The position numbers and the translations under genes are program-made. A DNA stretch of 64,000 nt from Opitutales bacterium (lineage in GTDB: Bacteria > Verrucomicrobiota > Verrucomicrobiia > Opitutales > JABSRG01). The notes beneath the pieces are model-generated. The model saw only the letters and a list, made by a program, of their open reading frames with translations, did not search any database and had not been told where the DNA came from. The DNA lies in the NCBI GenBank assembly GCA_028280845.1, contig JANQKZ010000018.1:62001-126000 (forward strand). The letters are read 5' to 3'. Shown here piece after piece: positions 1 to 64,000 of this stretch (positions within the stretch are counted from its first letter, which is position 1; each line of letters starts with the position of its first letter).

Positions 1-291
1 GACGATCTTTAGCTGAGGACTCCCACCTGTGATGGTACTCTCTATCCAGAGCATAGTGTCGTTGAAATGGTAATTACTGTACGGGCTTTGGAAACGAGCT
101 ATATTAGAATAAGTTCCCCCGCTGTCGTGGTAAACATGCAGAGCTTGAGTGGGATCCGTAACCCCAATTCCCACTTGTTCCCCAATAGTATAGAGGTCGG
201 TGCCGCTATCTGTCCAACCAGCGATAACCACTCGAACCAGTGATATGAATGCCAGGGTATAAATAGGAAAACTCTTTTGCCAAATCTTCAT
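1..291 (-). CDS. Secreted tail-fibre-like protein, 3' part outside window
   Basis: The frame is open from an ATG at 291 to the window edge (97 codons, no stop), so the C-terminus is missing. It starts with a hydrophobic signal-peptide-like segment (about residues 4-24), followed by a WTDSG motif and a GIGVTDP motif. The same arrangement (QWTDTG, then GIGTSSP) follows the signal peptide of the upstream gene 288-1304, so the two are paralogues. The ATG overlaps the upstream stop codon as ATGA, which indicates translational coupling. GIG(T/V)..P motifs are typical of fibre-like extracellular proteins of the tail-fibre/S74 type. Exact function is unknown; no enzymatic motif is visible. Confidence 0.7.
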   Translation of the reverse strand, partial: MKIWQKSFPIYTLAFISLVRVVIAGWTDSGTDLYTIGEQVGIGVTDPTQALHVYHDSGGTYSNIARFQSPYSNYHFNDTMLWIESTITGGSPQLKIV

Positions 292-1304
292 TTTGTTTCC
301 AGTTCTTGAATTCGATTTTCCAGCTGAATAACATACAGAGTCAGCTCCTCCACTTTTTGCAGAAGTAAAATTTGTAGTTCCCCTATGGATACACCCTGAT
401 CTATCATTTCCCGGGCGGGGGGAATGCCTGGGAGATGGCCGTTCTCTGCAACGTAGGCCTCGATTTTATTCAACGGTTTCAATGGGTAATCGGGCTCAAA
501 AACAAAATCTGCCCCGGTAAAGGTCTCTACAATGACTTCCTCAGCCCGAATGGTTCCGTCTACATCCAGTTCATTTTGGGGTTCCTTCGTCCCGATCCCC
601 ACCATCCCATTGCCGTTACCATCAATGGTCAGGACATGTTTACTCCCTATGGTTTCGGCAGAGTCTACGCCGTAATCCCAAACGAAGAAGTCTATGGCAT
701 TTCGGGCATCCTGACCGCCGTGGTGACGAGTCCGGATGGAATGGGAATAATTGGGAGAGCCCGAATACCCCATTCGGATTTGAGAACTACTCGAGCCCAA
801 ATTTGTATTTCCGGATCTTAAAAGCAGTGAATTCGTACTTGAAGAACTGCCATAAACATCGAGATATGCTAGGGGAGAAGAAACGCCGATTCCCACATTG
901 CCTCCCTGTTGGATTCGCATCCGTTCGGCAAGAGTGGCTACGGTTCCTGCGGTTCCCGAGGGGCTGGTGAAAAACTGGAAGTCTCCTCCGGTACCATGGC
1001 GAATGACCCACCCGGAGTTCGTTGAGCGATACTTCCACCCTTCACCGGATTTCCAATACAGATTTGAGCCAATGTAAGACCCTGTTCCATCAATTTCCAA
1101 GTGGGCTCCACCGATACCTCCATCGACCTCCAGGTCCCAATAGGGCGAGCTGGTTCCGATTCCAATCTTATCTCCCGTGTAGGATACTGCTCCAGTATCC
1201 GTCCATTGAGCGCACAGAGGGATCAAGGGCACAAGGGTAAACACGAAATGCCACTTCAGACATTTGCCCATTAACCGTGAAAATCGATTCCAACCCATTT
1301 TCAT
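288..1304 (-). CDS. Secreted tail-fibre-like (S74-type) repeat protein
   Basis: 338 aa. An N-terminal signal peptide (hydrophobic stretch to about residue 32, LCA before QWTD) is followed by a glycine/serine-rich region with recurrent GIGT/GIGV motifs. The C-terminus carries the pattern ENGHLPGIPPA...GVSIGELQ...LLQKVEELTLY and ends in a predicted coiled coil. This C-terminal pattern is familiar from secreted fibre-like proteins annotated as tail-fibre-domain proteins in Bacteroidota and Verrucomicrobiota, where it probably trimerises the fibre. The start is supported by AAGGAG about 6 nt upstream of the ATG at 1304. It is followed by a paralogue coupled through ATGA. There are no other phage genes nearby, so a prophage origin is not supported. 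Role is inferred as a cell-surface or secreted structural protein. Confidence 0.75.
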   Translation of the reverse strand: MKMGWNRFSRLMGKCLKWHFVFTLVPLIPLCAQWTDTGAVSYTGDKIGIGTSSPYWDLEVDGGIGGAHLEIDGTGSYIGSNLYWKSGEGWKYRSTNSGWVIRHGTGGDFQFFTSPSGTAGTVATLAERMRIQQGGNVGIGVSSPLAYLDVYGSSSSTNSLLLRSGNTNLGSSSSQIRMGYSGSPNYSHSIRTRHHGGQDARNAIDFFVWDYGVDSAETIGSKHVLTIDGNGNGMVGIGTKEPQNELDVDGTIRAEEVIVETFTGADFVFEPDYPLKPLNKIEAYVAENGHLPGIPPAREMIDQGVSIGELQILLLQKVEELTLYVIQLENRIQELETK

Positions 1305-1566
1305 AAATCTCCTTTTCTTGAAACCAGTAATGCAGTATCGGCGAAATGGGTAAAGAAAAACTTATCCACACGCATTAATGAAATTAGATGAACTAATCTT
1401 AATTGTATTACTGATGAACCACTTAAGGGATTGTGACGGGGGTAGAAAATCATCCCGACTTATACGCTCTATTAATGAGAACGCGTAATCTCCGCTTTGC
1501 CCTTGGCAGACGGATATTGCCGAACTTCGCTCGCCGTGAGAGCTCAAGGAGCTCGTGACCTGACCA

Positions 1567-2100
1567 TTAGGACTCCGCGACAGCAGCCAGGGCTTTCCGC
1601 AGCAACGCTTCAGGTGAATCTTGAAAGTCAAGCGGGATGGCGTATGCGGGGACTTCAAGATTGTTCAACTGGTCCTCAATCTGGCTCACCGGCATGTAGT
1701 GGTCTTTTCGTTGTCGCATCCGCTCCTTGAGCACTTCTGTTGATCCGGTAAGGAGTAACCAGACCGGTGGGGGAAGGCCATGCATCAAGATTTCGCGGTA
1801 GCGTTCCTTCAGGCTTGAACAGGCCAAGACGACCTTGCCTCCTGGATCCAGTCGTGTCCGGGCCTCCTGGTTTAGCCGATGGAGCCAGGGTTCCCGGTCG
1901 GCATCGGTCAGGGGGATCCCTTGCGACATTTTTTCGATGTTGGAGGTGCTGTGGAACTCGTCCGCCTCGATGAACTGCGCATTGAGCTGTCGGGCGAGGG
2001 CCATGCCCAGGGTAGATTTGCCGGTTCCGCAAATCCCCATGATAACGATCCATCTGGGGTGAGCTAAAGTCATGGGTGATGATTTAACGCTTCCGTTCAT
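1567..2100 (-). CDS. gntK: Gluconokinase
   Basis: 177 aa, the usual size for the P-loop gluconokinase family (GntK/IdnK), which phosphorylates D-gluconate to 6-phosphogluconate in the cytoplasm. The Walker A motif GICGTGKS is at residues 22-29. The family motifs DADREPWL, SSLKERYR and the HYMP segment (equivalent of HFMP) follow in order. The ATG at 2100 was chosen because AAGGA sits 6 nt upstream. A longer frame reaches 2151 and an internal ATG lies at 2073. It is divergent from the DUF3500 gene with only a short shared upstream region. No gluconate transporter or Entner-Doudoroff gene is adjacent, so its pathway role is taken from the family. Confidence 0.9.
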   Translation of the reverse strand: MNGSVKSSPMTLAHPRWIVIMGICGTGKSTLGMALARQLNAQFIEADEFHSTSNIEKMSQGIPLTDADREPWLHRLNQEARTRLDPGGKVVLACSSLKERYREILMHGLPPPVWLLLTGSTEVLKERMRQRKDHYMPVSQIEDQLNNLEVPAYAIPLDFQDSPEALLRKALAAVAES

Positions 2101-2125
2101 TTTGCATCCTTTTATACTCCATATT

Positions 2126-3166
2126 GTGCGCAAGGGAATACTACTTATCACATGGGGGCTCTGTTTCGTTTTGCCCCTTCATATTATTGCCATGAATCCA
2201 CCTGAACCCGCTGGGACTTCCCATCCCCACCAGCCCCAACTTGCCCTGAAGGTGCTTTTAGACGCGCTGGATGAGGAGCAGATTGAATCCGTGCAATTTC
2301 CCTTCGAATCCGCTGAGCGGATGAACTGGCATTATTTTCCCCGGGATCGAGAGGGATTAGGATTAGGTCAGGTGAATGAACTGCAAAAGGCGCTGTTATT
2401 CTCGGTTATGGGGGAGTTCCTGTCTCCAACCGGCCTGGCTAAATCCCTTCATATCATTGAACTTGAGCGTATCCTGGGCGAGTTGACCAATAATGAAGCT
2501 TTTCGGGATCCTGAAAAATACTATCTCTCCCTATTTAAATCCGCTGATGATGAAAAGGGGCCATGGGGCCTCCGGTTTGAAGGCCATCACCTTTCCCTCA
2601 ACTATGTCGTGGATAAAGGAAAGGTGGTGTCGGCTACCCCTTCCTTTATGGGAGCCAACCCGGCTGTAGTCCCGCGCGGGGCGGAAAAAGGGCTTCAGGT
2701 TTTAAGAGATGAAGAAGTGCTGGCCCGGTTGTTCATGAAGTCCCTTTCCCCGCGGAAGCAAGAAATGGCTATGGTGGCCGATGTGGCTTATCCGGATATT
2801 CTGACCGGTGCCGAACCACGTGTAGAGTCGCCATTCGAAGGTGGCATTGCCTTCGGAGAGCTGTCCGCTGATGAGCAAGCGGCGTTAAAGCAACTGGTTT
2901 CCATTTACCTGGATTCACACCACCCGGACTGGTCCGCTACGATGATGGCAGGAATAGAAATGGCAGGATGGGACAGGATCCTTTTCGCCTGGGCAGGTGA
3001 ACTGGAACCGGGACAGGGCCATTACTACCGCATTCAAGGCCCCACGATTTTGATCGAGTACGATAATACCCAAGGGGGAGCGAATCACATCCATACGGTT
3101 CTCAGAGACCCGCGAAACGACTTTGGCCGGGACTATTTAGCAGAGCACCTGGCGGCCGAGCATTAG
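2126..3166 (+). CDS. DUF3500 family secreted protein
   Basis: About 346 aa from a GTG at 2126. This start gives a standard signal peptide (VRKG, then a hydrophobic stretch ending before MNPPEPAG); an ATG at 2072 would add an atypical N-terminus and overlap the divergent gluconokinase start. The body matches the DUF3500 family: LDALDEEQ...FPF, NWHYFPR.REGLGL, WGLRFEGHHLSLNY, GANPA, and the C-terminal HYYRIQGPTILIEYDNTQ plus ANHIHTV motifs. The conserved His and Asp residues are intact. The biochemical function of DUF3500 is not established to my knowledge. The stop codon is followed, after 1 nt, by a heptanucleotide repeat array. Confidence 0.82.
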   Translation: MRKGILLITWGLCFVLPLHIIAMNPPEPAGTSHPHQPQLALKVLLDALDEEQIESVQFPFESAERMNWHYFPRDREGLGLGQVNELQKALLFSVMGEFLSPTGLAKSLHIIELERILGELTNNEAFRDPEKYYLSLFKSADDEKGPWGLRFEGHHLSLNYVVDKGKVVSATPSFMGANPAVVPRGAEKGLQVLRDEEVLARLFMKSLSPRKQEMAMVADVAYPDILTGAEPRVESPFEGGIAFGELSADEQAALKQLVSIYLDSHHPDWSATMMAGIEMAGWDRILFAWAGELEPGQGHYYRIQGPTILIEYDNTQGGANHIHTVLRDPRNDFGRDYLAEHLAAEH

Positions 3167-3167
3167 G

Positions 3168-3356
3168 GACGGATCTCGGAGGTCGGAGGGCGGAAGTCGG
3201 ATGTCAGAGGGCAGAGGTCGGAAGACGGAAGACGGAAGACGGAAGACGGAGGTCGGAGGTCGGAAGTCGGAGAGCGGATGTCGGATGTCGGAGGTCGGAT
3301 GTCGGAGGACAGAGGTCGGAAGACGGAGATCGGGAGTCGGAAATCGAAGGCAGAAT
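3168..3356 (+). repeat. Heptanucleotide array A, about 27 units of GTCGGAN
   Basis: Uninterrupted 7-nt periodicity from 3168 to about 3356 with consensus G(T/A)CGGA(G/A/T), 27 degenerate units, including a run of three identical GACGGAA units at 3224-3244. It begins 1 nt after the stop codon of the DUF3500 gene. Because 7 is not a multiple of 3 and the units lack stop codons, open frames run through it and generate artificial low-complexity peptides, which are not annotated here. It lies upstream of the four-helix-bundle gene, and an inverted array (3814-3897) lies downstream of that gene. Confidence 0.95.
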
Positions 3357-3406
3357 TCTGTAGACGGAGAATCCATAATTGTCGGAGACTTCAGCAAGGA
3401 GGGTGC

Positions 3407-3784
3407 ATGATAATAAAGACAGCTAAAGATTTGGATGTGTATCAGCTTGCTTATGAGCAAGCACTTAGAATTTTTGAGCTCAGTAGTACTTTTCCTGATG
3501 AAGAGAAGTTTGCTTTGACGAGTCAGATCAGAAGGGCGTCCCGATCAGTGTGCCTGAATTTACGTGAGGCTTGGGCAAAACGTAGATATGAAGCCCACTT
3601 TATAAGCAAACTAACGGATTGTGATGGTGAAAATGGTGAAACTGAGACTGCCCTGGATTTTGCTCTAGACTGTGGTTTTATGCGTAAATGCAACCACGCC
3701 ATTTTGGTGGAAAAGAATCATTTGATAGGAAAAAAACTAGGCAAAATGTTGTCCGACCCTGATCCCTTCATCATTCGAAAATAG
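3407..3784 (+). CDS. Four-helix-bundle protein (S23/IVP family)
   Basis: 125 aa. It begins with AKDLDVYQLAYEQA, continues with FPDEEKFALTSQIRRASRSV and then LREAWAKRRYEAHFISKL, the signature order of the four-helix-bundle family first seen in 23S rRNA intervening sequences (TIGR02436-like) and structurally related to Avd proteins of diversity-generating retroelements. The ATG at 3407 has a strong Shine-Dalgarno (AAGGAGGG, 3396-3403). A longer in-frame reading would translate the heptamer array and is rejected. Base composition is visibly more AT-rich than the neighbours, suggesting transfer. It is enclosed by inverted heptamer arrays. No reverse transcriptase or template repeat is in the window. 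The molecular function is unknown; nucleic-acid binding is inferred from the family. Confidence 0.85.
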   Translation: MIIKTAKDLDVYQLAYEQALRIFELSSTFPDEEKFALTSQIRRASRSVCLNLREAWAKRRYEAHFISKLTDCDGENGETETALDFALDCGFMRKCNHAILVEKNHLIGKKLGKMLSDPDPFIIRK

Positions 3785-3813
3785 CCCCGATAAAAATAGT
3801 ATTATTCTGTTTG

Positions 3814-3897
3814 CTGACATCCGCCTTCAGCCTTCCGACATCCGCCCTCTGCCCTCTGACTTCCGACATCCGATCTCCGTCCTCCGCCATTCGTCCA
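3814..3897 (-). repeat. Heptanucleotide array B, inverted, 12 units
   Basis: On the plus strand the units read as the complement of array A (for example CCGACAT, CCGCCCT, CCGATCT), with exact 7-nt spacing from 3814 to 3897. Read on the minus strand it has the same GTCGGAN-type consensus and starts 1 nt after the TAG stop of pfkA (3899-3901). Arrays A and B therefore form inverted flanks around the four-helix-bundle gene and could pair over a long imperfect stem. Confidence 0.93.
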
Positions 3898-3898
3898 C

Positions 3899-5020
3899 CT
3901 AGTCTCCGAAACTGGTTCCCACCCGTCGGGCGCAGCTTACCCAGGGGTGGTCCAGCTGGACCAATTTCTTTTTTCCCGCGATGGCCTCTAAGGGCATCGG
4001 TTCAACGCCGTCCCCACGGGCGGCGACGAGGACTCCGGTTTCTCCCTCGTTGATGAGACGCGCGCAGGCGGTTCCGAGTCTCGTCGCGAGAACGCGATCA
4101 GTAGCCGAGGGGGAGCCTCCCCGTTGGAGGTGTCCGAGGATGGTGAGTCGACTTTCCTGGCCAGTGGTTTCTTCAAGTTGGCGAGTCAAGCGCAGGGTAC
4201 TATTCACATGATCCGCGTGAAAATCCTTTAATGCCTGAGAGGCCGCCTTCTTTTCCTCAGCGGTGTTGGCCGTCTTTTTTTTGTCGGCCAAGGCCGTGAC
4301 ATAGGCGGCCTGCTCCACAGACATGGCTCCTTCTGCTACGGCAATGATGCTGAACTGTTTGCCGGCGGAGGTGCGTTCTTTGATGGATTCTGTGACTTTA
4401 TCCACATCGTAAGGAATTTCCGGAATGAGGACTACATCCGCCCCCCCCGCTATTCCTGCTGCCAGAGCGAGCCAGCCAGCGCGGTGCCCCATAATTTCCA
4501 CGACGATAATCCGGTTATGGCTCATGGCTGTGGAATGCAGACGGTCTATGGCCTCGGTCGCAATACCCACTGCGGTATCAAACCCGAAGCTCACATCGGT
4601 CCCGAAAATATCATTATCAATGGTTTTGGGAAGGGTGAGGATATTGAGTCCCGCGTTCTTGAGCCGCAGGGCGTTTTTTTGGGTTCCTCCTCCGCCGATA
4701 CAAACCAAGGCATCGAGGCGGTTTTTTTCGTAGGTTTCGACAATGGTATCTACCATATCCAGGGATTTGCCACCCATTGGCATTTTATGCGGCTTGTCCC
4801 GGCTGGTTCCCAGGATGGTGCCCCCCCGCGTTAAGATTCCGGAAAGTAAGGCATTGTCCAGCTCCATGGTTTTATTCAGGACCAGACCTCGAAACCCGTC
4901 GCAAAAGCCGGTCACGGACATGCCGAATTCGTCTTGCGCGGCTTTGCCAACTCCCCGAATAGCCGCGTTTAATCCCTGGCAGTCACCGCCGCTGGTGAGA
5001 ATCCCAATGTTTTTCTTCAT
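3899..5020 (-). CDS. pfkA: 6-phosphofructokinase (ATP or PPi type)
   Basis: 373 aa. PfkA family: GGDCQGLN at 11-18, GTSR at 71-74, PKTIDND at 131-137 and MGHRAGWLA, the fructose-6-phosphate site. It catalyses the committed phosphorylation of fructose 6-phosphate in glycolysis, in the cytoplasm. The phosphoryl-donor motif is unusual: GGGGT at 109-113 instead of GGDGS/T (ATP enzymes) or GGDDS (PPi enzymes), combined with Lys in PKTIDND, a residue linked to PPi or group-III enzymes. Donor specificity cannot be read from sequence. The start at 5020 ([12 protein letters not shown]) fits the family; a longer frame reaches 5062. A repeat array directly follows the stop codon. Confidence 0.9.
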
Positions 5021-5162
5021 AGGTAATAGGAAAAGGGTGAGAATCCCCGGGTGTAGGGGCAAGAAATGAATTTAAAGGAACAGGAAGATTTCCCTGACCC
5101 CGCACGAGGGCCTTGCTTTGGCGTTCCCCCCCATGACATGTGAAGTTGACGGGAAACGGCAT

Positions 5163-5193
5163 AAAAAAAGCCTCACCGGGATGATGAGGCTTT
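5163..5193 (-). terminator. Rho-independent terminator of rpmB
   Basis: A perfect 9-bp stem (5167-5175 with 5185-5193: AAAGCCTCA/TGAGGCTTT), a 9-nt loop and, on the minus strand, a run of seven T's (5169-5163). It lies 25 nt past the rpmB stop codon. Confidence 0.9.
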
Positions 5194-5217
5194 GGGAAAT
5201 TGTTGTAAAGCAAAGGT

Positions 5218-5448
5218 TTATGCCTTCTGGACTTTGCCCGCTTTGATCGCTTTGACGGACACCCACATGCGCTTGACCTGTCCGCTGGGGAGTTTAACGC
5301 GGATGCGCTGAAGATTGGGTTTAAACTTGCGAGGCGTGACTTTCACCAGACTGGTTCCGATCCCGCCGCTCTTCTTGGTTAAACCTTTGCGGATAATGCG
5401 GCCCCCTTTGACGGGGCGCTTTCCTGTGACTGCACAAATCTTTGACAT
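5218..5448 (-). CDS. rpmB: 50S ribosomal protein L28
   Basis: 76 aa. It begins MSKICAVTGKRPVKGG, the typical L28 N-terminus, and is rich in Lys and Arg, with the PNLQRIRV and KRMWVSVKAIKAGKV segments of the bacterial L28 family. A component of the large ribosomal subunit. The Met at 5448 is set by family homology; an in-frame extension to 5607 is not conserved-looking and would overlap the divergent protease promoter region. Monocistronic: a strong terminator follows and the upstream neighbour is divergent. The usual partner rpmG is not adjacent. Confidence 0.95.
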   Translation of the reverse strand: MSKICAVTGKRPVKGGRIIRKGLTKKSGGIGTSLVKVTPRKFKPNLQRIRVKLPSGQVKRMWVSVKAIKAGKVQKA

Positions 5449-5637
5449 GGGAAGTTGGATTGTATGAAAACGGAAGAAGCTACCTGTTGGGTCGATCATT
5501 GCAAGGCTTTTTTTGGCTTTTTGGCCAATGATCAGGGATTTGCGGCGGTCAGGTTTTTGGTAAAAATGGGCGGAACTCGTCTTGAAAAAAACGGACTTAA
5601 GACACATTGTTTAAATCTCTTCCCGGACGTATCCCTC

Positions 5638-6900
5638 ATGCATGCAGTAAAGCGAAAACTGGCCTTTATGATCACCACATTGGTGCTGGCCGGTGGGATT
5701 TATCTCGGCAAGAACGGGGGCGTTCAGCGGATTTTCCAGCCAGAGACATGGGAAGATACTAAGAATCAGCGGGAGATCATGCTCTTTCTCAATCGGCATT
5801 ACTCATCCGATTGGGATAAAAGGGACCTCAAGGGCCAATATACGGATCAGCATATAAATCGCATTCTCCATGCGATGGATCCATATTCGGATTACCTGTC
5901 TAAAGACGAGTTTTCCAATTTTGAAAAAGAAACTTCCCAACAATATGTAGGGATTGGGGTGCAAATCGCGAACTACGAAAATGACGTAGTCATTACCAAA
6001 GTGTTCCCCTCCAGCCCGGCAGAAGAAATTGGACTCCAGTCAGGAGATAGGATCATCTCCGTGGATGGAACGAACACCCGCAACAGCAATGTGAGTCGGG
6101 TGGTTAAATTAATCTCCGGTCGTCCGGGAACGACGGTTGAGCTTGATATTTTCCGACCGTTTGAAAAGGAGGTCATCACCGTCAACCCTGAGCGGCGGTC
6201 CATTGTGTTTGCCAGCATAGTGGATGTGCAGATGTTGGATGACCAATACGGGTATTTAAAAATTATCGAGTTTGGCGAACGGACAGGGCGTGAGTTTGAT
6301 CGCGCACTCGATCGTTTAGAGGCTCAAGGAATGGAAGGGCTGATTATCGACTTGAGAAATAATCCCGGAGGGATGCTGACTGCTGCGGTACGCGTCGCCG
6401 GACAGTTCTTTCGCCGGGGAGAGGTTGTGGTTGAGGTCAAGGGATTTGGAGTTGGCGAAGATGAGGTGTATCGGTCCCGGTCGCGTGAACGGAAACGCGA
6501 CTACCCGATCGTGGTCCTGCAGAATCGTGGCAGTGCCAGTGCCTCCGAAATCGTAGCCGGTTCCTTACGGGCAACGGATCGGGCTGTCATCATCGGGGAT
6601 CGTTCCTACGGCAAAGGCACGGTTCAGAGTATATTTGCCCTGAGCAACGGCGAAGGTCTCCGCATGACGACTGCTCGCTATTATTTACCTGACGGGGAGC
6701 CTATAAGAGATGGGGTGGGCCTTGTTCCTGATGTTTCCGTCCCCATTGACTTTGAAGATTCCTACAAGCTGCAGATTCAAGAGTTTTATGGTTTGGCTCA
6801 TGATCCGGAAGCATTTGAACAGCGCTTTGGTTTTGCTCCGGTCGAAGATAAACAGGTTTCTGCCGCCGTGGCCTACTTGGGGAATAAGCCTAGAGGGTAG
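5638..6900 (+). CDS. ctpA: C-terminal processing peptidase (S41)
   Basis: 420 aa. A short N-terminal signal/anchor (about residues 8-24) exports it to the periplasm. A PDZ domain follows (YVGIGVQI ... GLQSGDRIISVDG, about residues 100-185), then the S41 protease core with IIDLRNNPGGML, the catalytic serine in GSASASEI and the catalytic lysine in SYGKGTVQS, spaced 25 residues apart as in Prc/CtpA. Such enzymes trim or degrade periplasmic proteins from the C-terminus. The start at 5638 is chosen because the signal segment begins there; the frame is open further upstream to 5455 without signal features. It is followed after 76 nt by tsaD. Confidence 0.9.
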   Translation: MHAVKRKLAFMITTLVLAGGIYLGKNGGVQRIFQPETWEDTKNQREIMLFLNRHYSSDWDKRDLKGQYTDQHINRILHAMDPYSDYLSKDEFSNFEKETSQQYVGIGVQIANYENDVVITKVFPSSPAEEIGLQSGDRIISVDGTNTRNSNVSRVVKLISGRPGTTVELDIFRPFEKEVITVNPERRSIVFASIVDVQMLDDQYGYLKIIEFGERTGREFDRALDRLEAQGMEGLIIDLRNNPGGMLTAAVRVAGQFFRRGEVVVEVKGFGVGEDEVYRSRSRERKRDYPIVVLQNRGSASASEIVAGSLRATDRAVIIGDRSYGKGTVQSIFALSNGEGLRMTTARYYLPDGEPIRDGVGLVPDVSVPIDFEDSYKLQIQEFYGLAHDPEAFEQRFGFAPVEDKQVSAAVAYLGNKPRG

Positions 6901-6976
6901 TTATTGCCGTGGATTTGATTTTCAGGGAGATCCGCAACCTTGTCATGAGGATTGTTTCCCACTCTAATTCGAATCA

Positions 6977-8023
6977 ATGTACCTTGGGATAGAGAGTTCC
7001 TGTGATGAATCCGCCATTGCCGTGTTTGACCCGGCTTCCGGAAGATTGGAGGAATGGTTACATACCCAGGTTCAGCTCCATGGCAAATATGGAGGAGTCG
7101 TTCCTGACCTGGCCAGCAGGGAGCACATGGGAAATTTCCCGGTTTTGCTGGAAACGCTTCTTTCCGAGTCCCCGGATTTGAAGGAAGGGGTTCAACAAAT
7201 TGCGGTGACCCGAGGCCCGGGTTTGGCGGGCTGCCTGGCAATCGGTATTGCCATGGCCAAAAGTTTATCTGTGGCCTGGAAGTGTCCATTGGTTGGAGTG
7301 AACCATTTGAGAGCCCATGCATTCTCTCCCTTTATTTCGATTTACCAGAATGACCCACAGGGTTTTCTGGGCCGATTGAAGCAGTTCTTGCCACATGTGG
7401 GATTGCTGGTCTCCGGAGGGAATACCCTTCTGTTCGAGTTAAATGCGGATCTCGATATTCAGGTTTTGGCAGAGACAGTAGACGATGCAGCAGGGGAGGC
7501 GCTGGATAAAGGGGCTAAATTGTTAGGCTTGCCTTACCCGGGTGGCCCACAAATCGAAACAATAGCAGCAAAAGGAGGCGACCCATTGAAGTATCCATTC
7601 CCGGTCGGGCGACCGGATAAAGATCTCACGCGCTTTAGTTTTTCTGGTCTGAAAACCAGTCTCCGGTATTTTCTCGAAAACTTTGACCGCAACCAGCTTG
7701 AGTCAGCGCTGCCAGATATTTGTGCGAGTTATGAAAACGCAGTGGTTCAACAATTGGTCATCCGGACCCGTAAACTCATTCAAGGGTCGGATATTCCTTT
7801 CCAAAGCTTAGGCCTGTCTGGAGGGGTGGCGAATAATCAGCGGTTGAGGACCGCATTTACAGAATTAGGGCAAAGGCTAGGGATAGATTCTCTATTTGCC
7901 CTGCCTCAGCACACGGGCGATAATGCCAGTATGATTGTCTTTGCGGCCTACTTTGACAGTTTGTTGCCTGATAAGAGAGGTATCCGGTTGGACCTAGAGC
8001 CATCTCTTCGCTTGGAGATGTAG
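6977..8023 (+). CDS. tsaD: tRNA threonylcarbamoyladenosine transferase TsaD
   Basis: 348 aa. Kae1/Qri7/YgjD family: the N-terminal MYLGIESSCDESAIAV, the GGVVPDLASREH segment, the metal-binding HLRAH motif (two His spaced as in the usual HMEGH), the nucleotide loop SGGNTLLF and the C-terminal LSGGVANNQRLR and HTGDNASMI motifs are all present. With TsaB/E it transfers the threonylcarbamoyl group to A37 of ANN-decoding tRNAs. Length is normal. It shares strand with the upstream protease gene and may be co-transcribed. The other tsa genes are not in the window. Confidence 0.95.
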   Translation: MYLGIESSCDESAIAVFDPASGRLEEWLHTQVQLHGKYGGVVPDLASREHMGNFPVLLETLLSESPDLKEGVQQIAVTRGPGLAGCLAIGIAMAKSLSVAWKCPLVGVNHLRAHAFSPFISIYQNDPQGFLGRLKQFLPHVGLLVSGGNTLLFELNADLDIQVLAETVDDAAGEALDKGAKLLGLPYPGGPQIETIAAKGGDPLKYPFPVGRPDKDLTRFSFSGLKTSLRYFLENFDRNQLESALPDICASYENAVVQQLVIRTRKLIQGSDIPFQSLGLSGGVANNQRLRTAFTELGQRLGIDSLFALPQHTGDNASMIVFAAYFDSLLPDKRGIRLDLEPSLRLEM

Positions 8024-8101
8024 ACAAGCTATTGGTCTAAAACAGGTTGCAACTTTACTTTACTTTTTTGCCTAAATTACTTAATTTAAAATACTTTCAT
8101 T

Positions 8102-9814
8102 ATGAGCTCACTGGCAGAACCGACAGATAACTTTTCAAAAAACGAATCCATAAAGACGGACAGTCATTTCCTGCGTGGAACCATTTTGGAAGGGCTCGCC
8201 GACCAAACCACGGGAGCGATTTCTGAGGCGGATACGCAGCTCACCAAGTTCCACGGAATATACCAGCAGGATGACCGGGATATCCGGGCGGAGCGGAGGA
8301 AGAAGAAGCTGGAAAAGGCCTATTCCTTTATGATTCGAGTACGGGTTCCTGGCGGGGTTTCTACGGCTCAGCAGTGGCTGGAGATGGACCGCATGGCCGA
8401 TATGTTTGCCAATGGGACGCTCAAGTTAACCACTCGACAGGCCTATCAACTGCATGGGGTGCTTAAGGGAAACCTGCAGCGGACCATCAAGGAAATCAAC
8501 GAGGCGCTATTGGATACGATTGCGGCGTGCGGGGATGTAAACCGGAATGTTATGTGCAATCCCAATCCTTATCAGTCCGCGGTCCATGCGGAGGCTCTGA
8601 AAGTTGCCCAGGCCATCAGTGACCATCTGACGCCTAGAACTGGAGCGTATAAAGAGATTTGGATCGATGGTAAATTGATCGATGAGGGGCAGATCGAAGA
8701 GGAGGAGCCTATCTACGGGAAAACCTATTTGCCGCGTAAGTTTAAAATAGCGATGGCCATTCCACCCAGCAACGATGTGGACGTCTTTGCTCATTGCCTC
8801 GGGTTCATCGCCATTGTTGAGGCGGGGAAACTGGTTGGTTTTAACGTAACTGTGGGCGGGGGAATGGGAATGACGCATGGAAATATTAAAACCTATCCCC
8901 GGCTCGCAGATTTACTCGGCTTCTGCACCGTGGATCAGGCTGTATCGGTGGCTGAGGCAGTGGTAAAGGTTCAGCGCGACCATGGAGAGCGAGCGGATCG
9001 AAAACACGCCAGATTGAAATACACGGTCGAAGACCTTGGGCTAGACAAGTTCCGGGATCTGGTCCATGAGCACTTGGATTTTAATCTCGGAGCACCCAGG
9101 CCGTTTGAGTTTCAACACCTGGGAGATCGCTATGGTTGGTCCGAGGGGATAAACGGGAAGTGGAACCTGAATTTGTTCATCCAGAACGGACGTGTGTTGG
9201 ATTCTGGTGATTTTAAGCTGAAAACCGCTTTGCGGGAGATTGCGAAGGAACACTCCGGGGACTTCCGTTTGTCCGCTAACCAAAATCTGCTGTTGGGCAA
9301 TGTAGAGGAGTCCCACAAGGCCCGTATCGATGAGGTCTTACGCGCTCATGGTGTGTTCGACCCCCATACCTTTTCGGGCCTTCGACTCAATTCCATGGCG
9401 TGCGTTGCCCTGCCGACCTGTGGCTTGGCCCTATCTGAGTCAGAACGATTCCTGCCAGGATTGGTCACACGTTTAGAGGGCAGCCTCGATGTGGCAGGGC
9501 TTCGAGAGGATGAAATCGTCATCCGCATGACTGGCTGTCCCAACGGTTGTGCCCGACCCTATATGGCGGAGATTGGTTTTGTAGGAAAAGCGCCCGGCAA
9601 ATACAACCTCTACCTGGGAGGGGCATTCGATGGGACACGTTTAAATAAGCTCTACCTGGAGAATCAAACCGAGGATGAGATATTCGCGGCCTTAGATCCC
9701 ATTTTCCGGGGCTACGCACAAGAGCGTGAGACCGGAGAACGGTTTGGGGATTATGTAATCCGCGTGGGCCTGGTTAAGCCCGTCAAGGTGGCCAAAACTG
9801 ACTTCCACGGGTAG
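8102..9814 (+). CDS. cysI: Assimilatory sulfite reductase hemoprotein (CysI type)
   Basis: 570 aa, exactly the length of E. coli CysI. The [4Fe-4S]/siroheme ligands fall at Cys434, Cys440, Cys479 and Cys483, the same numbering as in E. coli, in the motifs ACVALPTCG and [10 protein letters not shown]. Ferredoxin-like repeats with [13 protein letters not shown] and [11 protein letters not shown] are also present. It reduces sulfite to sulfide in cysteine biosynthesis. No CysJ flavoprotein is adjacent, so the electron donor could be encoded elsewhere or be a ferredoxin. The ATG at 8102 follows a 78-nt AT-rich spacer after tsaD. A GTCGGAN array starts a few nt after the stop codon. Confidence 0.95.
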
Positions 9815-9820
9815 GAGGGG

Positions 9821-9897
9821 AGTCGGAGGTCGGAGGTCGGAAGACGGATGTCGGAGGTCGGAGGTCGGAAGATGGATGTCGGATGTCGGAGGTTTGA
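9821..9897 (+). repeat. Heptanucleotide array C, 11 units
   Basis: Strict 7-nt spacing from 9821 to 9897 with units GGTCGGA, AGACGGA and TGTCGGA, the same consensus as array A. It begins 6 nt after the cysI stop codon and is oriented the same way relative to the gene it follows as arrays A and B. No four-helix-bundle gene is adjacent, so this is a solo array. Confidence 0.93.
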
Positions 9898-9942
9898 TCT
9901 GAAATTCTTCTCGAACTTGAGATCATCCTCAGTGGAGAGGTC

Positions 9943-10118
9943 CGGCGCAAGCGCCGCCCCTGCGGATACAAGATCCCAGTCGTTCAGAAGTCCGACTACC
10001 GACCCATCGCCCACCGGTCTCTTATTTTCGGCTTCCGGTTTTCCATTGATTGCAGGATCACTTGCTTGCAAGTTGATCGAGGTCAAATTCAGCCCCGAGG
10101 CAAGATCGGGCCCTACAT
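9943..10118. repeat. Intergenic palindromes (REP-like)
   Basis: Three structured pieces lie in the spacer between array C and the next gene. CGGCGC-AA-GCGCCG at 9943-9956 is a perfect 6-bp palindrome followed by GCCCCTGC. 10056-10078 forms a 10-bp stem (GATCACTTGC with GCAAG-TGATC, one bulged T). A GAGGCAAGATCGGGCCCTAC stretch ends near 10113. The CGGCGC...GCCGCCC layout resembles the element at 46850-46889. None has a T-run, so they are not obvious terminators. No coding gene is seen between 9815 and 10134. Confidence 0.5.
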
Positions 10119-10134
10119 CTCTTGTCTTTAGATC

Positions 10135-11124
10135 GTGCCTAAACCTCTCATCCAAATGGACCTGGACACCTTCGAGGACTTCTCAGGCCTCTACGATGAG
10201 ACGGTCTTGAAGACCCCCGACATTATGCGGTTTTGTAGCAGTTCCGATTGGATTCTTTCAGCAAATAAATGGCTGAGCCCCGCTCGGGAAGCCCTGTTCA
10301 TAAAACATGCGGATACGATTCAGGCCTGGGCGGTAGGGGAGTTGTTTCAGTTCAATACCGTCCTGCAACCTCTCGAATCGGACTGGTTTTTTGGATGCCC
10401 CCTCGCGAGCGAGAAGCCGGAAGTAGGATCTAAGGTGCTTTTGGAGACCTTGACGACCCAGTTGCGTGAATTTCCTCTTATTTGGCTTGGAGGCGTGCCA
10501 ACCCGGGGGAAACTTTTCGGGCTGGTGGTGAAGGATTTCAGACCCTATTTCCGGATCTACCACATACCCGGATGTGATTGCCATGTAACTTCTCTGGACG
10601 GGGGGTGGGATTCTTTTTACTCCAGAAGAAGTTCCCGCTTTCGCAATCAAATGGGGAAAATTGAGAAAGAGGCGGATGCCTGCGGAGTGGAAGTTGAGCG
10701 CTTCGAAAAGGATACTGACCCCGTAAGTTTCTTTCGACGAATTCGTGAAATTGAGGCCCGTTCATGGAAAGGTAGAAGGGGGGAGAGTATCTTTGCTCAG
10801 GAACGCTTTATCCACTTCTACTCCGACCTGATTGGACGGTTAGCAGGAAAATCAGCCTTTCGATCTTTAATTCTGAAGGTCCGCGGGAAGGATTTCGCCT
10901 ATGTCATGGGTGGGGTCCTGGGCAAGGAGTACCGTGGATTCCAGATGGCATACCATGATGCATATAAACGCCTGAGCCCGGGCCACCTCTGTCAGATCAA
11001 GTTGATCCGCAGTTTATGCGAGGAGGGCCTAAGTTCATATGACCTGGGAATGGTGATGGACTACAAGACCCGGTGGGCTGATCGAGTACATTCGATTACA
11101 AACTTGCTTTTAATGAGGAAATAA
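10135..11124 (+). CDS. GNAT/FemAB-like acyltransferase (BioF2-like domain)
   Basis: About 329 aa from a GTG at 10135; an ATG at 10156 (MDLDTFEDF) is equally possible, and neither has a clear ribosome binding site. The C-terminal half carries features of the CelD/FemAB-type GNAT fold: SRRSSRFRNQMGKIEKEA, then FFRRIREIEARSWKG, then a core of YRGFQMAYHDAYKRLSPGH and YDLGMVMDYKTRWAD. Related proteins transfer acyl or amino-acyl groups in cell-envelope polysaccharide or peptidoglycan biosynthesis. It lies just before the WecA-like gene, consistent with an envelope role. Substrate unknown. Confidence 0.75.
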   Translation: MPKPLIQMDLDTFEDFSGLYDETVLKTPDIMRFCSSSDWILSANKWLSPAREALFIKHADTIQAWAVGELFQFNTVLQPLESDWFFGCPLASEKPEVGSKVLLETLTTQLREFPLIWLGGVPTRGKLFGLVVKDFRPYFRIYHIPGCDCHVTSLDGGWDSFYSRRSSRFRNQMGKIEKEADACGVEVERFEKDTDPVSFFRRIREIEARSWKGRRGESIFAQERFIHFYSDLIGRLAGKSAFRSLILKVRGKDFAYVMGGVLGKEYRGFQMAYHDAYKRLSPGHLCQIKLIRSLCEEGLSSYDLGMVMDYKTRWADRVHSITNLLLMRK

Positions 11125-11294
11125 AAGCCTTTTTCCTCGGAGGGAACAGAGAATGCTCCATTTTAGGGGAGGTGCGCTTCAGTTCAGTTGTCTTTATTCT
11201 GAGCTTCCTTTGTTCATTTTTGTTAAATAAAGAATTCTATCAATTGCCCGATTGTAATTGAAGCCAATCTCAGCTATTCCTAGTCCCCAGCGTC

Positions 11295-12446
11295 TTGTCT
11301 AACCTCTTTCAACCTTTCTATCTAATTGCTATTGGAGGATTTGTATTCTCCTGTGGTATATCCATGTTTTTGACCCGGTGGATACGGGAACAGGCAATTG
11401 AGCGAGGCGCCTTGGATAAGCCAAACCGGCGCAGTGTTCACAATGATCCCATTCCTCGTTTGGGGGGCTTGGCTATCGCTCTCGGGTTTTACTTCGGGCT
11501 CTTTTACTTTGAGGTTATTCAACAGTATTTTCCGCAATTTGGGTTCTATATCAATATGCCCAGTTACCCGATTTTACTTGGCAGTTTCATCATGCTGTTG
11601 ACCGGCGTGTTCGATGATATCAAAGGGGTAACCCCCAAGCAGAAACTCATGCTTCAATCGGTGGCGGCCATTGTCATCATCATTGGTGGTTTTCAATTTG
11701 AGTTTGCAGACTATATCGAGTTTGCCACCGGAATATCGGTTTCCTGGATCGATTACCCGATCACTTTCATTTGGATTCTCGCCGTCATTAATGCGTTCAA
11801 TTTGATCGATGGATTGGACGGGCTGGCCGCCGGAACGGCGGTCATTGTGATGGTGTCCCTGACTCTGGCTGTGGCGCTCAATGGGTATGGGGCCGATCTT
11901 GTCTTCATCGCCTGTTTTATTGGCCCACTGGTTGGCTTTCTGTTCTATAACCGGGCGCCAGCTTCTATTTTCATGGGAGATAGCGGGAGCCTGTTTCTCG
12001 GTATGCTGATTGCTACTTTCGCCCTGCCTGTGACAAAAAACGTCAAGCTGCAGTTCAGCTTCCTTGTGCCTATTTTGGCCTTGGGACTTCCTATCCTCGA
12101 CACGATGTTGAGTTTTTACCGGCGTACACGCAAAGGTCAGCATCCTTTCAGTGCTGACCGGGATCATATCCACCATCGCGTTTTGCGCGTAGCGGGTTTG
12201 GAGCCCAAGCGGGCGGTTTATGAACTATATGGAATCAGTATAATTTTTGGCCTCTTCAGCATTCTCATTGCTACCCTGGACCAAATTTACATGTTGGTCG
12301 GAGTTGTCGCGATTCTTGGTTTGTTGGTCATGGTCTTCGTTAATCGACTGGGCTATTTAGATAAGCCGGGATTTACCCGAGCCCCCTTCAGTGATGATCC
12401 GTCTGCAAAAGGGAAATCCAGCGAGAAAGGGAAATTTCCCGAGTAA
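11295..12446 (+). CDS. WecA/TagO-like polyprenyl-phosphate sugar-phosphate transferase
   Basis: 383 aa, about 10-11 membrane segments, glycosyltransferase family 4 of the MraY/WecA type. Diagnostic motifs are RLGG after the first segments, the acidic FDDIKG, NAFNLIDGLDGLAAG, MGDSGSLFLG and the C-terminal DRDHIHHRV loop. Such enzymes start O-antigen or capsule repeat units by moving GlcNAc-1-P (or a related sugar phosphate) to undecaprenyl phosphate. The start is a TTG at 11295 because the first membrane segment begins directly after it; the next ATG would cut that segment. It converges on the minus-strand glycan locus and overlaps its last gene tail-to-tail by 59 bp. Confidence 0.9.
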   Translation: MSNLFQPFYLIAIGGFVFSCGISMFLTRWIREQAIERGALDKPNRRSVHNDPIPRLGGLAIALGFYFGLFYFEVIQQYFPQFGFYINMPSYPILLGSFIMLLTGVFDDIKGVTPKQKLMLQSVAAIVIIIGGFQFEFADYIEFATGISVSWIDYPITFIWILAVINAFNLIDGLDGLAAGTAVIVMVSLTLAVALNGYGADLVFIACFIGPLVGFLFYNRAPASIFMGDSGSLFLGMLIATFALPVTKNVKLQFSFLVPILALGLPILDTMLSFYRRTRKGQHPFSADRDHIHHRVLRVAGLEPKRAVYELYGISIIFGLFSILIATLDQIYMLVGVVAILGLLVMVFVNRLGYLDKPGFTRAPFSDDPSAKGKSSEKGKFPE

Positions 12447-13608
12447 ACATTGATTGATACAGGGCGTAAGCCTGTGCTCCCATGGCAGTCCTTAAGGGTT
12501 GATTCACTCTTAAGGTCTCCGCTGCCTTAAAGAATCCTTCTCCATCCCCCGGAGCAACCACTACGCCGCAGTCATGATCCTGGATCAAGCGTCCAATTTC
12601 GGATTCAGCCTTTCCCACAAAAATCACAGGTCGGGCGGCTCCCAGAATCCCGGCAAACTTACTGGGGAAGACCAGGGGAGTAAAATGAGGAAAAAGGGAA
12701 AACCAGTGGACATCGGGAATGCGTAGCGATTGCGAAAGCAGCTCCCTCGGTTGTGGGTTCTTGTAGTGAACCAGGTGAGAACGTTCTTCCGGGATGGATT
12801 CTTTTATTGTTTCCAAATTTCTCCCTCCTGAAAAAAACAGATACTGCCCTTCCCAATCCAGGGGTGTCGCGGCCACAGCCTTCACAAAGGTACCGGGTTC
12901 ATGCACGCGGCCCAGGTTCCCGGAATAGCCCACGGTAAATCTATTAGAAATCTTAAGCTGAGATTTTAAGTCAATTTCCCGATCCCCATTTTCTTTTGTA
13001 GAGGAATCACCCGTTTGAAGAGCCCAATTGTGCACCACTTCAATCTTTGATAGGGGAACTCCCAGTTGTTGGCAAAATGACCCCATGTCTTCACCCAGCA
13101 CGATGAGCTTATTCATCTGCTTAAAGGACTGATTTCGTGCTTTGGCTAGAATGGACCCAACCCCACGCACCACTGGATTTCCCGAATGGAGTGATCCTAT
13201 TTCCGGAAAGATATCCATGCACCAGGACGCCTGCCTGGCCCCCTTCCTTCCGAACCAAGCCGTGTAGACACTGAGCATGGGGGGGTCGGTTAAGCAGATC
13301 ACCCAATCCGCGGTTTTACTTTCCTTTTTGAAATGGGGTAAGGCACTCCCATAAAAGCCAAGATAGTCCCATATCTTTTGAAGGATTGTGACCCGACCCT
13401 TTGGGTTTCCCCCAGTCCGGAGTATCCTTACTCCACGCTTCGTTTCTTCCTCTTTAAATTCCTGTGACCCGGAGTGATACCCGTACTTTCCGGTAATCAC
13501 CGTTACCACATGGCCATGGTCCACCAGGTGAAACGCCAAATCACTCAGAAGCTGTGACGTAGCCGACTCATCCGGCCAGAAGTAACGATTGATAAATACA
13601 ATCTTCAT
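12388..13608 (-). CDS. Glycosyltransferase family 4 (WbuB-like)
   Basis: 406 aa, GT-B fold. The N-terminus MKIVFINRYFWPDESATSQL and the ICLTDPPML segment resemble WbuB/WbaZ-type GT4 enzymes. The C-terminal half has GYSGNLGRVHEP, SLFPHFTPLVFPSKFAG and an ARPVIFVG nucleotide-sugar region. It probably adds one sugar of the exported glycan at the cytoplasmic face. It is the most distal gene of the minus-strand locus. The 3' end overlaps the convergent WecA-like gene (12388-12446), so the two transcripts are antisense to each other there. An inverted repeat lies just upstream (13620-13649). Confidence 0.87.
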   Translation of the reverse strand: MKIVFINRYFWPDESATSQLLSDLAFHLVDHGHVVTVITGKYGYHSGSQEFKEEETKRGVRILRTGGNPKGRVTILQKIWDYLGFYGSALPHFKKESKTADWVICLTDPPMLSVYTAWFGRKGARQASWCMDIFPEIGSLHSGNPVVRGVGSILAKARNQSFKQMNKLIVLGEDMGSFCQQLGVPLSKIEVVHNWALQTGDSSTKENGDREIDLKSQLKISNRFTVGYSGNLGRVHEPGTFVKAVAATPLDWEGQYLFFSGGRNLETIKESIPEERSHLVHYKNPQPRELLSQSLRIPDVHWFSLFPHFTPLVFPSKFAGILGAARPVIFVGKAESEIGRLIQDHDCGVVVAPGDGEGFFKAAETLRVNQPLRTAMGAQAYALYQSMFTREISLSRWISLLQTDHH

Positions 13609-13619
13609 GAGGAACGAAG

Positions 13620-13649
13620 CACTAAATTACACTAAACTCGTTTAGTGCT
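13620..13649. repeat. Inverted repeat between two glycan genes
   Basis: CACTAAAC at 13630-13637 pairs with GTTTAGTG at 13640-13647; an alternative arm AGCACTAAA (13618-13626) pairs with TTTAGTGCT (13641-13649). On the minus strand the structure follows the acetyltransferase gene and precedes the WbuB-like gene. It lacks a clear T-run, so a termination role is uncertain. Confidence 0.45.
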
Positions 13650-13658
13650 TTTAAGTGG

Positions 13659-14213
13659 TTAATCATTAGATCGAATTACCTTTGCGGGGTTGCCCACTGC
13701 TACGGAGAAAGCAGGCACATCCTTAACGACTACCGTTCGTGCCCCGATGATCGAATTGGCGCCAATCCTTACGTTGGGGCCAATAAAGGCCTTACTCGCA
13801 ACCCAGACGCCTTTACCCACTTCGATCGGAGGTGTGAGCAGAGGGCGGTTAGGTTTCGTATAATCATGACTTCCTGCGCAAAGAGAACTGTCATGAGAAA
13901 TGATGCATCCCTTTCTCAGCGTAATTTTTCCGAGGCTGTAGAGCTGGACCTTCCAAGCCACGGTCACTAAATCCTCCACTTCCAGGTTCCACGGATAAAA
14001 CACATCCACCGAAGGATAAAACCGAACCCCTTTGCCTATTTTTGCCCCAAATAATCGAAGCAGGAGGTTGCGCCACCCATACAAGGGCCTGGGAGAACAA
14101 TAAAACAGGAGTTTTCCCATCCCCCAGAGTATTCGTTTTACGAATACATCACCGGAATAGTTGTCATTGCTCCGGTGAGCAACAGGGTCGAATTCTGGAA
14201 TGGGGCTGGACAT
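13659..14213 (-). CDS. WcaF-like hexapeptide acetyltransferase
   Basis: 184 aa. Left-handed beta-helix O-acetyltransferase of the WcaF/NodL/CysE group: an N-terminal amphipathic part with RNLLLRLFGAKIGKGVRFYPS, hexapeptide repeats (IGKGV, LRKGC, VGKGV, IGANSIIGA) and the end motif AVGNPAKVIR. The likely catalytic His is in AGSHDY. It would O-acetylate a sugar of the glycan using acetyl-CoA. The ATG at 14213 has AGGAG almost touching it. The 147-nt spacer upstream holds short-period sequence (GAGGACA/CGAGGAG/CATGGAG) and no gene. Confidence 0.87.
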   Translation of the reverse strand: MSSPIPEFDPVAHRSNDNYSGDVFVKRILWGMGKLLFYCSPRPLYGWRNLLLRLFGAKIGKGVRFYPSVDVFYPWNLEVEDLVTVAWKVQLYSLGKITLRKGCIISHDSSLCAGSHDYTKPNRPLLTPPIEVGKGVWVASKAFIGPNVRIGANSIIGARTVVVKDVPAFSVAVGNPAKVIRSND

Positions 14214-14360
14214 CTCCTTTATTGAACAAAAGGTCGCTAAGGAAGCGAATGATTTTTATTTTACGACTGAGGACACGAGGAGCATGGAGGAGGTGCGGGG
14301 TGGGGCCAGGAATGAACGGATACAAACTACCACCTGATCTCCCTGTGCTCTGTGGTAAAA

Positions 14361-15497
14361 TTAATCAATGACCACAAAATCAGGCTGAGGTCCCTGGCCG
14401 AGCACCCATTCATAGAGTTGGATGTATTTATCTGCTGCGGACTCCCAGGTGAATTGAGCTTCCACGAGGACCTTACCGTTTGAGCCAATGCCAGCCAAAG
14501 CCTTGTCGGACAAATCCAAGAATTGCTGAAGCACCTCCGGTTGGGAGGGGCTCAGGGGGAGCTCCATGGCTGCGCGATACTCAAACCCCTCCGGCAAGTT
14601 GCATGCTTTGGTCATGAGAACGGGTAGTCCGAATGCCCAGGCTTCTAAAACAGACATGGGTTGTCCCTCGCTTTGGGAAGGCAGGACGAACCCATGTGAG
14701 TGTCGCAGGCAGCCGACCTTGCCCTGCTCAAACTGCGGTCCAATAAAATGAACCTGATCCCGGATGCCATGTTCCTGACAGTAGGTCTCTAATACTTTCT
14801 GGTGATCCCCCTGGTCCCAACCGGCAATGACCAGATGCCAATCCCTGGGTTTGATGGCCTTCCACGATTCTAAAAAACGAAGCAACCCTTTTTTCGGATG
14901 GATTCGCCCGAGAAAGAGGAGGACTTTGCCGTCAGTTGGCCAATTCTCAGGAAGTTCCACTGGATCTGAAGTATGGGCAACCGGATCAATTCCGTTTGGG
15001 ATCACTGCAATCGGAGCGTCTAGTCCATATGCCCGAATGGAGTTGAGTTCGGACTTGGTTAAGGCGTGCAGGGCTCTCGCTTTCTTCAGATGCCGATTTT
15101 CAAACAAGAGCCCGGCCACTTTCTTTTTTACGGTTGAAATCTTTAGTGCAAAGGGATCCAACATTCCATGGGGGGAAATCACGTAGGGGAAGCCGGATTG
15201 CTCAATTTGACCAGATAGACCCACCCAGATCCCTTGTGAGTGGATGAGGTCCGGTCGAAAATGGCCAATCGCCGATGAAAACCCAGACCCATAACCCATC
15301 CCAAGCGGTTGTTCGGCGAGTTGAATCACGTCGGAGTGAAGATAAAGCTCGGCGAGGGAGGGTTCCTTGTCTCGATTGAGCGTTAATAACTGGAGTTGGT
15401 TTCCACGATCGGAAAACAATCCACTTAACTTTTGAAGGATGGGAGGAATTCCGCCCCCTAGTTTGCCCCCGTAGGCGGTGACAAAGGAGATTCTCAT
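14361..15497 (-). CDS. Glycosyltransferase family 4
   Basis: 378 aa from the ATG at 15497 (MRISFVTAYGGKLGGGIPP). This start overlaps the stop codon of the upstream Wzy-like gene as ATGA, so the two are coupled; a longer frame to 15698 lies inside the neighbour and is rejected. GT-B signature: VISPHGMLDPFAL, VIPNGIDP, LFLGRIHPKKGL and the C-terminal PSQSEGQPMSVLEAWAFGLPV donor-binding motif (E-x7-E region). Resembles GT4 enzymes of capsule and O-antigen loci. Sugar specificity unknown. Confidence 0.9.
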   Translation of the reverse strand: MRISFVTAYGGKLGGGIPPILQKLSGLFSDRGNQLQLLTLNRDKEPSLAELYLHSDVIQLAEQPLGMGYGSGFSSAIGHFRPDLIHSQGIWVGLSGQIEQSGFPYVISPHGMLDPFALKISTVKKKVAGLLFENRHLKKARALHALTKSELNSIRAYGLDAPIAVIPNGIDPVAHTSDPVELPENWPTDGKVLLFLGRIHPKKGLLRFLESWKAIKPRDWHLVIAGWDQGDHQKVLETYCQEHGIRDQVHFIGPQFEQGKVGCLRHSHGFVLPSQSEGQPMSVLEAWAFGLPVLMTKACNLPEGFEYRAAMELPLSPSQPEVLQQFLDLSDKALAGIGSNGKVLVEAQFTWESAADKYIQLYEWVLGQGPQPDFVVID

Positions 15498-16900
15498 GAA
15501 CTTACGGTTACCGCTTCCGGTTCTTCGGGTTTTGGATGTTCTGAAGCGGTTCTCCCTGAAGTAATTGTTCGGATGGGAATTTCCCCAACATATTTCCTCA
15601 ATAAGAGAATGGGAATTACTGAAAAACAAAAGTCGGTAAAGGTTTGAGGCAGATAGCCTCGATGGAGAAAGGAAAATATCCACGCGAAAAAGGTACAATA
15701 GGCTACCGTGGCCAGTGTTCCATTGCGGTTAGCCACATACCAACGCCAGAACTTTCGGCAGATAATCCCGAAAATAAACATGCCGACAAAAATCCCCCAC
15801 CAACCAAACGCCATATAATATTCCCCAATATTGGGAATGGCCTGGCCAACGGTGTCGTACTCTTCTCCTTCTCCCAATATTCTTTGGATTGCGTCAAGGT
15901 ATTCTGAATCCGGTTTTCCTGACCAAATCCGCCTGGGAATTGGCATGGTAGCAGTGAGCCATATATTTTCCATGCCATGATAGGGAAAGCGCTCAGGAAC
16001 GACATTAATACACAGGCTCATTGCTCCAAAAATGGCGGAGTCATTGAACCCGCCTTCCAGGATCTGCTGGGTGGATTTTCCCTCGATCCTTTCCAGCTGG
16101 AGTCCCCCGAAATAACTTCTGGTAAACAAAATAAGGCCTGCGAAATAGAGGATGGCCAAACCGGAGACCAGGATTACCGGAGCGGAGGGACGCTTTCCTT
16201 TAAGGATGTATATGACCGCACCAAACCCGAGAAGGACCTCGATCAAATTCCCGCGAAATCCAATGGCAGCCAAATACATGAGCAGGAAAAAGAGGAGCCC
16301 TAATGCAGGGAGAAGAATTCTCATCTTTAAACCTCGGTAGGTGGCCACCAGAATCAGGATGTAGCCCCCAAATAATGCACCCATGTGCATAATATAATTT
16401 CCGAACGTTCCCAGGCCTTGGCCCATGCCCTGACTCGAACTTCCTGCTGGATTCAGGACAGTTCCCAGGCTCATTCCGGTGGCCCGCATCGTAAACAACA
16501 ATCCGATTGAACCTAAAAACAAAAAGACGAGGCTGGAGCTTTTTAGTTTTTGTCTTCTTCCCCGTTTTGCCTGACCCAATGGGATACTACTGCTTCCCAC
16601 CAATCCTGCCTGGTATCCGGCAAAATACCCCACCATCCCAATAAGGGTGGCGGTCCAACCTAAGTGGTAAAAAGGACGAGCATCTTTATAGACCACGACA
16701 GTTTCCCCTAATTTCATGGAGAAATAGGGGCCGAGAACACAGTAATAGAGGAAGGTCAGACATACAATGGTGGTCGGTTGCCAAAACTTCACCTGCGGTC
16801 TGGTAAAATACAAGGAGACCATAGGGAAGACCAAAACAAGAATCAATGGTCCCAATATGATCCATTCGTTTGGTTGAATACTGCTCAGATCACCAGGCAT
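15494..16900 (-). CDS. Wzy-like polysaccharide polymerase/ligase membrane protein
   Basis: 468 aa, very hydrophobic, about 12 membrane segments with one large loop (about residues 280-370: FTRSYFGG ... IPRRIWSGKPD ... IGEYYMAFGWWG). This is the layout of O-antigen polymerases (Wzy/oligosaccharide repeat-unit polymerase family), which are poorly conserved in sequence. It could polymerise lipid-linked units or act as a ligase. The latter is worth considering because the same locus encodes an ABC exporter (Wzm/Wzt), which normally does not need Wzy, and no Wzx flippase is visible. It overlaps the upstream GT gene by 16 bp and the downstream GT by ATGA. Confidence 0.75.
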   Translation of the reverse strand: MPGDLSSIQPNEWIILGPLILVLVFPMVSLYFTRPQVKFWQPTTIVCLTFLYYCVLGPYFSMKLGETVVVYKDARPFYHLGWTATLIGMVGYFAGYQAGLVGSSSIPLGQAKRGRRQKLKSSSLVFLFLGSIGLLFTMRATGMSLGTVLNPAGSSSQGMGQGLGTFGNYIMHMGALFGGYILILVATYRGLKMRILLPALGLLFFLLMYLAAIGFRGNLIEVLLGFGAVIYILKGKRPSAPVILVSGLAILYFAGLILFTRSYFGGLQLERIEGKSTQQILEGGFNDSAIFGAMSLCINVVPERFPYHGMENIWLTATMPIPRRIWSGKPDSEYLDAIQRILGEGEEYDTVGQAIPNIGEYYMAFGWWGIFVGMFIFGIICRKFWRWYVANRNGTLATVAYCTFFAWIFSFLHRGYLPQTFTDFCFSVIPILLLRKYVGEIPIRTITSGRTASEHPKPEEPEAVTVSS

Positions 16901-18087
16901 GCCAACAGGAGTGCAAAGCTAGAGGAGATGGTGAATTCCACCCTTTGATTAAGAGCTCGAACGGTCGCTTGTTCCAGTCCCAAAGCAAATTGTTTGGGCC
17001 CTAAGTTTTGGATAATCCCCTGGCTGGCCTCTCCCCATTTTTCCAAATGGCTGGCCTCCATGGAGGACAGTTGAACCATTCCCTGAACCCAGGCGGATGG
17101 CGACTCAGGGTCCAGGATCAGTCCGTTGATGCCCTCTTGCACCAGATCACGAGCACACCCGCAACGATTGGAAACCAGAACAGGCAAGCTGGAGGCCATG
17201 GCTTCATTCACAACCAGTCCCCATTGCTCGGTTAAACTCGGGTGGAGGAAAGCCCGCGCAAGCGAATAATAGACGGGGAGGTCCGGGTATTGAATGAATC
17301 CAGGCAGGTGAACGCAGTGCGTCAGCTTCAACATTTGGATTTGGGATTCGAGGGAGTCCCGTAATGGTCCATCCCCCAGTATGACTAAATCCCAGGGATT
17401 TTCTGCCATTTTCCTATATTCTGAATAAGCCGACAAAAGCATCAGATGGTTTTTTTTGGGGATAAAGCGCCCGGAAGCTAAGAAAAAAGGTTCCGTAAGG
17501 TTCTGATGAATTTTTTGGCCGTCTTGAGTGGCCTTGTCTGAAATTGCGCCTCGTGCAAAATATTCATTATCAATCACATCGTAGCCCGTGTAGATAGAGT
17601 CTCTGGCCAAACCTAATTGTTCCAGGTATTCGGTATGGGCTCCTCCACCGACCAAGGCGCTGGAGAACACAGACACAATTTTTCGTTTAATCCACTCCTT
17701 AAGGAACATTCTCGGTTCATCCCAGGGCGTTGACTCGGACATGAGAATCATTGGTATCCTCTTTTGGCGACAAAAGCGTACCGCCGCCAGAGAGGTCCGA
17801 AACCCCCATCCATTGATAGCCATGGCTTGGATGGATCGATTTGCAAAGGCGGATTCCAATCGGTCACAGATTTCATTGATAGGGCGCGAATCGGCCTCAA
17901 CATCCTGAAAAAGGGTGATGATTGGAAAGGATTTGGAATCGGTAACGGGTTCCCATTCGTAAGTGGAGTCTTTTTTTGACCATTCCAGGGCGACTACCTG
18001 ATCCAGTTTTTCGAAAGCCGCCAAAAGCCGGGCATGGTGGTAAGGTCCAAGACGGTGAAAACAGACTACAATTGTTTCCGCAGACAT
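16885..18087 (-). CDS. Glycosyltransferase family 4
   Basis: 400 aa. Start ATG at 18087 (MSAETIVVCFHRLGPYHHARL), two nt after the TGA of the preceding gene, with GAGG directly upstream. GT-B fold: N-terminal acceptor domain, then FLASGRFIPKKNHLMLLSAY, LVILGDGPLRDSLE, FIQYPDLPVYYSLARAF and the donor-site EQWGLVVNEAMASSLPVLVS, which has the two conserved Glu residues. The C-terminus ends in a hydrophobic stretch overlapping the next gene. Part of a tightly packed run of glycosyltransferases, each overlapping or almost touching the next. Confidence 0.9.
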   Translation of the reverse strand: MSAETIVVCFHRLGPYHHARLLAAFEKLDQVVALEWSKKDSTYEWEPVTDSKSFPIITLFQDVEADSRPINEICDRLESAFANRSIQAMAINGWGFRTSLAAVRFCRQKRIPMILMSESTPWDEPRMFLKEWIKRKIVSVFSSALVGGGAHTEYLEQLGLARDSIYTGYDVIDNEYFARGAISDKATQDGQKIHQNLTEPFFLASGRFIPKKNHLMLLSAYSEYRKMAENPWDLVILGDGPLRDSLESQIQMLKLTHCVHLPGFIQYPDLPVYYSLARAFLHPSLTEQWGLVVNEAMASSLPVLVSNRCGCARDLVQEGINGLILDPESPSAWVQGMVQLSSMEASHLEKWGEASQGIIQNLGPKQFALGLEQATVRALNQRVEFTISSSFALLLACLVI

Positions 18088-18089
18088 CC

Positions 18090-19292
18090 TCAATTTTGCT
18101 TCAATTCACGTTCCAATTCGAGCAAATGCGAAGCAAGGTTTTGAATGCTGAACTGTTTGGATCTCTGTATAGCATGGTTCCGAAAGGCTTGGCGTTCCCC
18201 CGGGCTCAATTCGAGATACTCTTGTATGACCTTGGCCAAAGCATTCCCGTCTCTTGGAGGAATGATCCAACCATCCTGTTGATGATTGACTACCTCGCCG
18301 CAATTTGAAGTGGCGATGACAGGAACTCCATAGGACATCGCTTCAATTTGAGTGATGGCAAACCCATCGGAAAGGGTAGGGAGGACAAATACATCCGCAG
18401 CCAGGTACTCTGCCTTCACTCGGGATCGAGGCACAGAACCGACCCATTTAACATGGGGGGGGAGGTCCGGCCAGGCGCCCAGATTAATTCCCAGTGGACC
18501 CACTACTCGAAATTCGACCGGTTCTCCTTTCAAGTGTTGCGCAGCTTCCAACAGGTATTGGATTCCTTTCCTCAGGATTACCTGGCCGAGGAACAAAACG
18601 GTTATACCAGAAGCGTTTTTGGGTGCCAGAGCTTCATTTCGGACGGGTCCCTCATAGGCCAGCGGGATCACCCTGAGGCGCTGTTCAGGCACACGCTGCT
18701 CCACCAGGGCTTGTTTGCTCCAAGGCGAGTTTACAACAATCAGGTCAGCCAGGTCCCACTCTTGTTTCCTTCGATTGAAATAGGCGTCGGGAATTGAAAG
18801 GGGGTACCGGGAGAGGCCGGGAAACTTTTTTTCCTCTTCGAGTACGATTTCGTATTCTTTGCGGGAGGGATCGATTTGACCCAGAATTGTATGTAAACCC
18901 AGGGCCTTTGCCATCTCAGCGGCCTCGAGGAAACCGGTGTCGTAGCCGAAAAAGAAATCCCCTGGGAGTGATGCTGTTTTCTTTTTCAAGGATGTCCCCA
19001 CCTGTCGACTGTATCGTGATCCCGCATAGAGGTAATAGTCATAAGGCGTCTTGAATCGGCCGGGGAGGCAATTCCTCAGGAGTCTGGTGGTTAGAAATAA
19101 GGGATTAAAGCCCACTACTGACGCAGATTGCAGTTCCTGGTGATAACGGTCCTTAAGCTGTTGAGGTCCGAACATCCGTGTCAGGGGTCCTGCCCAATAG
19201 TCGGTAAAAAGGCGCTTCAACTTGTCTTGGGTGTGAAGCGCTCGAGGGATAGCGTAATGCTCTCGTCCTTCAGTTTGTGAGCATATCCACAT
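18090..19292 (-). CDS. Glycosyltransferase family 4
   Basis: 400 aa. It lacks the usual Gly-rich N-terminal loop but has the GT4 C-terminal domain: TVLFLGQVILRKGIQYLLEA, FRVVGPLG, and LPTLSDGFAITQIEAMSYGVPVI with the conserved Glu. The start ATG (19292) shares one base with the TAA of the preceding gene (TAATG), indicating coupled translation. Likely cytoplasmic side of the inner membrane, sugar unknown. Confidence 0.88.
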   Translation of the reverse strand: MWICSQTEGREHYAIPRALHTQDKLKRLFTDYWAGPLTRMFGPQQLKDRYHQELQSASVVGFNPLFLTTRLLRNCLPGRFKTPYDYYLYAGSRYSRQVGTSLKKKTASLPGDFFFGYDTGFLEAAEMAKALGLHTILGQIDPSRKEYEIVLEEEKKFPGLSRYPLSIPDAYFNRRKQEWDLADLIVVNSPWSKQALVEQRVPEQRLRVIPLAYEGPVRNEALAPKNASGITVLFLGQVILRKGIQYLLEAAQHLKGEPVEFRVVGPLGINLGAWPDLPPHVKWVGSVPRSRVKAEYLAADVFVLPTLSDGFAITQIEAMSYGVPVIATSNCGEVVNHQQDGWIIPPRDGNALAKVIQEYLELSPGERQAFRNHAIQRSKQFSIQNLASHLLELERELKQN

Positions 19293-20152
19293 TATGGATC
19301 AGGAAGGTTAATCCACTTTTTATAACCCTCCCAGGAGACCGGATTACGTTTTTTGATACAAGCGCAGAGGCCAGGTAGAGCTTGAATCCACCAGGCCGGC
19401 TCCCGAATAAACCAAGATATGCCGCGTGAACACGCGTAGCGAGCTTGCGCAAAGATCCGGTATGGGATGAATGCCAGAACGTAGGGGAAAGGACAACGCA
19501 TGATGGTGCTCCAGAGTTCATTGCGCGCATGCCGATGGTGATTGCGCAATTCGCTACGTTCCCGGGCGACCCAATGGTGACGAATAGTAATCTCAGGAAA
19601 ATACCGCACCTCCCAACCGGCTGCGATGCATTGGAGGGCAAAATCCGGTTCTTCATACATATGGAAAAACAGAGGTTCAAACCCAGGGAGATCCCGGTAG
19701 GCTTCTACCCGGATGCAGGCGCCCGAATTGGGGAACGACCGAACCAGACGGGTAGGGCCGAAGTCAGATTGATCCAAAGTGGTCGGATACTCGTCAGTTC
19801 GCTGGGGAAAGGTGGCCACTGCCAATCGAGGATTACTCTGGAACAGCAGTCGGAGTTGTCTTGGGCAATCCAGCTGCTCAGGGTAACTGTCATCGTCGAG
19901 GGCGAGCATGAGTTCCGTCTCTGCTATTTCCATCATATGGGCACGCGAGGCGACGGACCCCCGTCCCGGGTTATTTTCAATCAATCGTATATGAGGATAA
20001 TTGGAAGCGACTGCTTCTGCTGTGCTATCCTGACATCCATCCGCGGTAACAAAGATGGCAGCAGGAGGGTCTTCCCACTGGTGAATCTGGGCTAAGGTCC
20101 GCATCAATTCTTCAACGCGGTTCTTCGTCGTTATCATTATGGAAAGATCCAT
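19292..20152 (-). CDS. Glycosyltransferase family 2
   Basis: 286 aa, GT-A fold. N-terminus MDLSIMITTKNRVEELMRTL, the nucleotide-binding VTADGCQDST, the DxD-type LALDDDSYPE and the acceptor/base region NSGACIRVEAY ... FHMYEEPDFALQCIAAGW (ED motif). These are typical of inverting GT2 enzymes related to rhamnosyl/galactosyl transferases. The gene sits 12 nt behind the GT8 gene and overlaps the next by one base. Confidence 0.9.
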   Translation of the reverse strand: MDLSIMITTKNRVEELMRTLAQIHQWEDPPAAIFVTADGCQDSTAEAVASNYPHIRLIENNPGRGSVASRAHMMEIAETELMLALDDDSYPEQLDCPRQLRLLFQSNPRLAVATFPQRTDEYPTTLDQSDFGPTRLVRSFPNSGACIRVEAYRDLPGFEPLFFHMYEEPDFALQCIAAGWEVRYFPEITIRHHWVARERSELRNHHRHARNELWSTIMRCPFPYVLAFIPYRIFAQARYACSRGISWFIREPAWWIQALPGLCACIKKRNPVSWEGYKKWINLPDP

Positions 20153-20164
20153 AAATATGTTCCC

Positions 20165-21124
20165 TTAAGAATGGGATGAAGTCGGGGAGCCGGGGATACC
20201 TTTGATCGAAGACAGGAGCCCCATCTTATAACCAGACAACAGGATTTTATCCTTAGAGGCCCTAATGTAGCCTGGATATTTTTCAAGGAACTTTGAAAAA
20301 GTGACTGGCGGTCGGACGGGCAACTGATTTTCCGCGTGAGCAGTTTGACGGTAGACCTTCCACCAAAGATATCCCAGTGGATGAAGCCAACGGCCTCCCC
20401 AATCCCAGGGTTTGGGATAGTCGATAAAATGAAGGAGCAGGTCTGATTTAGACGGATCCGGGCGGAGCAGCGGCCAGTATTTCCTGTCATTGGTCCGGAT
20501 GTTAGCCTGTTCCGGCAGGCAACCGATTCGACCATGGAGGACAAAATTAATTCCGGATTGGTCATACACGGCTGGGCTGTGGGTCGAGATGTAGTCTAAC
20601 ACGGACTGGGTAATGGACTCCTCGATCCAGGATTCTCGATCCACCAAGCATACCCCGGCGTTGAAATAATACCCCTTCGCCTTTTCCCCAAGGTCTTGAA
20701 ATACCCCCTGGTCGACACATTTGTCAATTGGGGCCTCCGGCACCATGGCAAGTGGGTGGTCCAATTTCAATTTAAAGAGAGAGGAAAGGTCAGTTTGGCA
20801 TAGGATATCGACGTCGAGATAGAGGTAACGGGAAACATTCAAGAGTTCAGGGATAAACAGTCGGTAGTAGGTGGCCAGGCTTTGATTTAACTGAGGGAAA
20901 TTTTTGAGGATAGTTTCATCCACTTGATGATGAAACAGGGAAAAGGGCTTCGCGGTTCGTTCCAGGGTTGTTTGCAGCAGGTCGAGGTCAGACGCATCGA
21001 TGTCAGGGCTTATGATATGGATGCGAGGGTCGACCTCACCTGGCTTTAAGGCGCTCAAGGAGGAAAACGAGGCAACATGAAGCCCGGCCAACATCCGACG
21101 ATCACAGCAGAATACTAAGTCCAC
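20165..21124 (-). CDS. Glycosyltransferase family 8
   Basis: 319 aa. Start is a GTG at 21124 that overlaps the TAG of the upstream gene (TAGTG). GT8 motifs: FCCDRRMLAGLHVA at the N-terminus, YLDVDILCQ (the metal-binding DxD), YFNAGVCLVD, QSGINFVLHGRIGCLPEQ, and HFIDYPKPWDWGGRW, equivalent to the family HYxGxxKPW. Retaining glucosyl- or galactosyl-transferases of LPS belong here. The C-terminal tail is basic and may touch the membrane. Confidence 0.92.
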   Translation of the reverse strand: MDLVFCCDRRMLAGLHVASFSSLSALKPGEVDPRIHIISPDIDASDLDLLQTTLERTAKPFSLFHHQVDETILKNFPQLNQSLATYYRLFIPELLNVSRYLYLDVDILCQTDLSSLFKLKLDHPLAMVPEAPIDKCVDQGVFQDLGEKAKGYYFNAGVCLVDRESWIEESITQSVLDYISTHSPAVYDQSGINFVLHGRIGCLPEQANIRTNDRKYWPLLRPDPSKSDLLLHFIDYPKPWDWGGRWLHPLGYLWWKVYRQTAHAENQLPVRPPVTFSKFLEKYPGYIRASKDKILLSGYKMGLLSSIKGIPGSPTSSHS

Positions 21125-22305
21125 TAGCGGGCCTCCTCATAAAAATGGAGTGATTGTCTGGCCGCATTCTCTGGAGAATGCTTCCTGAGAATAGCCCGAC
21201 TCAACTCGATCCGCTCAGCCTGGTCGAGTGGCTGGCGATTGAATGCGGAGAGCACGGCCATTCGGAATTCGATCTCATTAAATGGCGTAACGAGTTGGGC
21301 CGCTTTAGGGGCAATAGCCAGGGCTTCCGGAATACCGCCAACCCGATAGGCAACAACTGGCGTTCCGCAGGCGAGGGCCTCCAATAATGTGAGGCCAAAT
21401 GTCTCCATTTTTGAAGTGCTGACAAAAAGGTCCGCGGCGGAATAAAGGCGGGCGAGCTGTTGTCTGGATTCCAATTTCCCGGTGAATGAGACCGAGAGGC
21501 TTGGGGGATGGTCCAGTTTCCCTTCTCCAAATAGGATGATTTTGAGGTTGGGAACATCGATATTCTCCAGGATGGAAAGCAGGCCAGTTATGTTTTTATT
21601 TTTGTCGGTAAGGGATGCGCAACCCGCTACAATCACCCGGTCCTCTTGGGTGACCCCGAACTGGTTCCGGCATTCCCGTCGGGAGTGGGGAAAAAAAACT
21701 GTTGGATCAATCGGGGGGGGGATTACCACACTGGATGTTCCCCCGGCAATGGGGCTAGCGCAGGTGAGATCGTGAAGCCATTGGCTATTAAAAATAAAAT
21801 TTACCCTGCGGGCTTTGTAGGCCTTCAATTTCGCCCTTAAGCTCCAGGACGATAGTATTTGGTTTGCAGGAAACCGGAGTAGGGGGCAGGGACGACAATT
21901 CGATTCAAATTTTTTGCAGGATTCGTAAATGAAACATCCTCCGCTGATATGCCAGAGGTCGTGAAGGCCTGCAAATATCCGAATCTCCGGCGGTAGAGTG
22001 CGAACCCAATTCAGTACATTGAACCAATCTCCGACGGTGTGCAGATGGACGATGGTGGTATTTTTCGGGGTCACCACAGGAGGAGGGAGGAACCTCAGGT
22101 GACCATGCCAGGGGCCACGCGCAAAGGAAAGAGAGGCTTTGTTGGCAACACGATCGATCAGAGGTCTTTCTTCAGCTCGGCGGGTAACAAGCTGGGAATC
22201 ATGTCCAAGGGATTCCATGCCCTGGCTTAACAAGTTAGCATACTCGAAACTGCCCCCCTGTTGGTAGGTATTTAGGTGATAGATTGTGAGTTTGGTTGCA
22301 GACAC
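21124..22305 (-). CDS. Glycosyltransferase family 4
   Basis: 393 aa from a GTG at 22305 (MSATKLTIYHLNTYQQGGS). N-terminal GG loop, HLHTVGDWFNVLNW, a Cys-rich insert (CFIYESCKKFESNCRPC) seen in some GT4 enzymes with a bound metal, VIPPPIDPTVFFP, and the C-terminal STSKMETFGLTLLEALACGTPVVAYRVGGIPE donor region, quoted here as separate parts TFGLTLLEALACGTPVVAY and GGIPE. Coupled to the GT8 gene by a one-base overlap. Sugar specificity unknown. Confidence 0.9.
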   Translation of the reverse strand: MSATKLTIYHLNTYQQGGSFEYANLLSQGMESLGHDSQLVTRRAEERPLIDRVANKASLSFARGPWHGHLRFLPPPVVTPKNTTIVHLHTVGDWFNVLNWVRTLPPEIRIFAGLHDLWHISGGCFIYESCKKFESNCRPCPLLRFPANQILSSWSLRAKLKAYKARRVNFIFNSQWLHDLTCASPIAGGTSSVVIPPPIDPTVFFPHSRRECRNQFGVTQEDRVIVAGCASLTDKNKNITGLLSILENIDVPNLKIILFGEGKLDHPPSLSVSFTGKLESRQQLARLYSAADLFVSTSKMETFGLTLLEALACGTPVVAYRVGGIPEALAIAPKAAQLVTPFNEIEFRMAVLSAFNRQPLDQAERIELSRAILRKHSPENAARQSLHFYEEAR

Positions 22306-22357
22306 AGCATTCTTAGGAACGGCAAGAATTCACCACCGAATTTCCTGTAGATCCTGT

Positions 22358-23191
22358 TTAATCCATCTCCGCCAAGAGCTCCTGGTAAATCTGATCCCTC
22401 GGAATAGTCACCATTTCCACACACTTATTAAAGTTATGGTTAGCTATTTCCCGGGTCCATTCCAGGGAATCCAGTTTCTGAGACATGCGGAAGTAATGAA
22501 AGGGCTCATACAAGGGGCAAGGGTCTTGGACAATGGGAATAGCTCCGCAAAGAATGGCTTCAAAAAACCGGTAAGTCCAAATGAAATCTCCATTCGGGCA
22601 AAGGGAAAATTGAGACTTCGCCAGGAGTTCGAAATACGCCGGATCCCAAGCTTTTGTAGGGAATCTTCTCCCTTTATTGGAAGACCATAAAATCAGTCTT
22701 CGTCCTATTCGGGAATTCTCGAATGCGTTTGGATTCTCTCCTTCGAAAGCAGTTTTCTGAGAATATCTCTTATGGGATAAAAAGGGCGGGATCCACCGTT
22801 TTTCGCGGTTAAAACTATTTCTCCTTGTCCACTCTTGGAGGACCGCGGCCCGTTCAGGGGTGAGGAGTCCGGAAAAACTGATCAAGCCTCCTTTTTTCTT
22901 TGTCCACAAATCCTTACAGAAGGTCACCAGCGCATGCGGAAACACAAGTGACCGTTCACAGGTCCCAATTTGAGATAAGGGTTTGTTGTGATCCAATGTA
23001 ATCTTCTCAGTAACATCCAAGACATCCGGGGTTACAGGAGAAATCGAAAAATTGAAGCGCTTACAGAGATATTTAAATTTAGGAATTTCACTGTTGTTCA
23101 ATGCAATCGGAATTCCAATTTCAGCGAGCGCATGAATCAACCGGATCTGCTGAATTAAATTAATTTCCCAATCAATAAAAACCCTCCTCAT
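22358..23191 (-). CDS. Exostosin-like glycosyltransferase
   Basis: 277 aa from the ATG at 23191, which overlaps the preceding TGA (ATGA). The C-terminal half contains FSLCPNGDFIWTYRFFEAI and LCGAIPIVQDPCPLYEPFHY, the nucleotide-sugar binding pattern of exostosin (GT47-like) proteins. The N-terminal half has IDWEINLIQQIRLIHALAEI and is not characteristic. Probably another transferase for the exported glycan. Base composition and Lys/Asn content are slightly more AT-rich than the surrounding GT genes. Confidence 0.72.
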   Translation of the reverse strand: MRRVFIDWEINLIQQIRLIHALAEIGIPIALNNSEIPKFKYLCKRFNFSISPVTPDVLDVTEKITLDHNKPLSQIGTCERSLVFPHALVTFCKDLWTKKKGGLISFSGLLTPERAAVLQEWTRRNSFNREKRWIPPFLSHKRYSQKTAFEGENPNAFENSRIGRRLILWSSNKGRRFPTKAWDPAYFELLAKSQFSLCPNGDFIWTYRFFEAILCGAIPIVQDPCPLYEPFHYFRMSQKLDSLEWTREIANHNFNKCVEMVTIPRDQIYQELLAEMD

Positions 23192-24399
23192 GGATTCTTT
23201 ACATGGCAAATAGCCTTCAACCTGTCCTTGAGTGCTTTTTGTATGATTTCCGGGTTCAAGATGTTTCTTTGTACCTTGCCGGCCGATAAGGCGGCGTCCG
23301 TCCAGGCGGAGGGATTCTCGGCTACTTCAGTAATTTTATTGATCAATGCCTGTGGATCATTCTCTGATACCGCGATGGCCGCCCCCTCCTCACGTGCAAA
23401 GCGGGTTGCGGTGGAATAACTCGGTCCCCATACAAAGATGGGTTTTTTATAAGAAACATAGTCACTCCATTTGGTATTAAAACTGGTTTTCATGAAGATA
23501 GCCTGATCCGGCTCAAAACTCATTACCAACAGAAGGGCGTCGGCTTCACTTACTGCCGTATGCATCTGATCTGGCGGGATATATCCGCGATAAATCTTTT
23601 CACGCTTCATCCAATTTAATTCGGAATCAGGAATATCGGTACCAAGAGCATAAATGCGGAAGTCCACGAGGCGGTTGTGCCGTAAAGCTTGAGCTAATTG
23701 GACCAACATTCGTCCATAAGCGCCTCGAGAGTTTCCGGTATATAGCAAAGTCAGGGGCTTCTGAGGTGGAGGGATCTCTTCTGGAGAAAATCCATTTTCA
23801 TTAAACTTGGAATGCGGCATGGGGTATAACACATCCCCACGCATGGGCTTCTGAAACCATTCACCCATTCCCGGGCAAACGTGAAAAACCTGATCCGCCC
23901 TTTCGTTTAAAAACTTGTATTTTTTGACAATAAAATCCCTCACCATGGGAAAGGGTTTTGATATATCTGCCTCAAACCCTGAGAATACCCACAGATCCTG
24001 GAAATCAATGGCAAGGGGAACATTTAGCGTTTTCGACAATTGCCAGGCAATCCCCATGTGAAAATCATCCACGACGGAAAAAATGACGTCAGGCGAAAAA
24101 CTCCTGGAGAACTCCACGAGGTCCTTTGAGATCGTAACCCAATTTAGGACATATTCGATATTAGCAAAAAATCGCGAGAAACGCGTATTTTTAAGGCGAG
24201 AAATAATTTTGTTGGATGAAATCCTGTGGCAGGGAATGTTCGGGATTTCAAATTCCCTGGCTGAAGCTACCGCCACGTCAAAGTCATCATTTAAGAGGAA
24301 ATGCCTCCGCATGGTTAAGCAGCCAGCCCCTGATTCTTCGATGGGAATGACTGAGGAAAGCACTAAAACCTTCAATTTGGAATCTGGGGTTTCCATCAT
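23188..24399 (-). CDS. Glycosyltransferase, GT4-like
   Basis: 403 aa. N-terminus LKVLVLSSVIPIEESGAGC, a central FSVVDDFHMGIAWQL and PLAIDFQDLWVFSGF acceptor-domain region, then LLYTGNSRGAYGRMLVQLA, RGYIPPDQMHTAVSEADALLL and a KPIFVWGPSYSTATRFAREE segment in the donor domain. The classical E-x7-E signature is degenerate, as in some GT4-like family members. Two possible ATGs (24399 and 24396) differ by one residue. It precedes the exostosin-like gene in the same operon. Confidence 0.78.
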   Translation of the reverse strand: MMETPDSKLKVLVLSSVIPIEESGAGCLTMRRHFLLNDDFDVAVASAREFEIPNIPCHRISSNKIISRLKNTRFSRFFANIEYVLNWVTISKDLVEFSRSFSPDVIFSVVDDFHMGIAWQLSKTLNVPLAIDFQDLWVFSGFEADISKPFPMVRDFIVKKYKFLNERADQVFHVCPGMGEWFQKPMRGDVLYPMPHSKFNENGFSPEEIPPPQKPLTLLYTGNSRGAYGRMLVQLAQALRHNRLVDFRIYALGTDIPDSELNWMKREKIYRGYIPPDQMHTAVSEADALLLVMSFEPDQAIFMKTSFNTKWSDYVSYKKPIFVWGPSYSTATRFAREEGAAIAVSENDPQALINKITEVAENPSAWTDAALSAGKVQRNILNPEIIQKALKDRLKAICHVKNP

Positions 24400-24459
24400 T
24401 GTTCAAAAGGACCCATTATCATAGGGAAGATTTACCCGCTACCGGATACATGCCTTGGT

Positions 24460-25287
24460 TTACTCAGTAAACTGAGCTGTAATAGAATCCTTTAGCTTAA
24501 AAGGGAATGACTTAATTAGATTGAGTTGGATTTCGGACAACGTCTCCGGAGGAAGTTGGGGGAGATTTACCTGGTTCAACCGATTGTGCGGGTCCTTCCT
24601 GAAATCGATGGGTTGGCAGCCTTCGTATTCTCGACCGGTGCCGGAAAGGTAATCATGAAATTTAAAGGAACCCCCGATTAAATTGTCCGAAAACCGTACC
24701 CATCCCGTCGGGATTCCAAGCGATTCGGCACATATAATCCCATGTAAGGAAGAGGAATACACCATTTCAGCGCCGGCGAGCTCTTGGACGAAGGCCGCGG
24801 TGCCTAGAGATACGGGGACGAGCTTAATGTGTTTCTCCTTGCAGAAGGACTCGGCTATTTCCCAATCCACGTAATGGGGAACCAAAGCGATTTTGTACTT
24901 TTTGGTGAAGTCTACCTCGATGAGCCTGGGAACGATGCAGCCTGGGTCCCCAAAATTAGAAGTCGTGGGGGCCCCGCGGGATTCCAGAATCTTGGCGGTT
25001 AATTTTCCCCGGACGGCATAAACATGGTTCGGGGTAACCAATTCCTCAGGGGGATCTTCCAGGTATCCGCTTCCCCAGCAGCTATCCTTGGGGCCGCAAA
25101 GGTGAAGGATACTCCCAGCCATAAACAGTTTAGGGATTGATAAATGGGGGCAATAAATCGGTTTTTTCCCCGTGAGTTTGTAATAAAGCCAAGGGTTTAG
25201 GTCATCCCCCCAATTGGGAATATCTGTTCTGGCCCAATATATTGAGGGGGCCAGGCCGTACTTTATCCTCCTGAGGAAATATTTCAT
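24460..25287 (-). CDS. Polysaccharide pyruvyl transferase-like protein
   Basis: 275 aa. The fold of the pyruvyl transferase family (PF04230-like) is indicated by NWGDDLNPWLYYKL near the N-terminus, YAVRGKLTAKILESRG, FGDPGCIVPRLI, ALVPHYVDW and SSSLHGIICAESLGIPTGW. The last motif is the signature SxHG/ESLGIP. Such enzymes add pyruvate ketals from phosphoenolpyruvate to sugars of exopolysaccharides, which would bring negative charge to the glycan. The 285-nt spacer upstream (25288-25572) holds no gene or obvious signal that I can see. Confidence 0.82.
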   Translation of the reverse strand: MKYFLRRIKYGLAPSIYWARTDIPNWGDDLNPWLYYKLTGKKPIYCPHLSIPKLFMAGSILHLCGPKDSCWGSGYLEDPPEELVTPNHVYAVRGKLTAKILESRGAPTTSNFGDPGCIVPRLIEVDFTKKYKIALVPHYVDWEIAESFCKEKHIKLVPVSLGTAAFVQELAGAEMVYSSSLHGIICAESLGIPTGWVRFSDNLIGGSFKFHDYLSGTGREYEGCQPIDFRKDPHNRLNQVNLPQLPPETLSEIQLNLIKSFPFKLKDSITAQFTE

Positions 25288-25572
25288 CGCAGAAATTTCA
25301 TGTGAGACTCCGATAGAATTTCAGATGCCGATATGCCTGGCTAAGTTTGTGATATTCGGAAATGGCGATTTCCTGTGATTTGCCCTGAGTCAGGATAACC
25401 CCCTTCAACATCAAGGGGTGGACTTTCCCTCACGCATCCCTGCTTTACAAAGCTGATGGATGGCGGCTTGCTTCAGAATGGAGTTGATTGAGAACCGGAC
25501 AATAAACCGGGAATCAAAAAATTTTTGGTGTTTCAGATATAAGCAGTTGGAGTTGTTATAGAAGAACAAAGA

Positions 25573-26697
25573 TCAAAGTCCCGCCGATTTGGAATCATCC
25601 TTCAGTTTTAATAAACAACTCTCGTAGGCACCTACAAACGCATCCATACTTAAGTTCGCCTCCGCCATTCGCCGGGCGGCTATTCCATAATTGGCGCGAT
25701 TTCCGTCGGAAAGGAATTTGACGAGAGCTTCTCCAAGCTCCCGCGAATTTCCAGGAGCGACTAGTAGCCCAGTGCGACCATCCGCAATTTGTTCTGGAAT
25801 GCCACCGACTCTTGAAGCGATTACCGGTTTTCCGCAGGCCATTGCCTCAATGATCGTGTAGGGAAAATTATCCGCGAGCGTAGGCGAGACGAAAAGGTCC
25901 ACGGACGAGAATAAATCAGGAAGATCATCGTGGTTTACCATTCCCAGGGGGATAACATTCGGTAGATTTGGCATAAACCGCTCTCCGGCAACTGCCAGAT
26001 AGGCGTTATCAACCTGGGGCAACACATGCTCGGAAAACGCTTCTGCGAGGAATCGCAATCCTTTCCGTTCGTTGATTTTCCATCCCAGGTGCCACGCAAG
26101 GTGAAGCAGGATGACTCCGTTCTGGGGGATTCCGAACCGCGAGCGATCGCCATTGCCTGGCGTAAACCTCGCCAGATCCACACCGTTTGGTATGCAGGTC
26201 ACTGGAAACCGTTTTAACTCCTGCTGCCGAAGGCGTTCAGCAAGCCATTGACTTGGGGTCACGATGCTGATGTTCCCCTTGCACCTGGCGTGGCAACGGC
26301 GCTTATGCATGCGTTCCCGAAAATAGCGATTAAAGAATACTTTTTGGAACCGGCTGGATATCAGGGGGCATCGGAGACAGGTCGTATTTCGATTACACTC
26401 CCAGCATTCCGTCTCCATCGTCCCAATCGGCCGCGGGTCATGAACAGTCCAACAAACGGGATAGCGCCTGCTCAGTTCAGGCAGGAATTCATAAGGCAGT
26501 CCTCCGTAGAATGAATGAATATTCACCACGTCGGGCTGAAAGTGCGCCAGGCCCTCAAAGACCGAATCTGGTGTCTCAGGGGCCTTTGTCCGGGGGAAGA
26601 AAAGAACATCATGCCGCTTTCCCAGCTCGCGTTCCAAATCCCTCGCGGTACGGGCCGCTCCCGCGCCCCAGTGCTCATTTATAATAGCGATCTTCAC
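25573..26697 (-). CDS. Glycosyltransferase family 4
   Basis: 374 aa from a GTG at 26697 (KIAIINEHWGAGAARTARDL, with the glycine loop expected at the N-terminus). Other features: NIHSFYGGLPYEFLPELS, CWTVHDPRPIGTMETECWEC, a Cys-rich insert (CWECNRNTTCLRCP) like that in the GT4 gene at 21124-22305, CIPNGVDLARFTP, VSPTLADNFPYTIIEAMACG and the GGIPEQIADG motif. Eleven nt separate it from the upstream fusion gene. Confidence 0.92.
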   Translation of the reverse strand: MKIAIINEHWGAGAARTARDLERELGKRHDVLFFPRTKAPETPDSVFEGLAHFQPDVVNIHSFYGGLPYEFLPELSRRYPVCWTVHDPRPIGTMETECWECNRNTTCLRCPLISSRFQKVFFNRYFRERMHKRRCHARCKGNISIVTPSQWLAERLRQQELKRFPVTCIPNGVDLARFTPGNGDRSRFGIPQNGVILLHLAWHLGWKINERKGLRFLAEAFSEHVLPQVDNAYLAVAGERFMPNLPNVIPLGMVNHDDLPDLFSSVDLFVSPTLADNFPYTIIEAMACGKPVIASRVGGIPEQIADGRTGLLVAPGNSRELGEALVKFLSDGNRANYGIAARRMAEANLSMDAFVGAYESCLLKLKDDSKSAGL

Positions 26698-26708
26698 TCT
26701 AATCGAAG

Positions 26709-28445
26709 CTAAGTGTTATGCGTGTTGCGAGCCCAGAGATCTATCTCCTGCGATGTTAGCTCGCCTGTGTAGAATCGGGCCGGTAAGGGTTTCCCTTGAA
26801 TTTGTGTGTTGATCGTAAAGGCAAAGTGGTGATCGCTGAGAAATCCAAGAATGGTTTTCATCCGTGAAAAATTGTCATCCAATCTGCACTTTATGTGGAG
26901 ATACCTTACATTTTCGGCATGTTTTCCCATCCCGGCTATGACGGAATCAAGGCGGTCTCCATGCAGTTTTAGTTTTAGGAAATCAACCGGTTCGGATATT
27001 AAATTATAGAAATTGATTTGCTCGGGGGAGGTGCCGGGTTTTTCGTTTGCCGGAATCAGGCCTTCCGCTCCATCGGTCCTGCGATAAACCCTGCAGCCAG
27101 TCTCGGCTGTATTCTTCTGCAAAATCTCTAAATTGCACGCTTCGTCGGCAATTGCGATGAGGCGTGGGGCGGGGAACTTCTCCGCCCAGAAACGCAGGGC
27201 CAATCCGTAACCGGGTGAGCCATCGATTATGAGCGGGCTTCCCAAAATGCATGGAAAATCATAACTCCACTTCCAGAAACAACGGTCATATTCCTCGAAG
27301 AACCTGTTCCCGTCATCAAAGAAGAACTCACGACCTTGAACCCGGGTAACGCCCTCCTGTCCGGCTTTCCACTGCTCCAGCCGTTCGCGTTCCTGCTCCA
27401 ACCGCCAAACTTCAGGCTTCAGAACCTGCTTCGTGGCGCGCTTGGCCAGCTTGTAGACCTGTGGCGCTATTGCCTTGGCGCGCTTTCGGATCTTTGTGGC
27501 CTCCAGGTCCCTCCAACGCCATCTGAAAAGCCGTTTCAGCTCGCCGGGTGAAACTACGTTGTCCATTCCGATCTGCTCGTTCCCCCATATCGTTCGTTCC
27601 GGGGCCTGGTCGGGATCGGTGAAGAATTCGGCCATGTGCTGTCGAATCGATGTTTCCCGACTTATCTCGATCATCTTCTCCGCCATTCCCGGGCGGCGCA
27701 GATAAAAGGCGGCCTTTTCGAAATCCGATAATTCAAACTCTGCGTAAGGTCCAAAAATCGAAATCTTAGCCCCGAATGCGGCGGCATAGGCTACCAAAGA
27801 GGAACAGCTATTGGTCGTGACGAATTCGAACTGCGACATGAGGGCTCGAACCCGTTCCAGCGAATTCAGGTCGCGGGCATCCGCACCTTCAATGATCGGG
27901 AATCCCTGCCTCGCGAACTCCTCCACCCAATACCCATTACGAATACAAGATGGATGTATACAGATCACCACCGTATGAAAACGATCCCGGATCCTGCCAA
28001 TCTCCTCGACATATTCCTCAAACCTCCACCGGTGCTTCGTATATTCGAGAGAATGCGATGGCATTACCAGCAGGCTGCCTGGAATCCGTTCATAATGCCC
28101 TGGGGGGAGATATGCGATAGGGAGCCCGATCGCCTTTGACTGATAACCGTGGGCCACCAGATAATCCTCATGTTCTTTCCGTGCGACCCAAGTTGGCTCC
28201 TTGCGCGGATCAGCAAGCAGCTCCTCAGCCACATAATCCGGGGAAATCATTCGGTGGCTCGGAATCCAGCCGTGTTCCCAGCCTCCATAGATCTCCCTTG
28301 GTACCCGTCCCAATCCGCAATGATACGAAGCCTCACTGCTGGCTCCATAGTAGTGGGCGGATATCGACGTGTCCCCCAGGTAATCCCGGTCCGGTATCAC
28401 CAGCTGAGCTGGAAGTGGAGGAGATCCAGTTTTATCAGGTCTCAT
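26709..28445 (-). CDS. Two-domain glycan protein: GT-like N-terminus, FkbM-like C-terminus
   Basis: 578 aa. Residues 1-300 contain YLPPGHYERIPGSLLVMPSHSLEYTK-type segments (short parts: LLVMPSHSLEYTKHRW, VVICIHPSC, FVTTNSCSSLVAYAAAFGAK, IFGPYAEFE), resembling surface-polysaccharide GT-B or CDP-glycerol transferase-like domains. Residues 310-370 are a basic coiled-coil linker. Residues 370-578 look like an FkbM-type methyltransferase (IIDGSPGYGLALRF, LISEPVDFLKLKLHGDRLD) but the SAM-binding motif is degenerate. It is the first gene after the promoter at 28525-28553. Combined role in glycan synthesis and modification is inferred; the precise reaction is unknown. Confidence 0.6.
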   Translation of the reverse strand: MRPDKTGSPPLPAQLVIPDRDYLGDTSISAHYYGASSEASYHCGLGRVPREIYGGWEHGWIPSHRMISPDYVAEELLADPRKEPTWVARKEHEDYLVAHGYQSKAIGLPIAYLPPGHYERIPGSLLVMPSHSLEYTKHRWRFEEYVEEIGRIRDRFHTVVICIHPSCIRNGYWVEEFARQGFPIIEGADARDLNSLERVRALMSQFEFVTTNSCSSLVAYAAAFGAKISIFGPYAEFELSDFEKAAFYLRRPGMAEKMIEISRETSIRQHMAEFFTDPDQAPERTIWGNEQIGMDNVVSPGELKRLFRWRWRDLEATKIRKRAKAIAPQVYKLAKRATKQVLKPEVWRLEQERERLEQWKAGQEGVTRVQGREFFFDDGNRFFEEYDRCFWKWSYDFPCILGSPLIIDGSPGYGLALRFWAEKFPAPRLIAIADEACNLEILQKNTAETGCRVYRRTDGAEGLIPANEKPGTSPEQINFYNLISEPVDFLKLKLHGDRLDSVIAGMGKHAENVRYLHIKCRLDDNFSRMKTILGFLSDHHFAFTINTQIQGKPLPARFYTGELTSQEIDLWARNTHNT

Positions 28446-28524
28446 ACTTCAATTTATGAATCGCGGTTTCGGGAAAATACCAACTCCTGGAATGACTTCA
28501 CCAAGGAGACCGAGTGTTGAGTCT

Positions 28525-28553
28525 AGTATAATGGAGGCCAAAGGTTGTTTCAA
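28525..28553 (-). promoter_or_regulatory. Sigma70-like promoter inside the glycan locus
   Basis: On the minus strand TTGAAA (28553-28548), a 17-nt spacer and TATACT (28530-28525): five of six consensus matches in each hexamer with the ideal spacing. It lies about 80 nt upstream of the gene at 28445 in a 150-nt spacer and would start a second transcript covering the distal half of the locus. Confidence 0.65.
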
Positions 28554-28595
28554 AATTTGATAGAGACCGGAAAGAGATCAAAAAGGATATGAATT

Positions 28596-29159
28596 TTATT
28601 TTTGCCGGACGTCCTCTCTCAATGTCCCGTTATGGCGAAATCGGGCAAAGTAGACTTCATCCACTGCTTTGCCATCGACCACCCTGTGCCGGACCCGGCG
28701 ACCATCAGGAACCATATTGGCTTTTTCCATGATTCTGATCATCGGTTTATTACAGCTGAGGGTCCCTCCCGTAACCTTCCGGATATGCTGTTTTTCCAGG
28801 AGAAAGTCACAAACTGCCATCCATGCCTCCAAGCCAAAGCCCTTCCCGTGAATACTTTTTTCCCCGATCAGGATTCCAATATCGGCCGTGGTATGGACGA
28901 GATCGACATAGGCGTTGATATTGCCTATATGGCCGTAAGTGTTATCCTTGGCTATAATCGCCCAGAAAAAATTCGGCGTCTCCTGGAAGGATTTCAGGTA
29001 ATCCTCGCATGATTTTTTGGTATGTTTCGTGTAGCGATGGCGCGAGTACCTGGTCAATTCTTTGTCATTCAACCAGGCAATATATTTATCGGTAATGTGA
29101 TCCCCCGTGAAGTTGACGATGTTTAGCCGAGGCGATTCGATGATGCCAGATTCAGCCAT
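28596..29159 (-). CDS. pseH: GNAT acetyltransferase, probable PseH
   Basis: 187 aa from the ATG at 29159, one nt after the TAG of the preceding gene. GNAT fold: SPRLNIVNFTGDHITDKYIAWLND, GHIGNINAY, ADIGILIGEKSIHGKGFGLEAW (acetyl-CoA loop, given in parts IGILIGEK and GKGFGLEAW) and GGTLSCNKPMIRIMEKANMV. Because PseB, PseC, PseG, PseI and PseF are all encoded upstream on the same strand, it is the expected PseH, N-acetylating UDP-4-amino-4,6-dideoxy-beta-L-AltNAc. A longer frame to 29330 overlaps the upstream gene and is rejected. Terminal gene of the pse block. Confidence 0.8.
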   Translation of the reverse strand: MAESGIIESPRLNIVNFTGDHITDKYIAWLNDKELTRYSRHRYTKHTKKSCEDYLKSFQETPNFFWAIIAKDNTYGHIGNINAYVDLVHTTADIGILIGEKSIHGKGFGLEAWMAVCDFLLEKQHIRKVTGGTLSCNKPMIRIMEKANMVPDGRRVRHRVVDGKAVDEVYFARFRHNGTLREDVRQK

Positions 29160-29160
29160 G

Positions 29161-30294
29161 CTAAGATGCCGAGATTGAATCCAAAAGTTGAAAGATCTGC
29201 TGAATGACAATCGGGGTTGCCCGTCTCCCGAAGCCATTTCGCTCCTGCTCAAGGTTTGACGACTGCATAAGGGAACCGACTGCCTGTGCCAGCTCCGCTT
29301 CGCTCCGGCAGCACCGGACTTTGGGCGCACCCTGAAGCGGATTTTCTCCGGAGGGAACGTAGCTTACCACCGGAATACCAAGAATGGCGCATTCCAAAAG
29401 GATCATGCTGTGTATCCCGACGACAAGGTCCGCGGCAAGGCCCAGATCATGTGAAGCGAATCCCTCCGCTTTCATGACTGAGAATGGCGCATCGGGCAGG
29501 GAGTTCCAGGCATCGGCATTCTCACGCGGATGTGGATTGATGCATAAACGGAAAGAGGGAACAGCACTGTCGGACTGCAGTTTGGTGAGAACCCTGACCA
29601 GGTCTAAGCCTGCCGTTTGTTCCGTATATCCCGGATGGCCGCCTTCTGGCGGAAACTTCGAGAAGAAATCGGCCAAGGGCTGAGACATGAATACAATCAG
29701 TTTTTCTTCCGAGGACAGTCCCATTTTGTCCCTGCAGGAATTCCTCCTCCTTGCCTTTTGTTCCCGAGTCATGGCAATAAGTGGATCGAAAGCGGGTTGG
29801 CCGGTCACGACGAGTTTTTCCAAGGGAAAACCAAGAGCTTCCATTGCTCCCAAAGCCCTATCATCCATCACTGCGATGCGATCCGGTAGATTCAATTTCC
29901 CCTGATCATCCTCAAAGCGTCGTCGGTAATTGGCCCAGAAGTCCAGAACCGCCAAGGTCGGAACTCCGGCTTCCCGCGCGCTGGCGAAGAATTTCTGTTC
30001 GAGGTCGGTGGCATTCACGGAGGTCGCGGATAGAAGGACCTCAATGCGATGTTCATAGAGAATCTGAAGGCAATCGCGATAGGTTGTCGAATCGGGCAAA
30101 GTCTCGCATTCGATTCCCCGGCGGGAGAAAATCTCCGGTGCTTGCCGATACCCCAGCACGCGTAGATTTGCTTTCCCCATGGCCAGGAGCTCATGGATGA
30201 CTGGAGCAATGGCTGCCGCCCCCCCGGGATCTCCGGCAATGGTCAGAATGCTTGGCTGCCCTTTCTGGAAACGATCTGAATCCGGTTCCAACAT
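29161..30294 (-). CDS. GT-B/epimerase-fold protein, function unassigned
   Basis: About 377 aa. It starts near ILTIAGDPGGAAAIAPVI and shows a two-Rossmann architecture: LLSATSVNATDLEQKF, VPTLAVLDFWANYRRRF, LPDRIAVMDDRALGAM, LVVTGQPAFDPLI, then LIVFMSQPLADFF, FRLCINPHPREN and DLVVGIHSMILLECAILGIPVVSY. This resembles UDP-sugar 2-epimerase-like or glycerophosphotransferase-like GT-B proteins. Start uncertain: ATGs exist at 30342, 30324, 30312 and 30294; the last avoids overlap with the upstream gene. Placed between an oxidoreductase and pseH, it probably handles the same sugar. Confidence 0.6.
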   Translation of the reverse strand: MLEPDSDRFQKGQPSILTIAGDPGGAAAIAPVIHELLAMGKANLRVLGYRQAPEIFSRRGIECETLPDSTTYRDCLQILYEHRIEVLLSATSVNATDLEQKFFASAREAGVPTLAVLDFWANYRRRFEDDQGKLNLPDRIAVMDDRALGAMEALGFPLEKLVVTGQPAFDPLIAMTREQKARRRNSCRDKMGLSSEEKLIVFMSQPLADFFSKFPPEGGHPGYTEQTAGLDLVRVLTKLQSDSAVPSFRLCINPHPRENADAWNSLPDAPFSVMKAEGFASHDLGLAADLVVGIHSMILLECAILGIPVVSYVPSGENPLQGAPKVRCCRSEAELAQAVGSLMQSSNLEQERNGFGRRATPIVIQQIFQLLDSISAS

Positions 30295-30298
30295 CCTT

Positions 30299-31324
30299 TC
30301 AATCGACCGCATGCCACTTGCCATTGCCCCGTAGCGAGGCAATCACCGCTTCGCCGACTTTTATCGGAACAATCGCATCCCGGGCAGGGGATAGGGGTTC
30401 TCTGCCCGTATTCCAAGCGTCTGCCAGATCCTCAACCGCATTCAACATCACATTTTTCAATCCACCGATCACCGTTTCACCGGGCAGTGGGTGAAGGAAG
30501 TGATAGCCGGGATTACGTTCACTCGCCTTGGGTTTCGAGATTTCCACTTTGTGCCCCGAGTCCAGTATTTGAATGCGGCCGGAAGTGCCCAGAATATCCA
30601 TTTCAAAAATGGTGAATGAGTCTTTGTCGCATCCGGCGAGTCGGGCCACTGCTCCATGGCCGAGAAGGAGATCAACATCCGGGGTGGGGTCGTTCGATTC
30701 ACGGTCAAATTTCGGCAGCGCTCTGACCTGATGGATTTCCTCTCCGGTGAGGAAGCGCAATAGATCGATCCAGTGGGATCCATTATGGAAAATCCCTTTG
30801 GTATAGCAGCCCATGACCGTTTGTAATTTCCCAAATTCGCCCTCGCCGATTCGTTTGCGTAGCATCTGAAATACGGGAGCATAACGCCTGGAGAAATTTA
30901 CAGCGATCTTGATGCCCGAATCGTTTGCACTTTCCACGAGTCGTTTTCCTTCTTTCGAACTCAGGGCAAGGGGTTTCTCCACTAAAATAGCCCTCACTCC
31001 GGGGCATCTGACGACTTGAGAGGCCAGTTCAAAGTGGGTGCTATCCGGAGTGGCTATGGAAACAAAATCCGGCTGAATCGCGGCAAGCAGATCCGAACTA
31101 TTGGAAAACGTGGCCGAGCGTTCCACATGATATTCCCGCGAGGCTGAAATCAGCGCAGCAGGATTCCGGTCCGATAACCCGACAAGTTCAGTCTTCTCGC
31201 TTTCCGACAAGGCATGTGCGTGTGTCAGAATACCCACTTCAGAATGCTCAGTTCGACCGGCAGCTCCAATTTGCCCGCAGCCAACCACGACCGCACGCAA
31301 CGGACTGGAATTAGTGGAACCCAT
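30299..31324 (-). CDS. Gfo/Idh/MocA family oxidoreductase
   Basis: 341 aa. N-terminal Rossmann domain with VVVGCGQIGAAG, the DFVSIATPDSTHFELA segment and the EKPLAL motif (Lys required for catalysis in this family), followed by AVNFSRRYAPVF and the C-terminal domain with HNGSHWIDLLRFLTG, containing the conserved His. NAD(P)-dependent sugar oxidoreductase. Together with the neighbouring aminotransferase it may make or modify an amino sugar that is separate from, or derived from, the pseudaminate pathway. Confidence 0.88.
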   Translation of the reverse strand: MGSTNSSPLRAVVVGCGQIGAAGRTEHSEVGILTHAHALSESEKTELVGLSDRNPAALISASREYHVERSATFSNSSDLLAAIQPDFVSIATPDSTHFELASQVVRCPGVRAILVEKPLALSSKEGKRLVESANDSGIKIAVNFSRRYAPVFQMLRKRIGEGEFGKLQTVMGCYTKGIFHNGSHWIDLLRFLTGEEIHQVRALPKFDRESNDPTPDVDLLLGHGAVARLAGCDKDSFTIFEMDILGTSGRIQILDSGHKVEISKPKASERNPGYHFLHPLPGETVIGGLKNVMLNAVEDLADAWNTGREPLSPARDAIVPIKVGEAVIASLRGNGKWHAVD

Positions 31325-31359
31325 ACATTAGGGCCAGGTCGAGGTTTCTCAGTAAGCTC

Positions 31360-32736
31360 CTATCTGACATTGCTTCTACCTGCGGCATCCACAGGTGTGA
31401 ACACGTCGTTTGTCTCGTCCGCGGGGAACGCCGCAACAACTTGATCGGAATGAGCGACTACTTTTTCCATAGCGTCGGCAAAATCATCAATATCATTTTC
31501 AGTCAGGGGCTCCCGGACAATCGGGCTGAGAAGCAATTCTTTCTCATACATTTTTTCAGTCACGGGGCAGAGGCCTTTCGAGTAATTATAATTGACGTCC
31601 GGGTTGCAGGAAAACGGAAACCCTTTTGATCCAATGGCCGTCTGCTTCTGGTAAATCGTGCTCAGGTAGAGCGGTTTCACATATCCTTCTGTCAGGGGTG
31701 TGCTTTCAAATCCCCCGGGTTTTGGGAGTTCCGCCGCCACTGACTTCAAAAACAAGTTTCGTGTCATGCCAATGGCACGATGGTCATATCGAATCGGGTA
31801 GACATAATAAGCATGGGTTGAATCTCTCGGGATTTCCTGGGGCTGGAGACCTTCGATATCCTGGAGCCGCTGATCCAGTTTTCGGGCCAGGGTTGTCCGC
31901 GTTTCCAGGATGCCCTCAAGTTTCTTTAACTGCTCAATCCCGATGGCAGCCTGTAACTCTGTTAACCGGTAATTTCCTCCGATCGTGTTTGAGATATCCT
32001 CTAATTTCGAGGTCCCAACGACGTTCTCTCCGTGATTGCGGATCAAGCGGCATCGCTCGGCGATTTCATCATCTTGGGTCACGATCATCCCACCCTCACC
32101 GGTGTGGATGTGTTTGTGGAAATTGAGGCTGAATCCCCCAACGTCGCCAATGGCTCCGACAGGCCGTCCGTTTGAATAGGTTCCCGGGGCCTGGGCGGCG
32201 TCTTCGATAACCTTGATTCCGCGGGGGCGGGCAATTTCCAATATTGCATCAATATTCGCGGGACACCCGAAAATGTGGACGAGCACAATAGCCTTCGTCC
32301 GCTCTGTAATACATGCCTCCACGGATGCCGGATCCAGTCCGAAGGTATTGGATTCGATGTCGGCAAAGACCGGAATTCCTCCATAGAACAGCGCGCATGT
32401 GGCCGATGCCGACATGGTGTAAGGTGAGCATATGACTTCGTCGCCCGGTTCCACCCCCACTGCCCCGATGCAGGTTACGAGCCCTGAGGTCCAGGAGTTT
32501 ACACTAATGGCGTGGCGAAAGCCATATTGGTGAGCCCACTGCTCTTCGAATTCCCGTACCTTTGGGCCACCCGAAAAAAAGGGTCCTGGTCCTCCGATGA
32601 AAGCGGAGAGCACATCGGATTCCAAAACTTGTGCAACCGCATCGCGTTCCGCGAGACCCACGGTTGTCCTCTCCGGAAAAGGTGCCGACCGTACCGGGGA
32701 GCCTCCAAGGATTGCGGGTAATTTCTCACTGCTCAT
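31360..32736 (-). CDS. DegT/DnrJ/EryC1-type sugar aminotransferase
   Basis: 458 aa from the ATG at 32736 (MSSEKLPAILGGSPV). Fold-type I PLP enzyme: SVNSWTSGLVTCIGAVGV, GDEVICSPYTMSASATCAL, VIEDAAQAPG (PLP-binding Asp), SLNFHKHIHTGEGGMIV (the Lys in FHKH is the likely Schiff-base residue) and NYRLTELQAAIGIEQLKKL. It is longer than PseC because of C-terminal insertions (KGFPFSCNPDVNYNYSKG). It lies between pseI and a Gfo/Idh/MocA oxidoreductase, a pair often used to make 3-amino or 4-amino sugars. The substrate is not known. Confidence 0.87.
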   Translation of the reverse strand: MSSEKLPAILGGSPVRSAPFPERTTVGLAERDAVAQVLESDVLSAFIGGPGPFFSGGPKVREFEEQWAHQYGFRHAISVNSWTSGLVTCIGAVGVEPGDEVICSPYTMSASATCALFYGGIPVFADIESNTFGLDPASVEACITERTKAIVLVHIFGCPANIDAILEIARPRGIKVIEDAAQAPGTYSNGRPVGAIGDVGGFSLNFHKHIHTGEGGMIVTQDDEIAERCRLIRNHGENVVGTSKLEDISNTIGGNYRLTELQAAIGIEQLKKLEGILETRTTLARKLDQRLQDIEGLQPQEIPRDSTHAYYVYPIRYDHRAIGMTRNLFLKSVAAELPKPGGFESTPLTEGYVKPLYLSTIYQKQTAIGSKGFPFSCNPDVNYNYSKGLCPVTEKMYEKELLLSPIVREPLTENDIDDFADAMEKVVAHSDQVVAAFPADETNDVFTPVDAAGRSNVR

Positions 32737-32759
32737 GATAAAAATGGATGATGGATGGC

Positions 32760-33839
32760 TTAGTCGCCGCGGGGAAAAAGATGCTCCCACGAGATGGGCA
32801 TGCCTCTGCTGATTCTTTGGGATGAAACCGCTCCCAGAACCCAGTGAAGGTACTTGGGTGGAAGGCCGTTTCCCGGCCGGATCGACCTGACGTTTTCTGA
32901 GGTGAATTCCTCTCCCTTTTCGATGTCACGCACGGCGAAAAGGGAGCGGCGAAACACCTTGCTTGCCTGTTCCTTTTCCGTCAGCTCGTAGCTCACTCTG
33001 CCCAAGGCTTTCTCGGTGACGCGAACGGCATCGACCATAGCCCTGAACTCGTGAGGTTCCAGGGAGAAAGCACTGTCGGGCCCCGGCGTATCCCTGGAAA
33101 GTGTAAAGTGTTTTTCGATGATACAAGCCCCAAGAGCCACTGCCGCAACGGGAACCTCGATTCCCAGGGTATGATCAGACAGCCCTGCCGGAAGTCCAAA
33201 GGCTTCAGCCATATGGGGAATCCGACGCAGGTTGACCTCTTCGGGCGGAGCCGGGTAGGCGCTGGTGCACTTCAGGAGAGCCAGTTCTTTGCATCCCGCG
33301 TTACGGGCTGCCCGGACGGCATCGTCGATTTCCGAGAGCGACGCCATCCCCGTGGACATGATGATTGGTTTTTGCGTGGCCGCCACCCGTTCAATCAGCG
33401 GGATATCGACGATTTCGAAGGAAGCGATTTTATAGGCTGGAACGCCAAGTTCCTCGAGAAAGTCGACACTCGTGAAATCGAAGGGGGTAGAAAAGAAATC
33501 CAGACCGAGCTTTTCGGCCTCCGCTTTCAATCCTTCATGCCACTCCCAGGGGGTGTAAGCCTCGGCATACAACTGATACAGGTTTTTTCCTTCCCAGAGC
33601 GTTCCCTGACCTATGACGAAGAATTCGTTTGCGCAGTCGATTGTGAGCGTTTCGGGTGTATAGGTCTGAAGCTTGACCGCATCCGCGCCGGCCCCCATCA
33701 TGGCGTGGAGGATTTTGACTGCCAGACTGTAATCCTGCGCATGATTTGCCGACATCTCCGCAATGATGTAGGTCGGGGAGCCGAGGCCGACGGATCTTCC
33801 GTTTATCGTGAATCCGGGCTGCGAGATGTTTTCATTCAT
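32760..33839 (-). CDS. pseI: Pseudaminic acid synthase
   Basis: 359 aa. NeuB/PseI family: IIAEMSANHAQDYSLAV, AGADAVKLQTYTPETLTID, FFSTPFDFTSVDFLEELG, YKIASFEIVD, PIIMSTGMASL, LKCTSAYPA, GLSDHTLGIEVPVAAVALGA and IEKHFTLSRDTPGPDSAFSL, followed by a C-terminal SAF domain (RRSLFAVRDIEKGEEF, NVRSIRPGNGL). The QTYTPETLT segment is the PseI rather than NeuB version. It condenses phosphoenolpyruvate with 2,4-diacetamido-2,4,6-trideoxy-L-altrose. It is two nt from pseG on the upstream side, in the expected pse operon. Confidence 0.93.
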   Translation of the reverse strand: MNENISQPGFTINGRSVGLGSPTYIIAEMSANHAQDYSLAVKILHAMMGAGADAVKLQTYTPETLTIDCANEFFVIGQGTLWEGKNLYQLYAEAYTPWEWHEGLKAEAEKLGLDFFSTPFDFTSVDFLEELGVPAYKIASFEIVDIPLIERVAATQKPIIMSTGMASLSEIDDAVRAARNAGCKELALLKCTSAYPAPPEEVNLRRIPHMAEAFGLPAGLSDHTLGIEVPVAAVALGACIIEKHFTLSRDTPGPDSAFSLEPHEFRAMVDAVRVTEKALGRVSYELTEKEQASKVFRRSLFAVRDIEKGEEFTSENVRSIRPGNGLPPKYLHWVLGAVSSQRISRGMPISWEHLFPRGD

Positions 33840-33841
33840 GA

Positions 33842-35524
33842 TTAGCGCTTCTTAAATATATGAAGTTCAAATCGGTGTCCCAGGTAATCGAAGAACGCGG
33901 GATAGCGCTCGTTATCCACCACGCGGAACAAATTGATCTGTTCACGAAGCGGTTTGTCGAGATCCAGCTGACTGTCTTCCGACTGTCGCCTTTGATAAAA
34001 TGTGGCTTCTCCTACTTGCGGCTTCCCGTTAATGCAATTCGGATAAGCTTCAATGAATGTTTTGCATAGGCGAAGGATTTCAGCAGCTAGTATGGCACGG
34101 GTTTCATCGATGAGCTCATGCCCGTCCAACTGGATTTCCCCGGTAAAATAAACCTCACCGCTGTCGACCGTTGCGGCAGCTTCAAAAAGCGTAATTGGAA
34201 TGTCATTCTTACCTTCCAGGATCTGCCAGGTAAGAGGTGACCAGCCTCTTCCCTCTGGCAGCCTGCTTGCGTGTACCACCAGGTTGTGAGGATTTCTGGC
34301 TAACACCCTTTTCTTCACGATATCCTCGAAGGACAGTAAAAAAACAATATCTGATGCAGGAATCTGATCGGCATGGTGGACGAGATTTACGCGATGCCCG
34401 GCATCGCGAAGATACTGGATAAATGGAAGGAGATACTCATTCATCCAAGTGCCGGCAGCGGTTGCGAAAGTAAGGTCAAAAACACCCTCCAGAGCTGCGG
34501 CTACCCTTACAGCCCCATGCCCGTCAACTGGGCGTGATTCAGAAGAATCCAAGATGTTGTCGGTCTCTCTGCTAAGCCATTGTTTAAGGGGTTCGACCGA
34601 GCTTTCGTTGAGTTGATGATACCAACCCAGTGACAGGGCCATCCCTCGAGAGCTGAGCTCCTCAACAATGGGCACCTGGTTGTCTGCGATAGTAACCACA
34701 CAGCCGGGCAAACCGAAGAATAACCACTCCCAACAGGTGCTACCTCCCGCTGAGATAATGCCATCGGCCCATTCATACTCTGAAGGCATGTCTTTCACGC
34801 CGACTTTCACCTCCAGTTGGTGGCGGCTTTCACGCGCCTGGAGAGATGCTAAGTGGGGATTTGCCCCCCACGCCAGGATCCGAATGCTCAGGGACTGCTC
34901 GTGTATTTGCTCTAGAAGATCCAGGATTCGCCCAGTGGCATTGCAGGCATCCATTCCGCCCATACTAATAAGCAGGCGTTTAATTGAACCTGCGCCGGAT
35001 GACCGGGCTTCCGGGATCCTTTCGCGGAACTCTCTTCGGAGGAGAACGAATTTGGCTCCGAGGAACTGGTTGAAGGGGGTAATTGCGCTTTCCCTGGGGT
35101 GTTTTTCCGCCCCAAGGTTTTGGTTCAGAAGCGCATGACAGGCCCAAACCTTGCAGTGACCGTAGTCATCAACACAGAGCACCTTCAGTCCTGCTGCGGC
35201 AAGTTTTCCCTGATACTCGATCCCAAAGTGATATCCATCCAAGACGATCCAATTTGCCTCCGGGTATTCCGAAGTCGCCACCGCGAGTGTTTTCTCCAAG
35301 TCCTTATCGTCACCGGGTTTGCCTCCCTCAATGTAGTGCAATTGTATTCCCGACGCTTTAACATGATCCCGGAGACTCAGCGGGCATTCAACCGACACGA
35401 TAATCGGAATTCCGCCCCGGTCCTGAATCGCCTGGGCGAGGGCAATCATTCGCATAATGTGCCCGGTACCCAAGTGAGGTCTGGCATCTGCTCGAAGGAT
35501 AACAGTGTAGCGTGAGTCAGCCAT
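33842..35524 (-). CDS. pseG: PseG UDP-sugar hydrolase fused to formyltransferase-like domain
   Basis: 560 aa, about 200 longer than ordinary PseG. Residues 1-340 are PseG-like: RADARPHLGTGHIMRMIALA, WIVLDGYHFG, LLNQNLGA, LLISMGGMDA, GIISAGGSTCWEWLFFGLP. They release UDP from the altrosamine intermediate. Residues 350-560 resemble the N-domain of formyltransferases: HASRLPEGRGWSPLTW and ATVDSGEVYF, with the His and Asp positions kept but the usual Asn two residues before His replaced by Val, and a C-terminal NLFRVVDNERYPAFF segment. The fusion may couple hydrolysis to N-formylation. It overlaps pseF by 8 bp. Confidence 0.85.
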   Translation of the reverse strand: MADSRYTVILRADARPHLGTGHIMRMIALAQAIQDRGGIPIIVSVECPLSLRDHVKASGIQLHYIEGGKPGDDKDLEKTLAVATSEYPEANWIVLDGYHFGIEYQGKLAAAGLKVLCVDDYGHCKVWACHALLNQNLGAEKHPRESAITPFNQFLGAKFVLLRREFRERIPEARSSGAGSIKRLLISMGGMDACNATGRILDLLEQIHEQSLSIRILAWGANPHLASLQARESRHQLEVKVGVKDMPSEYEWADGIISAGGSTCWEWLFFGLPGCVVTIADNQVPIVEELSSRGMALSLGWYHQLNESSVEPLKQWLSRETDNILDSSESRPVDGHGAVRVAAALEGVFDLTFATAAGTWMNEYLLPFIQYLRDAGHRVNLVHHADQIPASDIVFLLSFEDIVKKRVLARNPHNLVVHASRLPEGRGWSPLTWQILEGKNDIPITLFEAAATVDSGEVYFTGEIQLDGHELIDETRAILAAEILRLCKTFIEAYPNCINGKPQVGEATFYQRRQSEDSQLDLDKPLREQINLFRVVDNERYPAFFDYLGHRFELHIFKKR

Positions 35525-36218
35525 TCCGGGTCATTATGAGAACCTTGTGCATCATTTCGGCCCGGTTCCAATCCTCCTCGGTATCAATGTCCTGAACCTG
35601 ATGGCGCGGGAGAGGAACTCCGATGGAGTTTGCCTGAAATATGCGATCGCATTTTTGCCAGGCCTCCGGTCGACCCCAATAGAACTGTCCTGCGTCGTGC
35701 CAGGCTTCCGGCAAATCCTGAGATCGCGTCAACTCGTGTTCAGGCCAGATCATGCTGACGCGGTCGTCCTTTTCCAGTTCGATAGCCCGGAAAATGGGGA
35801 AGGGGAAGCTCGTGACTGAAAACGCAAAGTCGATTTCTGGATTCGAGTCTAATTTATCAAGACCTCGATCAAGATCTTCGGCCAAAACGAAAGGAGCGGT
35901 TGGATAAATACAACACACGCTGTCAAGCACTCCCCTTTCTGACTGCCACCAGTCCACGGCATGGCGAATAACCGGGATCAAGGTTGTGTGGTCATCGGAA
36001 AGTTCAGCTGGGCGGCGGAATGGAACCTCCGCCCCGAATGCTTGGGCGATGGATGCGATTTCCTCGTCATCCGTTGAGACGATCACGTGGTCACAACTCT
36101 CGCAACGCCGAGCGGTTTCCAGCGACCATCCAATAATCGGTTTTCCGTTGAACGACCGAACGTTTTTTCGGGGAATCCGTTTGCTTCCACCACGAGCAGG
36201 GATGATTGCCAGGTTCAT
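35517..36218 (-). CDS. pseF: CMP-pseudaminic acid synthetase (cytidylyltransferase)
   Basis: 233 aa from the ATG at 36218, which overlaps the pseC stop as ATGA; a longer frame to 36362 lies in pseC and is rejected. NeuA/PseF family: the nucleotide loop IPARGGSKRIPRKNVR, GKPIIGWSLETA, VIVSTDDEEIA, RPAELSDDHTTLIPVI, IYPTAPF, and the C-terminal HDAGQFYWGRPEAW and DIDTEEDWNRAE, the metal-binding region. It activates pseudaminic acid with CTP for transfer. The gene name is based on the pse context. Confidence 0.92.
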   Translation of the reverse strand: MNLAIIPARGGSKRIPRKNVRSFNGKPIIGWSLETARRCESCDHVIVSTDDEEIASIAQAFGAEVPFRRPAELSDDHTTLIPVIRHAVDWWQSERGVLDSVCCIYPTAPFVLAEDLDRGLDKLDSNPEIDFAFSVTSFPFPIFRAIELEKDDRVSMIWPEHELTRSQDLPEAWHDAGQFYWGRPEAWQKCDRIFQANSIGVPLPRHQVQDIDTEEDWNRAEMMHKVLIMTRNG

Positions 36219-37405
36219 ACTAACTGTTTTACCATGTGGATGACCGTGCTCACGTCCGCGTCCGACATCGCAGAATAAAGCGGAAGGCTTAGAGCTCCGG
36301 CGTAAAAGTTTTCGGCGACCGGGCACTTGCCCAACCCATATCCGTAGGTTTTGCGGTACCACGGCTGCAGATGGACCGGAATATAAAGCACCTGACTACC
36401 GACTCCCCGCTCACGCAACTCCATCATGACCTCGGTGCGTGTTTTGCCAATGGCGGCGAAGTCAATCCGTACTGTGTAGAGATGCCAGGATATGGTTTCC
36501 CTGCTTTCGGGGATGGTTAGCCCGGGTGTGGTCAGCCAGGGGAGATCTGCAAAGGCCTCATTGTAACGAGCAACAATCGCACGACGTCGTTGAATAAAAC
36601 CGGGGAGCTTTTTTAGCTGGTTGCGGCCGAGAGCGCACTGCAGGTCAGTGATGCGGTAGTTGTAGCCGAGGTCCTGCATCTCGTACACCCAGGGACCAGC
36701 TTCATCGAAGGGCGGGCCACCGTGGTCGCCGAAACCCGCGAAGCGGTCGGCATCGCGCACCATGCCGTGGGTTCGGAGGATCCGCGCGTGGTGGGCGAAT
36801 TCGTCGTTATCCGTGACAAACATCCCCCCTTCGCCCGTGGTCATTGTTTTTACCGGATGAAAAGAAAAGGTTGTGATATCCGCCCACGGATGTCCCCCCA
36901 ACTTCCACGCTTGGCCGTCACGAAAAAAACCACCACCAGTGCCGTGGCAAGCATCCTCGATGACTAGCGCGTTGTGCTTGCGGGCGACCTCTGCGATGCG
37001 TGGCATGTCAGCCGGCTGGCCGGCGTAGGCAATCGCTACGACCGCTTTAGTATCGTTCTGCCAGCAGGCTTCGAGTGCGCTTGGGTCCAGATTGTAACTT
37101 ACGGGATCAATATCGCAGAAATCAGGCGTGGCCCCTGCGAAAGCGGCACAGTTCGCTGAAGCGAGGAAAGTGTTGGGCGAGGTAATGACCCGGTCCCCGG
37201 ACCCGATTCGGGTGACGAGCATCGCAAGGTGCAAGGCGGCCGTGCCGTTGCAGACGGCCACCGCGTGTTTTGCACCCACGAAGGAGGCGAATTCTTCCTC
37301 AAAGGCTGCGATCTCGGGACCGCAGGTAAGGTAATCCGAGCGCAACGCGCGAATTACCGCTTCGACATCAGAATCGTCTATGGATTGTTTCCCATAGGGA
37401 ATCAT
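36215..37405 (-). CDS. pseC: UDP-4-amino-4,6-dideoxy-AltNAc aminotransferase
   Basis: 396 aa. PseC-type DegT aminotransferase: MIPYGKQSIDDSDVEAVI and LRSDYLTCGPEIAAFEEEFA at the N-terminus, AVCNGTAALHLAML, ITSPNTFLASANCAAFAGA, VIEDACHGTGG, FSFHPVKTMTTGEGGM (the PLP Lys lies in HPVKT) and NYRITDLQCALGRNQLKKL. It uses Glu and PLP to aminate the 4-keto product of PseB. It is 20 nt behind pseB and translationally coupled to pseF. Confidence 0.95.
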   Translation of the reverse strand: MIPYGKQSIDDSDVEAVIRALRSDYLTCGPEIAAFEEEFASFVGAKHAVAVCNGTAALHLAMLVTRIGSGDRVITSPNTFLASANCAAFAGATPDFCDIDPVSYNLDPSALEACWQNDTKAVVAIAYAGQPADMPRIAEVARKHNALVIEDACHGTGGGFFRDGQAWKLGGHPWADITTFSFHPVKTMTTGEGGMFVTDNDEFAHHARILRTHGMVRDADRFAGFGDHGGPPFDEAGPWVYEMQDLGYNYRITDLQCALGRNQLKKLPGFIQRRRAIVARYNEAFADLPWLTTPGLTIPESRETISWHLYTVRIDFAAIGKTRTEVMMELRERGVGSQVLYIPVHLQPWYRKTYGYGLGKCPVAENFYAGALSLPLYSAMSDADVSTVIHMVKQLV

Positions 37406-37425
37406 GGTGGAAGGCGTGGGGTTGT

Positions 37426-38427
37426 TTATGCAACGTTAACGTGTTTCTCGATGAGTTCGCGAAGTTCGGGAATAGTCAGGAAGTGTTCGTTCGCCCCGGA
37501 TGAGTAGTTGAATCCATCGGGAACCTTCACCGCCTTGAATTTTTCGATGAAGTCCCCGAGTTTCCAGTTCGGAATTTGGGGAAGGATGACATAGTAGTCG
37601 CCCAGGTCATAAGTCGTGAACGAGTCGGAATGGGAAATCATCTCCTCGTGAATCTTTTCGCCCGGGCGGATGCCGATGACAGGGTGGGTGCATTCCGGAC
37701 CAATGGCTTCAGCCAGATCGGTGATACGGTAGGAGGGGATTTTCGGCACGAAGAGTTCACCCCCCCAAGCGTGTTCCAGGGCATGGAGCACGAGCTTAAC
37801 CCCGTCGGTGAGCGATATATTGAAGCGAGTCATGTCGGGGTGAGTGATCGGTAGCACGCCTTCCGATTTCTTGTTTAAGAAAAAAGGAATCACGGAGCCG
37901 TTGGAGCCCATCACATTACCGTAGCGAACAACGGAGAAGCGGATATTCTGTTTTCCACGAATGTTGTTGGCGGCGATAAAGAGCTTATCCGAGGTCAGCT
38001 TGGTCGCGCCATAAAGGTTTATCGGGGCACAGGCCTTGTCGGTGGACAGGGCGACAACTCTCCTCACCGACGAACCCAGCGCAGCATTGATCACATTCTC
38101 GGCCCCGCCTATATTGGTCCTGACACACTCATCGGGATTGTACTCCGCAATGTGAACATGCTTCATCGCAGCGGCATGGATGACATAGTCTATGCCATTG
38201 AAGGCCCGGCGGAGTCGTTCCGGATCCCGCACGTCTCCGATAAAGAACCGGATCATGGGATATTCGTACGGAGGATACTCTTGCGCCATCTGGAATTGTT
38301 TTTGTTCGTCGCGAGAGAAAATCACGAGCCGTCCGACGCCGGGCCATTCGGCAAGGATAGCCTTTGTCAGTGCCCTTCCGAGAGATCCGGTGCCACCGGT
38401 AATGAGAATGGACTTTTTGTTTAGCAT
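37426..38427 (-). CDS. pseB: UDP-GlcNAc 4,6-dehydratase (inverting)
   Basis: 333 aa. SDR-type FlaA1/PseB: NAD-binding ITGGTGSLGRALTKAI, RDEQKQFQMAQEY, FFIGDVRDPERLRRA, HAAAMKHVHIAEYNP, STDKACAPINLYGATK (the Thr-Asp-Lys and Tyr-x3-Lys catalytic set) and RYGNVMGSNGSVIP. It converts UDP-GlcNAc to the 4-keto-L-arabino intermediate, first step of pseudaminic acid synthesis. It heads the pse block, directly after the wzt gene in transcription order. Confidence 0.95.
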   Translation of the reverse strand: MLNKKSILITGGTGSLGRALTKAILAEWPGVGRLVIFSRDEQKQFQMAQEYPPYEYPMIRFFIGDVRDPERLRRAFNGIDYVIHAAAMKHVHIAEYNPDECVRTNIGGAENVINAALGSSVRRVVALSTDKACAPINLYGATKLTSDKLFIAANNIRGKQNIRFSVVRYGNVMGSNGSVIPFFLNKKSEGVLPITHPDMTRFNISLTDGVKLVLHALEHAWGGELFVPKIPSYRITDLAEAIGPECTHPVIGIRPGEKIHEEMISHSDSFTTYDLGDYYVILPQIPNWKLGDFIEKFKAVKVPDGFNYSSGANEHFLTIPELRELIEKHVNVA

Positions 38428-38451
38428 TTCGATGAGAGTGTGTGGGTTGAA

Positions 38452-39735
38452 CTAACGGATGGGTCTCAACTCCAGGGAAGATGAATCTGCGATGTAGGGG
38501 ATGTTGCCCAGCGGCCGAAATCCGCTTTCAACCTGAAAACTACCAGCGCGTAACATCCAGATGCAATGGTCTATCGATCCTCGTCTTGATGCGCTGAAAT
38601 TCCATCGATAAATCCCGTCGTGGAGCAGCAGAGGATCGATCTTGAAACTCAACAGTTGATTGCCGGGATGTAGATCAAGTGTCCCCGGCCTCCGGCTCGT
38701 GTTCCACATCATCACGTTTTGTTCGCCTTGATTGAACACACTGAATGAAAAGATAACATCGTGAACAGTTTCCGTGGAAGTGATTTCGATTTTTACGTCT
38801 AATGACTGCCGGTAGCGTATGCTCTCCGGGAGCCGAACGGTGGCCTCCTGAATCGGCGGGTAGATCGCAACCACTTTTCCACCATCAGACTCGGGAGTGG
38901 AAGCATCGATATTTTCATAGTTGTAGGTGGAGATGCCTTCGTTGACATCGTGGAATAGCCTCATCTTTCCCTGCTTCATCACGGCTGTGGCTTGGCATAT
39001 TTGGGCGATGTAGTCCATGCTATGGGAGACCAGGATGACGGCAGATTGCGACAGAAGCTTGTTGATTCGGTGATAGCATTTATGCCTGAAAGCGGCATCA
39101 CCCACCGCCAGAACCTCGTCAAGGAGCAGAACGTCAGGATCGAGGGCCGTTGCCACGGCAAACCCCAATCTTACCTGCATACCCGAGCTGTAGCTTTGCA
39201 CCGGGGCATCGATAAAGTCGTCGATTTCTGCAAAGTCGATGATTTCGTCAATTTTATCTTCGATCTCAGCCTTGGTGAGTCCGAGCACGGAGGCGTTGAC
39301 GTAAATGTTCTCTCTTCCCGTCAGGAGCGGGTTGAATCCGGCACCCAGGGCGATCAGTGCTCCGACGCGTCCGTGCATTTCTATTCGCCCCTTATCCGGT
39401 TTGATCAATCCATTCAGCATTTTCAGAAGAGTCGTCTTACCTGCCCCGTTTCGGCCAATGAGCCCAAGGCATTCGCCGCGCCGCAATTCGAAAGATACAT
39501 CGTTGACGGCGCAGAATTCACCGGCCCTTAAAGGTCGTTCCCTATTTGCTGTGTTCCGCTCATTCTGCTTGCTCCCGGAAACCAGATCCCGAGCCGAGTC
39601 CGTGAGACCGTAGAACAGTGATTTTTTGAAATCGCGGCAGAAGATTTTCGAAACACGGTCAACCCGAACGAGGACTTCGTCGTCGAGGCCATGGCTTGGA
39701 GTTTCCCGTTTGGCGCTTGGTGTGTCGTTGGTCAT
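38452..39735 (-). CDS. wzt: Polysaccharide ABC exporter ATPase (Wzt type)
   Basis: 427 aa. ATP-binding domain (about 1-275) with Walker A LIGRNGAGKTTLLKML, the ABC signature YSSGMQVRLGFAVA, Walker B DVLLLDEVLAVGD and the H-loop LVSHSMD. The N-terminal motif FYGLTDSARDL and the GALIALGAGFNPLLTGREN segment are characteristic of Wzt/TagH. The extra C-terminal domain (about 290-427) has the beta-sandwich look of Wzt-C, which in known systems binds the modified glycan end and defines export specificity. It works with Wzm (39772-40668), whose gene lies 36 nt upstream. Confidence 0.93.
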   Translation of the reverse strand: MTNDTPSAKRETPSHGLDDEVLVRVDRVSKIFCRDFKKSLFYGLTDSARDLVSGSKQNERNTANRERPLRAGEFCAVNDVSFELRRGECLGLIGRNGAGKTTLLKMLNGLIKPDKGRIEMHGRVGALIALGAGFNPLLTGRENIYVNASVLGLTKAEIEDKIDEIIDFAEIDDFIDAPVQSYSSGMQVRLGFAVATALDPDVLLLDEVLAVGDAAFRHKCYHRINKLLSQSAVILVSHSMDYIAQICQATAVMKQGKMRLFHDVNEGISTYNYENIDASTPESDGGKVVAIYPPIQEATVRLPESIRYRQSLDVKIEITSTETVHDVIFSFSVFNQGEQNVMMWNTSRRPGTLDLHPGNQLLSFKIDPLLLHDGIYRWNFSASRRGSIDHCIWMLRAGSFQVESGFRPLGNIPYIADSSSLELRPIR

Positions 39736-39771
39736 CCCTTGATGCTTGAGAAAGCAGGCTCCCTCCGGCCG

Positions 39772-40668
39772 TTACATCCCCATCCTTTCGATAACCCTTG
39801 GTACTGTGATGTGGAAGATCATCCATCCGAGAAGCAGGAGAAGAAATGCACCGGCGGTGACTGCAAGAGCCATTGGTAAGGAATCAAATGGGCCCCCAAC
39901 CAGGGTGGCGCGTCCGGTTTCGAGGACATAGGTGACCGGGTTGAGCCGGTTGATCCAGCCGAGTAAACCTGCGGTGGCGATGGGGTAGACCACGGGTGTG
40001 GCATACATCGCGAACTGGCCGAGAATCTGGATGGCCCGGCCGACGTCGGTGTAGAGCAGGCCGACTGGAGTGATAAGGCTTCCGAGGGCAGTGCCTAGCA
40101 GAACCATGGCAAGATAGCCGATGGGAAAAAAGACAATGGTCCAAGAGGGCGCGAGTCCGGCGAAGAGGAACACCGGGACAAGGAGAACAAGCCGGACAGC
40201 GGAAGTGAGGGATATTTCCACGATGCCTGCTATGACGGGGGCAATGCGGGGGAATTTGAGCTTCACCAGCATGCTCTTCGCCATATTGAGGGCATTGATC
40301 GGCTTGAGCATGCTATCGAGGAATGCCTGCCACAACAGAGTACCAATCATGACAAATGCAGGGTAGGGGATACCCGTCTCAGCAACCTTGACTACTCCGG
40401 AGGAATTGAGAAAGAACCATACGATAGTCGTAGCAATGGGGGGGAAGAAAAGCCAGGCGTAGCCAAGAATGCTTTGTCGGAATTGCGCCTTGATATCGCG
40501 CCGAAACAGGGCGAGGGCCAGTTCCCTGGAATCGCGCAGCTCTTTCACCATTTCCCGGATGAGGCGTTTCGGGTCAGTGAGGGGCGAGTCCGGTGTGTAG
40601 ACGGTGACCGGGAGGGTTGAGGCCGTTTGCCGGTGGTCGACGACTGGTTTGTCGGTGGCTTCGAACAT
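39772..40668 (-). CDS. wzm: Polysaccharide ABC exporter permease (Wzm type)
   Basis: 298 aa with a hydrophilic N-terminus (about 60 residues) and about six membrane segments. ABC-2 family: LALALFRRDIKAQFRQSILGYAW is the interfacial helix/first-membrane-segment motif (parts: RRDIKAQFRQSILGYAW), LLWQAFLDSML, LNPVTYVLETGRATL and AMYATPVVYP follow. It exports lipid-linked polymer to the periplasm. The 263-nt spacer upstream carries the second ops element (40743-40754), so this gene starts a new segment of the long operon. Confidence 0.92.
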   Translation of the reverse strand: MFEATDKPVVDHRQTASTLPVTVYTPDSPLTDPKRLIREMVKELRDSRELALALFRRDIKAQFRQSILGYAWLFFPPIATTIVWFFLNSSGVVKVAETGIPYPAFVMIGTLLWQAFLDSMLKPINALNMAKSMLVKLKFPRIAPVIAGIVEISLTSAVRLVLLVPVFLFAGLAPSWTIVFFPIGYLAMVLLGTALGSLITPVGLLYTDVGRAIQILGQFAMYATPVVYPIATAGLLGWINRLNPVTYVLETGRATLVGGPFDSLPMALAVTAGAFLLLLLGWMIFHITVPRVIERMGM

Positions 40669-40742
40669 ATATTACTTCATCAATTCAATACTGCCTGATC
40701 CAGCGTTATTTCCAGCTCTTCGCCTCCAGGTCATTTCTTCAG

Positions 40743-40754
40743 CAGGCTACCGCC
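40743..40754 (-). promoter_or_regulatory. ops-like element 2 (RfaH recruitment site)
   Basis: On the minus (sense) strand the sequence is GGCGGTAGCCTG, which matches the E. coli ops element GGCGGTAGCGTG in 11 of 12 positions, with the mini-hairpin GC-GGTA-GC intact. The 15-nt CTCAATGGCGGTAGC is identical to ops-like element 1, and both carry GAGCCGAA further upstream (plus-strand 40781-40788 here). It lies in the spacer between the GT4 gene and wzm, 75 nt before the wzm start. Function is inferred from the sequence match and from the NusG-like gene that heads the locus. Confidence 0.7.
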
Positions 40755-40931
40755 ATTGAGTGTTAGATCGTTTGGGCGACTTCGGCTCAATCCGGTATTG
40801 TTTTTTTGACTGTTGTTGGCTCGCCAAGACGAACTTGTGTTTAATATTGAACAAAGGGACGCAAAGGACGCGAAGAAAATCAATTCGCTCCAATCCAATC
40901 TGGTTGTAGGGCTCGGTTGGGACCTCCATGC

Positions 40932-42188
40932 TCAGCCGATTAATTGCCTGTAGAGATTGAGGTAGTGTTGGGCTTGGATTCCTGCGGCATACTCCGTCAC
41001 CGCAAGATTGCGGCAGCTGTTGCGTAGGGTCTTCAGCATCTCGGGTTCTTCGAGGGCTTTTTCAAGGCAACCTGCCAGTGACTTATGATCTCCAACAGAT
41101 TCGGCGAGGAATCCGGACACCCCGGGGCGGACCATATCGGGCAGCCCCCCCACTTTGAAGGAGAGAACCGGGGTGCCACAGGCCAGTGACTCCAGAACCG
41201 TATTGGGCAGGTTGTCCTGAAGGGATGGGCATGCAAAAAGGTCGCAAGAGGAATAAAAATAGGAAAGCAGGGTCTCGCTATGCAGGGCTCCAATGTGAGT
41301 TTGATCCAACCCATTTATGGGGGCTGGGTTGCGGCCCAAGGTAAGGAGGTGTATACGCTTCCTATCGGGTAGAGACTGGAGGGCCTTAGCAAGGACCGAC
41401 ATCCCTTTCCGGGGATCGCTTATCGAGTCGGCGATAAACCCCAGAGTAATTTTATCTGTGGGAGCACCGAACATGGAAAGCAGGGTTTCGCGGGGGCGTG
41501 GTCTGAAAAGATCTACATCCAGTCCGTAGGGGATGTGCTCGACTTGAAAGCCGGCAGTGATCGGGCTCGAGCTGCAGGATTGAGCCATCCAACGGGAAGG
41601 GCAGACGAAAACAATTTGGTTCTTCGGGATTTTCAGGAGACACCTGCGTTTGTAGGCTATAGCCTTTTCTTCCAGGCAGTCCTGTTTGGCATTCCGTTCA
41701 TTCGCCGCTGGTACATAATGCCAAATGCCTTGCAGTGGGTTTAAATCATGGAGGGTCCAGACAATGGGTCTCTCGGCGGCCAGATGTGGGAGGAGGTATT
41801 CCCAATCCAGCATCCAGGAAACCCAATGGAAATTCCAGATGTCAGGAAGGGGAAGTCCTGCAAAATTTTTCCGCGAGGCCCAGCCATAAGGATTACTCCA
41901 GGGGGTGGGGGTGGGACCGAAATTTTTATAAAGCGAACGAACAAATATTTTTTTCCGCAAAAAATGAGCCGGGGATCTGGCCAAAGTTATCAAACGCTCA
42001 ATGCCAGAGGGAAGATTCTTCGACAGGGAGTGGATATTCTCCCCGAAGGCGGAGCCATCGCCATCGAGCCAGAGACTTTGCTGTCCGGCGTGAAGCAACC
42101 CTGTGTGCAGTCGGAAAGCCGCACGGGATGCGCCCCCGGTGAAGGGAGCTGAGGAGACCTGTGTGACATGTATCGGTTTAGGGTTCAC
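40932..42188 (-). CDS. Glycosyltransferase family 4
   Basis: 418 aa. N-terminal HVTQVSSAPFTGGASRAAFRL with the GGA loop, WNFHWVSWMLDWEYL, IVWTLHDLNPLQGIWHY, CPSRWMAQSC, HIPYGLDVDLFRP, LGFIADSISDPRKGM and the donor motif CPSLQDNLPNTVLESLACGT with GGLPDMV. First structural gene after the NusG-like regulator and ops-like element 1; the 219-nt leader before it contains the ops element and its hairpin. Sugar unknown; related GT4 enzymes in capsule loci often use UDP- or GDP-sugars. Confidence 0.9.
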   Translation of the reverse strand: MNPKPIHVTQVSSAPFTGGASRAAFRLHTGLLHAGQQSLWLDGDGSAFGENIHSLSKNLPSGIERLITLARSPAHFLRKKIFVRSLYKNFGPTPTPWSNPYGWASRKNFAGLPLPDIWNFHWVSWMLDWEYLLPHLAAERPIVWTLHDLNPLQGIWHYVPAANERNAKQDCLEEKAIAYKRRCLLKIPKNQIVFVCPSRWMAQSCSSSPITAGFQVEHIPYGLDVDLFRPRPRETLLSMFGAPTDKITLGFIADSISDPRKGMSVLAKALQSLPDRKRIHLLTLGRNPAPINGLDQTHIGALHSETLLSYFYSSCDLFACPSLQDNLPNTVLESLACGTPVLSFKVGGLPDMVRPGVSGFLAESVGDHKSLAGCLEKALEEPEMLKTLRNSCRNLAVTEYAAGIQAQHYLNLYRQLIG

Positions 42189-42327
42189 CGTTGACTCAAC
42201 TTTTCCTTCGGTTTCGGGAATAGTGGTAGGAGAAGGCGAAGCATTGCTTCAATGTTGGGAGGATAGGGGGTTGCTTTTCCTGCGTCCTTTTGGAATTCCG
42301 AGATGGGGTGGACACTGTGGATTCGTC

Positions 42328-42359
42328 CAAGCTACCGCCATTGAGCGGTGGGGCGGTAG
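42328..42359 (-). promoter_or_regulatory. ops-like element 1 within a hairpin
   Basis: The sense (minus) strand reads GGCGGTAGCTTG at 42339-42328, 11 of 12 matches to the E. coli ops. Its eight core bases also pair with CTACCGCC at 42359-42352, giving a perfect 8-bp stem with a 12-nt loop just upstream, a feature absent from ops-like element 2. It lies about 70 nt downstream of the nusG-like stop codon and 140 nt upstream of the first GT gene, the position expected of an RfaH loading site in an operon leader. Confidence 0.72.
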
Positions 42360-42407
42360 ATTCGGCTCCAGCTCAGTTCGTTAGGGTTTGGGGCCTGCAA
42401 GGGCAGA

Positions 42408-42923
42408 CTAGGCATCTTCTGTTGACGATACCGCCAAGGCGTGGTCGGTGGGGATCTCTACTTCAGTATCGCGACCCAGGAATTCGACCAGGATTTTGAG
42501 ACGGTCTTCGACGGAAAGGTAGGCCAGCACGGTGGCTTTCATGGATTTGAGGGAGCCACTGACAATTTCAACGCGGGCCCCGGGTTCGAGGGCGGGATCG
42601 GCGGCTTCAAAGATGGAGTCCTCAGGGTAGGTCGACTGCAGATCCTCAATGATCGATGATGGTACTTCGATCGGGTCGGGACCTCTCCCTATGATTTTGG
42701 TGACTCCGGTGGTGTATCGGACCAGTTGGATCTCATCCGGGTTATCGCACTGGCAAAAGATGTATGAGGGAAACAGGTATTGGGCCATGGCCTGTTTGCC
42801 GCGCTTGGTCTTTTTCATCAGACGGAATTGAGGGGCATAGACATCCAATCCAGCTCGGTGGTGGAGCTGGTCGACCACGAGCTTTTCTTTTTTAGGATGA
42901 GTTCTGGCGCAGAGCCAAGGCAT
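42408..42923 (-). CDS. RfaH/NusG-family transcription antiterminator
   Basis: 171 aa (RfaH is 162). NGN domain: MPWLCARTHPKKEKLVVDQL, VYAPQFR, KTKRGKQAMAQYLFPSYIF, TTGVTKIIGRGPDPIEVPSSII. C-terminal KOW-type part: LEPGARVEIVSGSLKSMKATV. The LFPSY-F plus TTGV-pattern follows RfaH/NusG-SP paralogues rather than housekeeping NusG. Encoded first in a long polysaccharide operon, followed by two ops-like sites on its sense strand. It probably loads on RNA polymerase paused there and suppresses premature termination across about 30 kb. The GbsR-like gene lies 90 nt upstream. Confidence 0.88.
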   Translation of the reverse strand: MPWLCARTHPKKEKLVVDQLHHRAGLDVYAPQFRLMKKTKRGKQAMAQYLFPSYIFCQCDNPDEIQLVRYTTGVTKIIGRGPDPIEVPSSIIEDLQSTYPEDSIFEAADPALEPGARVEIVSGSLKSMKATVLAYLSVEDRLKILVEFLGRDTEVEIPTDHALAVSSTEDA

Positions 42924-43013
42924 GGCGTATGATTTGTGAGTGTGAAGCCGGTTGGGTCTAATGTCTAGTGACTGAGGAATGTTTTTAAAGGTCTGATATC
43001 TGAAAACTGCCCT

Positions 43014-43520
43014 TTAGGGCTTCAGGAAGCGGTTCAGGAGGGGAATCAGTTTAGCGGCAGCGGTATTCAGGTTTTGGATCTGGGTAATGCGGTTGCCGTA
43101 GTGTTCCTGGAGGTCGGGGTCGTCGAGTCGTTTGTTGAGTGCTTGGAGGTGGTGGATTCGGTCTTTTCCACTTTCCAAAATGGGGGAGACTTCTTCTTTG
43201 AGGAAGCCGCGGACGAGATTGCGGATGAAGGTTTCGGCCTCATAGAAGTCTTTGCGCTGGCCGGGGATGTAGACGGTTTTGACCGCTTTTAGGCCTCGAA
43301 GGGTCTTCAAGCCCTGGCTGGCTGATCCCATACTCATGCGGAGTTCAGAGCGGATTTGATCCATGGAGAGAGGTTGTGTGGAGACGTAGAGCAGGGCATA
43401 GATTTCTCCCATGGAGCGCTGATAACCAAGGAGTTGGGCGATCCGGACGATGAGGTCGCGGATTTCGTGATTCAGTTCGGCCACCGTAGTTTCTGCAGCT
43501 GTTGGGGGAGATACGGCCAT
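43014..43520 (-). CDS. GbsR/MarR-family transcriptional regulator
   Basis: 168 aa. Winged-helix of the GbsR type: YQRSMGEIYALLYVSTQPLS (helix-turn-helix entry), MDQIRSELRMSMGSASQGLKTL (recognition part), VKTVYIPGQRKDFYEAE (wing), then a C-terminal dimerisation helix. Such proteins act as repressors, classically in choline/glycine-betaine uptake. It is divergent from oppD (43779) with a 258-nt shared spacer, so control of the opp transporter is a fair inference. It is transcribed toward the NusG-like gene. Confidence 0.83.
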   Translation of the reverse strand: MAVSPPTAAETTVAELNHEIRDLIVRIAQLLGYQRSMGEIYALLYVSTQPLSMDQIRSELRMSMGSASQGLKTLRGLKAVKTVYIPGQRKDFYEAETFIRNLVRGFLKEEVSPILESGKDRIHHLQALNKRLDDPDLQEHYGNRITQIQNLNTAAAKLIPLLNRFLKP

Positions 43521-43728
43521 GGCAATATTTCGTTCAATAATTTCATTTTAAAATGAAAATTGCAAGCCGTTTTATATGACTCCGGAAGAGATGGAGGGTT
43601 GAAGTATCTAGATTAACTGCGAAAGACGCGAAAATCAGGAAAAAGGGAGGATTCAGTTTTGACCGCAGATGGAGGCGGATTTTTTTCAAGCCCGATGTTT
43701 AAACGGATGGAGACTACAATAGATTACG

Positions 43729-43759
43729 ATCTGTGTTGATCTGTGTCCATCTGTGGTTG
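43729..43759 (+). repeat. Short decanucleotide repeat (ATCTGTG family)
   Basis: Three consecutive units ATCTGTGTTG, ATCTGTGTCC, ATCTGTGGTT with exact 10-nt spacing, 20 nt before the oppD start codon. It may affect the leader of that mRNA. The rest of the 258-nt spacer 43521-43778 shows no gene. Confidence 0.7.
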
Positions 43760-43778
43760 AGGTTAAAGGCCTTCAAAT

Positions 43779-44639
43779 ATGGTAGACGAACAGCCGATCA
43801 TCGAAATCAAAGACCTGCATATCCGATTTCAGGATCGGGAGAAGGTGAATCACGCTGTGAAGGGGATCTCCTTCTCGGTGAAGAAGGGGGAAACCCTGGC
43901 GATTGTGGGGGAGTCGGGGAGCGGAAAAAGCGTGACGGCGATGGCGATGACCCGCTTATTGCCGCCGCCTCCTGCTTGTACTCTCGAAGGGGAAATCCGG
44001 TTCGGTGAAGAGAATATGCTGGAGATCCCCGTGCAGCGCCTGCGAGATATCCGGGGGAAGGATATCGCTTATATTTTTCAGGAGCCCTCCAGTTCGCTGA
44101 ATCCTTACTTCACGATTGGGGATCAGATTGCGGAATCCATCAAAATGCACCGGCCGGAGGTGGGGAAGAGGGATATCAAAGATGAGGTGATTCGCGCTTT
44201 GGACCTGGTAGGTATTCGAGATGCGGATACACGCTACAAGGATTTTCCGCACCAGATGAGCGGAGGAATGAAGCAGCGGGTTATGATCGCCATGGCGTTG
44301 GCTTGCGAACCTAAAATCCTGGTGGCGGATGAACCCACAACGGCCCTGGATGTGACCATTCAAGCACAAATCATGGATCTGATGGGGGAATTGAAAACGA
44401 AGCTCGATATGGCGATTATTCTGATCACGCACAACTTCGGGATTGTGGATGGAATCGCTGACGACATCGTAGTGATGTATCGGGGGGATGTGGTAGAAAC
44501 GGGAGAGACCGGGAAGGTACTGGCCAACCCCCAGCATGCCTACACGCAGGCATTGATAAATTGTATTCCGAAGCTAGGCGTCGAGCAGGAACGCCTGGAA
44601 GTGATCGATCACGAAGCGCTTTTAAGTGGGAACCCCTAA
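43779..44639 (+). CDS. oppD: Oligopeptide ABC transporter ATPase OppD
   Basis: 286 aa. Walker [18 protein letters not shown]-loop [16 protein letters not shown] signature [17 protein letters not shown], Walker [13 protein letters not shown] and H-loop [17 protein letters not shown] is typical of the Opp/Dpp family. The C-terminus has [15 protein letters not shown], the start of the oligopeptide-transporter C-terminal extension, but is shorter than in many OppD proteins. It energises peptide import with OppF; the permeases are encoded on the opposite strand. Confidence 0.92.
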
Positions 44640-44694
44640 ATCGCACTAATCTTTAAAACCTATTTTTCAGTGAATTTTGTGATGATAACAACAT

Positions 44695-45525
44695 ATGAGT
44701 GAGCAGCCGATTTTAGAGGTCAAACACCTTAAAGTATATTTCGAATCCAAGTATGGGATCATTCGGAAGAAGAAGACCGTGGTCAAAGCTGTGGATGATG
44801 TGTCTTTTGTGATGAAACGGGGAACGACGGTTGGGCTGGTTGGCGAAAGTGGAAGCGGGAAGAGCACGATTGGTAAAGCCATTACTCGCATTGTGCACCG
44901 TACGGATGGGGAGATATATTTAGAAGGCGAACGTATTGATGCGCTACCCGATGAGGCCTTTTTCCCGATACGGAAAAAAGTCCAGATGATTTTCCAGGAT
45001 CCCTACAACTCATTGGATCCCCGGATGACTGTAGGGGGTATTATCCGCGAGCCACTTGACATTCACTTTGCGGATATGCCGCGGAAGGATAAGGATGAGC
45101 GAGTGGCGGATCTATTGGAAAAGGTTGGACTATCGGGGAGCTTTGCGAATCGCTACCCGCATCAATTTAGTGGAGGGCAACGACAGCGGATCAGTATAGC
45201 AAGAGCCTTGTCCGTAGAGCCGGAGCTGATCATTTGTGACGAGTCCGTCAGTGCCTTGGATGTCTCGGTTCAGGCGCAGATTGTAAACTTACTGATGGAT
45301 CTTCAGGTTGAGTTTAATCTCACTTATTTGTTCATCGCTCACGATCTGGCGATTGTGAATCATGTGAGTGACTACGTGCTGGTGATGGAGCACGGACAAC
45401 TGAAAGAGCAGGGCACTGCCCAGGACATTTATGAGCAGGCGAAGGATCCGTATACGATCCGGTTGCTGGAGGCGGTGCCGAAGATGCCGACTTTGGTTTC
45501 TGCGGCACGGGGAAAGGAAGTTTAG
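44695..45525 (+). CDS. oppF: Oligopeptide ABC transporter ATPase OppF
   Basis: 276 aa. [16 protein letters not shown] (Walker A), MIFQDPYNSLDPRMTVG (Q-loop), HQFSGGQRQRISIARAL (signature), LIICDESVSALDVSVQAQ (Walker B) and FIAHDLAIV (H-loop). The N-terminal sequence with YFESKYGIIRKKKTVVKAVDD resembles OppF. It follows oppD after 55 nt. It ends 153 nt before the convergent oppC gene; that spacer contains a REP-like stretch (CTTTCGCGACGCCAGGTTGC) but no clear terminator. Confidence 0.92.
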   Translation: MSEQPILEVKHLKVYFESKYGIIRKKKTVVKAVDDVSFVMKRGTTVGLVGESGSGKSTIGKAITRIVHRTDGEIYLEGERIDALPDEAFFPIRKKVQMIFQDPYNSLDPRMTVGGIIREPLDIHFADMPRKDKDERVADLLEKVGLSGSFANRYPHQFSGGQRQRISIARALSVEPELIICDESVSALDVSVQAQIVNLLMDLQVEFNLTYLFIAHDLAIVNHVSDYVLVMEHGQLKEQGTAQDIYEQAKDPYTIRLLEAVPKMPTLVSAARGKEV

Positions 45526-45678
45526 AGGGTGATTGCTTCTCCCGCAGTCGTGGGATCGCAATGACTTTTGAGCATCGGCGTGTAGCAGCCGTCCAATCGT
45601 TCCTCTTTCGCGACGCCAGGTTGCTCCCACAGGGCGGATGGCCTTTGGGTGTCGCGCGGGCGGCAAGCCTCACATTCT

Positions 45679-46779
45679 TTATTTCGTCGTCTTGGGGTCT
45701 AGGGCGTCTCTTAGGCCGTCGCCAAGGAAGTTCATGGCGAGTAGGGTGAGGGAGAAGAGGATGGCGGGGTAGAGGAGTTGCCAGGGGTAGACGGTCATAC
45801 TTTCAGCTCCCTCTTTGATGAGAACGCCCCATGAGGCGTCTGGGGGCTGGACGCCTAATCCGAGAAAGCTGAGGAAGGATTCAAAGAGAATGACCGATGG
45901 AATGGTCAGGGTAGAGTAGACGATTACAGGGCCGAGGACATTGGGGATGACGTGGCGGAATATGATCTTACCGTGCTTTTGACCGAGCGCCACGGCAGCT
46001 TCGATGAATTCCTGCTTTTTGACGGAGACCACCTGGCCTCGGACGATCCGTGCCATGGTCAGCCAGGCAACGGCGCCAATGGCCATGAACATGAGCCAGA
46101 TCTCGCGTCCGAAGAAGACCATGAGGAGGATGACGAAGATGGTGAACGGCATCGCATACAGGATGTCGACGATACGCATCATAACGGCGTCAGTTTTCCC
46201 TCCAACATAGCCGGATACTGATCCGTATACGACTCCGATAACGATGGAAACCAGAGTGGCGAGGAAGCCGACCATGAGGGAGATTTGCCCGCCCTTCATG
46301 ATGCGGGTGAGGAGATCGCGTCCGTTTCGGTCGGTGCCCAATAAATACTTTCTATCGGACAAGGTGTAGCTGCGGTCTCCCAGGGTGACCGCTTCTCCGG
46401 CCTTTAGCCGGGCGAGGAAGGCGTCAGCATCAAAGGAGCCTCCGGTACGCTGTTGTCGGCCGACCACAATGTTGAAGGCCGCGAAGTCCTCTTTGGTCAC
46501 TTCACCCTCCGCATTGGTGCGCTGCTCCCACAGGATGGTAGCCATGGGGCCGGTATTCGCGAGGGGGAGTTCCTGATATTCGGCGGAGAACGGGGTGAAG
46601 ACTGGCCCGACGAAAGAGAAAAGGATGATAAAGATAAAGAAGTAAAGGCCCGCCATGGCGGCCGGGTTCTTTTTTAAACGATGCAAAGCATCATCCCAAA
46701 GGGAATGTGCGTCCTCGACCTGGTGGATGAGTTCAGGTGCTACCTCTACTTGGGAGTGTTCTGTGGGTTTAAAGGACAT
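45679..46779 (-). CDS. oppC: Oligopeptide ABC transporter permease OppC
   Basis: 366 aa. It has an N-terminal cytoplasmic tail, one membrane segment (AAMAGLYFFIFIILFSFVG), a periplasmic insert of about 100 residues and then the DppC/OppC core: LLGTDRNGRDLLTRIMKGGQ, six-helix-type segments, and the EAA loop QEFIEAAVALGQKHGKIIFRH (parts: EAAVALGQKHGKII). The C-terminus has FLGLGVQPPDASWGVLI. With OppB it forms the channel. It is convergent with oppF. Confidence 0.92.
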   Translation of the reverse strand: MSFKPTEHSQVEVAPELIHQVEDAHSLWDDALHRLKKNPAAMAGLYFFIFIILFSFVGPVFTPFSAEYQELPLANTGPMATILWEQRTNAEGEVTKEDFAAFNIVVGRQQRTGGSFDADAFLARLKAGEAVTLGDRSYTLSDRKYLLGTDRNGRDLLTRIMKGGQISLMVGFLATLVSIVIGVVYGSVSGYVGGKTDAVMMRIVDILYAMPFTIFVILLMVFFGREIWLMFMAIGAVAWLTMARIVRGQVVSVKKQEFIEAAVALGQKHGKIIFRHVIPNVLGPVIVYSTLTIPSVILFESFLSFLGLGVQPPDASWGVLIKEGAESMTVYPWQLLYPAILFSLTLLAMNFLGDGLRDALDPKTTK

Positions 46780-46794
46780 TTAGGGAGGTGATGC

Positions 46795-46933
46795 GTGTCT
46801 AGTGTCTGGTGTCTAAGGTGTGAAAGTAAAAAGTGGGAAGGGGGGTTCAGGCACGGCGCGTCCGGTGGTCGCCGCCCTACCTTGTAGGGATTTAAAAGAG
46901 TCTGGATTCTGGTGTCTGGGTTCTGGTATCTGA
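46795..46933 (-). repeat. Intergenic repeats, 7-nt period (GTGTCTA / TCTGG)
   Basis: In the 168-nt spacer between oppC and oppB the plus strand has GTGTCTA-GTGTCTG-GTGTCTA at 46795-46815 and a second run AGTCTGG-ATTCTGG-TGTCTGG-GTTCTGG-TATCTGA at 46899-46933, both with exact 7-nt spacing. A REP-like palindrome (46850-46889) sits between them. Confidence 0.75.
46850..46889. repeat. REP-like palindrome between oppC and oppB
   Basis: GGCACGGCGCGTCC, GGTGGTCGCCGCCCTAC, then CCCTAC-CTT-GTAGGG, a 6-bp stem. GC-rich with a CGGCGC...GCCGCCC layout close to the element at 9943-9960. It may be an mRNA-stability or transcription-modulating structure, but no function can be shown from the sequence alone. 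Confidence 0.5.
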
Positions 46934-46947
46934 GGAGCTTTGCTCCG

Positions 46948-47871
46948 CTATGCCTCTTCGAATTTCAGTTTGGGATTTAGCAGCACCTGGACGATATCGA
47001 CCAAGAGGTTCATGATGAGAAGCAGGACGGCATAGAAGATGACGGTTCCCATGACGAGGGTGTAGTCACGGTTGAGAGCACTTTCGACGAAGGCACGTCC
47101 TAGGCCGGGAATGACAAAGATGGTCTCTACGACAAAGGATCCGGCGAGGAGACCGGCAAAGGCGGGTCCGAGGTAGGAGACGACCGGCGTAATTCCCCCT
47201 TTGATCGCATGCTTCATGACCACTTTCCACTCGGGAACACCTTTAGCTCGGGCGGTCCGGATGTAGTCCTGGGAAAGGATCTCGAGCATACCGCCCCGCG
47301 TGAGGCGTGCAATATAGGCAGCGTAGGGGAGGGCGAGGGTGATGGCGGGAAGAATCCGGTCGGACGGGCTGAACCAACCCGACACATTGAACCAGCCGAG
47401 CCAGATGCCGAAGGTCAGGGCAAGGAGGGGGCCCAGGACAAAGGTAGGTAGGCATATTCCGATCATGGCTCCGGTCATGGGGATGTAATCTGCGGGCGAG
47501 TTTTTCATGACGGCGGCCAGGAGCCCTACGGGGATGCCGACGAGGAGCGCAAAGGTGAGGGCGAGGAGGCCCAATTCGAGGGAGACCGGGATTTTATCCG
47601 CGATGATTTCGTTGACGGTTCGGCCAGGAGAGGAAAAGGACGGGCCAAGATCCCCTTTGAGGAGGCTGCCGAGGTAGCGGACATACTGCACCATCCACGG
47701 ATCATTTAACCCATATTGCTCATTCATCGCTTCCAGGATTTCCGGGGAAACATTCCGCTCCTGGGTAAAGGGTCCGCCGGGGGCCAGACGTGCCATGAAG
47801 AAGGTCATCGTGATGATGATGATCAAGACCGGGATGGCTTGGAGGAGGCGGTTACAGATGAACTTAAACAT
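46948..47871 (-). CDS. oppB: Oligopeptide ABC transporter permease OppB
   Basis: 307 aa, six membrane segments. MFKFICNRLLQAIPVLIIII is the typical OppB/DppB N-terminus. It is followed by MARLAPGGPFTQERNVSPEI, QYGLNDPWMVQYVRYLGSLLKGDLG (parts: YGLNDPWMVQYVRYL, LLKGDLGPSF), TRGGMLEILSQDYIRTARAKG and the EAA loop VMKHAIKGGITPV; the C-terminus is FVIPGLGRAFVESALNRDY. Forms the translocation pore with OppC. The spacer on its downstream side is filled with short-period repeats. Confidence 0.93.
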   Translation of the reverse strand: MFKFICNRLLQAIPVLIIIITMTFFMARLAPGGPFTQERNVSPEILEAMNEQYGLNDPWMVQYVRYLGSLLKGDLGPSFSSPGRTVNEIIADKIPVSLELGLLALTFALLVGIPVGLLAAVMKNSPADYIPMTGAMIGICLPTFVLGPLLALTFGIWLGWFNVSGWFSPSDRILPAITLALPYAAYIARLTRGGMLEILSQDYIRTARAKGVPEWKVVMKHAIKGGITPVVSYLGPAFAGLLAGSFVVETIFVIPGLGRAFVESALNRDYTLVMGTVIFYAVLLLIMNLLVDIVQVLLNPKLKFEEA

Positions 47872-47882
47872 TAACTAGATGA

Positions 47883-47940
47883 GTGTCTAGGGACTGGTGT
47901 CTAGTGTCTAGGGTATTGTGAATTATGAACTGTGAATATG
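47883..47940 (+). repeat. Intergenic repeats, 7-nt period (GTGTCTA and TGTGAAT)
   Basis: In the spacer between oppB and the first binding-protein gene: GTGTCTA-GGGACTG-GTGTCTA-GTGTCTA-GGGTATT at 47883-47917, followed by TGTGAAT-TATGAAC-TGTGAAT at 47917-47937. Each run has exact 7-nt spacing; the second is a separate, AT-rich family. Confidence 0.75.
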
Positions 47941-47998
47941 AGCTGGGATAGAGGTAGAGATGTGCTCCCCAATATACAATCACAACTCGCAATGGCTC

Positions 47999-49621
47999 TC
48001 AGCCCTCCTGACTGAAGCTGACATATTTGTATGGGTGGTTATCCAAGAGTTTGGGATCCCAGCCCTGGACTCTGGGATCTTTTAGGAAGATGCGGGTATA
48101 CCAATAGATAGGGGCGATGGGCAGGTCTTCCATGAGAATCTCTTCTGCCTTGTGTAAGAGGGCGGTTCTTTTTTCCGGGTCCCCTTCCTGCTTGATCGCG
48201 CTGATCAGATTGTCATAGGTCGGGTTGGACCAACCGGTGTTGTTGTTGCCGTTGCCTGTCGTCCACATGGAAAGAAAGGTGATGGGGTCCATGTAGTCAC
48301 CAATCCAGGCAGATCGCGAAATGTCGTAGTCCTGGTTCTGTTGGCTGGGGATGTAGACTTTCCACTCTTGGTTTAGGAGGGTGACATCGATTCCAAGAGT
48401 GGTCTTCCACATATTCTGGATGGCTTCGGCAATGGCCCGGTGGGTTTCCTGAGTATTGAAGAGGATTTCCATTTCGGGGAAGCCTTCACCGTTGGGGAAG
48501 CCTGCTTCGGCCAGGAGTTCTTTGGCGCGTTCCGGATTGAAATGGGCCATGTCCAGCGGCTCATAGTTGGTCATGCCAGGCGGGGTGTAGCCGGTGGCAG
48601 GGATTTGTCCTCCGCGGGTAATGTTTTCTACAATTTGCTCCTTGTCGATCGCCATAGCCAGGGCTTTCCTCACCTTGATGTTATCGAGGGGAGGTCGATC
48701 CATGTTAAAGCGGTAGTAGTAGGTCCCCAAATAAGGATCGATGCGAAGAACCTCGGGATTACGTTGCTGGTAGATTGCAATCTGGGATGGGGGAAGCGTG
48801 TTTGTAAGGTGGAGCTCTCCGTTGCGGAACATGGCCTCCTCGGTGTTAGCATTGCTGACGGGGCGAAAGTGGATCTCATTAAGCTGAACCCTGTCCCGAT
48901 CCCAATAAGTATCGCTCTTGACGACTCGAATCACCTGGTTGGGGGCCCATTCGGCCATGTTAAAGGGTCCGTTGCCGACATATTCTTCCAAGGTCCACCG
49001 CGAGGTCATCTCGTTCATGCCGCCAAATTTCTCGACGGTTCCGGGATGCACGGGAAACCAGGAATAGTGTTTCAGCATATTGGGGAAATGAGGGGTAGGC
49101 CCGACCAGGGTGACCTGGAGTGTTTTGTCATTAATCGCTTTTACGCCCACTCGGTCAAAATTCTCAATCTGGCCTTTATGGAATTGCTCCCCGTTTAGTA
49201 TGACATAGAGCATATCGGCGTACTTTGCACCGAAGAGGGGAGAGAGCATACGCTGCCAGGAATAGACAAAGTCACTCGCCAGGACCGGGTCCCCATTGTT
49301 CCAGACAGCATCATCCCGAATGATGAAGGTCCACTGGGAATAGTCTTCGTTGGGGTCCCAGCGTTCAGCCATGCCAGGTTCGGGTAAGTTGTCATCGGTT
49401 GGGTGGTAGGTAATGAGGCCTTCCAGAAGCGCAGAGATGATATGGTTTTCCGGGACGCCGGTAACCATGTGAGGGTCCAGCCCTTGGGGCTCTGATCCAT
49501 TCCCGAAGAGGAGAATGCCTTCTCTTGCGGCAACATCAACGGGACGCTCGGATTTTCCGCAGCCAGCCAGAAACACAAAGACAAAGGAAAGCAGGAAAGC
49601 AGGAAGAATGGTCTTTCTCAT
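47999..49621 (-). CDS. oppA: Oligopeptide-binding lipoprotein OppA (first copy)
   Basis: 540 aa from the ATG at 49621: a lipoprotein signal (MRKTILPAFLLSFVFVFLAGC, lipobox LAGC). Family 5 solute-binding protein: GSEPQGLDPHMVTGVPENHI, W-rich middle, VRKALAMAIDKEQIV and IAPIYWYTRIFL. It binds peptides in the periplasm and delivers them to OppBC. A longer frame starting at 49711 lacks a signal sequence. Paired with a related gene upstream (49793-51427). The region 49622-49700 contains an ACGGAAT-type repeat. Confidence 0.9.
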   Translation of the reverse strand: MRKTILPAFLLSFVFVFLAGCGKSERPVDVAAREGILLFGNGSEPQGLDPHMVTGVPENHIISALLEGLITYHPTDDNLPEPGMAERWDPNEDYSQWTFIIRDDAVWNNGDPVLASDFVYSWQRMLSPLFGAKYADMLYVILNGEQFHKGQIENFDRVGVKAINDKTLQVTLVGPTPHFPNMLKHYSWFPVHPGTVEKFGGMNEMTSRWTLEEYVGNGPFNMAEWAPNQVIRVVKSDTYWDRDRVQLNEIHFRPVSNANTEEAMFRNGELHLTNTLPPSQIAIYQQRNPEVLRIDPYLGTYYYRFNMDRPPLDNIKVRKALAMAIDKEQIVENITRGGQIPATGYTPPGMTNYEPLDMAHFNPERAKELLAEAGFPNGEGFPEMEILFNTQETHRAIAEAIQNMWKTTLGIDVTLLNQEWKVYIPSQQNQDYDISRSAWIGDYMDPITFLSMWTTGNGNNNTGWSNPTYDNLISAIKQEGDPEKRTALLHKAEEILMEDLPIAPIYWYTRIFLKDPRVQGWDPKLLDNHPYKYVSFSQEG

Positions 49622-49792
49622 AAATGAATTAGAAATTGGTTTTAACCTACGGAATACACGGAATTTACGGAAAACTGCAACTGTGGATAGAATAGTATAT
49701 TGAGGATTCATGGAAATTAACGCGGAGCCGCACCCGGAGACCTGTCTTCGCCAACGCCCGCCGGGTTCCTCTCACTTGAACGAGAAGGGATG

Positions 49793-51427
49793 CTATTCTG
49801 GCTCGAGACGGATATGTTGGTAAGGGTGGAGGTCAAGGAGGCGAGGCTCCCAACCTTTGACCGAAGGGTGAATGTAGCGGGAAGTTGTGACCCAGTAGAT
49901 GGGGGCGATGGGGCTTTTGACGAGCATGAAGGATTCGGCGTCCCGGAGAATGGAGGCCCGTCGATGAGGATCAGTGGCCTCATTGGACAAGTCGATCAAG
50001 CGATCGTATTCATCCGAGGTCCATTTCATTCGATTACTGGCGCTGGTGGAGCGGAGCAGGTTGAGGAAGGTGTAAGGATCCTCATAATCACCGTACCAAG
50101 CGAGGTAGCCGATGTCGAAATTGCCACGATTCAGGTTGTCGAGGTAGACGCGAAACTCTGAGTTGAACAATTGCACGGAAATTCCGAGGTGTTCCTTCCA
50201 CATCTGTTGAATGGCTTCGGCGACCTGGCGGGCAGAGTCCGAGGTGCTGGTGCTATATTCGACCTCTGGAAATCCTTCACCTGCAGGGAAGCCGGCCAGG
50301 GCAAGGAGTCTTTGTGCCTCTTCAATATCAAAAGAAACCCCGGACTGGAGAGGAAACTCATAGCCCGGCATGTTTCCCGGAGTGAAGGATGTGGCGGGTT
50401 GTCCGGTATGTACTATATGTTCCGTAATGGCCTCCCGATCGATGGCAAGGGCTAGGGCCCGTCGCACTAAAGGATCGGTGAAGGGAGGTTTTTGGGTATT
50501 AAACAACAAGTAGGTTGTTGCGAGAATGGGATATTCGAGATATCGATTATCCTCCTCTGACCGCAAATCCGCTCTTCGGAAAAAGGGGACATCGTCGGTG
50601 AGGTGCAACTGCCCGTTCTGGAAGGCGCGTTCTTCTGTATTTGCATTGTCGATGGGGTAAAACGCGATTCGCTGAAGATCCATATCGTCTTTCCCCCAGT
50701 AATGGTTGGATTGCAGGACTTCGATGCGGTTGCCGGGTTTCCAGGACTCCAGGACAAAAGGACCATTGGAAACTAAATTTCCCGGTTGGGTCCAGCCGGT
50801 GGATTGCCGGAAGGATGCATCGAACCTGGTGATGGTATCCGGGTGAACCGGATACCAGGCGGGGTGTTTGAGCAGTTGGAGAAAGTAGGGTATCGGGCGA
50901 GACAGCTTAATTTCGAGTGTAGAGGGGAATTTGGCGAACACTCCCACTTTATTAAAATCACGATGGATCCCCTGATGAAAGGCTTCGGCCCCTTGGATGG
51001 CGTAGAGCATTTCCGCGTGGGGAGAAGCAAACTGCGGGTTCAAGACACGCTCGAAGCTAAACACAAAGTCCTCGGCAGTGAGCGGATCTCCATTAGACCA
51101 CTTCGCATTGTCTCTTAGTTGAAAGGTATAGGTTAAGCCATCCGGAGTGCTTACCCAGGATTGGGCGACACCTGGAATGATTGATTGATCATTCCAGGGG
51201 CCGTGGCTGACCAATCCTTCAAACAGGGCGCCAAGCACCATGAAATCCGGAATTCCGGTGACGGTGTGGGGGTCCAGGTCCCTTGGATCTGCCCCGATAC
51301 CCATATGCAGGGTCCCCGTTTCGATGCCTTCCTGGACACGGGTTTTCCGTTTGGAGCAGGAGCTAAGGGTTGCACCGAGGAGGATCAGGGTGAGGCCAAG
51401 GGGAAGGATGTGTTTGAGGAGGAACAA
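49793..51427 (-). CDS. oppA: Oligopeptide-binding lipoprotein OppA (second copy)
   Basis: 544 aa. Signal peptide with lipobox LSSC at residues 21-24. Same family as the downstream copy: IGADPRDLDPHTVTGIPDFM, LRDNAKWSNGDPLTAEDFVFSF (parts: AKWSNGDPLTAEDFVFSF), LVRRALALAIDREAIT, PIAPIYWVTTSRYI. The two proteins share their architecture but are clearly diverged, so they probably have different peptide preferences. It is the first gene of the minus-strand opp half. Confidence 0.9.
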   Translation of the reverse strand: MFLLKHILPLGLTLILLGATLSSCSKRKTRVQEGIETGTLHMGIGADPRDLDPHTVTGIPDFMVLGALFEGLVSHGPWNDQSIIPGVAQSWVSTPDGLTYTFQLRDNAKWSNGDPLTAEDFVFSFERVLNPQFASPHAEMLYAIQGAEAFHQGIHRDFNKVGVFAKFPSTLEIKLSRPIPYFLQLLKHPAWYPVHPDTITRFDASFRQSTGWTQPGNLVSNGPFVLESWKPGNRIEVLQSNHYWGKDDMDLQRIAFYPIDNANTEERAFQNGQLHLTDDVPFFRRADLRSEEDNRYLEYPILATTYLLFNTQKPPFTDPLVRRALALAIDREAITEHIVHTGQPATSFTPGNMPGYEFPLQSGVSFDIEEAQRLLALAGFPAGEGFPEVEYSTSTSDSARQVAEAIQQMWKEHLGISVQLFNSEFRVYLDNLNRGNFDIGYLAWYGDYEDPYTFLNLLRSTSASNRMKWTSDEYDRLIDLSNEATDPHRRASILRDAESFMLVKSPIAPIYWVTTSRYIHPSVKGWEPRLLDLHPYQHIRLEPE

Positions 51428-51548
51428 GGTTGCTTTGGATTTTGAGGCATTATCGCGGGTGAGGCGGGAGCTACAAATGTAAACTAATTTGGCGATTGGT
51501 TCAGCCTCGAGGCAAGCTCACTCCCGCAGATGGGTGGGTTGCCGGGAC

Positions 51549-51581
51549 AAAAAAGAGCCGTGGATTGCTCCACGGCTCTTT
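51549..51581 (-). terminator. Rho-independent terminator of the TonB-dependent receptor
   Basis: A perfect 12-bp stem (51552-51563 with 51570-51581: AAAGAGCCGTGG/CCACGGCTCTTT), a 6-nt loop and a T-run on the minus strand immediately after the stem. It follows the receptor stop codon at 51606. Confidence 0.93.
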
Positions 51582-51605
51582 GAAAAAATGGAATCGAACA
51601 GTCGA

Positions 51606-54446
51606 TTACCAGTCGCGGCTCATGCGCAGATACCAGAAGCGAGGCTCTGGGTTGTGCACACCAACAGCGTAAGATCCAGCTTGGGAGTAGTCCACGGGAG
51701 GATCTTGGTCGAATCCGTTACGAACACCCAAAGTGATGGTGGTGTCGTAGAAACCGCGGTATGCTACCTGAAGGTTGGTCCGCCAGTAGGATTCAACATC
51801 AGGAAGGAATTGACCGAAGTCGTCTTCGTATCCGGAAACATAGTTGGTAAAGACAGATGCTGCCCAGTCACCACGGGTCCAGGCGAAGGTGCCGGATCCG
51901 CGCCATTCAGGAACATTGTAAAGACCAACTTGGTCCACGCTGGTAGCGTCCTGTCCGGAGAAGGTGAAGAGCTGAGTAGCAACCGCTTGAACGCGGAAGT
52001 TACCCCAGTTCTCGGTGTCCCATACGTAGGTCGCGGCGTAGTCGAGTCCTTCGTATTTGAACTCCGGAGCATTGAACCAAGAGTTAGTTACGGAGAACAG
52101 GGTTCCCACGGTGTAGGGTTCACCGGTTACGGGATCCACATCACCAGGCTGCAGTTCATTACGTTGGACAGATCCGCCCGGGTAGTTGGGGGTATCTTCG
52201 TTGGCCAACACGGTTTCAGGATCCACCCGGGTGATCAGGTTCTCTTGGAAGAACTGGAAGTAATCCACACCGAGAGTCAGCCCTTCGAACAGGCCATTGA
52301 ACAGTTCGTCGCCTGGCTCCCACTGAATACCGGCGTAATAAACGTCGGTTTCTTCAGGTCCGAGATCGGGGTTACCCGCGCCAACAGTTTTCAGCTGAGT
52401 TGCTGTGTCATTCGGACGCTTGGGGTCGATAACGGGGGAGGAGGTGAAGGAGACACTGCCGGGGGAATACAGGAAGGGCAGGTCAGGAGCCTTGAAGGAC
52501 TGTCCCCAGGAAGCGCGAACCAGGAGCCAGTCGAAGGGACGGAACTTACCCGCAACCTTGGGCTTAGTGGTGTTACCGAAATCGCTGTAATCTTCGAAGC
52601 GGGCCGCAGCTTGCAGCTCCAGCATGCGGTGGATGGGAAGATTGATTTCAGCAAAAGCACCGAAGACCTTGCGGTCAGCTCCGGAGAATCCGAACCCTTC
52701 GGAACCCCCAACCAGATTACCGGTTTCGTTGTTCAGTGTACGAATGTCTTCGAATTCTTCATCCCGGTATTCGATTCCGACAGCCAGGCCGGCAGGACCA
52801 GCAGGCATGTCGAAGAGTTCACCGGAAGCCTGGAAGTCGTAGGTGATGACGTCCCAGCGAGTGGTGTTTGGATTTTCACCGGTGTAAAAATCGGTGACCA
52901 GGCGGTCTTCATACCCGAAGGGGTTCGCATACATTAAACGACCGTCAAGAACAACACCATTTAGAGCTTCTTGCAGTTTGTCATCAAACACAACGCCAGG
53001 GTTCCGGTTGGTGTAGCTGGACTGAGCCCACATGAGGCCAGCGGTCCAGGACCAGGTGAACCCGATGTCCCCTGCCAGTTCTAAGACAACGCGCGGATAG
53101 TCTGCGGTAATATCGTTGATACGAGGGCCGGAGCTGTGCATCCGCCAGGCAAACTGGGTGATGGGCACATCAAGAGGATTGAATGGGTTGTCCGCGGGGA
53201 TTTGAATTCCTCCACCAGCGGCATCACCATTTTCATCTTGTGAGGTCAACGGTGCAGGAGCAGAGTTATTGAAGATGTTGGCGCGACGGAAGGACAATTC
53301 AGCGTTCAGGGTTAACCAATCATACATCTCGTGCGAAGCAGAGGTGTAGAATCCCCAGAATTCATTGTTGGGAAAGAGATTGGTTGCATTACCTTCCTGG
53401 GCACCGGCATAGTTGTAATATCCGGGGCTGTTTCCTTGTGCATCTGGGTTATTCCGGGTAATCGGGATAATCGTTCCGACGTCTTGCGGATCGTTGGAGA
53501 TACCGGGGAAAGTGACCGTGGTTCCCGCAGCCAGACCGTTGGCATCAACCGGAAGGGTGAAGCGAGCGGGGAAGGAACGGCTGGAGCGCCAATCGATGTC
53601 AAAACGACCTTCATTCGGGTGGCCAGCTGGGAAGGGGTTGAAGAATCCTCCGCTGGATTTATCTTCCCGAAGGTCAATGCGGTTGGCAGCCCAGGTCAGA
53701 TCGGAAGTTTGGATCCCATTCCGTTGAACATAGTCAAACGTGGTCGTGATCTGGGTCTTGGCCGTGCTGGTTCCCATCATGAAGAAGAGCGATTTCTCCG
53801 TGGAGTCGGTGTCTTCGGTGTTACCGATTGAGACCGAAGCGTTCATCCCTTCGAAATCCTTGCGCAGTTTGATGTTAATAACACCAGCCACAGCGTCCGA
53901 ACCATAAATGGCGGATGCACCGTCCTTCAGAATTTCAATCGAGTCGATGGCGGAAGCCGGGACTGAATTGAAATCGAACACCGTTTGGAATCCGTTGAAA
54001 CCGGAAGCGCCGAAAGGTGCGGAGCGGCGGTCATTGATCAGGACAAGGGTGTTGTTGTTGCCCAAACCACGCAGGTTGATGCTGGACACACCAGGGGTGA
54101 AGCTTGTGCCAGAGTCTTCAGCTACCAGAGACTGTCCGGTGTTGTAGGGGAGGGCGCGGAGGGCGTCACCTACAGTGGAGAACCCGGTAGCCTCGAAGTC
54201 TTCACGGGTAATGACGACGACGGGGTTGGGAGTTTCCACATCCAGGCGTTTAATCCGAGAACCGGTCACGGTTACCCTCTTTGCTTCTGGATCTTCTTCG
54301 TCTTCTTCAGCCTCTTGCCCGAAGGTGGGCAGGGCGAGGGCCGCAGCGGCGAACCCGATTAAGGCGATTTTAGATGCTTTAGCCAAACGACTCCATTCAC
54401 AAACGGAATAGAATCGCTCGTAAGCGGAACGATGAGTTATATTCAT
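51606..54446 (-). CDS. TonB-dependent outer-membrane receptor
   Basis: 946 aa. Long N-terminal signal (a hydrophobic IALIGFAAAALALPTFG segment ending at residue 43), an acidic linker, a TonB-box-like RVTVTGSRIKR, a plug domain (VVITREDFEATGFSTVGDAL; INLRGLGNNNTLVLINDRR; SIEILKDGASAIYGSDAVAG) and a 22-strand-type barrel ending with the aromatic residue of RMSRDW. It probably imports a substrate such as peptides, carbohydrate fragments or a chelate using energy from the TonB operon encoded divergently upstream. The substrate is not determinable. A strong terminator follows and a promoter-like sequence precedes it. Confidence 0.93.
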   Translation of the reverse strand: MNITHRSAYERFYSVCEWSRLAKASKIALIGFAAAALALPTFGQEAEEDEEDPEAKRVTVTGSRIKRLDVETPNPVVVITREDFEATGFSTVGDALRALPYNTGQSLVAEDSGTSFTPGVSSINLRGLGNNNTLVLINDRRSAPFGASGFNGFQTVFDFNSVPASAIDSIEILKDGASAIYGSDAVAGVINIKLRKDFEGMNASVSIGNTEDTDSTEKSLFFMMGTSTAKTQITTTFDYVQRNGIQTSDLTWAANRIDLREDKSSGGFFNPFPAGHPNEGRFDIDWRSSRSFPARFTLPVDANGLAAGTTVTFPGISNDPQDVGTIIPITRNNPDAQGNSPGYYNYAGAQEGNATNLFPNNEFWGFYTSASHEMYDWLTLNAELSFRRANIFNNSAPAPLTSQDENGDAAGGGIQIPADNPFNPLDVPITQFAWRMHSSGPRINDITADYPRVVLELAGDIGFTWSWTAGLMWAQSSYTNRNPGVVFDDKLQEALNGVVLDGRLMYANPFGYEDRLVTDFYTGENPNTTRWDVITYDFQASGELFDMPAGPAGLAVGIEYRDEEFEDIRTLNNETGNLVGGSEGFGFSGADRKVFGAFAEINLPIHRMLELQAAARFEDYSDFGNTTKPKVAGKFRPFDWLLVRASWGQSFKAPDLPFLYSPGSVSFTSSPVIDPKRPNDTATQLKTVGAGNPDLGPEETDVYYAGIQWEPGDELFNGLFEGLTLGVDYFQFFQENLITRVDPETVLANEDTPNYPGGSVQRNELQPGDVDPVTGEPYTVGTLFSVTNSWFNAPEFKYEGLDYAATYVWDTENWGNFRVQAVATQLFTFSGQDATSVDQVGLYNVPEWRGSGTFAWTRGDWAASVFTNYVSGYEDDFGQFLPDVESYWRTNLQVAYRGFYDTTITLGVRNGFDQDPPVDYSQAGSYAVGVHNPEPRFWYLRMSRDW

Positions 54447-54494
54447 TTATTGATCTGAGTTTGCTTACTGTTTGCAGACTTAACTCGAAAGCAC

Positions 54495-54522
54495 ACTATA
54501 TCAGTGAGTTGGAGTGAGACAA
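54495..54522 (-). promoter_or_regulatory. Promoter-like sequence of the receptor
   Basis: Minus strand: TTGTCT (54522-54517), 16-nt spacer, TATAGT (54500-54495), located about 50 nt upstream of the receptor ATG. Four and five consensus matches, respectively. Confidence 0.5.
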
Positions 54523-55081
54523 CGTGCTTCCACGCAAGAGCATAGGCTGCGCTAATAGATACATTAAAGGGGATAAAATCCCCTGCAGGATGTTGATTGT
54601 CAAGGTGAAATCAAAACGTTCAAAAAAACCTAAAATTTTCACAACCTTGGGAATTTGTGGATAAAATGGCCGCTTCCTGAGCAAAATGCGTGTCATTTAA
54701 GTGGAAAGGGAAACAATATCCCTCAAATTCGGACTAAGATAAATTTTTCAGTTTTTTTCATTCTGCGGCAGGTTTTGGGCCAAGCTGACCAAAGTCACAA
54801 AAATTACGCAGGCAAAAGAAACTTTTTTTGATCTACCTGATCTCCAGAACAAGAAAGTCTAATATAAACTGGGTGAAGAAAGGGTACTTTATAAGTGAAT
54901 TCATCCATTTTGGTGTTGCCCCCTATTGGAAAAGCCTATTCTTCATCTTCCTTTCCTTTTTTTCTTCCATGCAACGAGTTTGTCGATAATGCATCAAATT
55001 CGAAAATCTCACCAATGGTGCACGGAAGTTGCTAGAAGTTGCTCTCAGGGCTTCAGTAATAAAAAGGGCCACCGCTTCAAA
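54523..55081. other. Intergenic region between receptor and TonB operon
   Basis: About 560 nt of AT-rich sequence between divergent genes. It contains a small palindrome GGGGAT-AAA-ATCCCC at 54569-54583 without a T-run. An AATATAAA stretch near 54861 could be a minus-ten element for the plus-strand operon. No convincing small gene was found. Confidence 0.5.
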
Positions 55082-55933
55082 ATGACCATGTTTTTCAAAT
55101 CCTGTACCCGCGCACGTCCATTAAGCTTATTTTTCTATTTCACCCTGGCTGGAAATCTCATCGGCCAGGAAGCCGCTCCCAATTCTGAGCCAGCCCCTCC
55201 TCCTCCGATTCCTCCCACGGAGGTAAGCACCGAAACTTTAGACCGTTCTATAATTGAAGGGGTAGAAATTGCCCAAAACTCGGCAAGGACTAACGCCCAG
55301 ATTGTGGGGATTGCAGACCGAACCGACACGATGCTTCAAGAATATCGGTTGGTGATTCGGGAATTAGAGGCGGTTACGACCTACAACAACCAGATGATGG
55401 AGATCATCAATTCGCAGGAGGTAGAAATTGCGACTATTGAGAACGACCTGGCCCAGTTGCAGGCGACTCGCCGTGAAATCATCCCCCTCCTGCTCAGGAT
55501 GATTGAAACCCTGGACGAATTTATCTCTCGAGACACCCCATTCCTTCTAGACGAACGGCGAGGACGCGTGGCCGATTTGCGTCAACTGATGGATCGCGGA
55601 GATGTTTCACTGGCGGAAAAGTTCAGAAATGTATTCGAGGCCTATCAGCTAGAGAACGATTTTTCCCGCAATATCGAAGCGTATCAGGCTGAGATCGCTT
55701 TGAGCGGGGTGGATATGACGGTTGAATTTTTCCGATTCGGGCGGGTTGGGCTCTATTTTCAAACTTTAGATGGGCAAACCACCGGATGGTGGAACCCGGA
55801 TAGCCGGAATTATGAAGTCCTGGAGGGAGACGTATACCGTGTTTCGATAGGACAGGCTCTAAAGATCGCTAAAAACCAAGCTCCGAAAAATCTCCTTTCG
55901 CTGCCGATCCCCGCTCCCAAGCCAGCCAACTAA
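55082..55933 (+). CDS. DUF3450 family periplasmic protein
   Basis: 283 aa from the ATG at 55082. Signal peptide (LSLFFYFTLAGNLIGQEAA), a proline-rich linker (PAPPPPIPP), a long helical coiled-coil region (ELEAVTTYNNQMMEIINSQE; IENDLAQLQATRREIIPLL) and a C-terminal small domain (FRFGRVGLYFQTLDGQ, TGWWNPDSRNYEVL). DUF3450 proteins are encoded at the head of TtpC-ExbB-ExbD-TonB operons in proteobacteria and related groups, and are thought to support energy transduction. It is 17 nt before the ExbB-type gene. Confidence 0.87.
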   Translation: MTMFFKSCTRARPLSLFFYFTLAGNLIGQEAAPNSEPAPPPPIPPTEVSTETLDRSIIEGVEIAQNSARTNAQIVGIADRTDTMLQEYRLVIRELEAVTTYNNQMMEIINSQEVEIATIENDLAQLQATRREIIPLLLRMIETLDEFISRDTPFLLDERRGRVADLRQLMDRGDVSLAEKFRNVFEAYQLENDFSRNIEAYQAEIALSGVDMTVEFFRFGRVGLYFQTLDGQTTGWWNPDSRNYEVLEGDVYRVSIGQALKIAKNQAPKNLLSLPIPAPKPAN

Positions 55934-55950
55934 TTTCGAAGGTTATCGTT

Positions 55951-57363
55951 ATGAAATTTTTTAAGATCTCGTCTTGTATTATTTGTTTCTTGGCGGCGGG
56001 CCTGGCCACAGGGTTCGCTCAGACCGAGGATTCCGGAACCTTGCCTCCTCCTCCCGCAGATCCCCTCCTTGAATTGCTTTACCAGGTTCAAAATTTACGT
56101 GAAATTGAATCTGACGCCAATCAGTCCCGTTTAGAGGACTTCCGGCGTCGGGAGGCCGAGCAGCGTGCCCTGCTGGAGCAAGCGAGAATTGACCTGCAGG
56201 CAGCCAAAGATCTTTCGGTTGAGCTCAATCAGCGTAACATCGATAACGAAAAGCGCTTGAGTGAGCTAGAGACCCAACTGGATGAAGAGTTGGGCGATCT
56301 TGGAGAAATATTTGGAAACGTCCGCCAAATTTCCGGGGAGACCAAGGCCATTGTGACCACGAGCCTGGTCAATACCCAACTCGTTGGGCGGGAGACCTTT
56401 CTTGGTGATCTTGGGGAAAGTAAGGCGCTTCCCAAGATAGAGGATCTGGAAAAACTGTGGAGTGAGATTGTCCGGGAAACCGTCGAAGCGGGCCGTGTCG
56501 TCTATTTTGACGCCCCGGTTCTGGATGCTCAGGGTATCGAATCTATCCGCCGGGTGACTCGTGTCGGTATTTTTAATTCAGTTTCAGACGGCAAGTTTTT
56601 GCGGTGGAATGCCGACATTCAACGCTTGAGTGAGCTGCCACGACAGCCCGCCCCCCGCTATTTGGACAGGGCCATTGAGCTGGAAGCCACCACTACCGGA
56701 TTTGCCAACATGACCGTTGACCCTTCCGCCGGAGTCTTGATGCGGGCTTTTGCCCAATCCCCTGATCTTCGCGAGCGGATTGAGCAGGGTAAGCTGGTCG
56801 GATATGTCATCCTCGCCCTCCTGGTCCTCGGCTTGTTAATCAGTTTGGAGCGTCTCGTCTATCTGTACGTCGTTGGTAGCAAGATGGGGCGTCAGTTGAA
56901 GGACCCGGGAACTCTCCGGAACAACCCGCTTGGGCGGGTGATGGCTGTTTTCCATAACTATAACACGGCGGGAACTGACCTCGAAACACTTGAACTCAAG
57001 CTGGACGAGGCTATTATGAAAGAAATTCCGTCCTTTGAACGCGGATTGCCCACGATTAAGATTCTGGCAGCCGTGGCTCCGCTCCTTGGCCTGTTAGGAA
57101 CAGTGGTTGGCATGATTCAGACCTTTCAATCCATTACTCTGTTCGGCACGGGCGACCCTAAGCTGATGGCGGGTGGTATTTCTCAAGCCCTGGTGACCAC
57201 GGTGCTTGGTCTGGTGGCTGCTATTCCTCTCGTCTTGATCCACAGTATCCTGCAGGGAAAAAGTGATTCCCAAGTCCAGCTGCTGGAGGAGCAAAGTGCG
57301 GGTCTGGTGGCTGATTTCAGTGAAAAACGACACTCCACTCCAACCGTAGCCAGTCCCGACTAA
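55951..57363 (+). CDS. MotA/TolQ/ExbB proton channel with periplasmic coiled coil (TtpC type)
   Basis: 470 aa, much longer than simple ExbB. Signal peptide (about residues 1-23), a periplasmic coiled coil (ESDANQSRLEDFRRREAEQR; LDEELGDLGEIFGNVRQI), then the first membrane segment (LVGYVILALLVLGLLISLERLVY) in the last third and the MotA/ExbB core: TIKILAAVAPLLGLLGTVVGMIQTFQS (parts: AAVAPLLGLLGTVVGMI) and GISQALVTTVLGLVAAIPLVL. This architecture equals TtpC of the Vibrio TonB2 system. It probably works together with the second ExbB. Confidence 0.9.
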   Translation: MKFFKISSCIICFLAAGLATGFAQTEDSGTLPPPPADPLLELLYQVQNLREIESDANQSRLEDFRRREAEQRALLEQARIDLQAAKDLSVELNQRNIDNEKRLSELETQLDEELGDLGEIFGNVRQISGETKAIVTTSLVNTQLVGRETFLGDLGESKALPKIEDLEKLWSEIVRETVEAGRVVYFDAPVLDAQGIESIRRVTRVGIFNSVSDGKFLRWNADIQRLSELPRQPAPRYLDRAIELEATTTGFANMTVDPSAGVLMRAFAQSPDLRERIEQGKLVGYVILALLVLGLLISLERLVYLYVVGSKMGRQLKDPGTLRNNPLGRVMAVFHNYNTAGTDLETLELKLDEAIMKEIPSFERGLPTIKILAAVAPLLGLLGTVVGMIQTFQSITLFGTGDPKLMAGGISQALVTTVLGLVAAIPLVLIHSILQGKSDSQVQLLEEQSAGLVADFSEKRHSTPTVASPD

Positions 57364-57371
57364 GAGCCCAA

Positions 57372-57911
57372 ATGCTCTACGATTTTTACATTACCCTGCA
57401 AGGGTTTTTCGATCGAGGCGGTTGGGTCCTGATGGCCATCTTTGTGGTGACCATCCTTATCTGGACCTTGATCGCGATGAAATACATGTATTTGCTGTTC
57501 GTGTTTCCCGGGGTAAAAAAGGATGTCACTACCCAATGGGAGGATCGTGAAGATAAAAGCTCATGGCACGCGCATCAGATCCGCCGTGCAAAAATCGCCC
57601 AGATTCAAGCCGGATTAGGGCGCACCCTTGGTCTGATTAAAACCCTGATCGCAATTTGCCCTTTTTTAGGGATTATGGGAACCGTCACCGGTATGGTCAT
57701 TGTCTTTGATGTGATGGCCCTTACAGGAACCAGTGATGCCCGAGGCATGGCTTCTGGTATTTCACGCGCCACCCTGCCTACGATGGCGGGGCTGGTCGCC
57801 GCCATTTCCGGCTTGTATTTCTCGAACCGATTAGAGCGGCAGGCTCGAAAAAAGACAGAGCAGACAGCCGATGAGATGATTATCCACGAGGCCGTAAAAT
57901 CCCGCCGCTAA
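57372..57911 (+). CDS. exbB: ExbB proton channel
   Basis: 179 aa, three membrane segments. An N-terminal segment (GWVLMAIFVVTILIWTLIAM), cytosolic loop, then LIKTLIAICPFLGIMGTVTGMV and GISRATLPTMAGLVAAISGLYF. TolQ/ExbB family, forming the stator with ExbD and driving TonB with the proton motive force. It is 8 nt behind the TtpC-like gene and 11 nt before the first exbD. Confidence 0.92.
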   Translation: MLYDFYITLQGFFDRGGWVLMAIFVVTILIWTLIAMKYMYLLFVFPGVKKDVTTQWEDREDKSSWHAHQIRRAKIAQIQAGLGRTLGLIKTLIAICPFLGIMGTVTGMVIVFDVMALTGTSDARGMASGISRATLPTMAGLVAAISGLYFSNRLERQARKKTEQTADEMIIHEAVKSRR

Positions 57912-57922
57912 GCTTTTAACCA

Positions 57923-58324
57923 ATGACCAGAGTAAATCGCAAAGACCGCGAGGAGAGTGAGATCAACATCACGCCGATGTTGGACGTGGTCTTCATCATG
58001 TTGATCTTCTTTATTGTGACGACCTCCTTCGTCAAAGAGACGGGTATCGTTGTCACACGTCCAGAGGCGGAAACCGCGGTATTGAAACAGCGGGGCAACA
58101 TCCTGGTTGGGGTTCGGGGGAATGGAGAAATCTGGATCAATAAGGCGAATGTTGAACTGCCCGCCGTTCGTCCTACGATTGAGCGCCTGCGAACCGAGAA
58201 TCCAGAGGGAGAAATCGTTATCGTGGCCGATGAGGACGCCAAGTCTGAGATTGTCATCAATGTGATGGACCAATTGGCCCAAGCGGGCATTTTAAATGTA
58301 TCGATTGCGGCGGCCCAACCGTAG
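57923..58324 (+). CDS. exbD: ExbD biopolymer transport protein (copy 1)
   Basis: 133 aa. Basic/acidic N-terminus, INITPMLDVVFIMLIFFIVT containing the essential membrane Asp, then a periplasmic domain ending AQAGILNVSIAAAQP. It forms the proton-conducting part with ExbB. A 77-bp block (57962-58038) is identical to copy 2 at the DNA level, although the remaining parts of the two genes are divergent. Confidence 0.93.
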   Translation: MTRVNRKDREESEINITPMLDVVFIMLIFFIVTTSFVKETGIVVTRPEAETAVLKQRGNILVGVRGNGEIWINKANVELPAVRPTIERLRTENPEGEIVIVADEDAKSEIVINVMDQLAQAGILNVSIAAAQP

Positions 58325-58360
58325 GGGTTTAATTCAGGTCAGGAGTAAGAGTTTTTAGAT

Positions 58361-58765
58361 ATGTCGAGACGTCACCGGAAACGCAGAGATGAAACCGATA
58401 TCAACATCACGCCGATGTTGGACGTGGTCTTCATCATGTTGATCTTCTTTATTGTGACGACCTCCTTCGTCAAAGAATACGGGATCGATGTGAGCCGTCC
58501 CTCAAATAACGCGGCCATTAAGAGCGAGAAGGGGAATATTGTTATCCAAATCCAGTCAGGTGGCGTCATCTCCGTGAACAAAAAGACAGTCGATATCGGA
58601 GGGGTACGCCCCAACGTGGAGCGTCTGCGGGCGGAGAACCCCGATGCGGCAGTCGTGGTAGCGGCTGAGGTCGGCTCGCCTACCGGAATTATGGTCCAAG
58701 TGATTGACCAGGCTCGCCAAGCCGGGGCACAAGGAGTATCTATCGCTAGTCTCAATCCAGAATAA
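58361..58765 (+). CDS. exbD: ExbD biopolymer transport protein (copy 2)
   Basis: 134 aa. Same layout as copy 1: DINITPMLDVVFIMLIFF with the membrane Asp, then a periplasmic domain with INKKTVDIG-like (VNKKTVDIGGVRPNVERL) and QARQAGAQGVSIASL. The two copies probably form a heteromeric ExbD pair. The 77-bp identical block is at 58400-58476. Confidence 0.93.
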   Translation: MSRRHRKRRDETDINITPMLDVVFIMLIFFIVTTSFVKEYGIDVSRPSNNAAIKSEKGNIVIQIQSGGVISVNKKTVDIGGVRPNVERLRAENPDAAVVVAAEVGSPTGIMVQVIDQARQAGAQGVSIASLNPE

Positions 58766-58776
58766 GCCTATTTCCC

Positions 58777-59418
58777 ATGATTGTTTCCTTTCTCAGACAA
58801 ATCATCGCCTTCGTGCTGGCTTTTGCAGTCAGTGTGGGGCTCTTTCTCCTGATGGCCTCCATGATTGACGCCAAGGATATTGAAAAAGCCGAGGGGTCCG
58901 ATTTGTCGGGAGTGGAGTTTGTCCGTCTGAAGCGTGAGCTGGAAGTAAAAGTAAAGGAGCGGGAAATTCCCAAAAAGCCGCCCCCCCCCGATAAACCACC
59001 CCCGCCGCCCAAGCTGGAGATGGAATCCCCGGACCAGCCTCAGCAGGACTTGCCGGATCTGCAGATTCCTAACCTGGATTTGCCCTCGGCAGGGGGAACC
59101 GGCCCCAACATGGCCGGCTATGCAATTGGGGTCGATTCAAAAGGGAACCGGGGCCTGATTCCAAAAGTCCAAGTACCTCCAATGTATCCCCGCCAGGCAG
59201 CAATCGAAGGCATTGAAGGTTCGGTGACCTTTGACCTCCTCGTGGGAAAGGATGGCTCCGTGGTGGAGGCCAATGTTGTTGAATTCACGAACCGGCTCTT
59301 CGTTCGCCCAGCCCAGCGTGCAATCTTTCGCTGGAAATTTGAACCACGCCTGATTGAAGGCGAACCGGTAGAACAGCGGGATAAGTGGGTGATGGAATTC
59401 GCCCTCGCAGATGAGTAA
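58777..59418 (+). CDS. tonB: TonB energy-transducing protein
   Basis: 213 aa. N-terminal anchor (IIAFVLAFAVSVGLFLLMAS), a proline/lysine-rich linker (KKPPPPDKPPPPPKLEM; about residues 65-90) and a C-terminal domain with VPPMYPRQAAIEGIEGSVTF, VVEANVVEF and FRWKFEPRLIEGEPV. This short, periplasm-spanning type is like TonB2/TonB3 of marine bacteria. It is in an uninterrupted operon with ExbB/ExbD. Confidence 0.92.
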   Translation: MIVSFLRQIIAFVLAFAVSVGLFLLMASMIDAKDIEKAEGSDLSGVEFVRLKRELEVKVKEREIPKKPPPPDKPPPPPKLEMESPDQPQQDLPDLQIPNLDLPSAGGTGPNMAGYAIGVDSKGNRGLIPKVQVPPMYPRQAAIEGIEGSVTFDLLVGKDGSVVEANVVEFTNRLFVRPAQRAIFRWKFEPRLIEGEPVEQRDKWVMEFALADE

Positions 59419-59433
59419 TTGACCTTTATCCGT

Positions 59434-60696
59434 ATGATGCGAAAGCCTACGACCATCCTCCTCGTCTTCGCCCTCGGTCTGTGTCTTGGTGGGCAAGGGT
59501 TTGCGCAAATGATGCGGGAACGGGTAGCGGAAAATATCGAGCGTGCCCAAGATGCGTTATCCGAAGGTGAGACGGACACGGCCTTGGAGGTGATAGTCCG
59601 ATTGGCCAGCTACGACCTCAACCCTTTTGAGCGGGCGGCGGTCATGCAAAATAAGGGTTATGTACACGTCCAGCGGGATGAAGCCCTGTCGGCGGTTGAA
59701 GCATTTGAGGAGGCAGTGGGTTTAGAAAAATTACCAGAGGCCATGAATATCAATATGATATACATGATGAGTCAGCTGTACGCCAATCTGGAGATCTGGG
59801 ATAAAGCTCTGGAAAAACTGGAATTATGGCTACCGACCCAGGAGACCGTGAACAGTGCTTCCTATCAACTGGGTGCCCAGGCTTCGGCCGAGCTCAAGGA
59901 CCTGGATAAGGCGATTTATTATACCAAACTAGCCATTAACGCCGAGCCCGATCCGCCGGAAAATCTGTTCCGTTTATGGATGGCCCTCCATTATCAGAAG
60001 GGTGAGTTAAATGAGGCGGCAGAGGTCCTGGAAAAAACCATTGTCCTCTTCGACAAGGAGGAATACTGGCGCAACCTGGGTATGATTTACCTGGCATTGA
60101 AGGACGATAAGCGGGCGGCTTCGGTCAATTATATCTCCTATTTTCGCGGATTCATGAAGGAAGCGGACGATATTTTGAATCTGGTTCGCCTGCTCCTTTT
60201 TACTGAACAACCCTTCAAAGCGGGAGAAGTTCTCCAAGACGCCTTGGAAAACAACTTTGTGCCGAACACATCCGACAACTGGGAACTTCTCGGTTCTGCC
60301 TGGTGGTCCTGCCGGGAGCTGGATCGTTCCCTTGCTGCGCTAAACGAGGCGGCCAACCTTTCTCCCAAAAGCGAACTCGATATGCGGGTGGCGCAAATCT
60401 ACATCGATAAAGAGCTGTGGGACGATGCGGTAGAGCACTTACTTTCGGCGGAGAGCAAAGGGGTAAAGAATCCCGGTATGATGTATCAGCTTCTGGGATA
60501 CGCCTACTACGGACTTGAGCAATTTGAAGCCGCCCGGTTGGCCTTTGCCAAAGCGGGTGAGGCCTCTGAAGATCTCGAAGAATCGGTGGCCATGTGGATG
60601 AATCACCTCGATGACGAAATTAACCGCCAAAAGTCGCTCCGTGCGCTGGAAGAAGGGGCGCGGGAAGTGATCATCGAAGAGATTCCGGAGACATGA
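59434..60696 (+). CDS. Tetratricopeptide-repeat protein of the TonB operon
   Basis: 420 aa from the ATG at 59434. Signal peptide (TTILLVFALGLCLGGQGFAQ), then TPR-like helical repeats throughout (AQDALSEGETDTALEVIVRL; AVMQNKGYVHVQRDEALSAV; LDKAIYYTKLAINAEPDPP; LGYAYYGLEQFEAARLAF). A TPR protein of this type is a regular component of TtpC/TonB2-type systems and may contact the TonB complex in the periplasm. A TTG just after the tonB stop codon (59419) is an alternative start. Confidence 0.85.
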   Translation: MMRKPTTILLVFALGLCLGGQGFAQMMRERVAENIERAQDALSEGETDTALEVIVRLASYDLNPFERAAVMQNKGYVHVQRDEALSAVEAFEEAVGLEKLPEAMNINMIYMMSQLYANLEIWDKALEKLELWLPTQETVNSASYQLGAQASAELKDLDKAIYYTKLAINAEPDPPENLFRLWMALHYQKGELNEAAEVLEKTIVLFDKEEYWRNLGMIYLALKDDKRAASVNYISYFRGFMKEADDILNLVRLLLFTEQPFKAGEVLQDALENNFVPNTSDNWELLGSAWWSCRELDRSLAALNEAANLSPKSELDMRVAQIYIDKELWDDAVEHLLSAESKGVKNPGMMYQLLGYAYYGLEQFEAARLAFAKAGEASEDLEESVAMWMNHLDDEINRQKSLRALEEGAREVIIEEIPET

Positions 60697-60796
60697 GGAT
60701 GGCATGGCTTGGCCGAGAACTTATAGCTGGAAATCCCAATCGATATAACCGGTTAATCCTCAATATGATGCCGTTAGACACAAAGGTGTTGAGGTT

Positions 60797-60825
60797 TTGA
60801 CAAAGGGGTATTTCCCGGTCATCTT
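60797..60825 (+). promoter_or_regulatory. Possible promoter of the S9 peptidase gene
   Basis: TTGACA at 60797-60802, 17-nt spacer, CATCTT at 60820-60825. A perfect minus-35 but a weak minus-ten, 41 nt before the ATG. Confidence 0.35.
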
Positions 60826-60866
60826 CTAGCTTTCATCCTTCTTTTAAGCTTACAAAACATCAAAAT

Positions 60867-62810
60867 ATGATACGCAAAACACTGGTAGGGCTCATGGCTC
60901 TCATCTCTGTTGTCGGTACCGCCTTTGGCGTTAAGCAATATACCGTGGAAGACTTTTTCCGCGATCCCGAGTTGGCTGGTTGGCAGCTTTCCCCTGACGG
61001 AACGAAGCTGATGGCGATTGCTCCCTCTCCCAAAAATGATGGAGCTCGCAATATTTTCATCATGGATGCCGCCAACCCGATGGGCACCATTCAGCAGCTG
61101 ACCAATGAAGATAACCATGTCATCAATACGGGCTGGTTTAATAACGAACGAATCTATTATGGGGTTCTCGAAGACGGCCGTGACACGGCTGGGCTGTGGG
61201 CGGTTAATATTGATGGGTCAAGGTTCCGTGAGCTGGTGAAGCCGGCGGCGGCAGCCAACCGGGTTTTCCGCTATTCCATTGTGCTGGACCTCTTGCGGGA
61301 TGATCCGGACCACTGCCTGGTGGTGAGCAACGAAAAACGGCTCAACTATCCCGATATTTACATTTTTGATATCTACAATGGGGGTAAGAAGATCTATGAA
61401 TCGAACCCCGGCAATGTGGTTGGCTTTGTCCTGGATCACGACAAGGTCGTTCGGGTAGGGACCGAGCTAGATGAAGATACCCTCGCATCAAGAGTCCTCT
61501 ATCGGGATGGCGAGGATTCCGAATGGGAAGTCATCAAGCACATTCAAGATCCCGATGCAACCTGGGCTCCCGTCGCCTTCCTCAAGGACAATAAAACGAT
61601 GTTGGTTGTTTCCAATATGGATACTGTGACCACGTCCCTCTATCTCTACGATACGGAAACACATCAGATTGTTGAGCAAGTATTCAACGACCCCACTTAC
61701 GATTTGGGCGGGATTATGATGCACCCGAAGCGGAATGATTTTCTGGGAATTACGATGCAGCGGGATAAACCCTTTATCGAATTTTACGATCCTCTTTATG
61801 CGGAACTGCAAGCTACGCTCGACGCTAGCTTCCCCGACACTGTCAATCGTATTTCAAGTATCAATGAGGATGATACTATGGCTGTGGTTACCACTTTCAA
61901 TGATAAGGAGCCGGCGATCTGGTATAAATTCGATATTGCCAACATGAAGATTGAACCCCTTGGACAGGCCTATTCCTGGCTCGATCGGAATGACATGGTA
62001 GGACAGGACCCCATCACCTTTACCACACGTGATGGAGCTACCGTCCATGGTTACCTGTCCTTGCCGAAGACTTACCAAGGGCAACCGGTACCCATGATTG
62101 TGGTGCCTCATGGTGGTCCCTGGGCGCGGGACACCTGGCCCAGCTTCTGGACCTGGACCCAATTCCTGGCTAACCGTGGTTTTGCTGTGCTCTATGTCAA
62201 TTTCCGCGGCTCCACGGGTTATGGGCGTACTCACCTGGAATCCGCTTATCGTCGCCCCGACATCAAATTCAATGATGTCATCGACGGGGTAGATTGGGCT
62301 GTCGAGCAAGGGTATGCCGACCCCGATAACCTTGGTGTTCTTGGATTCAGTTGGGGGGGAACATCCACCATGGCTTCCATCGTCTTCAATCCGGGTAAAT
62401 TTAAATTTGGGGTCGCCATGGCGGGCCAGTATGATTTGCCGGATGGCATTCTTGAATGGAAAACCCGGACCGGCAACCAACTGGCTACCAATATCTGGAA
62501 GCACCGGATGGGAGATCCTGGTGATTCCGAGACCAAGGCGTTTCTCGAGAAGTGGTCTCCGATCAATCACATCGATAAAGTAGATATACCGATTTATATC
62601 TACCACGGGACAAAGGACATTAATGTAGATATCAAGGAATCCCGCCGACTCGTTGGCGAGCTCAAGAAGAATGGGGTTGACCCGGTTGTCGTCTACAAAA
62701 AGGACGAAGCCCATGGTATGTCGATTGAGGAGAATCGATTGGATGCCTGGACTAAAATTGATGAATTCCTTGAGCCCTTTAAACCGAAACCACAGCTTTC
62801 TATGAAATAA
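60867..62810 (+). CDS. S9-family (prolyl oligopeptidase-type) peptidase
   Basis: 647 aa. Signal peptide (residues 1-21, ending TAFG), an N-terminal beta-propeller-like part (WQLSPDGTKLMAIA and similar blades) and a C-terminal alpha/beta-hydrolase domain. Catalytic triad: Ser495 in GFSWGGTST, Asp584 in HGTKDINVD and His616 in DEAHGMS. The oxyanion region PHGGPWARDTW precedes it. Resembles dipeptidyl/acylaminoacyl peptidases found next to TonB receptors. It would hydrolyse peptides in the periplasm, feeding the Opp importer. A terminator follows directly. Confidence 0.93.
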   Translation: MIRKTLVGLMALISVVGTAFGVKQYTVEDFFRDPELAGWQLSPDGTKLMAIAPSPKNDGARNIFIMDAANPMGTIQQLTNEDNHVINTGWFNNERIYYGVLEDGRDTAGLWAVNIDGSRFRELVKPAAAANRVFRYSIVLDLLRDDPDHCLVVSNEKRLNYPDIYIFDIYNGGKKIYESNPGNVVGFVLDHDKVVRVGTELDEDTLASRVLYRDGEDSEWEVIKHIQDPDATWAPVAFLKDNKTMLVVSNMDTVTTSLYLYDTETHQIVEQVFNDPTYDLGGIMMHPKRNDFLGITMQRDKPFIEFYDPLYAELQATLDASFPDTVNRISSINEDDTMAVVTTFNDKEPAIWYKFDIANMKIEPLGQAYSWLDRNDMVGQDPITFTTRDGATVHGYLSLPKTYQGQPVPMIVVPHGGPWARDTWPSFWTWTQFLANRGFAVLYVNFRGSTGYGRTHLESAYRRPDIKFNDVIDGVDWAVEQGYADPDNLGVLGFSWGGTSTMASIVFNPGKFKFGVAMAGQYDLPDGILEWKTRTGNQLATNIWKHRMGDPGDSETKAFLEKWSPINHIDKVDIPIYIYHGTKDINVDIKESRRLVGELKKNGVDPVVVYKKDEAHGMSIEENRLDAWTKIDEFLEPFKPKPQLSMK

Positions 62811-62839
62811 GCTCTTGGTTACAAATTGGTTATAATTTA

Positions 62840-62872
62840 AGACACCCACTTGAAAGAGTGGGTGTCTTTTTC
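62840..62872 (+). terminator. Rho-independent terminator of the S9 peptidase gene
   Basis: An 11-bp perfect stem AGACACCCACT/AGTGGGTGTCT (62840-62850 and 62857-62867), 6-nt loop and T-run 62867-62871. Confidence 0.93.
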
Positions 62873-62917
62873 TGATTTGACGCGGTTTGGAAATAGTGAA
62901 TGCTAAGTCGCTTTCCC

Positions 62918-63007
62918 GGAGGCTTGGCAGAGTGGTCGAATGCGGCGGTCTTGAAAACCGTTAGGCCGGTGACGGTCTCGGGGGTTCGAATCCCTCAGCC
63001 TCCGCCA
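62918..63007 (+). tRNA. tRNA-Ser(UGA)
   Basis: 90 nt including the encoded CCA. The acceptor stem is GGAGGCT/AGCCTCC with discriminator G. The anticodon loop CTTGAAA gives anticodon TGA (62952-62954), and a long variable arm follows as expected for a class II tRNA. The T-arm contains GGTTCGAATCC. Reads UCA and related serine codons. Confidence 0.97.
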
Positions 63008-63430
63008 AGCTTCGGTTTCAGGATTCTCACCTTCGGTGTTCCGGTTTCCCGCTGGCGCCAGACCCGGTCTTGTCGTCTGCGGCTCGGAACGAATCCCTCA
63101 GCCTCCACCACCTTGTTTCTTCCCACGCGGGCGGGAAGAGAAACAAGAGTGCCACGGCGTAGCCCTTGGGGCCACGGCGGGTATTTTGCACCCTGCACCC
63201 GTCATTGAGTCGAACTCCGGATGGCACGCCACGAATGAGGGGTGGGGTAGCTGAGGGATGAGAACCCTGGTTCGACGAAGCGAGCGGAGATAGGGAGTTC
63301 AGCAGGGATGAGAATGGCTGGGTTAGGGGATTGAGGACGATCGGGAATGACAAAATTGTCTGGATAAGTTTTAGCTGATCCGAACAAACGGGGGTTGGCT
63401 AACGTCCTCGGGTAAGTCATGATTCCTGCC
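63008..63430. other. Noncoding region with duplicated tRNA 3' end and hairpin
   Basis: No gene is visible. 63090-63106 repeats the last 17 nt before the discriminator of tRNA-Ser exactly (as at 62987-63003), followed by ACCA, with 82 nt between the end of the tRNA and the repeat. A stem-loop follows: CTTGTTTCTTCCC (63112-63124) with GGGAAGAGAAACAAG (63133-63147, a two-nt bulge). Two copies of GCCACGGCG lie further downstream. The duplication may be a remnant of a tRNA-targeted integration or of a partial tRNA duplication. Confidence 0.6.
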
Positions 63431-64000
63431 ATGAACTGGATCGACCCTTCAGTTACGATTGAAATTCCTGACGATGTTCCCTTGGAAAATGCGCTCCGCC
63501 GAACCACTCATATGGCGATAGGGGCCCATCCGGATGACCTGGAGATTTTCGCTTACCATGGGATAGCGACTTGTTTCGGGCAGCGAGACAAGTGGTTTAC
63601 AGGCCTGACGATGACTGACGGCGCTGGAAGTGCGCGCACGGGGGTCTACGAACACCATTCTGATGAGGACATGGTAGCGGTCCGCCGCACTGAACAAAAC
63701 CAAGCGGCTCGGGTCGGGCAATATAGCCTCCAGATTCAACTCGGTCTATCCAGCCAGGAGTTGAAAATGAAACAGAATTGGAAACGGATCAAAGCCGATC
63801 TGTCCGAGATTCTGACCATCTGCGAGCCTCGCTTTCTTTACCTGCATAATCCATTTGATAAGCATGCGACACATATCGCCGTGCTCGCCCGATGCCTGGA
63901 GGCGCTGCGCACCCTTCCCAAAGACCTGCAACCCGAGATGGTTTATGGGTGTGAAGTTTGGCGTGGGCTGGACTGGCTTCCAGATGCGCAAAAAGTGGCT
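63431..64000 (+). CDS. PIG-L (LmbE-like) deacetylase, 3' part outside window
   Basis: 190 codons from the ATG at 63431 to the window edge with no stop. IGAHPDDLEIFAYHG (metal-binding AHPDD), LTMTDGAGSARTG and NPFDKHATHIAVL (second histidine motif) define the PIG-L zinc deacetylase family. Members deacetylate GlcNAc-containing or related substrates. Ribosome binding site is not obvious. The C-terminus is missing. Confidence 0.9.
   Translation, partial: MNWIDPSVTIEIPDDVPLENALRRTTHMAIGAHPDDLEIFAYHGIATCFGQRDKWFTGLTMTDGAGSARTGVYEHHSDEDMVAVRRTEQNQAARVGQYSLQIQLGLSSQELKMKQNWKRIKADLSEILTICEPRFLYLHNPFDKHATHIAVLARCLEALRTLPKDLQPEMVYGCEVWRGLDWLPDAQKVA

Follow-up and report, generated by a model that had tools for sequence, protein, structure and literature searches.

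The intervening sequences (IVS) of bacterial rRNA genes are suspected to be mobile, and their function and origin have been called unclear (PMC4990558). The 23S rRNA IVS of Coxiella is 428 nt long, contains an ORF of the S23/IVP family, is bounded by 28-bp terminal inverted repeats and is excised by RNase III; the ORF is preceded by tandem GACAGAT heptamers, the number of which differs between strains (PMC4990558). A four-helix-bundle homologue of the protein forms a pentameric ring (PMC4990558), and structures of relatives have been solved (2gsc, 2rld). So far, recognition of the unit of gene and repeats has been confined to cases in which it interrupts rRNA genes, and our search of the open-access literature found no description of the class considered here.

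Several other systems share parts of this plan. The STRR heptanucleotide repeats of cyanobacteria are dispersed intergenic arrays of heptamers. The Foldback (FB) element of Drosophila has long terminal inverted repeats built of short tandem repeats; FB and Galileo are eukaryotic, much larger elements that are moved by a DDE transposase, and their proteins are unrelated to the four-helix-bundle family. REPINs combine palindromic REP hairpins with a Y1 transposase. Intergenic heptamer arrays have also been described in Beggiatoaceae (unit TAACTGA; PMC4679880), and long terminal inverted repeats are reported for Galileo of Drosophila (PMC3688188). Here we describe a four-helix-bundle gene and the matching repeats around it which, judging from sequence comparisons, represent, as a class, one small mobile DNA unit that is widespread in bacteria.

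The locus lies in a 64,000-nucleotide stretch of the genome of an Opitutales bacterium, hereafter the window. It occupies the gap between a DUF3500 gene (E 1e-83, + strand) and a phosphofructokinase gene, pfkA (E 8e-100, - strand), and because of these strands the two genes converge, as the initial annotation had it. The following parts were delineated:

3168..3897, + strand: whole element, consisting of the arms and the four-helix-bundle gene
3168..3345, + strand: 5' arm (array A), 25 imperfect GTCGGAN heptamers in register
3396..3403, + strand: ribosome binding site AAGGAGGG of the four-helix-bundle gene
3407..3784, + strand: four-helix-bundle gene (PF05635 / TIGR02436, S23 or IVP family), 125 aa
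3818..3897, - strand: 3' arm (array B), 11 heptamers in inverted orientation

Array A, which TRF reports as a repeat of period 7 with 23.7 copies and 77% matches, starts immediately 3' of the DUF3500 stop codon, and the end of array B adjoins the pfkA stop codon. Both arrays, including the inversion of the second, had been recognised in the initial annotation, with counts of 27 and 12 units that were slightly too high. The gene starts with the ATG at 3407 and its stop codon ends at 3784; its own strong ribosome binding site and its visibly lower GC content, both noted at the outset, are borne out, the latter being 0.407 compared to 0.519 in DUF3500, 0.558 in pfkA and 0.516 in the whole window.

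For comparison of the arms, each upstream flank was aligned with the reverse-complemented downstream flank. In this inverted orientation, the window arms match each other with a score of 48, whereas none of the 182 swapped locus pairs exceeds 18; in direct orientation, the score is 7, that is, hardly any match. The outer 11 units of array A align to array B with their order preserved, so that, for example, GTCAGAG-GGCAGAG makes up units 6-7 in each arm. The order and register of the units beat shuffled order with p 0.006, which becomes p 0.12 once the choice of register is allowed for, and this single-locus test is suggestive only. A unit-order test over 71 loci was biased, because the arms had been picked by alignment, and was discarded as evidence.

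Profile comparison identifies the window protein as a clear member of the PF05635/TIGR02436 family (23S_rRNA_IVP, PF05635: E 5e-26, 91.4 bits, cut-off 33.8; TIGR02436: E 6e-23, 81.1 bits, cut-off 24) and just a distant relative of Avd. The matches to bAvd (PF22296: E 7e-6, 27 bits) and DivGenRetAVD (NF033474: E 0.001, 19 bits) stay below the respective cut-offs of 40 and 80; thus, the IVP assignment made initially holds, whereas the proposed kinship with Avd is remote. PF05635 is the only recognised gene in the element, in which no transposase, recombinase or reverse transcriptase was detected; the window element accordingly lacks the encoded transposase of a classical insertion sequence. A search of the locus against Rfam and a phage search for the element each returned no match.

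The genome that contains the window yields 13 matches to TIGR02436, most of which are flanked by imperfect inverted repeats, mainly of 7 bp, and the unit differs from one gene to the next (CCAGATT, GTGTCTA and TCCTAAA, for example). We assembled a sample of 135 distinct genes from this genome, from further genomes of its order and from a scan of bacterial genomes, which contributed 80 loci and extended to Bacteroidota, Planctomycetota, Thermodesulfobacteriota, Nitrospirota, Chloroflexota, Bacillota, Elusimicrobiota and others; the 135 four-helix-bundle genes span more than 12 phyla. Over these loci, the mean arm score is 19.1 for a locus's own flanks, compared to 10.3 for swapped flanks (p about 1e-22), 11.6 when the flanks are aligned directly and 9.9 when they are shifted by 500 bp. 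With one locus retained for each of the 76 insertion sites, the scores are 18.4 and 10.0 (Wilcoxon p 1.4e-12); 50 of the 76 sites lie above the 95th percentile of swapped flanks, and the other 26 are no better than it. Of 95 loci, 71 have an upstream arm that is rich in purines on the strand of the gene, and 3 have one rich in pyrimidines; the purine richness raises background matches and could give the impression of arms by chance or as a low-complexity artefact of purine-rich intergenic sequence. The swapped, displaced and direct controls, which score far lower than the actual arms, refute this explanation, and we consider its probability negligible.

Autocorrelation of the flanks peaks at lags 7 and 8, and 97 of 104 loci have 7, 8 or 14 as their best period; the unit sequence varies from locus to locus, also inside the genome of the window. 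Arrays account for 17-20% of the bases within 100 bp of the gene, for 1.2-2.5% at 100-250 bp and for 0.1-1.3% farther than 250 bp away. Three four-helix-bundle loci on cyanobacterial plasmids have the same anatomy, with GGGAGTA, GGGAACA or GGGAAAA/GGGAAGA as the arm units.

Of 62 distinct sites, 47 have the four-helix-bundle gene in the same orientation as both neighbours, and 3 have it opposed to both (p 4e-11). Recurrent junctions include atpA/atpG, sdhA/sdhB, hisF and leuB (gene names at the junctions were read by eye; the exceptions, sdhB and atpG, had served as queries). The tree separates the sdhA/sdhB four-helix-bundle genes of different phyla. Independent insertion at sdhA/sdhB or leuB, where the genes are ungrouped in the tree, is nevertheless not claimed because a single origin withstands the AU test (p 0.23, 0.36). 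Cerasicoccus maritimus appears to belong to the order, given that the flanks of its locus (L102) match those of the element in genome G116. The gene downstream of another element (L087) begins like a cas2, as identified by eye, and a locus from a Planctomycetota bin (L092) resembles L087 at the end of the upstream gene and in its four-helix-bundle gene, which is closely related; movement together with a CRISPR locus is possible in this case.

Mobility of the class is apparent in genome G007, which contains two full copies with 95% identity over 414 bp and unrelated flanks; the homology between these copies starts and stops inside the AAGGCACA arrays. More than 20 further places in this genome contain the array and about 50 bp of the start of the gene, that is, truncated copies; one copy is internally deleted, and at least two groups of copies have a new interior in common. 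The near-identical copies thus occupy unrelated places and end where the element ends, as expected of a mobile element. The dispersed truncated copies cannot make the protein, which fits the mobilisation in trans that had been suggested from the window alone. Outside the arms of some G007 copies, at the 3' ends of L232 and L244, there is a short palindrome, CTCGCCTTGGCGAG, possibly a part of the element end or a member of another repeat family.

Comparison of related genomes reveals common, replaced and empty sites. At the atpA/atpG junction in genus g35, four genomes (G052, G037, G139 and G143) have one element in common (92-97% identical). The same junction in G102 has flanks 93-95% identical to those of G052, G037 and G139, around an element that is only 63% identical to that of its congeners and contains other units in both arms. 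In G147, which is more distant (flanks 86-88% identical to those of the filled congeners), the junction is empty, with a 27-nt gap that could represent either the site before insertion or a footprint left by excision. This gap, ATTCAAAGCTTCAGGCTTTTACGGAAA (L167), includes AAGCTT, resembling the unit of the element in sister species. The empty sites examined differ in sequence from filled ones, and at atpA/atpG the two cannot be aligned at the borders, so that a target-site duplication is not definable.

Replacement is also seen in L225 compared to L226/L227 (upstream flank 92-97% identical, gene 58-59%, downstream flank only 67-69%), in L217/L219 compared to L223 (flanks 93 and 85-87%, gene 63%) and in L068 compared to L063 (flanks 91 and 85%, gene 68%). 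The units of elements that replace each other at one junction are sometimes rather similar (AAGCTTA and AAGATTA), which leaves room for part of the array being a feature of the site and not of the element; certain same-site replacements could be exchanges by homologous recombination. The mobile cassette postulated in the initial annotation is thus supported for the class by the G007 copies, the empty site and the replacements; the window's own copy would be mobile by virtue of belonging to this class. The non-array part of the window element is single copy in its genome. In the search for an empty counterpart of the window site, DUF3500 was found in only 22 of 115 genomes of the order, with at most 47% identity outside the window's own genome, and was absent from the one family member examined.

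GTCGGAN arrays also occur alone. The window itself contains a second one, at 9822-9893, with 10 units and no four-helix-bundle gene; it begins 7 bases past a stop codon, and its sense strand is purine-rich, like that of a 5' arm. Elsewhere in the window, at 46900-46932, 2.4 copies of a short 14-bp tandem repeat, GTCTGGATTCTGGT, look similar to the heptamer arms. The genome has several solo GTCGGAN arrays. In contig C47 (L054), two arrays in the same orientation (1185-1291 and 2431-2531) flank what, by eye, is apparently a LacI-type regulator gene. Contigs C5, C40, C44 and C46 (L055, L056, L057 and L058) begin inside GTCGGAN arrays, which therefore probably broke the assembly and are undercounted.

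The association of array and gene noted initially is tight but, in view of the solo arrays, not absolute. This can be read to mean that the arrays are independent, scattered intergenic repeats which serve as landing sites, with the gene moving in and the arrays staying. The solo arrays are in line with such a reading, and so are the similar units found at one junction despite differing genes and the sdhA/sdhB junction in family f20, where the element is present in two genomes, a solo array without the gene in three relatives, and neither in five. Insertion of the gene into one array predicts flanks that match in direct orientation, whereas direct matches are near background, and in G007 the array and the start of the gene have travelled together to the more than 20 places noted above. 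We consider the landing-site explanation improbable.

One orthologous site, represented by 21 Flavobacteriaceae loci, bears on how the arms stay matched, since they co-vary there. The unit varies between species, and the two arms of each locus match (own-arm score 19.0, compared to 13.3 across loci; reached in 0 of 20,000 permutations). Such persistence at orthologous operon junctions, together with the finding that the four-helix-bundle genes at this site are nearly one clade, would suit a stationary regulatory gene, the product of which binds its own flanking repeats and controls the operon, with quasi-palindrome correction at replication keeping the arms alike. For the class, stationarity is contradicted by the replacements, the empty site and the dispersed copies in one genome, which makes this explanation very unlikely.

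The match between the arms might, alternatively, be maintained at the RNA level, as in an IVS: the arms would pair in the operon transcript, RNase III would cut the stem and the gene-bearing loop would be freed, and complementarity would be selected because only an insertion that folds out of the RNA would do no harm. The Coxiella IVS, with the same ORF family, a 28-bp stem, GACAGAT heptamers and RNase III excision, sets a precedent (PMC4990558). The elements are located in operons and co-oriented with them, and the transcript of the window element folds strongly (MFE -288.6 kcal/mol, z -9.9 over 20 shuffles) into a structure in which the arms pair. Selection for an RNA stem is expected to make G-U compatible mismatches outnumber A-C mismatches, whereas the mismatches between arms number 150 of the G-U type and 153 of the A-C type, with no asymmetry between the RNA strands and no signature of RNA-stem selection. 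The lack of a G-U excess favours homogenisation at the DNA level or selection on something besides RNA pairing, and is compatible with RNA processing. We regard maintenance at the RNA level as a possible but doubtful alternative.

Weighing these observations, we conclude that the feature is probably a small fold-back mobile element that consists of one four-helix-bundle gene and two inverted arms of 7- or 8-bp tandem repeats. Across the class, the gene and the arms co-occur as a unit that inserts between neighbouring genes, co-oriented with transcription, can give way to another unit at its junction, spreads to further places in a genome and yields truncated copies in which the 5' array and some 50 bp of the gene are retained. 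In the mechanism that we propose for this fold-back element, the four-helix-bundle protein would bind the paired arms, as DNA or RNA, and thus provide the element's own putative nucleoprotein. Cutting and joining would be supplied by the host or by another element, and this activity would act in trans on the truncated copies as well. The arms would be kept matched by a process acting on DNA, either fold-back template switching or gene conversion from one arm to the other, along with slippage, as suggested by arm pairs that stay alike without an RNA-strand signature.

A broader proposition, for and against which we see the balance as even, is that these elements constitute a very widespread fold-back class, in which the sole protein is a four-helix-bundle ring former, the ends are arrays of 7- or 8-bp repeats with a locus-specific unit, and a borrowed enzyme moves the element and its truncated copies; the 23S rRNA IVS and many 'orphan' heptamer repeats would then be special cases or remnants of this class. 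The S23/IVP family is common yet unexplained, and the paired heptamer arms at dozens of junctions give it a context and suggest an origin for otherwise unexplained heptamer repeats. The empty, filled and replaced sites are natural before-and-after pairs for testing mobility.

Each of the systems introduced at the outset resembles the window element in some respect. STRR and the other heptamer arrays are likewise dispersed, intergenic and heptameric, but, in the literature searched, consist of repeats alone, with no linked gene and no inverted arms. FB and Galileo share the physical plan of a fold-back element with long inverted ends. The Avd proteins of diversity-generating retroelements are distantly similar in sequence to the window protein, but it falls short of the family cut-offs and the element contains neither a reverse transcriptase nor a template repeat. 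REPINs with RAYT similarly combine dispersed short repeats, a linked protein gene and non-autonomous copies, whereas the window element has no Y1 transposase gene. The closest known counterpart is the 23S rRNA IVS of Coxiella and Leptospira, which is alike in protein family, size, terminal inverted repeats and the tandem heptamers by the ORF. As in the IVS, complementary terminal arms surround an S23 ORF in the window element, but each whole arm is a tandem array, and the element lies between protein genes, DUF3500 and pfkA, rather than inside an rRNA gene. By definition, it is for this reason not an IVS; it has the appearance of an IVS relative in intergenic DNA.
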